34,297 bases of DNA from an uncultured Monoglobus sp. (lineage in GTDB: Bacteria; Bacillota; Clostridia; Monoglobales; Monoglobaceae): positions 1-34,297 of the forward strand of contig CANQKP010000005.1 of NCBI GenBank assembly GCA_947624495.1, in the 5' to 3' direction. The translations under genes were made by a program, and so were the position numbers. The notes beneath the pieces were generated by a model that did no database searches, was not told the origin of the DNA, and saw only the letters and a program-made list of their open reading frames with translations. This document shows, piece after piece, positions 1 to 34,297 of this stretch. Positions within the stretch are counted from its first letter, which is position 1, and every line of letters starts with the position of its first letter.

Positions 1-375
1 GCTGATTTTTTTCGCGCGGCAGTATATAACAACCGCCAGCGCGGCTCCTATAAGACTGCCGTAAACAGCGATCCCGCCGCCGCGTATGTCAAACACGCTG
101 AGAAGGTCGTCTTTGTACATATCAAAGCTGAATATAACATAATACAGCCTCGCGCACACGATTGCGGTCGGAAGCGCGATCAGGAACATATTCAGCGCGT
201 CGTCCTGCTTTATCCCGCGCTTTTCGACCTCTCGGAACCCATACGCCATCGCCGCGATCATACCAAAAGCGATGATTATGCCGTACCAATAAACGTTAAT
301 GCTGAAAATCGAGAACGCCGCGCGGTTTACCGTAAAGCTAAGTCCTAATCCCGGAAACGAAATGACGTTTGTCAT
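1..375 (-). CDS. lgt: Prolipoprotein diacylglyceryl transferase (Lgt), N-terminal part, truncated by window edge
   Basis: Reverse-strand translation from the ATG at 375 reads MTNVISFPGLGLSFTVNRAAFSIFNINVYWYGIIIAFGM...RLYYVIFSFD...SVFDIRGGGIAVYGSLIGA; the 'RGGGIAVYG' segment is typical of Lgt. Open to the window edge. Confidence 0.85.
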   Translation of the reverse strand, partial: MTNVISFPGLGLSFTVNRAAFSIFSINVYWYGIIIAFGMIAAMAYGFREVEKRGIKQDDALNMFLIALPTAIVCARLYYVIFSFDMYKDDLLSVFDIRGGGIAVYGSLIGAALAVVIYCRAKKIS

Positions 376-1682
376 TAAACCGCCTCCCCGGCGTCCGCCG
401 GCATAACGGTTGACAGAACGCAGTTATCCACATCAAAGTGGGAGCCGAGACGCTCCATTATGTCATCATAAGTCACGCTGTCAACGACTTTGTTATATTC
501 AAGCGGGTTAATTCCCTTAAGCAGCATCCGTATATACGAATTGCCCATGCCCTCAATATAGTTAAACATCTTTATCGCCGCTGCCTTCATAACCTTTTTG
601 GTGCGGCTTATATCTTCCTTATCAATGCCGTCCCTCTGCGCCTGTGAGATCCTGCTCTTTATCCGCTCGTAAACCGCCAACGGGTCCTTGGACTCTCCGC
701 CGATGAGTGAAAATCCGTAACGCTTTTCAAGCTCGGTCTCTGCGCTGAAGCTGCTGTCTATCAAACCCTCGTCATAAAGCTCGGTGTAGAGTTTGCTGCT
801 CTTGCCGAACAGCACGTCAAGGATTATATCGGTGCATACCTCGCGCCGCGCCAGTTCCTCACCGCCTGTGAATGGAGTAATGTCCTTAAATCCGATGTTG
901 AACATAGGCTGAGACACAACCATTTTCTGCTCGCTGAACTCTCTGACCCGTTCAGACGGCTCATAATATCCGGGTCTGTTTACCTCGCCTAAGTTCTTAA
1001 CGTCCGCCATACGCTTGTCAAGACGGCGCATGACTTCGTCAATATCAACATCCCCGACAAGCACCAGTATCATGTTGCCCGGATTGTAGAATGTGTTATA
1101 GCACTTATACAGAATATCCTTGTCGATTTTCGCTATGCTCTCCACCGTGCCGGCAATATCGATCTTGACCGGATTATTGTGGAACAGCGCTGTCAACGTA
1201 TTGAAGAACACGCGCCATGTGGGATCATCGTCATACATTTTGATTTCCTGCCCGATTATTCCCATTTCCTTGCCGACATTCTCATCGGTAAAGTAGGGGC
1301 TGTTCACAAAATCCACAAGAATATCAAGGTTCTCGTAAAACCTGTCGGTGCAGGTAAAGAGATACGCCGTCAAATCAAAGCTTGTGAAGGCGTTGCTTGA
1401 CGCTCCGGTCAAAGCGAAGCTGTCAAAAGCGTTGCTGCCGTCCGGCTGCTCGAACATCTTATGCTCCAAGAAGTGCGCTATGCCGTCCGGCACCACTGTC
1501 TTTTCGGTCTCTCCGGGAACAATAAACTCCCGGTCGGTCGAGCCGTAATCCGTGCCGTATATGGCATAGTATTTGCTGAAGCCTTTCTTCGGGAACACAT
1601 ACACCCGAAGTCCGCTGCTGTGGGTCGCAAAAAGCATCTCCTCCATTAAGACGTCACTGTAAAATCTCTGAACTCCGCTCAC
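375..1682 (-). CDS. M16-family zinc peptidase, YmfH/YfmH-like
   Basis: Translated ORF with HFLEHKMFE (inverted zincin HxxEH motif) and downstream E residues; gene pair with an M16 homolog upstream. Confidence 0.8.
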   Translation of the reverse strand: MSGVQRFYSDVLMEEMLFATHSSGLRVYVFPKKGFSKYYAIYGTDYGSTDREFIVPGETEKTVVPDGIAHFLEHKMFEQPDGSNAFDSFALTGASSNAFTSFDLTAYLFTCTDRFYENLDILVDFVNSPYFTDENVGKEMGIIGQEIKMYDDDPTWRVFFNTLTALFHNNPVKIDIAGTVESIAKIDKDILYKCYNTFYNPGNMILVLVGDVDIDEVMRRLDKRMADVKNLGEVNRPGYYEPSERVREFSEQKMVVSQPMFNIGFKDITPFTGGEELARREVCTDIILDVLFGKSSKLYTELYDEGLIDSSFSAETELEKRYGFSLIGGESKDPLAVYERIKSRISQAQRDGIDKEDISRTKKVMKAAAIKMFNYIEGMGNSYIRMLLKGINPLEYNKVVDSVTYDDIMERLGSHFDVDNCVLSTVMPADAGEAV

Positions 1683-2953
1683 TGCTCCCCGCCTCCTTCG
1701 CTTACGTTTCCTTTCAGGAAGTAAATTACGTCCGGCTCAATTTTTTTGAACGCTTCGACTATCTCTTCCTTTGTGACCTTGTCTATTCTCTCGATCAGCT
1801 CATCGATCCCGCCGTCGTTATTCATTATCGCCTGTGAAAGATAGTAGTCCTCCATTGTTCTGAGGCTGTCCTTCATTGACGTAAAGCGGCTTTTCATATA
1901 AAGCTTCGAGTTTTCGATCTCGCTGTCCTCTATCTCACCGTTTTTCATCTTTTCAAACTGGACCATGATCTCATTTAGCGCCGCGCTGTATTTGTCGGTC
2001 TCTATACCGCAGCTTATAAACATCGTGCTTTTAAACCGCTCAACTCTGGATGTGGCGTAATACGCCAAACTGAGCTTCTCGCGCACGTTGTTGAACAGCT
2101 TTGAGAACGGACTGCCGCCAAAGACGCAGCTGCCCAGTATCAGAGCGTAATACATTTTTGAGGAGGGTTCCGTTCCACATCTTAAACCGATGCACAGCTT
2201 GCTCTGAACCACCGGGATCTCCTCGGTTATTCTCCTCGTCTCGCCCGCCGCCGACGCGATCTCGGTTTTAACATACTCCGCACGACGCTCGGCAAAGGCT
2301 CCGCACAGTTCTGAGCGGATCTCGTCAAGAGCAGCGTCCGAAAAGCTGCCGCCGGCAAACACATCCACCTTAGCGCCGCTTATCACGTCTGTATAAAAGT
2401 CATAAAGACTGCTTCCGGTTATTCCCGGCAGATCCTCAACTCTGCCTGCCTCGAACATTCCGTATCCCTCGCCGCCGAACATCGCCTCACGGCACTTGAA
2501 CTCAACATACTCGCGCTTGTCGTTTATGAGTCCCTCGATTGCGTTTTTAAGGTTTTGTTTTTCACCTTTTAAGTAGTCCTCGTTAAAACTGCCGCCATCC
2601 GTCAAAGGCTCAAAAACAAACTCTTTAAGAAGCTCGATGATCTTCGCGGTAAGGCTCTCGCCTATAAACTCGTCGCGAATGTACTCTATTGTAAAATAGA
2701 GCGCTTCGCCGTCGCCTTTGACTCTTATACCGGCGTGCAGCGTCGCGCTGTACAGTTCGTCAAGGTACACCGATATTTCATTCATCGTCTTATGCTTTTT
2801 TGTACCCCTCTTCATGACCGCGGGCAAAAGCGCCGCGTATGTCACCGTCTCTTTTTTCAGCGGAATGTTGAAGAACACACTTATTGTATTGGTCTTAAAC
2901 TTTTCAGCGTTTAAATATGTGAAGTCAACGCCGCCTTTAATATGCTCAGTCAT
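1679..2953 (-). CDS. M16-family peptidase homolog, YmfF/YfmF-like (no HxxEH motif)
   Basis: M16-like fold signatures (…FGGSPFSKLFNNVREKLSLAYYATSRVE…, R/Y-loop region); overlaps the next gene by 4 nt; lacks HxxEH. Confidence 0.75.
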   Translation of the reverse strand: MTEHIKGGVDFTYLNAEKFKTNTISVFFNIPLKKETVTYAALLPAVMKRGTKKHKTMNEISVYLDELYSATLHAGIRVKGDGEALYFTIEYIRDEFIGESLTAKIIELLKEFVFEPLTDGGSFNEDYLKGEKQNLKNAIEGLINDKREYVEFKCREAMFGGEGYGMFEAGRVEDLPGITGSSLYDFYTDVISGAKVDVFAGGSFSDAALDEIRSELCGAFAERRAEYVKTEIASAAGETRRITEEIPVVQSKLCIGLRCGTEPSSKMYYALILGSCVFGGSPFSKLFNNVREKLSLAYYATSRVERFKSTMFISCGIETDKYSAALNEIMVQFEKMKNGEIEDSEIENSKLYMKSRFTSMKDSLRTMEDYYLSQAIMNNDGGIDELIERIDKVTKEEIVEAFKKIEPDVIYFLKGNVSEGGGEQ

Positions 2954-3201
2954 ATAATTTCATCCTCTGCTTTATCGTATTTGGCGCCGGATCAAAACAA
3001 ATTTCTAAATCACGGCTATTATCTATTATATCACGTTTTCCGCCCTTTTGTTAATTTTGCTTAATTTGTAACAAACCGTTAACCGAATATTAGTATTGCC
3101 TTATTATTATTTTAAAATACGGCTTACCGCGCCGATAATTCCGAAAAGCCCCGTGAATGTCACGCAGCATAACTCAAGCTCTATAAATGAACGCAAAATA
3201 A

Positions 3202-3226
3202 AAGCCTCTCCGTCCGGAGAGACTTA
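3202..3226 (-). terminator. Intrinsic terminator of the GGDEF gene
   Basis: On the minus strand: AAGTCTCTCCG-ga-CGGAGAGGCTT followed by TTATTTTG; one G.U wobble makes the stem complete on the minus strand only. Confidence 0.65.
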
Positions 3227-3246
3227 TTTAATAAATAGCATTGATA

Positions 3247-4374
3247 TTACATTTTCATTTCTTTAAGTTCAAGATAACCGAAATATTTGTTGCCGCCCTG
3301 TCTGCGTGCCTCGTCAACCGCTTCTCTCGCCATACTGAGCATCGTTTCGTACTCGTCACACTCACACTCAACAACATCCACACAGCCGCAGCTGACCGTA
3401 AGCTTTCCGATTGGCGAACCCTCGAACTCAATATCAAGGTCCCTGATAAGAGAAGATATTCCCTGACACACTCTGCACAAGCCCTTGTAATCATGAATAA
3501 GGCTGACAGCCACCAGGCTTGTTCCGCCGTACCTGTATATTATCAGTTCACCCGGATCGGAGATCCTAAGCATACAGCTGCCGATTTTTTTAAGCGCGCG
3601 GTCGCCCGCCTCTCTGCCGTATTTCGAGTTGTATCTCATGAAATCGTCGATATCGATTATCGCCAGACCGCACAAAGACTTTGCTATCCTGCTGTCCTTC
3701 TCTCCTGACAGATCCTGCATGAGCTTTTTGTAGTTTGGAAGTCCGGTCAGTCCGTCGATCTCAACCTGCCGCGCAAGAATTCGGCTGCTGTTTAAGTTGC
3801 TTATTCTCGATTTGAATATTCTGGCATTTATCATAATTCCCATTGCGGTGCCGACCACCGCGCAGATAACGTCATGAACCGAAATTTCCGGGACCTTTAA
3901 GACCTTTGACGCGATGCAGAACACAAGGCAGGCGCCTGCTGTATATGGCAGCATATGCGACTGCTTATCAAGTATAAGCATCGGCAGCACCGTAAGAGCC
4001 GCTATCGAAACAGCCGCCTCTTTGTCCGGTATATAATAGACCTCAACCACCATGGTAAACGCCACCAGCAAGGTGACATAAAAATATACCAGAGGATATG
4101 TATAGCTAATTAAAACATCAAAAGCGACATATGTCAGCCCGAAGATGATAGCCGAGACGACAAACATCATAAAATATGTCATGGTCGGCGGACTTTCGGA
4201 GCCGGTAATAAAGCTGTACGCGCACATTACAAGCATGATAAATCCGGCGGTCATCGAAAGATGCCGCATGAACATGAGGTTCGCCTTTCTTATTTCATTA
4301 TCGTTAATTTCAAACAGCGACGCGTCGGTGGTAAGCTCCAGAAACTCCGCTATCCTGCGCACTATTTTCTTCAT
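3247..4374 (-). CDS. Membrane protein with N-terminal multi-TM region and degenerate GGDEF domain
   Basis: Several hydrophobic segments, then DGLTGLPNYKKLMQDL…AIIDIDDFMRYNSKYGREAGDRALKKIG…IYRYGGTSLVAVSL…TVSCGCV; GGDEF position reads GGTSL. Confidence 0.8.
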   Translation of the reverse strand: MKKIVRRIAEFLELTTDASLFEINDNEIRKANLMFMRHLSMTAGFIMLVMCAYSFITGSESPPTMTYFMMFVVSAIIFGLTYVAFDVLISYTYPLVYFYVTLLVAFTMVVEVYYIPDKEAAVSIAALTVLPMLILDKQSHMLPYTAGACLVFCIASKVLKVPEISVHDVICAVVGTAMGIMINARIFKSRISNLNSSRILARQVEIDGLTGLPNYKKLMQDLSGEKDSRIAKSLCGLAIIDIDDFMRYNSKYGREAGDRALKKIGSCMLRISDPGELIIYRYGGTSLVAVSLIHDYKGLCRVCQGISSLIRDLDIEFEGSPIGKLTVSCGCVDVVECECDEYETMLSMAREAVDEARRQGGNKYFGYLELKEMKM

Positions 4375-4510
4375 ATGCTTTAGCCTCCAATACGCAAGCG
4401 CAGGTCTCAGTCAGCGTTTGCGAAATCGTTTAAATTATAACATAAATAATAGTGTTTGTCAAACCCGGCTCCAAAATTTTGGTATGAATAAAATTTTTTC
4501 AAAAAAAGTA

Positions 4511-4539
4511 TTGCAATCGGGTATAGGCTGCGGTATAAT
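4511..4539 (+). promoter_or_regulatory. Sigma-A-type promoter of the thi operon
   Basis: TTGCAA (4511-4516) - 17 nt - TATAAT (4534-4539), directly upstream of the riboswitch. Confidence 0.7.
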
Positions 4540-4551
4540 AATTAATATCAC

Positions 4552-4640
4552 AGCTGGGGGGACCGCGCGGCGCGGTTGAGATAGGCTGAAAGAGCCTGAC
4601 CCTTTGAACCTGACGGCTAACACCGGCGTAGGAAAGCATA
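4552..4640 (+). ncRNA. TPP riboswitch (THI box)
   Basis: Sequence ctgggggg…ggttGAGAtaggctgaaagagccTGACCCTTTGAACCTGAcggctaacaccggCGTAGGaaagc matches the conserved THI-box core and precedes thiC. Confidence 0.93.
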
Positions 4641-4720
4641 AATAAAACATTATATAATATTAGAATTATTTGTGCTTGTCAGTTTTGGCGGGCGCTATTT
4701 TATTCGGAAGGAGTTTTAAC

Positions 4721-6019
4721 ATGAATTACACAACACAAATGGATGCGGCGAAGAAAGGCATACTCACGCCGGAAATGAAGATCGTCGCTGAAAAGGAGAA
4801 CATCTCCGTGGACGCGCTTATGGAAAAAGTGGCTAAGGGGACCGTGGCGATCCCAGCCAACAAAAACCACAAGACGCTGTCGCCTGAGGGTATTGGCAAA
4901 GGCTTGCGCACAAAGATAAACGTGAACCTCGGCATATCCAGAGACGCAGCAGACGTTGAACTGGAACTCAACAAAGTGCGCACCGCTATCGACATGAAGG
5001 CAGAGGCGATCATGGACCTTTCGAACTACGGCAAGACCCACGAAATGCGCCGTAAAATACTTGATATATCCACGGCAATGCTCGGGACCGTGCCGGTCTA
5101 TGACGCGATAGGTTACTGTGAAAAGAAGCTTAAAGATATAACCAAGGACGACTTTTTGGATGTTGTGCGCCGCCATGCGGAGGACGGCGTTGACTTCATG
5201 ACCATTCACGCCGGCATAAACAGAGCCACCGCCGAGAAGGTCAAAAAGCATCGCAGACGCACCAACATTGTGTCAAGAGGCGGAGCGCTCCTTTTCGCCT
5301 GGATGGAGATGACCGGAAACGAGAACCCGTTTTACGAGTATTACGACGAGGTTATGGAAATATTCCGCAAATATGACGTTACCATAAGTCTTGGCGACGC
5401 CTGCCGTCCCGGATGCATTGACGACTCCACCGACTCAGCTCAGATCTCAGAGCTTATCGTGCTGGGCGAGCTTACAAAGCGCGCCTGGGAAAATGACGTT
5501 CAGGTTATGGTCGAGGGTCCGGGTCATATGGCAATGAATGAGATCGCGGCAAATATGATCATGGAAAAGCGCATATGCCACGGCGCTCCGTTTTATGTGC
5601 TGGGTCCCTTGGTGACCGACGTGGCGCCGGGATACGACCACATCACTTCGGCTATCGGCGGAGCAATAGCCGCGGCGAACGGCGCGGACTTTTTGTGCTA
5701 TGTAACGCCTGCCGAGCATCTGCGTCTGCCGGATCTTGATGATATGAAGGAAGGCATAATCGCGTCAAAGATAGCGGCGCACGCGGCGGACATAGCCAAG
5801 GGCGTCAAGGGCGCGAGAGACTGGGACAACAAGATGTCGGACGCGCGCAGGGAGATCGATTGGGACAAGATGTTTGAACTCGCTCTCGACCCTGAAAAGC
5901 CTAAGGCGTACAGAGCCGGTTCAAAGCCCAGAGAGGAAAACACCTGTACCATGTGCGGCGAGCAATGTGCCGTCAAAAACATGAACAAGATCCTCGGCGG
6001 CGAGGATATCGGAATTTAG
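4721..6019 (+). CDS. thiC: Phosphomethylpyrimidine synthase ThiC
   Basis: [20 protein letters not shown]…, [42 protein letters not shown]-terminal [23 protein letters not shown] at 4708-4713, so ATG 4721 is preferred over the ORF-track start 4670. Confidence 0.95.
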
Positions 6020-6030
6020 GGGGAATTGAT

Positions 6031-6864
6031 TTGAAAAATTTACTTACCATAGCCGGCTCCGACTCAAGCGGCGGCGCCGGAATTCAGGCTGATATCAAGA
6101 CGTTTTCAGCCCACGGATGCTACGGTATGAGCGTTATTACCGCCGTCACCGCCCAGAACACCAAAGGCGTTTACGGCATTATGAACGTTGATTCGGAAAC
6201 GATAAAAGCGCAGATAAAGGCTGTTTTTGACGATATTCCGCCGGACGGGGTCAAGGTCGGGATGTTAGGCGGCGCTGAAGCCGCAGGAGCGGTTGCAGAT
6301 ATGCTCGAAAGCCTGAAACCTCCGCTGCTTATCATCGACCCCGTTATGGTGTCCACCAGCGGCTCAAGCCTTGCCGAGGACGGAGCGAAGGACATTTTGA
6401 TAAAACGTTTGCTGCCTCTTGCCAAAATGGTTACGCCGAATATTCCCGAAGCTGAAGCGCTGAGCGGAATTAAAATAAAGAACATCCATGACATGGGCAA
6501 GGCTGCGCAAATCATCGGAGATATGGGTTCGTCCTACGTCCTGATAAAAGGCGGACACATGAAGTCGGACTCCAACGACCTGCTGTATAACGGCAGAACC
6601 ATGACGATATTCGAGGGCAAGCGCATAAACTCCAAAAACACCCACGGAACCGGCTGCACACTGTCATCGGCTATCTGCGCAAATATGGCGAGAGGCATGG
6701 ACGCTGTTATGGCTGTCGGCGAGGCAAAGATGTACATTGAAACCGGAATAACCCACGCGCCGGGATTGGGCGGCGGCTGCGGACCGATACACCACTTCTA
6801 CAGCCTGTGGCAGACCTCGGACCCAAACGTAGAAACAGAATTTAAATGCATAGAAAAGGAATAA
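6031..6864 (+). CDS. thiD: Bifunctional hydroxymethylpyrimidine kinase/phosphomethylpyrimidine kinase ThiD
   Basis: NLLTIAGSDSSGGAGIQADIKTFSAHGCYGMSVITAVTAQNT…VLIKGGH…NTHGTGCTLSSAI; TTG start at 6031 with RBS AGGGGGAA (track start 5953 lies inside thiC). Confidence 0.93.
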   Translation: MKNLLTIAGSDSSGGAGIQADIKTFSAHGCYGMSVITAVTAQNTKGVYGIMNVDSETIKAQIKAVFDDIPPDGVKVGMLGGAEAAGAVADMLESLKPPLLIIDPVMVSTSGSSLAEDGAKDILIKRLLPLAKMVTPNIPEAEALSGIKIKNIHDMGKAAQIIGDMGSSYVLIKGGHMKSDSNDLLYNGRTMTIFEGKRINSKNTHGTGCTLSSAICANMARGMDAVMAVGEAKMYIETGITHAPGLGGGCGPIHHFYSLWQTSDPNVETEFKCIEKE

Positions 6865-6874
6865 GGAGAAATTT

Positions 6875-7699
6875 ATGATAAAATCAATTATTGAAATCAC
6901 GGAAAACATGAGAAAGGAAAAACCGATCGTTGAATGTCTGACAAACCGCGTGACTATCAACGACTGCGCCAATATGCTGCTGGCAATGGGCGCGTCGCCG
7001 ATCATGGCTGAGATCGAGTGCGAAATGGAAGAGATCATGAACGTGGCGGGCGCGCTTGTTATCAACCTCGGTCTCTTGGATGAACCGTATCTCGACGCCA
7101 TGAAGACCGCCGCAAAAGCGGCAAAGAAGCTCGGCAAGCCCATTGTTCTCGATCCGGTCGGCGCCGGAGCGTCAAAATTACGTGACCGGGTGTGCGCCGA
7201 AATGATCGAGCTTGCAAAACCCGATATAATCCGCGGAAATATGTCCGAAATACGCGCTTTGTCAGGCGGAACGGTGGCGAGCCGCGGTGTTGACGCATCA
7301 AGCGACGACGCTGTGACCGAGGACAACAAAGCCGCGCTCGGCGAGCTTGTGCGCGCGCTTTCCGAAAAGACCGGAGCCGTTGTCTGCGCCACCGGCGCGG
7401 TTGACATTATATCGGACGGTGAGAGAATATGCTACATATCAAACGGTCACGAAATGCTCTGCGGCGTTACCGGCACAGGCTGTATGTGTTCGGCAATGAC
7501 AGGCGCTATGGCTGCCGCCGGAGACCCGTTCACAGCGGCGGCTGCGGCGGTTATGATGCTTGGAATTGCGGGCGAGCTTGCCCATGAGTACACCGCGTCG
7601 AACAATGCCGGTATAGGCACCTTTAAGGTAAAGCTGTTTGACTGCATCTACAGCATCAGCGGAGACGATTTTGCATCCCGCGGAAGGATCGAGGAGTAA
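6875..7699 (+). CDS. thiM: Hydroxyethylthiazole kinase ThiM
   Basis: PIVECLTNRVTINDCANMLLAMGASPIMA…, PIVLDPVGAGASKLRD, NGHEMLCGVTGTGCMCSAMTGA. Confidence 0.93.
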   Translation: MIKSIIEITENMRKEKPIVECLTNRVTINDCANMLLAMGASPIMAEIECEMEEIMNVAGALVINLGLLDEPYLDAMKTAAKAAKKLGKPIVLDPVGAGASKLRDRVCAEMIELAKPDIIRGNMSEIRALSGGTVASRGVDASSDDAVTEDNKAALGELVRALSEKTGAVVCATGAVDIISDGERICYISNGHEMLCGVTGTGCMCSAMTGAMAAAGDPFTAAAAAVMMLGIAGELAHEYTASNNAGIGTFKVKLFDCIYSISGDDFASRGRIEE

Positions 7700-7701
7700 T
7701 T

Positions 7702-8328
7702 ATGAAGAACTTTGACTTAAGCGTGTATCTTGTTACCGACACCGATATGTGTCCCCGCGAAAACCTGCTTGACGTATGCGAAAAGGCGGTGCTGGGTGGC
7801 GCAACCTTAATTCAGCTGAGAGAAAAGAACATCTCATCAAGACTGTTCTATGAGGAGGCAGTCGCTCTTAAGCAGCTTTGCTCTAAGCTTAACGTTCCGC
7901 TGCTCATAAACGACAGGCTGGATATCGCCTTAGCTTCCGGTGCCGACGGCGTGCATATCGGTCAGAGCGACTTACCGATCGAAGCGGTCCGCGGACTCTT
8001 GGGAAATGATAGGATAATAGGAGTGTCGGCGGGCTGCGTCAAGGAAGCGGTAAACGCCGAAAAGCGCGGCGCAGACTACCTTGGTGTGGGCGCAGTCTTC
8101 CCCACATCAACCAAGGACGACGCGGAAAACGTGGGCATAGATATGCTCAGGAAAGTCCGCTCCGCCGTCAAGATCCCAATAGTCGGAATTGGCGGCATCA
8201 ACACCGAAAATATAGAAAAACTGAAAGGAACCGGCATAGACGGAGTTGCGGTGGTGTCCTGCATTATGGCAAGCGACGACCCCAAAGCCGCCGCGGCTGA
8301 ACTTAAAGAAAAAGTGGAAAAGCTATGA
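7702..8328 (+). CDS. thiE: Thiamine phosphate synthase ThiE
   Basis: VYLVTDTDMC, GGATLIQLREKNISSRLFYEEA, LLINDRLDIALASGADGVHIGQSDLP, PIVGIGGINTENI. Confidence 0.94.
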   Translation: MKNFDLSVYLVTDTDMCPRENLLDVCEKAVLGGATLIQLREKNISSRLFYEEAVALKQLCSKLNVPLLINDRLDIALASGADGVHIGQSDLPIEAVRGLLGNDRIIGVSAGCVKEAVNAEKRGADYLGVGAVFPTSTKDDAENVGIDMLRKVRSAVKIPIVGIGGINTENIEKLKGTGIDGVAVVSCIMASDDPKAAAAELKEKVEKL

Positions 8329-9005
8329 AACTAAACAAAAAAATTGATTTTTCAAAAAAGAAAAACTATATATTGGATATGGACGGCACACTGGTTGACT
8401 CTATGTATGTGTGGGACAACCTGCTGATAGACTTTCTGGCAAATCGGGGATATAAGACGCCGGACGACCTGCTCCGCGATGTGGCGTGTATGTCTATGGA
8501 GCAAAGCTCAGGTTTAGTAAGCCGTATGTTTGATTTGGGGCTTACGGCAGCCGAAATATATGCCGAATGGCGCGGCATGATCTATGACGGATACGCCCAT
8601 GACATAAAGCTTAAGCCCGGCGCGAAGGAGTTCCTTGTCAGGCTTAAGCAGCGCGGCAGATCTATAGTCCTTGCCACTGCCAACTCACAGGAGCTTTCCG
8701 AGGTCTGCTTAAAGAGCAACGGAATATTTGAATACTTTGACTCGTTTGTGTACGCCGACGATGTGGGCTGCGGCAAATCCAGCCCCGACATATACCGCGC
8801 GGCGCTTGACAGCATCCACGGCAAGCCGTCCGACTCGGTGCTGTTTGAAGATATTTTCGAGGCGCTCAAAACCGCGCACGGCATAGGTCTGGACGTTGTA
8901 ATCGTTGAGGACGCCTCTTCCTCCGCCGACCGTGACGCGCTTATCAAGTCGGCGGATATTTACATAAAGGATTTCACCGAGCTTATAGGCGCCGCGGAAT
9001 TATGA
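8325..9005 (+). CDS. HAD-superfamily hydrolase, co-operonic with thi genes (candidate thiamine-phosphate phosphatase)
   Basis: YILDMDGTLVDSMYVWDNL (DxDGT motif), ATANSQELSEVCLKSNGIFEYFD, CGKSSPDIYRAAL, LFEDIFEALKTA; ATGA overlap with thiE. Confidence 0.85.
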   Translation: MKLNKKIDFSKKKNYILDMDGTLVDSMYVWDNLLIDFLANRGYKTPDDLLRDVACMSMEQSSGLVSRMFDLGLTAAEIYAEWRGMIYDGYAHDIKLKPGAKEFLVRLKQRGRSIVLATANSQELSEVCLKSNGIFEYFDSFVYADDVGCGKSSPDIYRAALDSIHGKPSDSVLFEDIFEALKTAHGIGLDVVIVEDASSSADRDALIKSADIYIKDFTELIGAAEL

Positions 9006-9009
9006 CCGC

Positions 9010-9276
9010 TCACCTATCGCTTATCCGCTTCAAATTATTCAGCAAGAACTCGTACCGGCTCATCGCACTTTGAATATTGTATATAGAAACATCAACAAGC
9101 TTTTCGTCGCTGACAAAGTCGTAATTATTAACGCAGCGGCGATACTCCGTCAGGGCGTCCAACGCCTCCTCCCTTAAACGTGAGTAGGACGCGTTCTCCT
9201 GACGCATAATTTTTTTGTCTGTCCGCTCCGTGCGGGCAGGCAGATTTTTTTCGTCTTGTACTGCCGTTTCATTCAT
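9010..9276 (-). CDS. Small protein, DUF2508/YaaL-like
   Basis: 88 aa ORF with EALDALTEYRRCVNNYDFVSDEKLVDVSIYNIQSAMSRYEFLLNNLKRI, resembling the A-x-x-RY-x-x-LL end of YaaL-like proteins; RBS-like GGAGGAG upstream. Confidence 0.5.
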   Translation of the reverse strand: MNETAVQDEKNLPARTERTDKKIMRQENASYSRLREEALDALTEYRRCVNNYDFVSDEKLVDVSIYNIQSAMSRYEFLLNNLKRISDR

Positions 9277-9428
9277 AAGCTGCCGCTCTCCTCCTTAATA
9301 AAAAATAAAGCCGGATTTATTATATCTAAATAAACCCGGTTTTATTTATAAATTATTTTATATTTAGCCGTATATTTATTTTAACCCGAATAATTCAAAA
9401 TAAATACGCAAATAATATACGTACACTA

Positions 9429-9457
9429 TTGACACAATGTACATAATATGTTATAAT
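9429..9457 (+). promoter_or_regulatory. Consensus sigma-A promoter of the TA module, with operator-like inverted repeat over the -35
   Basis: TTGACA (9429-9434) - 17 nt - TATAAT (9452-9457); inverted repeat GTACAcTaT…AcAaTGTAC at 9421-9442. Confidence 0.75.
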
Positions 9458-9479
9458 AGCTATCAAGGAGTTGAATTAT

Positions 9480-9905
9480 ATGTATGCGGTTAATGCGACA
9501 GATGTGAGGAAGCATTGGAGCGAAGTTATTGACAGTGTTATTCGGGAAAAACCGACTTTTATTAAACGCACTCGTGATTGTGTTGTTTTGACAAATGAAG
9601 CGTTGTTTTCCGAAATGCTTTCCGCCTATAAGTTTTCGGCAATAAAGCACATCGAGGACGACGGCAGTATTACGCTTTCATTACGCGAAATTGACCTTGT
9701 GGCAAACGCGCCCACCGAAGACGAAGCAAAACTTTTGCTTGCAAAGGATATATTGGATTACGCAAATGATTACTATAATGAATTTGCTTATTGGTCGAGC
9801 GCTCCAAACAGAAAGCCCCATATCCCCTATGTTCTCAGAGCAATTATGCTTGATGATATTCACAAGATCGGAGAGTGTATATCGTGCCAAGCTGGAAAGA
9901 ACTAA
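9480..9905 (+). CDS. Antitoxin: Phd/YefM-like N-terminus with HicB-like C-terminal segment
   Basis: MYAVNATDVRKHWSEVIDSVIREKPTFIKRTRDCVVLTNEALFSEML (Phd-like) followed by FSAIKHIEDDGSITLSLREIDLVANAPTEDEAKLLLAKDILDYANDYYNE (HicB-like pattern); RBS AAGGAG 9465-9470 favours ATG 9480. Confidence 0.65.
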   Translation: MYAVNATDVRKHWSEVIDSVIREKPTFIKRTRDCVVLTNEALFSEMLSAYKFSAIKHIEDDGSITLSLREIDLVANAPTEDEAKLLLAKDILDYANDYYNEFAYWSSAPNRKPHIPYVLRAIMLDDIHKIGECISCQAGKN

Positions 9906-10102
9906 GGAGATTTTGTGAGCGTGACGGATGGGAGTTGTATAAGAATACCGACCATTATTTTTATCGAAAAATATGTAATGACGGAAGTATAAAACGCACA
10001 AAGGTTTCACGCGGCAACGGGGAGATCAAGGGACATTTATGGAAAGAAATATTGAAAAAACAGCTGCAAGTAACCGAGGAATATTTTAATAAAATAATAT
10101 AG
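9884..10102 (+). CDS. HicA-like mRNA interferase toxin
   Basis: (V)PSWKELRRFCERDGWELYKNTDHYFYRKICNDGSIKRTKVSRGNGEIKGHLWKEILKKQLQVTEEYFNKI; HicA-like W-K-E-L…G-W…DH-Y; GTG 9884 with RBS GGAGAG 9870-9875; overlaps antitoxin. Confidence 0.7.
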   Translation: MPSWKELRRFCERDGWELYKNTDHYFYRKICNDGSIKRTKVSRGNGEIKGHLWKEILKKQLQVTEEYFNKII

Positions 10103-10122
10103 ACGGCAAAAATGTACGCCGC

Positions 10123-10158
10123 AAACACCGCCAAGCATCATCGCTTGACGGTGTTTTT
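10123..10158 (+). terminator. Intrinsic terminator downstream of the TA module
   Basis: AAACACCGCCAAGC-atcatc-GCTTGACGGTGTTT followed by TTCTTAT; 13 of 14 bp. Confidence 0.75.
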
Positions 10159-10220
10159 CTTATATGAACTTCTTTTTTTAACAGAAATATTAAATTATTT
10201 TATAAAATTTAATAAAATGT

Positions 10221-10250
10221 TTAGACATTTCAAGAAAGTTATGGTATAAT
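10221..10250 (+). promoter_or_regulatory. Extended -10 promoter of the two-component operon
   Basis: TTAGAC - 18 nt - TATAAT with TGG directly before the -10 (ATGGTATAAT, 10241-10250). Confidence 0.5.
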
Positions 10251-10287
10251 GAGATTTAAAGCAAAATATTAAAGAGGGGTGTCTGTT

Positions 10288-10983
10288 ATGGAAACCAAAA
10301 CCAAGATACTTATTGTTGACGATGAAGAAAACATATGCGAGCTTGTTCGGCTATACATTGAGAAGGAGGGCTTTGAATCAATAATCGCCCACGACGGTCA
10401 GGAGGCAGTCGCCAAGTTCAATACCGAAAAGCCTGATCTTATACTGCTTGACATAATGCTTCCGATAAAAGACGGCTGGCAGGTTTGCCGCGAGATACGC
10501 GCCCAGAGCAATATTCCGATAATCATGCTCACCGCAAAGGGCGAGACCTTTGACAAGGTACTCGGCTTGGAGCTTGGCGCGGATGATTATGTGGTCAAGC
10601 CCTTTGAACCCAAGGAGCTTATTGCAAGAATTCGCGCAGTCCTGCGGCGCAGCGCAGGTGCCGAGGAGGAAAAGAGCGATGACGATGAGCTTGTTTTCGA
10701 CGGGCTTAAGATCAATCAATCGACTTATGAGGTATATATTGACGACAAAAAGATAGAAATGCCGCCAAAGGAGTTTGAACTTCTTTACTTTCTTGCCAAG
10801 AACACCAACAAAGTGTTTACCCGCGACCAGCTGCTTGACGAGATATGGGGCTATGAATTCTTCGGCGACTCCAGAACTGTTGACGTCCACATCAAGCGCA
10901 TACGCGAAAAATTAGAGGGCGGCGACAGGAACTGGGCGCTTAAAACAGTATGGGGAGTAGGATACAAATTTGAGGTGAGCTAA
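10288..10983 (+). CDS. OmpR/PhoB-family response regulator
   Basis: KILIVDDEENICELVRLYIEKEGF, DLILLDIMLP, IIMLTAKGE, VVKPFEPKEL, C-terminal winged helix (FTRDQLLDEIWGYEFFGDSRTVDVHIKRIREKLE). RBS AGAGGGG, ATG at 10288. Confidence 0.93.
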   Translation: METKTKILIVDDEENICELVRLYIEKEGFESIIAHDGQEAVAKFNTEKPDLILLDIMLPIKDGWQVCREIRAQSNIPIIMLTAKGETFDKVLGLELGADDYVVKPFEPKELIARIRAVLRRSAGAEEEKSDDDELVFDGLKINQSTYEVYIDDKKIEMPPKEFELLYFLAKNTNKVFTRDQLLDEIWGYEFFGDSRTVDVHIKRIREKLEGGDRNWALKTVWGVGYKFEVS

Positions 10984-12420
10984 TTGTTCGGCAAAACTAT
11001 ATTTTCCAGAGTATTATTCACCAACCTTGCCACGGTGCTTATCGGAATAATCATTCTCGCTTCGCTGCAAATGGTGCTGATGAATAACTTTATTTCCCGC
11101 CAGAGCGAGAACGCGCTCAGTAAAAACGCCGACTCTATCGTAAGCCTTATCAACAACGGCATATCAAGAGAAAATTTGGAGTCGGTACTCACGGGATTTT
11201 CACGCAGCAGCAACAACCATATAATAATAACCGACTCAAACGGCTCGGTGCTGGTAAACACCACCGACAGCGGATACTGGTCAAGCCGTGAAAGCTCCGT
11301 TCCGGTCGAGCTGCTCCGCGAGGTACTTTCGGGAAAGCGCAACACCGTTATGGGAACCATGAACGGCACATTTAACGAGACAATGTTCACTCTTGAGGTC
11401 CCGATATGGAACAGCAATAACGACACAGTTTACGGCGCGGTGCTTATCAGCACGCCCATACCCCAGCAAAGGAACAACCTGCACGAAATGTTCAAAATCC
11501 TGTTGTTCTCCGCCTTGGTGGTATTCATTGTTTCGATAATACTTTCATATATGCTCTCTAAAATTCTCGCCAGCCCGATACGGCGTGTAAGCAGCAGCGT
11601 GCGTGAATTTGCGGAAGGCAACATGAAGTCAAGAGTGGAGATTGACAGGGTCGATGAAAACGTTGCGGAGCTTACCGAGCTTGCCGACTCTTTTAACCAT
11701 ATGGCAGACGCTATCGAACGCTCTGAGGATGTGAGAATGAACTTTATATCGGATGTATCTCACGAGCTGAGAACACCGATGACAACAATCGGCGGATTTA
11801 TTGACGGCATTTTGGACGGAACTGTTCCGGCGGACAAGCAGCAGACTTATCTTAAAATCGTCAAGGACGAGGTTACGCGTCTGACGCGCCTGGTAAACAC
11901 TTTTTTGGATATTACCCGTATGCAGTCGGACAAGTTTAATTTGACGATCTCCGACTTTGACATAAACGAGGTAATAAGGCTGATCATAATCGGACTCGGA
12001 AACAAGATCGACCAAAAAAATCTCGATATAGACCTGGTGTTTGACCGCGATGTAAGCTATGTCAAAGCGGACGCCGACAAGATAAAAATGGTACTCACGA
12101 ACCTGATTGACAACGCGATAAAATTTACCGATGAAAACGGCAAAATCACAATCACAACACGCGTTAAAGGCGGCGAGGTCCAGATCTCGGTACACAATAC
12201 AGGCATCGGAATACCCAAAGAACAGCAGAAAATTATATTCGAGCGTCTTTACAAGGTGGACAAATCGAGGGCTATCAACAAAGAGGGTACCGGCATAGGG
12301 CTGTATATAGCAAAGAGTATGCTTACGGCTCACGGCAAAGACATAAAAGTAAACAGCGTTGAGGGCGAATACGCCGAATTCACGTTCAGCCTTGACAAAG
12401 GCAAGGCTCCGAAGCAGTAA
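10984..12420 (+). CDS. Sensor histidine kinase (HAMP, HisKA, HATPase_c)
   Basis: Two TM segments, HAMP, FISDVSHELRTPMTTIGGFIDGILDGTVP H-box, LTNLIDNAIKFT N-box, GTGIGLYIAKSML G-box; starts (TTG) immediately after the RR stop. Confidence 0.93.
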   Translation: MFGKTIFSRVLFTNLATVLIGIIILASLQMVLMNNFISRQSENALSKNADSIVSLINNGISRENLESVLTGFSRSSNNHIIITDSNGSVLVNTTDSGYWSSRESSVPVELLREVLSGKRNTVMGTMNGTFNETMFTLEVPIWNSNNDTVYGAVLISTPIPQQRNNLHEMFKILLFSALVVFIVSIILSYMLSKILASPIRRVSSSVREFAEGNMKSRVEIDRVDENVAELTELADSFNHMADAIERSEDVRMNFISDVSHELRTPMTTIGGFIDGILDGTVPADKQQTYLKIVKDEVTRLTRLVNTFLDITRMQSDKFNLTISDFDINEVIRLIIIGLGNKIDQKNLDIDLVFDRDVSYVKADADKIKMVLTNLIDNAIKFTDENGKITITTRVKGGEVQISVHNTGIGIPKEQQKIIFERLYKVDKSRAINKEGTGIGLYIAKSMLTAHGKDIKVNSVEGEYAEFTFSLDKGKAPKQ

Positions 12421-12429
12421 GGAGAACTT

Positions 12430-12822
12430 ATGAAACCACAGATCATATTTTTAAACGTTTCCGATGAAAAAATCAAAAAGCTCAAGCCTGTTTTGGGACT
12501 TATGGGAATTCGCATAACGGTGATCGACAGCAGCCGCCTTAACGACACGGTGGGTCATATTGCCTATCCGGATATGTTTGAAAACGATTCTGCAGACGGG
12601 AAAACGCAAGAATTTAACGATGAATTCATGCTGATTTGCGGCATGGACGGAAAAATGCTTGACACTGTGCTGAATTTTATGCGCGGCGCAAAACAGAGCA
12701 TCGCGCTTAAGGCAATGCTGACCGAGACAAACAGCCTCTGGAGCCTCAGCCGCCTGATAAGCGAGATAAGCGCGGAGCGTATGATGATCGCGGCTCAGCG
12801 CCAAAATAAAAACAAAAATTAA
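12430..12822 (+). CDS. DUF3783-like protein
   Basis: FMLICGMDGKMLDTVLNFMRGAKQSIALKAMLTETNSLWSLSRLISEISAERMMI resembles DUF3783 (…IPLKAVLT..N..W.. pattern). Confidence 0.55.
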   Translation: MKPQIIFLNVSDEKIKKLKPVLGLMGIRITVIDSSRLNDTVGHIAYPDMFENDSADGKTQEFNDEFMLICGMDGKMLDTVLNFMRGAKQSIALKAMLTETNSLWSLSRLISEISAERMMIAAQRQNKNKN

Positions 12823-12846
12823 TGTTTGGAGAAACGGAGAAATTAT

Positions 12847-14826
12847 ATGTGCGCTAAGAAATATGATAATCAAAGTATAACCGCCTTAAAGGGCGCGGAC
12901 AGAGTCCGCAAACGCCCCGCGGTTATTTTCGGTTCGGACGGTATTGACGGCTGCGAACATTCCGTGTTTGAGATCCTGTCCAACTCAATCGACGAGGCGC
13001 GGGAAGGCTACGGCGACGTTATCACGATAACTCGTTTTCTCGACAAATCAATTGAGATCGAGGATTTTGGGCGCGGAATACCGGTCGACTATAACGAACG
13101 CGAAAAGAAGTTCAACTGGGAACTTGTTTTCTGCGAGCTGTACGCCGGAGGAAAATATAAGAACAACACCGGCGGCAACTATGAGTTCAGCCTCGGTCTG
13201 AACGGTCTCGGACTGTGCGCCACCCAGTACAGCTCCGAGTTCATGAGCGTTACCATACTGCGCGACGGCTATAAGTATGAGCTTGAATTTAAAAAAGGCA
13301 AAAACGTTGGCGGGCTTATGAGGACCCAGTTCCGGCACCGCCACACCGGCTCAAAAATTCTGTGGCGTCCTGACATCAAGGTGTTTACCGATATAGATAT
13401 TCCAATTGACTACTACAAAGACACCCTTAAGCGTCAGGCGGTGGTCAATCCCGGCATACGGTTCGTGCTTAAAAACGAGACCGCGAAGGGTAAATTCGAG
13501 GAATTTGAATATGTTTACGAGAACGGAATTGTCGATTATGTGCGCGAGCTGAGCGAAGACAAGGCGTTTACCGAACCATACTTTGCGGAGGCTGAGCGCA
13601 GCGGCAGGGACCGCGAGGACCTGCCTGAATACAAGCTCAAAATGAGCTTCGCATTCTGCTTTTCAAACGAGATAAGCACGACCCAGTACTATCACAATTC
13701 CAGCTTCCTGGAATACGGCGGCTCGCCGGACAAAGCGGTCCGCAACGCGTTCGTGTACTCAATCGACAAATATTTAAAAGCCGAAAACAAGTACAATAAA
13801 AACGAGGGCAAGATCCAGTACAGCGATATTCAGGACAGCCTTATCTTAGTCTCAAACTCCTACTCTACCATGACAAGCTATGAAAATCAGACCAAAAAGG
13901 CTATCAACAATAAATTTATTCAAGACGCGATGACCGAGTTTCTGCGCAAGACTCTTGACATATATTTCATCGAAAACAAAATGGAAGCGGACAAAATCTG
14001 CAGCCAGATACTTGTCAATAAGCGCAGCCGCGAGACGGCGGAAAAGACGCGCATAAACGTTAAGAAAAAACTGGGCGGCAGTCTCGATGTTTCAAACAGG
14101 GTCAAAAAGTTTGTCGACTGCCGAAGCAAGGATCCGGAAAAGCGGGAGGTTTACATTGTTGAGGGCGACTCCGCATTAGGAGCCTGCAAATTGGGACGGG
14201 ACAGCGAGTTTCAGGCAATAATCCCGCTCAGAGGCAAAATTCTCAACTGTCTGAAGGCGGAATACGACAAGATATTTAACAGCGATGTAATTGTTGACCT
14301 GCTGCGTGTCCTGGGCTGCGGAGTTGAGATAAAATCAAAACACAACAAAGATTTAAGCTCCTTCGACCTTTCAAATCTGCGCTGGAGCAAGATAATTATC
14401 TGCACCGATGCGGATGTGGACGGTTATCATATACGCACTCAGGTTTTGGCAATGATTTACCGTCTGGTCCCCACGCTGATTGAAATGGGGTACGTGTACA
14501 TTGCCGAGTCGCCGCTTTATGAGATCAACACACGCAAGGACACCTACTTTGCGTTTAACGAGCAGGAAAAGACCGATATTCTGGGCAGGCTCGAAGGTCA
14601 GAAGTATTCAGTGCAACGCAGCAAAGGTCTGGGTGAAAACCAGCCTGATATGATGTGGCGCACAACGATGAATCCTGAAACACGGCGGCTTATAAAAGTG
14701 ATGCCCGGCGACATTCAAAAAACGCAGGAGGTTTTCGACCTGCTGCTGGGCGACAACCTGACCGGCAGAAAAGAGCATATAGCCGAAACCGGACACAACT
14801 ATATTGATATGATCGACGTATCATAA
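12847..14826 (+). CDS. Divergent type IIA topoisomerase B subunit (ParE/GyrB-like)
   Basis: ADRVRKRPAVIFGSDG, ILSNSIDEAREGYGD, EDFGRGIPVD, YAGGKY, SLGLNGLG; TOPRIM VEGDSALGACKLGRDSEFQAIIPLRGKILNCLKA…CTDADVDGYHIRTQ; RYKGLGE-equivalent RSKGLGENQPDMMW. RBS GGAGA then ATG 12847. Confidence 0.88.
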   Translation: MCAKKYDNQSITALKGADRVRKRPAVIFGSDGIDGCEHSVFEILSNSIDEAREGYGDVITITRFLDKSIEIEDFGRGIPVDYNEREKKFNWELVFCELYAGGKYKNNTGGNYEFSLGLNGLGLCATQYSSEFMSVTILRDGYKYELEFKKGKNVGGLMRTQFRHRHTGSKILWRPDIKVFTDIDIPIDYYKDTLKRQAVVNPGIRFVLKNETAKGKFEEFEYVYENGIVDYVRELSEDKAFTEPYFAEAERSGRDREDLPEYKLKMSFAFCFSNEISTTQYYHNSSFLEYGGSPDKAVRNAFVYSIDKYLKAENKYNKNEGKIQYSDIQDSLILVSNSYSTMTSYENQTKKAINNKFIQDAMTEFLRKTLDIYFIENKMEADKICSQILVNKRSRETAEKTRINVKKKLGGSLDVSNRVKKFVDCRSKDPEKREVYIVEGDSALGACKLGRDSEFQAIIPLRGKILNCLKAEYDKIFNSDVIVDLLRVLGCGVEIKSKHNKDLSSFDLSNLRWSKIIICTDADVDGYHIRTQVLAMIYRLVPTLIEMGYVYIAESPLYEINTRKDTYFAFNEQEKTDILGRLEGQKYSVQRSKGLGENQPDMMWRTTMNPETRRLIKVMPGDIQKTQEVFDLLLGDNLTGRKEHIAETGHNYIDMIDVS

Positions 14827-14927
14827 CCCAGCTATCAGAGATACGCGCATCCATATTGGTAACCACTGCCGTGAGGCTGCCATAAAAGCAGACCGAGAAT
14901 AGTAAAATATAATTAAAGGAACAAGAC

Positions 14928-17120
14928 ATGAAGAACAAAAAACCAATTATAAAAGAACAACAGATCACAGATACCCTGGAAGAGAATTATATGCCGTACG
15001 CCATGAGCGTAATCGTCTCCAGAGCGATACCGGAGATCGACGGTCTTAAACCGTCTCACCGAAAGCTGCTTTACACGATGTACAAAATGGGACTGCTCTC
15101 CGGCGGGCTGACAAAATCAGCCAACATTGTGGGTCAGACTATGCGTCTCAACCCTCACGGAGACGCGGCAATATATGAGACCCTCGTCCGCCTGACCGAC
15201 GGCAACGGCGCTTTGCTGCTCCCTCCGGTCAAATCAAAGGGCAACTTCGGACGGGTGTACTCGCGTGATATGGCATATGCGGCGGCAAGGTATACCGAGG
15301 CGAAGCTTAATCCCATATGCGCCGAGCTGTTTGGCGACATCGACAAAAACACCGTTGACTTCACAGACAATTATGACGGCACAATGCAGGAACCGACTCT
15401 GCTTCCGACCACCTTCCCGAATATTCTTGCAAACCCCAATCAGGGCATTGCCGTCGGAATGGCGTCCAACATATGCTGCTTTAACCTTCGCGAGCTGTGC
15501 GGTGCCACAATCGAGGTCATGAAGGATCCGGAAACCGATCTGTCCGAAATTATGCCGGCGCCGGATTTTCCAACCGGCGGACAGCTGCTTTATGACAAAT
15601 CCGAAATTGACGAAATCTATCGGACCGGACGCGGCTCTGTCAAGGTTCGGGCAAAATATAAATATGACAAAAAGCAAAATTGCATAGATATATACGAAAT
15701 ACCTTACAGCACTACCGTTGAAGTGATAATTGATAAGATCGTGGATCTGGTCAAGGCGGGCAAGGCGAGAGAAATCTCTGACATTCGCGACGAGACGGAT
15801 CTGAGCGGACTTAAGATAACCATAGACTTAAAGCGCGGCACCGACCCGGATCAGCTTATGGCAAAGCTCTACAAAATGACCGCGCTTCAGGACAGCTTCG
15901 GCTGTAACTTCAATATTCTGGTCGAGGGTTCGCCCATGGTCCTCGGAGTAAACGACATACTCTGCGAATGGCTCAGGTTCAGGCGCAGCTGTGTAAAGCG
16001 CGCGCTGAGCTTTGACATTGAGAAAAAGAGCGACAAGCTGCATCTGCTTGAAGGTCTGGCTCTGATTTTGCTGGATATCGACAAGGCAATCAAAATTGTC
16101 CGCGAAACCGAGGACGACGCTATGGTTATCCCAAATCTGATGAAGGGATTTAACATAACCAAGGTGCAGGCTGAGTTCGTGGCGGAAATAAAGCTGCGCA
16201 ACCTTAACAAGGACTATATTTTAAAGCGCACAGCCGAGATCGAAAACCTGAAAAGCGAGCTTGAAGAGCTGCGCAGAACCGTTGAAAGCAAGCGCAGGAT
16301 AGACAAGCTGATCGAAAAGCAGCTTAAGCAGATAGCGAAAAAATACGGCTCCGACCGCAGGACGGAAATTATATCAGCCGACGACGCAGTCCTTCCAAGT
16401 GAAGAAGAGACAATTCCGGACTACAGCGTAAAGCTGTTCAGGACCCGCGACGGATACCTGAAAAAGATCTCGCTGGTGTCTCTGCGTACCAGCGGAGAGC
16501 AACGGGTCAAGGAAGGCGACGAGCTTGTTCAGGAAGTCGATGCAAAAAACAGCAGCGAGGTCATCTTCTTTGCCGAGGGCGGAACGGCGTACAAAATGAA
16601 GGCGTACGATATTCCTGACAGCAAAGCGAGTCTTTTGGGCGACTTTATTCCAAATCTTTTGGGGCTTACCGAAAAAGAATCTATACTCGGTATGGCTGTG
16701 ACAGACGACTTTAAGGGCGAGCTGCTGTTCTGCTTTGAAAACGGTAAGGCGGCAAAGGTCCCGCTTGCGGCGTACCAAACCAAAACCAACCGCAAAAAGC
16801 TGACCGGCGCGTTTTCCGCAAAGTCTCCCCTTACGGCAACGTTCTTCATACCCGAAGGCGAGAAGCACGACATTGTGCTTTTTTCGGACAAAGACAGAGC
16901 GGTGGTGTTCAGCACCGAAAAAATACCTCTGAAGTCGACCCGCTCCACCCAGGGCGTAAACGTCATGACATCCCGCAAGGGCAGCAAAGTCGCCCGCGGA
17001 ACATATGCGGAGGACTCCGGACTTGTGAACGTTTCACGGTTCAGAACCAAGACCCTGCCGGCAGTCGGAGCGACCGTCCGCGACGTTGACCTCGGTATTG
17101 AGCAAATCAGCATGGATTAA
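14928..17120 (+). CDS. Divergent type IIA topoisomerase A subunit (ParC/GyrA-like)
   Basis: YMPYAMSVIVSRAIPEIDGLKPSHRKLLYTMYKMG, VGQTMRLNPHGDAAIYETLVRLTD, catalytic AAARYTEAKL, PTTFPNILANPNQGIAVGMASNI; C-terminal propeller repeats. Confidence 0.9.
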   Translation: MKNKKPIIKEQQITDTLEENYMPYAMSVIVSRAIPEIDGLKPSHRKLLYTMYKMGLLSGGLTKSANIVGQTMRLNPHGDAAIYETLVRLTDGNGALLLPPVKSKGNFGRVYSRDMAYAAARYTEAKLNPICAELFGDIDKNTVDFTDNYDGTMQEPTLLPTTFPNILANPNQGIAVGMASNICCFNLRELCGATIEVMKDPETDLSEIMPAPDFPTGGQLLYDKSEIDEIYRTGRGSVKVRAKYKYDKKQNCIDIYEIPYSTTVEVIIDKIVDLVKAGKAREISDIRDETDLSGLKITIDLKRGTDPDQLMAKLYKMTALQDSFGCNFNILVEGSPMVLGVNDILCEWLRFRRSCVKRALSFDIEKKSDKLHLLEGLALILLDIDKAIKIVRETEDDAMVIPNLMKGFNITKVQAEFVAEIKLRNLNKDYILKRTAEIENLKSELEELRRTVESKRRIDKLIEKQLKQIAKKYGSDRRTEIISADDAVLPSEEETIPDYSVKLFRTRDGYLKKISLVSLRTSGEQRVKEGDELVQEVDAKNSSEVIFFAEGGTAYKMKAYDIPDSKASLLGDFIPNLLGLTEKESILGMAVTDDFKGELLFCFENGKAAKVPLAAYQTKTNRKKLTGAFSAKSPLTATFFIPEGEKHDIVLFSDKDRAVVFSTEKIPLKSTRSTQGVNVMTSRKGSKVARGTYAEDSGLVNVSRFRTKTLPAVGATVRDVDLGIEQISMD

Positions 17121-17131
17121 TATATTAAACA

Positions 17132-17168
17132 ATGCTCAATCAAAGTCTGACAGATTTTGATTGAGCAT
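17132..17168. terminator. Bidirectional terminator-like hairpin between convergent parC-like and thiI
   Basis: 13-bp perfect stem ATGCTCAATCAAA / TTTGATTGAGCAT with 11-nt loop between two convergent genes. Confidence 0.6.
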
Positions 17169-17175
17169 AATAAAT

Positions 17176-18360
17176 TTAGACCTTAATTATCTCAGCGTCC
17201 TCTATTGCCTTTTCAATCATTTCATCAATGTTCGTGAGGCTTTTTTCGGCTTCGGTTATCTCGTCAAGGCGCGGCTTTGTCTTAGGGTGCTTCGGCACAA
17301 ATATAGTGCAGCAGTCCTCATATGGCTGTATCGAAGTCTCGTAAGCGCCGATCTTTTTGGAGATCGCGGTGATCTCCTCCTTGTCCATTCCTATACATGG
17401 TCTGAACACCGGCAAATTCACGGCGGAATTTGTGCAGTAAAGCGCCTCCATGGTCTGACTTGCCACCTGACCTATACTCTCGCCGGTTATAAGCGCCATA
17501 TCTTTGTTTGACACGGCGATCCTTTCGGCTATGCGCATCATGATCCTGCGCATTATCACAGTCAGGTAATTCTTGGGACAGTTGTCAATTATATCAAGCT
17601 GAATATCGGTAAACGGCACAACATACAGCCGAATACCGCGGGTATAAGCCGACAGGATTTTCGCAAGGTCAACCACCTTATCCTTGGCACGCTCGCTGGT
17701 ATACGGCGGGCTGTGGAAGTAGACCGCGTCAAGCGCAACTCCGCGCTTTGAGATCATCCAGCCGGCGACCGGACTGTCAATACCACCGCTCAGCAGGAGT
17801 GCGGCGCGCCCGCCGGTGCCGACCGGCATACCGCCGGCGCCGCTGATTATGTCGGCAACTATATACGCGTCGTCGCGTATCTCGACCTGAACCAAAATGT
17901 CCGGATCGTGAACGTCGACTCTGATGTTCCTCCCGTCCTTGTTCACGGCGCGGAGAATGGCTCCTCCCACCTCGCGGCTTATTTCGGGAGATTTGAGCGG
18001 GAACCGTTTGTCCTCGCGCTTGGTTTCGACCTTAAAGCTCTTGCCGTCAATATCCATATCAAGCACGCACCGCGCCGCGGTCTCCTTTATGCTGTCCATT
18101 CCCTTCTCGCACCGTGCTGCCGGACAGATATTGACAATTCCGAACACCTTTTTAAGACGCTCGACCGCCTCATACATATCAATTCCCTCATCCAGCGCTT
18201 CAACATATATAGTGGACTGGGCTTTTTTTACACTGAATTTGCCCAAGGGCGCCAGCGCAGAATTGATGTTGTCGATCAGCTTCTGCTCGAACCGCGGGCG
18301 GTTGAGACCCTTAAGGGCTATCTCGCCGTACTTTAACAATAACAAGTTTGTCTTTTGCAT
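17176..18360 (-). CDS. thiI: tRNA 4-thiouridine sulfurtransferase ThiI
   Basis: LLLLKYGEIALKGLNRPRFEQKLIDNI, THUMP-like region, PP-loop ALLLSGGIDSPVAGWM, ALITGESIGQVASQTMEAL. Confidence 0.93.
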   Translation of the reverse strand: MQKTNLLLLKYGEIALKGLNRPRFEQKLIDNINSALAPLGKFSVKKAQSTIYVEALDEGIDMYEAVERLKKVFGIVNICPAARCEKGMDSIKETAARCVLDMDIDGKSFKVETKREDKRFPLKSPEISREVGGAILRAVNKDGRNIRVDVHDPDILVQVEIRDDAYIVADIISGAGGMPVGTGGRAALLLSGGIDSPVAGWMISKRGVALDAVYFHSPPYTSERAKDKVVDLAKILSAYTRGIRLYVVPFTDIQLDIIDNCPKNYLTVIMRRIMMRIAERIAVSNKDMALITGESIGQVASQTMEALYCTNSAVNLPVFRPCIGMDKEEITAISKKIGAYETSIQPYEDCCTIFVPKHPKTKPRLDEITEAEKSLTNIDEMIEKAIEDAEIIKV

Positions 18361-18387
18361 ATCTCTCTCCTGTTTATCATTTAAATT

Positions 18388-19530
18388 TTATCTCATGTTC
18401 AGACGTCTTAAGCGCGGCGCTATTTTTTCAACCGCTTGAATTACCTCGTCAATTTGTTCTGCCGTTGTGAATTCCGACAAACTGAAGCGTATACTTCCGT
18501 CAATCATTCGGGGCTTTACGCCTATCTCGGTCAGCACATAGCTCGGCTCCTTCTTGTGGCTGCTGCAGGCGCTTCCGCTGGAAACGTAAATATCGCTCAT
18601 CTCCAGAGAGTGCAGCATGACCTCGGACCTCACGCCGCCGAACGACACATTCAGAATGTGGGGCGCGCAGCAGTTTGGCGTGTTGATTTTGATATCGTCG
18701 AGCCGCAGCAGTCCCGCTTCAAGCCTCTTGCGCAAAGCCGCAATTCTTTCCGCCTTTTTGTCAAGATCTTGCGACGCCATCATTGCCGCAACTCCAAAGC
18801 CCACAATTCCCGGAACATTCTCGGTGCCGGAACGCAGATTTGTCTGCTGTCCGCCGCCGTAGATTGTCGGCTTAAGCTTAGTTCCGCGCCGCACATACAG
18901 CGCGCCCACGCCTTTGGGACCGTGTATTTTATGAGAGCTTATCGAAATCATATCAACTCTCATGGAATTTACATTTATCGGGACCTTGCCGAACCCCTGG
19001 ACCGCGTCGGTATGCATGAGCGCTCCGGGACGCTTTTTCTTCAAGATCTCAGTCATTTCCGCTATCGGCTCAAGCGTTCCTATCTCATTATTGACCAGCA
19101 TTGCCGAAACCAGAACAGTGTCCGCCTTTATCATTTTTTCAAACCTGTCAAGCATCACTCTGCCGTCACTGTCAACCGGAATATACTCAACTTTATATCC
19201 CCTGTCCCTGAGCACGGGCAAAACGCTCATGATCGCCGGATGCTCAAGAGGCGTTGTCAAAATATGTCTGCCGCGATTGGCTGCAGCCGCGCCCAGCAGC
19301 GCCAAATTGTCGGACTCGGTTCCGCCGGAGGTAAACAGTATCTCTGACGGGTCAGCCTTTATCGCCGCCGCGACCCGCTCCTTTGCGGTTTTGACAGCGC
19401 GTTCCGCCTCAATGCCGAGCTTGTGCAGGGACGACGGATTTCCGTAATTATTGTTCATTGTGTCAAACATCGCCGAACACACCTCGGCATACGGTCTGGT
19501 GGTGGCGCTGTTATCAAGATATACTTCCAT
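18388..19530 (-). CDS. Cysteine desulfurase, NifS/IscS-like
   Basis: VYLDNSATTRPYAEV, ILFTSGGTESDNLALLG, SISSHKIHGPKGVGALYVRRG (PLP Lys), SSGSACSSHKKEPSYVL. Confidence 0.92.
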   Translation of the reverse strand: MEVYLDNSATTRPYAEVCSAMFDTMNNNYGNPSSLHKLGIEAERAVKTAKERVAAAIKADPSEILFTSGGTESDNLALLGAAAANRGRHILTTPLEHPAIMSVLPVLRDRGYKVEYIPVDSDGRVMLDRFEKMIKADTVLVSAMLVNNEIGTLEPIAEMTEILKKKRPGALMHTDAVQGFGKVPINVNSMRVDMISISSHKIHGPKGVGALYVRRGTKLKPTIYGGGQQTNLRSGTENVPGIVGFGVAAMMASQDLDKKAERIAALRKRLEAGLLRLDDIKINTPNCCAPHILNVSFGGVRSEVMLHSLEMSDIYVSSGSACSSHKKEPSYVLTEIGVKPRMIDGSIRFSLSEFTTAEQIDEVIQAVEKIAPRLRRLNMR

Positions 19531-19578
19531 AAATTATTCCTCCATAGCGGCGTTTTGCAAAAAACACCGCTCCTACAT

Positions 19579-19607
19579 ATTCTAACACATTATTCAAAAG
19601 TTTTCAA
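19579..19607 (-). promoter_or_regulatory. Sigma-A promoter for the iscS-like/thiI operon
   Basis: Minus strand TTGAAA (19607-19602) - 17 nt - TAGAAT (19584-19579). Confidence 0.55.
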
Positions 19608-19675
19608 CTGCCATTTTCAAAAACGCCCGCAGTACAGTATATTCGACATTATTCAAAAAGTTGACAACGCATTTA

Positions 19676-19711
19676 AGCGGCGGCAAAACTCAAAAGAGTT
19701 TTGCCGCCGCT
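19676..19711 (-). terminator. Strong hairpin terminator downstream of whiA
   Basis: 16-bp perfect stem AGCGGCGGCAAAACTC / GAGTTTTGCCGCCGCT with 4-nt loop, 9 nt beyond the whiA stop. Confidence 0.75.
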
Positions 19712-19719
19712 ATGATTTA

Positions 19720-20634
19720 TCACATACCTATTTTCATTATTTTTTTCAGGCGGTGGTTGACGCCCGACTTGGTGAGCGGCGGATTTAACAGCTTTCCCAA
19801 CTCGGTCAGGCTGTAATCCTTGTATTCAAGCCGCAGCCTTGCGATCTCGCGCAGATCATCCGGCAGGCTGTCAAGCCCCACGGTATCCCGAATTTTATGT
19901 ATCGCCCTTATCTGGTCGACCGACGCGTTGATCGTGCGTGACAAATTCGATGTCTCGCCGTTGGCGTTTCGGTTGGCGTCGTTGCGGATCTCCTTTTCGA
20001 TTTTTATGTTTATAAGTTCCATTTGGGAACTGCACGCCCCCAAAAGCGCAAGTATGTCCTCTATAACCTCGCTGTTTTTTACATAAGCCACATATTTCTT
20101 TTTTCTGACTGTCAGGCTGAGCGAAAATCCCAGTTCGGAAAAAACACGGATTATATCTTCACACAACTCCTTGTTCGGTGCGGATATTTCCAAAGCGTAA
20201 TTCTTATTCGGGTCGCTGACCGCGCCCGCACCGAGGAACGCTCCCCTCAAAAATTCGCGCTTGCAGCACACACGCTTGATTTTGCCCGCGCGGAGCAGCA
20301 CATTGCCTTCTCCGTCAAGCATATCGAGGTCGTATAAAAGCTGCGCCACCTTAACGCTGTCACAAAGTTTTGCGCAATATTTTCCGTTCTTGTCGCCGCT
20401 CTGCTTAACAGACGCCTCTATTCCCAAACGCCGGGACAGATCCACAAAGCAGCCTATTACGTCCTGATTGTCGCTTACTACTTTGATCTCGTTTTTGGTT
20501 ATCTGCGCGGCGCCCGGCAAAATCAGTCCCTTAAACCGAGACTTTATGCAGCACGGCTCCCTGACTTCAACTCTATAAAGTTCTCTCTTGATTTTTCGGG
20601 AAAATGATTTGACGCTGTTTTCCGTGTTTGCCAA
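19720..20634 (-). CDS. whiA: DNA-binding protein WhiA
   Basis: SFSRKIKRELYRVEVREPCCIKSRFKGLILPGA…CCKREFLRGAFLGAGAVSDPNKNYALEI…C-terminal HTH LREIARLRLEYKDYSLTELGKLLNPPLTKSGVNHRLKKI; TTG 20634 fits the RBS better than GTG 20643. Confidence 0.93.
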   Translation of the reverse strand: MANTENSVKSFSRKIKRELYRVEVREPCCIKSRFKGLILPGAAQITKNEIKVVSDNQDVIGCFVDLSRRLGIEASVKQSGDKNGKYCAKLCDSVKVAQLLYDLDMLDGEGNVLLRAGKIKRVCCKREFLRGAFLGAGAVSDPNKNYALEISAPNKELCEDIIRVFSELGFSLSLTVRKKKYVAYVKNSEVIEDILALLGACSSQMELINIKIEKEIRNDANRNANGETSNLSRTINASVDQIRAIHKIRDTVGLDSLPDDLREIARLRLEYKDYSLTELGKLLNPPLTKSGVNHRLKKIMKIGM

Positions 20635-20639
20635 GGCAA

Positions 20640-21761
20640 TCACCTCCGTCTGTTTTTCGGACTGTAAAGCAAAACTCCCTCTCCGCTTATCTTCTGACCG
20701 AACTCATTTCTGTTTATACTCACAATGTCGATCAAAGCGTCCGCAAGAACGCCGGTGTTATGTCTTACATGGTTGTGACGGTCAACCGTGACAAGATCCC
20801 GCTCCACCACGGTGATACCGGTAGACAAAAATCTGTTTTTATCGTATTCGACCGCCTGCGCGCCTTCGCCGCTGTATTTCTCGGTAAGCTCCCGACTGAT
20901 TTCTCCGGTGTTCACTATGCAGTAATCAATAAAGTCATCAAATGTATGGTCGAGTATGGCGAGCGCATGGTCAAAAGCGGTGTAGCCGTCGGTCTCGCCG
21001 GGCTGCGTCATAATATTATTTATGTAAACAACGGGCGCGGACGCTTTTTTTATCGCGTCCTTAAGGTCCTCGATCACCAAATTGGGGATCACACTGGTAT
21101 ACAGGCTTCCTGGACCGAGAGTTATAAGGTCTGCGTTTTTAACGTCCTCAAGCACCTCGCTCAGAGTCGCCACCGGAAGCGGCGAATTTGACTTCTCACG
21201 CAGCCGCACTTTCTTTATCGCCGCGTGCCGCTCGCTGACAGAGTGACCGATTTTTGACTCCCCGACCACAGTGCTGCCGTCCTCCATAGTCGCCACAAGC
21301 TCCACATCCGAGGCTGTGACCGGGTAGACTTTGCCTATGATATTAAGTACCTCGCACACGTTTCTGACTCCGGTCACGAAGTCGCCGTCAAACGTTCCTG
21401 TCATAGCCGCAAGAAGCAGATTTCCGAAGCTCTGACCCTTGAGCTGTCCGCTGCTGAACCGATAGTTCAGCAGCTTTTCCATGATCGGCTCGACCTGAGA
21501 AAGGGCGAGTATGCAATTTCGTATATCTCCCGGCGGAGGTATCTTAAGGTCCTCACGCAGCATACCGCTGCCGCCGCCGTCATCCGCAACGCTGACCACC
21601 GCGGTAATATCGGTCGTGTAGGTTTTTATACCGCGCAGCATAGCCGAAAGCCCTGTTCCGCCGCCGACAGAAACTATCTTTGGATTAAAAACTCCGCTCC
21701 GGCTGCCGTATTTTAAGTTTTTATATTTAAGCTCCGCTCCGGATGAACCATCGTTTTGCAT
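20640..21761 (-). CDS. yvcK: YvcK/CofD-like gluconeogenesis factor
   Basis: PKIVSVGGGTGLSAMLRGIKTYTTDITAVVSVADDGGGSGMLREDLKIPPPGDIRNCILALS. Confidence 0.93.
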   Translation of the reverse strand: MQNDGSSGAELKYKNLKYGSRSGVFNPKIVSVGGGTGLSAMLRGIKTYTTDITAVVSVADDGGGSGMLREDLKIPPPGDIRNCILALSQVEPIMEKLLNYRFSSGQLKGQSFGNLLLAAMTGTFDGDFVTGVRNVCEVLNIIGKVYPVTASDVELVATMEDGSTVVGESKIGHSVSERHAAIKKVRLREKSNSPLPVATLSEVLEDVKNADLITLGPGSLYTSVIPNLVIEDLKDAIKKASAPVVYINNIMTQPGETDGYTAFDHALAILDHTFDDFIDYCIVNTGEISRELTEKYSGEGAQAVEYDKNRFLSTGITVVERDLVTVDRHNHVRHNTGVLADALIDIVSINRNEFGQKISGEGVLLYSPKNRRR

Positions 21762-21763
21762 AT

Positions 21764-22633
21764 CTAAACACCCTTTTGTATATCCCTATGAATAATATTG
21801 ACGTTTGATGTGTCATCGCTTTTCAGGAACTTGTAAAGTTCCTCCGCCAGAGTAACACTGCGGTGATGTCCGCCGGTGCAGCCCACAGCAATAACCAGCT
21901 GGTTCTTTCCTTCCTTAATGTATTCGGGAACAAGAAAGTTGATCATCTGTGTCAGCATATTCAAAAACCTCTGGCTTTCCTCAAACCCCATAACATAGTC
22001 ATGCACATTTGTTTCAAGACCTGTGCTGCGCTTAAGCTCCGGAACATAAAACGGGTTCGGCAGAAACCTTACGTCAAACACCAGATCGGCGTCGAGCGGG
22101 ATACCGTATTTAAACCCGAAAGACATAACGTTTATAATAATTCCGGTATCCTTTCTCGGAGCAAACATTCCCTTTATTTTCGCGCCCAGCTGCGCCGATG
22201 ACAAATCCGAGGTATCGATTATATACTCCGCCCTGTTTCTGGCGTCGCTTAGCAATGCGCGCTCTCTTTTAACGCCGTCTATTATCCTTCCTCCGCCGGC
22301 GCCCGGATGCAAACGTCTTGTCTCTTTATAACGTTTGATAAGGGTCTCGTTGGAAGCTTCCAAAAACAAAATATGATGCTCTACGCCCATCTCTTCAAGC
22401 TCGCCTATTGCGTCGGAGAACTCGTCAAACATATTTTCGCCGGCTCGGACATCGGTGACAACGGCGATATATTCCATTCCGTCGTCGGCTTTCGCACAGA
22501 TTTCCGCAAACCTCGGAATAAGCTCGGGCGGCATATTGTCAACGCAGTAATACCCCGTATCCTCAAGCGCCTTTATTACCTGAGTTTTTCCGGCTCCGCT
22601 CATTCCTGTAATAATCAGTATTTTCAAATTCAA
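21764..22633 (-). CDS. rapZ: RNase adapter RapZ (YvcJ)
   Basis: LIITGMSGAGKTQVIKALEDTGYYCVDNMPPELI…MSFGFKYGIPLDADLVFDVRFLPNPFYVPELK…VIAVGCTGGHHRSVTLAEEL. Confidence 0.95.
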   Translation of the reverse strand: MNLKILIITGMSGAGKTQVIKALEDTGYYCVDNMPPELIPRFAEICAKADDGMEYIAVVTDVRAGENMFDEFSDAIGELEEMGVEHHILFLEASNETLIKRYKETRRLHPGAGGGRIIDGVKRERALLSDARNRAEYIIDTSDLSSAQLGAKIKGMFAPRKDTGIIINVMSFGFKYGIPLDADLVFDVRFLPNPFYVPELKRSTGLETNVHDYVMGFEESQRFLNMLTQMINFLVPEYIKEGKNQLVIAVGCTGGHHRSVTLAEELYKFLKSDDTSNVNIIHRDIQKGV

Positions 22634-22645
22634 TCACCTCGCGTT

Positions 22646-23557
22646 TTAAAACTCTCCTATCAGCTTTACCTCCGTCTCAAGCTTAACTCTGTCCTTCTCA
22701 AGTACCGTTTTCTGCACATGACGGATGACCTCAAGCACATCCGCCGCGGTTGCGCCGCCGTTGTTTACCACAAATCCGGCGTGCTTTTCTGAAACCGACG
22801 CTCCGCCAACAGAGTAGCCCTTAAGCCCTGCCTGCTCGATAAGAGCGGCGGCAAAATGCCCCTCCGGACGCTTGAACGTGCTGCCCGCGCTGGCTTTGTC
22901 CACAGGCTGTTTTGTTACACGCTTTTCGGTAAGCTCTTTGATATCGTCCATTATCAGCTTCATGCTCCTGTACTTGAGCCGCATTTCCGCACTCAGAATG
23001 ACATAGTTCTTGTCGGTAAAAAAACTGCGTCTGTAGCCGAATTCGCAGGCATCGGCGCTGATCGTCCGTACCTCACACTCGTCGTCAAGATACGTAACGG
23101 ATGTTATGACGTCTTTCATCTCTCCGCCGTAGGCTCCCGCGTTCATATAGACCGCGCCGCCCAGAGAGCCGGGAATTCCGGACGCAAATTCGAGTCCCGA
23201 AAGACCGTTCCGAGCCGCGGAATTTGCCAGCTTTGAGAGCAAAATCCCGCTGCCTGAGGTTATGGTGTCGCCGCTTATATGAATTTCACTCATGTCCTTT
23301 CCTATCTCAATGACCGCGCCTTTTATGCCCTTGTCGCCCACAAGCAGGTTTGAGCCGTTGCCTATTATATAATACTTGATATTAAGCTGTTTGAACAGCT
23401 TGACCAAAGCTATAAGCCGGCTTGTATTCTGCGGCGTAATGTATATCTCCGCCGGACCGCCAACCCTGAATGTTGTATGCGCGCTCATCGGCTCGCCGAG
23501 CTTTACGTTAGACTCCCCGACTATGCCGCGCACCATTGTAACAGCCAAATTATTCAT
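22646..23557 (-). CDS. murB: UDP-N-acetylenolpyruvoylglucosamine reductase MurB
   Basis: HTTFRVGGPAEIYITP, YYIIGNGSNLLVGDKG, GLEFASGIPGSLGGAVYMNAGAYGGEMKDV, GYRRSFF, SAGSTFKRPEGHFAAALIEQAGLKG. Confidence 0.95.
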   Translation of the reverse strand: MNNLAVTMVRGIVGESNVKLGEPMSAHTTFRVGGPAEIYITPQNTSRLIALVKLFKQLNIKYYIIGNGSNLLVGDKGIKGAVIEIGKDMSEIHISGDTITSGSGILLSKLANSAARNGLSGLEFASGIPGSLGGAVYMNAGAYGGEMKDVITSVTYLDDECEVRTISADACEFGYRRSFFTDKNYVILSAEMRLKYRSMKLIMDDIKELTEKRVTKQPVDKASAGSTFKRPEGHFAAALIEQAGLKGYSVGGASVSEKHAGFVVNNGGATAADVLEVIRHVQKTVLEKDRVKLETEVKLIGEF

Positions 23558-23575
23558 TTAAGTCCTCCATATATG

Positions 23576-24304
23576 TCAAAGTCTGATGTTCTTTCCCGAC
23601 GCGTTCAGAAATCCCACAAATTTTTCGGCGGTCGTGTTCATAATAAGCTCTTCCGGAAAACCGATCTCCTCAAGCATATTCAGCGCGTTTGAAACATTGC
23701 CCACATCAAACGGCGTGTGCGCGTCAGAGCTGACCACTATTCCGCAGCCGACTTCCTTGCACTTTTCGGCAATACGCCGACAGTTCTCGGCGCTCCTCCG
23801 CCTTACAGAATATGAGTGGTTATTAATTTCTATGCACTTTCCTGCGTCCCTTGCCGCACGGACCACCTTGTCAATATCGTACGGGCATCTCGGATCTCCG
23901 CTGTGTCCTATAATATTCACATAAGGATTTTTTATAACGCCGAGCCATGCCTCGGTGTGATCCTCAAGGTCGCGGTCGTCATAGCAGGGCTGATGAATTG
24001 ATGCAACGACCACCTCGGCTTTTTCAAGATGCTCAACATCCAAACTTATCTCGCCCTTTATATTCAGCACGTTCGATTCGCATCCCTTAAGCAAACGCAC
24101 CCCTTCTATATAATCGGGCAATTCATGCATTGTCGTAAAGTGCCATATGTGCGCGCAGTCGGGCATGGGCGGCGTGTGATTGGTCATACAGACAAGCTCA
24201 AGTCCCCGCTGCGCGGCAACGCGCAGATTTTCCCAAACCGTTCCGAACGCATGGTCGCTGCAGTTGGTATGGGTGTGCGCGTCAACAGCTATTTTAATAC
24301 TCAA
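23576..24304 (-). CDS. PHP-domain metal-dependent phosphoesterase (YcdX-like)
   Basis: IAVDAHTHTNCSDHAFGTVWENLRVAAQRGLELVCMTNHTPPM…IIGHSGDPRCPYD…IEINNHSYS…VVSSDAHTPFDVGN; TTG 24304 with RBS TGGAGGT 24311-24317. Confidence 0.88.
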   Translation of the reverse strand: MSIKIAVDAHTHTNCSDHAFGTVWENLRVAAQRGLELVCMTNHTPPMPDCAHIWHFTTMHELPDYIEGVRLLKGCESNVLNIKGEISLDVEHLEKAEVVVASIHQPCYDDRDLEDHTEAWLGVIKNPYVNIIGHSGDPRCPYDIDKVVRAARDAGKCIEINNHSYSVRRRSAENCRRIAEKCKEVGCGIVVSSDAHTPFDVGNVSNALNMLEEIGFPEELIMNTTAEKFVGFLNASGKNIRL

Positions 24305-24346
24305 AATAATACCTCCAATATACAAACACCAAAGGGCGGCTTGTGT

Positions 24347-25279
24347 TTAACCCAATTGGCTCATCTGTTCGGTGATCCTGCGGTTAAGCTCCTCAGCGGC
24401 GTTATAACCCATTCTCTTCTGTCGGTTGTTCATCGCCGCGACCTCAAAAATCACCGCCAGGTTCCTGCCGGGCTTGACCGGAATTGTCAGCGACGGTATA
24501 TCCAGTCCCAAAATATTCGTGTATTCATCGACAAGACCGAGGCGGTCATACTGCTTGTTCCTGTCCCATGTCTCAAGATGAATTATCATGTCTATGTTCT
24601 CGGAGTCCTTAACTGCGCCCATACCGAATATGTTCTTTACGTCAACAATTCCTATGCCGCGTATCTCGATAAAGTGGCGGATAATATCGGGCGCGACCCC
24701 GATAAGCGTTTTGGATGAGACCTTCTTGATCTCCACCGCGTCGTCGGCAACCAAACGGTGACCGCGCTTTATAAGCTCAACAGCTGTTTCGCTCTTTCCG
24801 CCTCCGCTCTCGCCTACGATAAGCACACCCTGACCGTATATTTCGACCAGAACGCCGTGGCGGGTTATCCTCGGCGCCAATTCAACGCTTAAGTACGCGT
24901 TAAGAGTGCTGGTGAAATACGATGTGGGCTGAGCCGTTCTGAGCACAGGCGTCTCGTATTCCTCGGCAAGCTTAAGCATCTCCGCCGAGGCGTTTCCGTT
25001 TCGGGAAAGAATAACGGCGGAAACATTTTTCTCAAACAACCGCTTAAGGTTGTTGTATCGGACCTCCGCCGAAAGACCTGCCAGATACGTGTTCTCGACC
25101 ATGCCGAAAATCTGGATGCGGCTTGGGTCAAAGTAGTCAAAAAAACCGGTTATCTGAAGTCCGGGACGGTTAACGTCCGCCGTCTCGATCATGATCTCCT
25201 TATCGGGATAGTACAGCTTTTCAAGCTTCATTTCGTGAATAACCTTTTCAAGGCTGACGGTAAAAATTTCATTGTCCAT
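24347..25279 (-). CDS. hprK: HPr kinase/phosphorylase HprK
   Basis: RPGLQITGFFDYFDPSRIQIFGMVE, GVLVEIYGQGVLIVGESGGGKSETAVELIKRGHRLVADDAVEI, IEIRGIGIVDVKNIFGMGAVKD, IPVKPGRNLAVIFEVAAMNNRQKRMGYNAAEELNRRI. Confidence 0.96.
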   Translation of the reverse strand: MDNEIFTVSLEKVIHEMKLEKLYYPDKEIMIETADVNRPGLQITGFFDYFDPSRIQIFGMVENTYLAGLSAEVRYNNLKRLFEKNVSAVILSRNGNASAEMLKLAEEYETPVLRTAQPTSYFTSTLNAYLSVELAPRITRHGVLVEIYGQGVLIVGESGGGKSETAVELIKRGHRLVADDAVEIKKVSSKTLIGVAPDIIRHFIEIRGIGIVDVKNIFGMGAVKDSENIDMIIHLETWDRNKQYDRLGLVDEYTNILGLDIPSLTIPVKPGRNLAVIFEVAAMNNRQKRMGYNAAEELNRRITEQMSQLG

Positions 25280-25313
25280 AGTACATTCCCCTGTTTCAAA
25301 ATTTCATACAATA

Positions 25314-25342
25314 ATTATAATTCAAGACGAATTGTTTGTCAA
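25314..25342 (-). promoter_or_regulatory. Consensus sigma-A promoter of hprK cluster
   Basis: Minus strand TTGACA (25342-25337) - 17 nt - TATAAT (25319-25314). Confidence 0.75.
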
Positions 25343-25437
25343 TACTATAAAGTATATCAAAAAAGGAGTTCCCGTTAGGCGGCTTTTCATAAGACAGTAA
25401 TATCAAATTACGAAGTCTGCCAAAAAGGGTAAAATTT

Positions 25438-25476
25438 AAAACGGATAGAGAAAACTACGCTCTATCCGTTTTTTGT
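25438..25476. terminator. Bidirectional intrinsic terminator
   Basis: AAAACGGATAGAG-aaaactacg-CTCTATCCGTTTT followed by TT on +; minus strand also runs into TTTTAAATTTT. Confidence 0.75.
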
Positions 25477-25741
25477 GTCTTATGTCCGCATATTATACCC
25501 TTAAAACCGCGTGAAATCTTTTGTTTTTGAGGCTGAGATAAATCAAGCGATAAAAGAATATACCTATCAAAAAAATAGGGGCAGGTGTCACGCAGTAGTG
25601 GAAAAATAGACTTCCAAAACCCACGTAAAACCGTTGTTTTTATGCCTTAATTTTTTAAAAATCTGCTATGGTAATATAATTATATTATCAACCCCAAAAT
25701 TACGGTCTTAAATGTCCACGTTTGTGTAACCGATTTTTAAA

Positions 25742-25770
25742 TTGAAAAATTTATTGTATTATGGTATTAT
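25742..25770 (+). promoter_or_regulatory. Promoter of the small hydrophobic peptide gene
   Basis: TTGAAA (25742-25747) - 17 nt - TATTAT (25765-25770) with extended -10 TGG (25762-25764). Confidence 0.55.
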
Positions 25771-25945
25771 ATATTTGGCAGTTATAACTGCAAGTGTGGA
25801 ATATTCCGTGCGGAGAAACATTTAAGCATAAATAAAATATGCCTATCTAAAAGGCAGAGCCAAAACATAAGGACGGTTGGCCGCTTCACTTCCTTTCTAA
25901 ACACTTAATATCGTGTTTAAGACACAAAGAAAGGAGTGGATGCGT

Positions 25946-26029
25946 ATGAAAAATTTGTTTTGCAAAGTTTTTCTTGCATTGCTTGTAATTATCGTAATTT
26001 TTGCGATTTTTGCACAGCCAGTGCAATAG
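25946..26029 (+). CDS. 27-aa hydrophobic peptide, candidate type I toxin
   Basis: MKNLFCKVFLALLVIIVIFAIFAQPVQ*; SD AAAGGAG at 25930-25936, 9 nt from ATG; single predicted TM; RNA structure and antisense RNA signals around it. Not in the supplied ORF track because of its size. Confidence 0.65.
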   Translation: MKNLFCKVFLALLVIIVIFAIFAQPVQ

Positions 26030-26131
26030 AAAAATAACAACCGCCTTAAAGTTTTGACCGACTCGTAAGGCGATTGTTTGATTACCTTTGAAGCGGCCAA
26101 ACCGTTTTTACGCTCTGCCGTTTCTCTTTCT
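26029..26131 (-). ncRNA. Candidate antisense antitoxin RNA (~100 nt) overlapping the 3' UTR of the peptide gene
   Basis: Perfect minus-strand promoter TTGACA (26166-26161) - 17 nt - TATAAT (26143-26138); terminator hairpin at 26077-26037 (complete on the minus strand with one G.U) followed by TTATTTTTC. Confidence 0.6.
26037..26077 (-). terminator. Terminator hairpin of the candidate antisense RNA
   Basis: Arms ACAACCGCCTTA (26037-26048) and TAAGGCGATTGT (26066-26077): C/A mismatch on +, G.U pair on minus; minus-strand U-rich tail TTATTTTTC. Confidence 0.6.
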
Positions 26132-26137
26132 ATGATT

Positions 26138-26166
26138 ATTATATATTAATATTATGCTTTTGTCAA
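26138..26166 (-). promoter_or_regulatory. Consensus sigma-A promoter driving the antisense RNA
   Basis: TTGACA-N17-TATAAT on the minus strand, no minus-strand protein-coding gene immediately downstream. Confidence 0.75.
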
Positions 26167-26539
26167 GGATTTTTCTTAAATCAAAATCGTTAGTAGCAGT
26201 GTCTAAATATCTCAAAAGACAACCATTTCCTGTGGATTGCAATGGCGTTTTAGGCGAAATTTCACATAATATATTCAAAATTGCTTTCCGTCAACTTTTA
26301 ATCCCAACATAATTATATATTTTATCAAAAAACTGAATTTACAGAAATTTCTCCGAAAATTTAAGTTGTTCTTTGTCATAGATTTATTCTGTTTTGCATC
26401 ACATTGTAACAAACTCATTGATACATTTGAATAAGTTTAAATTCTTTCATTTGCAGTATATAAAAGTTTATCATTTATTGATTAATTCTAAATACATCGT
26501 TAGTGTAACTCCGTAATAAATTAAATTTAAAACTATTGT

Positions 26540-29500
26540 CTATTCTTCGGATAATATACGTGCCTGAATTGAATAACTGCCATCTTCATTTGGTACATAA
26601 AATAATTCTACATTTTTATACTTTAGTATATATTTTATCAATATATCAAAAATGTCTATATTAACATTCGCATAAATAGGATATACTTGTATAAATGCAT
26701 CGCGCATAGTCTGTGCAAGAATATTTTTATATTGTGTTTCATAATCAAGCGCTTTTGATAAAAGCTCTTCCCATTTTTTTATAATGATTTCTTTATTTGC
26801 ATTATCTGCCTTAATATAATTATCTATAATATACAAAAGTGTATTCTCTGTAATAACAATAAGAAATCTCATATTAAGCATACGTTCCATATATGTAAAT
26901 AGTGTAATAATTGGAGTTTTTATATCACATAGAAAATCAATTATTCCAATACTATCAACGTTAAACTCTTTAAGTTGGGTAATAGCCATTGTAGGTATTT
27001 CAGCACCAACAAAGGTTCTTTTTGTGTTTTTGGATAATGATAAAGCATCGTAATCACATATACCAAATGCTCTCGTAAAGAGTTTGTTATTTATACCTCG
27101 AATGCTAAAATCTTGTTTATTGGAAAGGCACTTGATTTGGGAAACATAATTATTTAACTTTACCGCTTCTTGCATAAGAAGTTGTTTATTTTTTTCAGAA
27201 ACTTCATTAATAAACAATTCATCCTCTATAATACCCATAGAAGCTACTGTGTTTTTTCGATTTTTCTTTATTATATTTTCCGTATCATCTTTAATAGTGA
27301 TGTTTATTGATCTTGGTATGACTACATCATTATTGTTGAGGCTATCAATATCAACACCAATTTTATACATAGCAACAAGTGCCGCATATGAAAGAACATA
27401 ATTTTTACCAGCTATATACTTTGAATGATAAAGTTCTCTAAATATTATATCTTTATTATCTAAAAACAATAAAACTGTTTCTGTATAATTTAAATTTGTA
27501 TGCTTAGATAGGGCAAATAATGGTTGGGGAAGACTCGATAAATCCTTATAGGTATCTAGTAAATTAGAAAAAGGATTTTCAGTAATCGTGTTGGCCTTCA
27601 CCCACTTTTTAAATTCATTAATATTTTTTATTTCATTATTTTGTATGTCAAATGAAAATGCTTTAATTTTTCCGTTTTGGATCATTCTTTTATAGCAAAC
27701 ATTTACAAAATAACTATCAAGAGTTGCAATTTTCTCAATAGTGTATTTAGATTTATTTATCTCAACAGAAACACCACATTTTTTCATAAACAATCCTAAT
27801 TCAATCGCCTTGTTTCTAGTTATGTGTGTAGCATTCTCCCAATTATATGGTTCTTGAGGCAAAATATTTTCGTTGTGTATACAATATGTTTCTTCTTCCT
27901 CATTGTTGTTTTCACATACTAATGAAACTACGGTTTCCGTATCTACATATTCTCTATCAATAGATCTGCTATTAACTTCACTATTTTGTTCCTCTAAATG
28001 TATTCCGATGTAATTTCCGCAAAATTCACTAGCATCAGGGGAATTTAATAAGGCTTTTGTTATTAATTTTTTTGCTTTTATTATATCTGTTTGCATAAAA
28101 GTTTGTGCCGCTAATACTAATAGCCTTGGGCTTCCAATAGCAATTGCTGAACTAATTACATCTTCTTTAACCTGTCGTCTATTCTTGATTGAAAGTAAAA
28201 GTATCAAATCAACAATATAGGCATTATCTTTATAATATGGAAAAATATTCATCAAGGTATCCAATGCTTCAATTTCTTTACCTTGTTGCATATTTATTCT
28301 TGATTTTATATAATCCAAGCTATGTCCTACATTATGTAGTACTGTTTCATAAGACTCGATAACTTTATTTGCGTATTGAACTTTTTCATTTTTTAATAAT
28401 ATAGCAGTAAATATCAAAACAGTAATAACAAAAAATGGGTGTACTTCATCTTTATCCATTTTATTAATAATACAATCTAATAATTGGACTTTTTCATCGT
28501 TATTTGAACTATAATATAATGATACCCAATACTCTAGATACTTACCATATGTATCTTTATATTTTGCTATTATTTTAGCGTCTACATCACCTTTTGTTTC
28601 CTTAATTGCACGAACATATGTTAAATAAAGATATAAATCATTATCAATTAAATACTTATTTTCATTTAAAACAGTCATTATATGTTCTTGTGAACTTTGC
28701 GATTTTTTCCAATAATATGGTAATAGGCCAAAATAATCAGATTTAAGACAATATTTTATTATTTCTGTCTCACTTGCCTGATTATTGTCAATCTTACATT
28801 TTAAAACAATTCCTTTTATTTTTATATTTTGAAACAAATATTCAGACATATTGTCCATTATTTTCAAAGCTTCATCAACATTCAAAATTGATAACGCACG
28901 TAATAAAACTATATAATATTGTTCTTGAATTTTTTCTGATGCATATAAATATATATATTCTTCTTTCTTTAACTCTTCAGCAATGTTTGAAAGTTCGTCA
29001 AATAGTGCAGTTTCTTTATCTATTATCGGTTTATTAAGTAATACTAGTTCTTTCTTTTCATATATTAAAAGTTTATCAACAAAAGTTTTATCGTCACCTA
29101 TTATTGTTTCAATGATGCTATCAATATTGTTATAATTCTCCTTTAATATAACGCTAACAACTATTCTTTTTGTTAACCATATTTCATTCTTAAAATCATC
29201 AATTATATGAATTTGATAAATATTAGTATTACTATCCAAAGTTTTTACAAAAAAACTTTCGGCAAAATCATTAATGAGTTTTTTTACTATGCTTTTTAAT
29301 TGTTGGTTTTTTAAGTTACTCATTAATATTGACAATTTTTCTTTGCAGTTCAAATAGAATAACACTAACAATCGTGCAACATCGTCACTAATGAAAGTAT
29401 TAGCTATTTTGGAATGCGCACTTAAAATATCTTCGTTAATTACTTTATAATTGGATAAGATTTCAAGACCAATTTTAATAGCATTTTCTAAACTATCATT

Positions 29501-30139
29501 TTTCCCACTAATAAGCGGAATAATATTATATACCGTCTCAAGATTTCCTCGAAATAATTCTTTCTTTAAAGCATTATACACACGTATAATATCATCTTCG
29601 TGCATTTGTGAACTTTGTGATAATATTCTAACAGCATTTCTTAATTCATCATTGTTGTCAATTAAACTATTCATTTTATCAATTAAAATATTGGTATCTT
29701 GTTTATTAAAATAAATTATATTTCGAGTTTCGTCTGATAAATTAGAGGTGACATAGCAACGTATTTTTTCAAGAAATTGAAATAAAAAGCTTTTTACTAT
29801 CGTTTCATCATAAACTGAATATTGTTTATTATTACGCTCAAGCAAAGTTTTAAACCGATTTAATTCAAATTTTATAAATTCATCTTCTGTCTGCGTTCCT
29901 AAAGTATATCCACAAGCAAACGAAAAAACATGTTGGAGCACAGCATAATGCTTCAAAAAGTTTTCAAATTCACTAGATGTAATAATTGTTCCATCATTAT
30001 ATTTATAAAATTCTTTTAGCCATCTTTTTAATTTGCGCTTGAACTTATATAATTTGAGTTTTGGATAAAATGTATTTTTTTGATCATATATCGCATCTGA
30101 AATTAGATTGATAACGACATTTACAATATTTGAAATCAT
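26540..30139 (-). CDS. Large helical-repeat (TPR-like) protein with possible C-terminal GreAB-C/PIN-like module; candidate conflict/defence protein
   Basis: ~1199 aa; long alpha-helical repeats; C-terminal …ENPFSNLLDTYKDLSSLPQPLFALSKHTNLNYTETVLLFLDN…KNYVLSYAALVAMYKIGVDIDSLN…DYDALSLSKNTKRTFVGAEIPTMAITQLKEFNVDSIGIIDFL… suggests a PIN-TPR-GreABC-like end. ATG 30139 with RBS AAGGAG preferred over GTG 30148. Confidence 0.5.
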   Translation of the reverse strand: MISNIVNVVINLISDAIYDQKNTFYPKLKLYKFKRKLKRWLKEFYKYNDGTIITSSEFENFLKHYAVLQHVFSFACGYTLGTQTEDEFIKFELNRFKTLLERNNKQYSVYDETIVKSFLFQFLEKIRCYVTSNLSDETRNIIYFNKQDTNILIDKMNSLIDNNDELRNAVRILSQSSQMHEDDIIRVYNALKKELFRGNLETVYNIIPLISGKNDSLENAIKIGLEILSNYKVINEDILSAHSKIANTFISDDVARLLVLFYLNCKEKLSILMSNLKNQQLKSIVKKLINDFAESFFVKTLDSNTNIYQIHIIDDFKNEIWLTKRIVVSVILKENYNNIDSIIETIIGDDKTFVDKLLIYEKKELVLLNKPIIDKETALFDELSNIAEELKKEEYIYLYASEKIQEQYYIVLLRALSILNVDEALKIMDNMSEYLFQNIKIKGIVLKCKIDNNQASETEIIKYCLKSDYFGLLPYYWKKSQSSQEHIMTVLNENKYLIDNDLYLYLTYVRAIKETKGDVDAKIIAKYKDTYGKYLEYWVSLYYSSNNDEKVQLLDCIINKMDKDEVHPFFVITVLIFTAILLKNEKVQYANKVIESYETVLHNVGHSLDYIKSRINMQQGKEIEALDTLMNIFPYYKDNAYIVDLILLLSIKNRRQVKEDVISSAIAIGSPRLLVLAAQTFMQTDIIKAKKLITKALLNSPDASEFCGNYIGIHLEEQNSEVNSRSIDREYVDTETVVSLVCENNNEEEETYCIHNENILPQEPYNWENATHITRNKAIELGLFMKKCGVSVEINKSKYTIEKIATLDSYFVNVCYKRMIQNGKIKAFSFDIQNNEIKNINEFKKWVKANTITENPFSNLLDTYKDLSSLPQPLFALSKHTNLNYTETVLLFLDNKDIIFRELYHSKYIAGKNYVLSYAALVAMYKIGVDIDSLNNNDVVIPRSINITIKDDTENIIKKNRKNTVASMGIIEDELFINEVSEKNKQLLMQEAVKLNNYVSQIKCLSNKQDFSIRGINNKLFTRAFGICDYDALSLSKNTKRTFVGAEIPTMAITQLKEFNVDSIGIIDFLCDIKTPIITLFTYMERMLNMRFLIVITENTLLYIIDNYIKADNANKEIIIKKWEELLSKALDYETQYKNILAQTMRDAFIQVYPIYANVNIDIFDILIKYILKYKNVELFYVPNEDGSYSIQARILSEE

Positions 30140-30330
30140 TTTGAACACTCCTTTTAAAGGCTATGTATCATTATAACATATTACCTTTTTATTTCAATGA
30201 TATATAAGAAATAATCTTTGTAATCAAAATTAAACACAATACAAGTTATCCCAAAATGCCCAACACAAAAATATTTCTTAATATATCAACGCTTTATTTT
30301 TTAAGTTGTCAGGATAGTTATATTTATTAC

Positions 30331-32079
30331 TTAATTTTTAAATAAGTTAAATATACTTTCTTTTTTTATGCGTGCCTCATCAAAAATATATGCTTTGTTA
30401 CTCTTTATAATAAATTTTCCATCTTCAAGTATCATTGGTTCGTTACTGTGTACAGCAATTTTGATATCATCAGAAAGGGATATTCGGGTGTCTAAAATAT
30501 ATATATTATTTTCAACTGTAAATATAAAATTAATATCATTTGATAATAAAATTCTACTATCATATTTTTCCTTTGAGATAATATCATTTTCTGATATTAT
30601 GACTCTATCAAAATTAATGGCAGAATATCCCTTTTCAATTACATTTGATAAAAAAGTAATCTGCTCTATATCAATAGCTTCTATAATTACAGGCATATTA
30701 ATGCTAAGGTTATATACATTTTCAATTTGTATTAGTCTTCTTAATATATCTATCTTGGATTTATATTCGTTTATTATATCTTTTGCATGAATGTGGAAAT
30801 CCTCCGTTTCAAAAATTATATTATCATCATTATCTATACATATAATAGATTTAGAATTATATAATGCATAAGTTCGTCTATACAATTCAAAAACTTGCTT
30901 AACGGAATTTTGTTTAGTAGGTATTATACTAAAATTTGATTTGTGAGAAGTATTTTGATTTGATACATTTTCTTCTGTTAATTGCAGATCAAATTTATAG
31001 ATTAAACCCTTATTATCTTCACCTTTCAAAACAATATTAAAGATACCATCTACATAGTTGCTTGTTACTATATACTTGGTAAATGGTATTACTACTGCTC
31101 CCAAATCATTTTCAACACTAAAAGATATATATTTAACACTTGGTTTAATTATCACGTCCATTGCCTGAAAATCGCCATTATATAATGGACAATTTTTTGC
31201 ATATATTGTTGGTAATCGCATTTTCAAACCATTGTAAGAACTATTATTATATTCTTTTAAAACTTTCCCATCATGCGTTTTGATAACGAAAAAACAAACC
31301 TTGAATTTAGCTTCCTCACCCTTCAAACGCAAAAACGATAATAGTTCGTCAAAACTATTGAAATTCGTTTTTCTTAAATCAACTTCTATTTCAGCATCGA
31401 TACAAAAATCTTTTTCATTTTTCTTGGCTGCCAAAGTTATATTATAGTCATCCCATGAAAATGATTTAATTTCTTCTGCTCGAATAGGAGAGCCTAATTG
31501 TTTCTCTAAATTTTCTATTTTTAATGATATCTTATCTATTTCTTGCTCCACATTCGATAAACGAACATCTGATTTAGAAGTACTGGAAGACAATAATTCT
31601 TTAATATCTATTTTGGCGCTATCAATTTGATCTAATATTTCGTCCCGAGTATTCAAAATAATATTTGCCATACGTCTCGTATTATCATCCAAAGGTGTAT
31701 TAAAAGTTATATAGGTGGCAAACATTATATTTTTTAATATATTAGTTAAGCGAGATCTCTCATATGGCGCCGGGAGATCATATGATTCTACAAGTTCATC
31801 AATAAAATTATTTGCAGTTTTAGTATCTATGATATTTCTACTAAAACAACGCCTAATAATTTTATCTTCGTTTTTTAAGATAATTTCACTTACACTATCA
31901 TAAAAAGGCTCATTATTATACTTACTGTGCAAAACCAATTCAAGATTTTTCTTATACTCTTTCAACTGTGAATTCATATTATGTTCGTGAATTTGATCTT
32001 TCAACTTTGCGACAAACTTATTTATTATTTTTTTACCTATAGTTGTTATAATTTTTTCAATCAATAATGCTTCAGTCAT
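30331..32079 (-). CDS. Uncharacterised protein, partner of the helical-repeat protein (helical N-terminus, coiled coil, beta-rich C-terminal half)
   Basis: ~582 aa from ATG 32079 (MTEALLIEKIITTIGKKIINKFVAKL…); coiled-coil VRLSNVEQEIDKISLKIENLEKQLG; no recognised catalytic motif. A promoter overlaps the track's annotated start, so ATG 32079 is preferred over 32121. Confidence 0.55.
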   Translation of the reverse strand: MTEALLIEKIITTIGKKIINKFVAKLKDQIHEHNMNSQLKEYKKNLELVLHSKYNNEPFYDSVSEIILKNEDKIIRRCFSRNIIDTKTANNFIDELVESYDLPAPYERSRLTNILKNIMFATYITFNTPLDDNTRRMANIILNTRDEILDQIDSAKIDIKELLSSSTSKSDVRLSNVEQEIDKISLKIENLEKQLGSPIRAEEIKSFSWDDYNITLAAKKNEKDFCIDAEIEVDLRKTNFNSFDELLSFLRLKGEEAKFKVCFFVIKTHDGKVLKEYNNSSYNGLKMRLPTIYAKNCPLYNGDFQAMDVIIKPSVKYISFSVENDLGAVVIPFTKYIVTSNYVDGIFNIVLKGEDNKGLIYKFDLQLTEENVSNQNTSHKSNFSIIPTKQNSVKQVFELYRRTYALYNSKSIICIDNDDNIIFETEDFHIHAKDIINEYKSKIDILRRLIQIENVYNLSINMPVIIEAIDIEQITFLSNVIEKGYSAINFDRVIISENDIISKEKYDSRILLSNDINFIFTVENNIYILDTRISLSDDIKIAVHSNEPMILEDGKFIIKSNKAYIFDEARIKKESIFNLFKN

Positions 32080-32111
32080 ATTTATCATCATCCAATCTTT
32101 ATTATGGTTTA

Positions 32112-32140
32112 ATGCTACCATATTTCTTGATTATTGTCAA
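32112..32140 (-). promoter_or_regulatory. Promoter of the two-gene cassette
   Basis: Minus strand TTGACA (32140-32135) - 17 nt - TAGCAT (32117-32112), with extended TGG before the -10. Confidence 0.6.
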
Positions 32141-32272
32141 CATTCAACAAATATTTGAACATATGTGTAATTTAATATATTGCCGAATCGTAATACAATA
32201 GATATTGCTTTTAAAAATCATTATTTATCTTAATATATTTTTTAATTCGTTCCAAAATTTTACACATATGAA

Positions 32273-32298
32273 AACGAGCGGCGCATTGGCCGCTCGTT
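32273..32298 (-). terminator. Intrinsic terminator of the CARDB-like gene
   Basis: AACGAGCGG-cgcattgg-CCGCTCGTT, followed on the minus strand by TTCATATG; 16 nt past the stop at 32315. Confidence 0.65.
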
Positions 32299-32314
32299 GA
32301 CTTTAGCTCATTTT

Positions 32315-34297
32315 TCAGTTTAATATCTCATAATCCTTTTCAAACACTTCGCTAATCGGGGTTATTTCGTTTGTGTTGTTCCATAGTAACAGTTTCAGCT
32401 TATATCGGCCGCTCAAGCCGCTGCAGTCAAAAGTAATATCTTGTATATTTTCGCCTCTGACAAAGCTTTGATTTTCGTTGATCATCACTTTCTTTAATAC
32501 ATCCCCCGTCGGATTATAAGCCGCCAGAATAACTGCCGCGTTATCAATTTTTCCGGCGTTGTTGGTGGTTTTAACCGACAGCTTAATTTGATTACTGTCT
32601 TGGATATACTCATCATCAATTACAACGAAATCCGTAACATCCGAGTCATTCTTGAAATAAGCGGCGGAGTAATTATTGTATTCGTCAATATCGTTTGCCA
32701 AGCTTGATACCGCGTAATATACCGCCTCCGTATCCGTTATTTCAACCGGCGCTTTCACAATCGTATTTTCAAGCGGCATTATGTTTTCAACGGTTTCCCG
32801 ATACACGACCTCGCCGTCAATTGAGCCTTTATGTATTTGAACTTCCACATTATCGGCTGCCACCGAGCCCCTGTTTTCAATAACCGCGTTAACATAATAT
32901 CTGCCGCCCTCATTTGTGACATACGCGTTTGATACCGCCGCGTCTGCCGAGCCTATGACTGTGGTTCCGATATTATCGTCGATATTAAAATCTTCATACT
33001 TCGACGGCAGCGCCTTAATCATGAGGTTTTTGACCGTGTTTGATACATCCGGCATATACGAAACGGCTATATTTTTGGTTTCTCCGGCCTTTATAACATC
33101 ATTTCTTTCAATTGTTTGCTTCAGCTCATCATTTTCATAGACTTCGACAGTTATACCGTTTATTTCTTCTTCTCCGACATTGTCGCAATCAAACGACAAT
33201 GCTATCATGCCCGTTTTGGCATAGGCGTCCTCGCTGACATCCAAAGTGTCCCGATCAAGTGAAATATTATAGGTCGGAACAATGGTGTTCACAAACAAAT
33301 CTGTTTCTCCGGTAGAATAGCCGCCGTCGTCATTTACAACAGCCTTTCCCGTCTTCATATAATTTACCGTGAATGTGCCATCCGCGTTTACGATGATCCC
33401 CGGGTCGCTTATATTATGCTCATCGCCGACAAAGGTTATTTTCTCACTCCATTTTCCGTTGTTGTATCTGACTCCGCACAGCGTGTCATAACCGTTATTG
33501 TGGTCGATCCAGCAGATGTACATATTATTGCCGTTTGATCTTATCACGGGGATAGAATTTAAGTTAATGTCGGCGTTGATCGCGGTTTGCGTCTTTTTGC
33601 CCAAAACATCGTTAATGATCTGCAATTTGTTATCGGCGTCAAAATATGCCAAGACGGTCTTTCCGTTTAAATTGCCAATCGTGTATTGACCGACGCCGGT
33701 ATAATTCAATTGCTTTGTTGAGCCGTCAGTCATTGAAACATAATATATTATACCGTCTTTTTTATAAAATATATTTTCGTTCATTCCGTCCATAGCGATT
33801 CTGGTGACCGCGCCGATATTCTCTACGGTAGCAACATCGGACCAGTCGGAGCCGTTAAACGTCGCGTAATGCAAATCGGTTGTGCCGCTTTGCGATGATA
33901 AATCGGCTTCGGAATTAGAGAGCCACGCCGCGGCCGCGGTATCGCCGTTTGACGAGACCGTTGGTGAAAAATCAAATGTGTTATTGTCGGTCAAGCGCTT
34001 AGATACCCATTCCGTGCCGTTTAAGTACGCGGCGGATATCTCCGTCTGCGATAAGATATCTTTCATCGGCATATCGCCCGACGACATCACGGATCTCATA
34101 TCCTCCCACACCACAAATTTTCCGCTTGCGGATATTGTGCTGTCAAGCGTGCCGTCGTCTTGCACGGGCACAGGCGCTGACCATGTTCCGTCACTGTTCT
34201 GAGCGGAGCATACCAATTTAAGTCCGTTTTGCTGTTCGCGTTCATCGGCGTCAACCGTAAAATACAGATAATTTGTGCCGTTGATGTTTTGCAAAAC
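32315..34297 (-). CDS. Secreted/surface protein with beta-propeller-like N-terminal repeats and CARDB-like Ig modules (N-terminus beyond window)
   Basis: Repeated propeller-like strands (…NGTEWVSKRLTDNNTFDFSPTVSSNGDTAAAAWLS…, …GNNMYICWIDHNNGYDT…) then CARDB-like …ISLSFDCDNVGEEEINGITVEVYENDEL…AGETKNIAVSYMP…VIENRGSVAADNVEVQIHKG…; open to the window edge. Confidence 0.6.
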   Translation of the reverse strand, partial: VLQNINGTNYLYFTVDADEREQQNGLKLVCSAQNSDGTWSAPVPVQDDGTLDSTISASGKFVVWEDMRSVMSSGDMPMKDILSQTEISAAYLNGTEWVSKRLTDNNTFDFSPTVSSNGDTAAAAWLSNSEADLSSQSGTTDLHYATFNGSDWSDVATVENIGAVTRIAMDGMNENIFYKKDGIIYYVSMTDGSTKQLNYTGVGQYTIGNLNGKTVLAYFDADNKLQIINDVLGKKTQTAINADINLNSIPVIRSNGNNMYICWIDHNNGYDTLCGVRYNNGKWSEKITFVGDEHNISDPGIIVNADGTFTVNYMKTGKAVVNDDGGYSTGETDLFVNTIVPTYNISLDRDTLDVSEDAYAKTGMIALSFDCDNVGEEEINGITVEVYENDELKQTIERNDVIKAGETKNIAVSYMPDVSNTVKNLMIKALPSKYEDFNIDDNIGTTVIGSADAAVSNAYVTNEGGRYYVNAVIENRGSVAADNVEVQIHKGSIDGEVVYRETVENIMPLENTIVKAPVEITDTEAVYYAVSSLANDIDEYNNYSAAYFKNDSDVTDFVVIDDEYIQDSNQIKLSVKTTNNAGKIDNAAVILAAYNPTGDVLKKVMINENQSFVRGENIQDITFDCSGLSGRYKLKLLLWNNTNEITPISEVFEKDYEILN

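Follow-up and report, generated by a model that had tools for sequence, protein, structure and literature searches.

A probable bsrG/SR4-like type I toxin-antitoxin-like locus with an uncatalogued putative toxin family in Monoglobus

The window analyzed here, a stretch of 34,297 nucleotides of the Monoglobus contig CANQKP010000005.1, carries what is most probably a bsrG/SR4-like type I toxin-antitoxin-like system with an uncatalogued toxin family. The support is computational: a small open reading frame (ORF) is conserved, and so is an antisense RNA (asRNA); the leader and 3' untranslated region (UTR) of the mRNA match as the two strands of a closing helix and coevolve, the Shine-Dalgarno (SD) sequence lies in a hairpin, and the two genes decay asymmetrically. 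A type I layout of the bsrG/SR4 kind had been proposed in the initial annotation on the basis of an extended -10 promoter, a structured 5' UTR, a 27-codon ORF with an SD sequence, and a convergent consensus promoter driving a short RNA over the 3' flank of the ORF. Each of these elements withstood closer analysis, and to them we add the further copies of the locus, an inverted repeat whose arms lie on either side of the ORF, and a hairpin immediately downstream of the stop codon, all of which had gone unnoticed.

Anatomy and copies of the locus

The putative toxin mRNA would start from a promoter at 25742-25770 on the plus strand (TTGAAA-17-TATTAT; 10 of 12 consensus positions), which has a TG two bases 5' of the -10 element and is kept in full-length copies. 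Downstream lie hairpins predicted at the 5' end of the leader (25778-25810, plus strand), likewise kept across copies, and the leader strand of the closing helix (25812-25888, plus strand), with GGAGAAAC at 25812-25819 and GGCAGAG...CGGTTGGCCGCTTCA at 25853-25888. The SD sequence GGAG (25933-25936) is buried in a further predicted hairpin (CACTTCCTTTCT / AGAAAGGAGTG; 25887-25938, plus strand), in which its predicted unpaired fraction is 0.00 to 0.15 and in which a compensatory change from C-G to U-A is seen in six copies. After a 9-nt spacer follows the ORF (25946-26029, plus strand), encoding the putative toxin peptide MKNLFCKVFLALLVIIVIFAIFAQPVQ (27 amino acids plus stop).

On the minus strand, a promoter that agrees with the sigma-70 consensus at all 12 positions (TTGACA-17-TATAAT with a 17-nt spacer; 26166-26138) converges on the ORF and is kept in copies, ORF-less ones included. 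It would drive an asRNA of about 100 nt, the putative antitoxin (26030-26131, minus strand; 5' end near 26131), which is delineated by an alignment of 49 copies, by the covariance model R1 built on it, and by the folding of a minus-strand RNA of about 106 nt (z of -5.46 versus shuffles). The asRNA terminator hairpin (26036-26079, minus strand), which on the plus strand falls within the mRNA 3' UTR, directly follows the ORF stop codon and has a good U-tract in the asRNA direction only (26036-26030 on the minus strand): across 49 copies, the number of T residues per 10 nt after the hairpin averages 6.3 on the minus strand versus 3.2, near background, on the plus strand. No clear intrinsic terminator was found on the plus strand at the locus, so that the 3' end of the mRNA is a guess. 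Beyond the hairpin, the 3' strand of the closing helix (26089-26127, plus strand) is the reverse complement of the leader and ends U-rich. The RNA comprising 5' UTR, ORF, and hairpin also folds more stably than shuffles (z of -4.75). A lone weak promoter site proves little, since a scan returned 13 promoter-like sites versus 6.8 +/- 2.7 in shuffles; both promoters of the locus recur in copies.

An Rfam search of the locus gave no real match at the gathering or a relaxed threshold, and the leader as a riboswitch was dropped for want of Rfam support. The sole Rfam match of the window is a TPP riboswitch (RF00059, 62.6 bits) at 4546-4651 on the plus strand, which precedes thiamine-like ORFs. Another perfect consensus promoter (TTGACA-17-TATAAT; 25342-25314, minus strand) lies upstream of hprK (HPr kinase, 24347-25279), and the neighboring ORFs at 26540-30148 (1202 amino acids) and 30331-32121 (596 amino acids), both on the minus strand, have no Pfam or PADLOC match.

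Searching the window's own genome at the DNA level yielded eight matches that represent six copies (best non-self E value, 1e-106). The five further copies, on contigs C88, C103, C97, C159, and C95, are about 77 to 84% identical over the matched parts, and in the copy alignment the promoters, the leader, and the ORF end are conserved, the asRNA part most of all. DNA matches, some short and weak, occur in 17 of 60 related genomes. With a peptide profile, the family was found in 9 of 12 Monoglobus genomes (the window's included) at 2 to 10 copies each and in two genomes of a sister genus; across the order, the profile gave no convincing match beyond these two genera, a lone match at E=0.003 being disregarded. 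In Monoglobus and the sister genus, 49 copies have an intact peptide. The copies are dispersed within genomes and have sharp borders, and apparent orthologues of the window copy, with common flanks, are present in two other genomes (G010 and G011). Judging from the label "Lapin" on assemblies of related contigs, the source habitat was presumably the rabbit gut.

Some copies depart from this plan or have unusual neighbors. In L012, L013, L056, L059, L062, L063, L066, L070, and L071 the leader is about 90 nt longer and contains a terminator-like AAAAAATCGCnnGCGATTTTTTT, possibly an attenuator; the closing helix is shorter in about nine longer-leader copies. A skipping-rope RNA (Rfam RF02924, 46.5 bits, cutoff 36.7) adjoins the module copy L053 (912-1011, minus strand), and L024 holds a subthreshold match (2972-3046, minus strand) to a plasmid copy-control antisense RNA (RF00236, 32.6 of 45 bits).

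The peptide and the asymmetric decay of the two genes

Alignment of 45 peptides gives the consensus MKxxFFKIxxALLVIIVxFAIFAxxVQ, in which the C-terminal -VQ is conserved. Conservation of the ORF, the lack of which was among the refuting conditions of the initial annotation, is evident from 48 codon-aligned copies: the entropy at codon positions 1, 2, and 3 is 0.77, 0.44, and 0.92 bits, position 2 thus being the least variable, and the median dN/dS is 0.41. The pooled pN/pS of 0.54 amounts to only moderate purifying selection, measured here among paralogues. The charged tail of Fst/Ldr-type peptides, noted earlier as missing from the window peptide, is absent from the consensus of the 45 aligned peptides, as are the PxxxG motif and the tryptophan of that signature. 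Pfam, NCBIfam, PADLOC, and phage/plasmid searches returned no peptide match above cutoff, and homology to the BsrG, TxpA, and BsrE peptides likewise produced no Pfam or NCBIfam match above cutoff. Since library matches are commonly missing for such short peptides, the "new family" that had been suspected from the single sequence is to be read as one that is not in the libraries searched; to that extent, an uncatalogued putative toxin family is supported. A literature search of open-access papers found none describing this peptide/asRNA family.

The asRNA gene is conserved at the sequence level in its promoter, core, and terminator hairpin. Its first approximately 44 nt are nearly invariant among 49 copies, and the terminator hairpin varies with compensatory changes. 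Because the 5' half is near-identical in all copies of a genome, cross-silencing is to be expected; copy-specific control would then rest on the variable hairpin.

Eleven copies have kept the asRNA and lack the ORF. Judged by their flanks, they represent about six independent events (L067/L082, L072-L074, L075, L076/L077/L079, L080, and L081), two of which are each common to three species (L072-L074; L076, L077, and L079). In L076, L077, and L079 the deletion begins at the toxin promoter and reaches the last codons, and intact versions of what appears to be the same locus are present in two other species (L053 and L055). The ORF-less asRNAs L072, L073, and L074 occupy apparently the same place in their three species and are possibly stand-alone or anti-addiction RNAs. 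All three uninterrupted copies without the asRNA (L054, L064, and L078) have a broken or missing ORF. The exception is L023, which has an intact ORF and an asRNA gene that an insertion element at the end of its contig has apparently split. Such asymmetric decay, albeit from few events, fits the pattern expected of a toxin-antitoxin pair.

These observations also bear on the alternative that survives best, one we nevertheless consider unlikely, in which the same anatomy would serve a nontoxic small membrane regulator (MgtS-type-like) whose synthesis is tuned by the asRNA. In favor of this alternative, the peptide amounts to an unremarkable helix that crosses the membrane once and has one or two basic residues at its N-terminal end, its toxicity is something that we infer, and genomes tolerate as many as 10 copies. 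Loss of the ORF where the asRNA is kept, together with broken ORFs where the asRNA has been lost, fits a harmful product better, and the other peptides found in the same RNA frame (see below) look like a variety of small membrane toxins and not like a single regulator.

The closing helix and the proposed mechanism

An inverted repeat flanks the ORF (25853-25888 / 26089-26119, extended by 25812-25819 / 26120-26127). The asRNA is read from the far arm of this repeat, and its 5' half is therefore the same as the leader, not complementary to it; by the same token, pairing is possible between the leader and the 3' UTR of the same mRNA. The predicted duplex between the leader and 26078-26132 has an energy of -47.5 kcal/mol versus -19.0 +/- 3.7 for shuffled sequences (0 of 300 as good). 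When helix and SD hairpin are considered together, 96.3% of cells are paired across 36 copies, versus 37 to 49% with the partners slid. Covariation is modest because the closing helix hardly varies inside the genus, and its helix 1 is imperfect, one pair being unpaired in 15 of the 36 copies.

Evidence of coevolution comes from 49 related modules with different peptides, drawn from about 12 Clostridia families. Cognate leader-3' UTR pairs reach -37.8 kcal/mol versus -26.8 for swapped pairs (permutation p=0.0002), and with one representative per leader class (n=12), the own 3' UTR is the best partner in 11 of 12 (p=0.00005). Complementarity between a leader and its own asRNA shows no clear cognate preference (p=0.29, n=49; p=0.05, n=12). 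What is maintained is thus the pairing of the leader with its own 3' UTR, which speaks for an mRNA that continues past the asRNA terminator hairpin, in agreement with the weak plus-strand U-tract of the Monoglobus copies. A SprA1AS- or par-like mode, in which the 5' half of the asRNA would bind the leader or SD sequence directly, was rejected, because duplex energies did not on average beat those of shuffles (mean z of -0.49) and a cognate preference was missing.

The same data weigh on a kinship with the Fst/par module of pAD1, in which a bidirectional terminator and direct repeats that pair the antisense RNA with the mRNA leader go together with a distinct peptide signature (PMC7472228). Convergent promoters, an SD-burying 5' stem-loop, and an intergenic hairpin are indeed the par layout (PMC7472228). 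In the Monoglobus locus, however, the repeats are inverted, so that leader and asRNA are alike rather than complementary, leader-asRNA complementarity is no better in cognate pairs, and the hairpin has the look of a terminator chiefly in the asRNA direction, the plus-strand U-tract being near background. With neither direct repeats nor the PxxxG, tryptophan, and charged tail of Fst/Ldr peptides, membership of the Fst group is highly improbable.

For the bsrG/SR4-like system that we favor, the following mechanism may be envisaged. Both genes would be transcribed, the leader-rich mRNA extending past the asRNA terminator hairpin and encoding the 27-amino-acid single-pass membrane peptide, the toxin. 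With the SD sequence buried in its local hairpin and the leader paired to the mRNA's own 3' UTR, this mRNA would be poorly translated. The asRNA of about 100 nt, made from the strong convergent promoter, would cover the whole mRNA 3' UTR; in the cell, its 5' half, as a copy of the leader, would displace the leader from the closing helix and go on to a full duplex, opening the mRNA to decay. Upon a shortfall of antitoxin, the peptide would be made and might damage the membrane. The coevolving helix makes the role of the 5'-3' closure testable by compensatory mutations.

Related modules in Clostridia and comparison with known systems

A covariance search for the same arrangement in other Clostridia, suggested in the initial annotation, did turn up related modules. 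Model R1 of the asRNA matched weakly in other families of Clostridia, and the modules found in this way combine the same RNA frame with peptides such as MGNEYIIYFMILLLLLVITIKK, MEYVYIIIFMIVFITLIESIKK, and MWNTILKVIVSIIIFFIIVSIKAI or, closer to the window's, MKNVAFKIVVGLLICAMIFIAFAPIAQ; the distant relatives L142 and L151 surfaced through the RNA model, not the peptide profile. When 292 genomes sampled from the class were searched with a second model, R2, 118 of them had matches at E<=0.01, weaker matches being candidates, and a small hydrophobic ORF adjoins 60 of the 70 R2 matches read by script, which were mostly the best-scoring ones. The leaders differ among modules (GGTTAGCC, GGTTATGCC, GGTTATACC, GGTTTACC, GGTTAGTCC, AGTTGCTTC, and others), and the asRNA of a given locus varies together with its leader. 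Two sister modules have subthreshold Rfam BsrG matches (22.7 bits versus 55).

The window's own genome holds a module of the same RNA frame with a different peptide, MLNTILKIIVTVVIFFIIVSNKAI (L222; G000:C38:8900-10000). In a complete Monoglobus genome without the window's peptide family, five asRNA matches spaced about 330 to 400 nt apart form a tandem array (L198; G008:C1:2361700-2364300), and its peptides, such as MEYVYIIIFMIVFITLIESIKK, are nearly identical.

It seems to us an evenly balanced question whether the locus belongs, as one branch, to a type I-like superfamily that spans the Clostridia and has yet to be described, in which a shared RNA frame (a leader strand copied by the asRNA, a GGTTAGCC-like core, the SD hairpin, and the asRNA terminator) has had unrelated membrane peptides fitted into it and in which near-identical asRNAs within a genome, orphans included, might serve as a common pool of antitoxin. 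A nonautonomous, MITE-like mobile repeat in which the promoters would be incidental and the ORF a product of chance, a reading that the several dispersed copies per genome and their sharp borders might suggest, was rejected as the main reading and is the least probable of all, given the coding signature with its conserved -VQ end, the compensatory changes in the hairpins, the retention of this RNA frame by modules from other families despite unrelated DNA and peptides, and the apparent flank-sharing orthologues of the window copy.

The locus adds putative toxin-peptide and asRNA families for which searches of the Pfam, NCBIfam, Rfam, and PADLOC libraries gave no entry and which occur in several copies within a little-studied gut genus. 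The asRNA model built from the locus also offers a practical route by which unannotated type I systems can be found through their RNA and not their fast-changing peptides.

In hok/Sok and aapA/IsoA, the mRNA is closed and inactive through long-range 5'-3' pairing. The Monoglobus locus shares this idea of inactivation and differs from both in the placement of the antisense gene and in its peptide family. By description, the Clostridioides difficile pairs CD2517.1-RCd8, CD2907.1-RCd9, and CD0956.2-RCd10 are alike in belonging to Clostridia, in their convergent overlapping toxin and antitoxin genes, and in their small, previously unannotated ORFs (PMC6563280).

The closest likeness is to bsrG/SR4 and the other Bacillus subtilis type I systems bsrE/SR5 and txpA/RatA, which also have convergent genes, an asRNA over the 3' UTR of the toxin mRNA, and a small membrane peptide. 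In bsrG RNA, SR4 pairs with the 3' part of the main helix P1, lengthens the stem that buries the SD sequence, and promotes decay (PMC6562991). As a positive control, the bsrG locus of phage SPBc2 (L164) displayed a leader strand, SD hairpin, ORF, and complementary 3' UTR, with a leader-3' UTR energy of -40.3 versus -22.9 for shuffled sequences (0 of 300), and the helix computed here appears to correspond to the published P1 (PMC6562991). Both systems have a long 5'-3' helix whose leader strand is followed directly by a local hairpin that contains the SD sequence. In contrast to bsrG/SR4, the Monoglobus asRNA has its end immediately downstream of the toxin stop codon and apparently lies wholly inside the mRNA, an mRNA terminator is not evident, and many near-identical paralogues are present per genome. 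The Monoglobus peptide has no recognizable similarity to those of bsrG, bsrE, or txpA and falls outside the BsrG family by all tests run; hence, the locus is not filed as a member of that family, even though its working would be bsrG/SR4-like.
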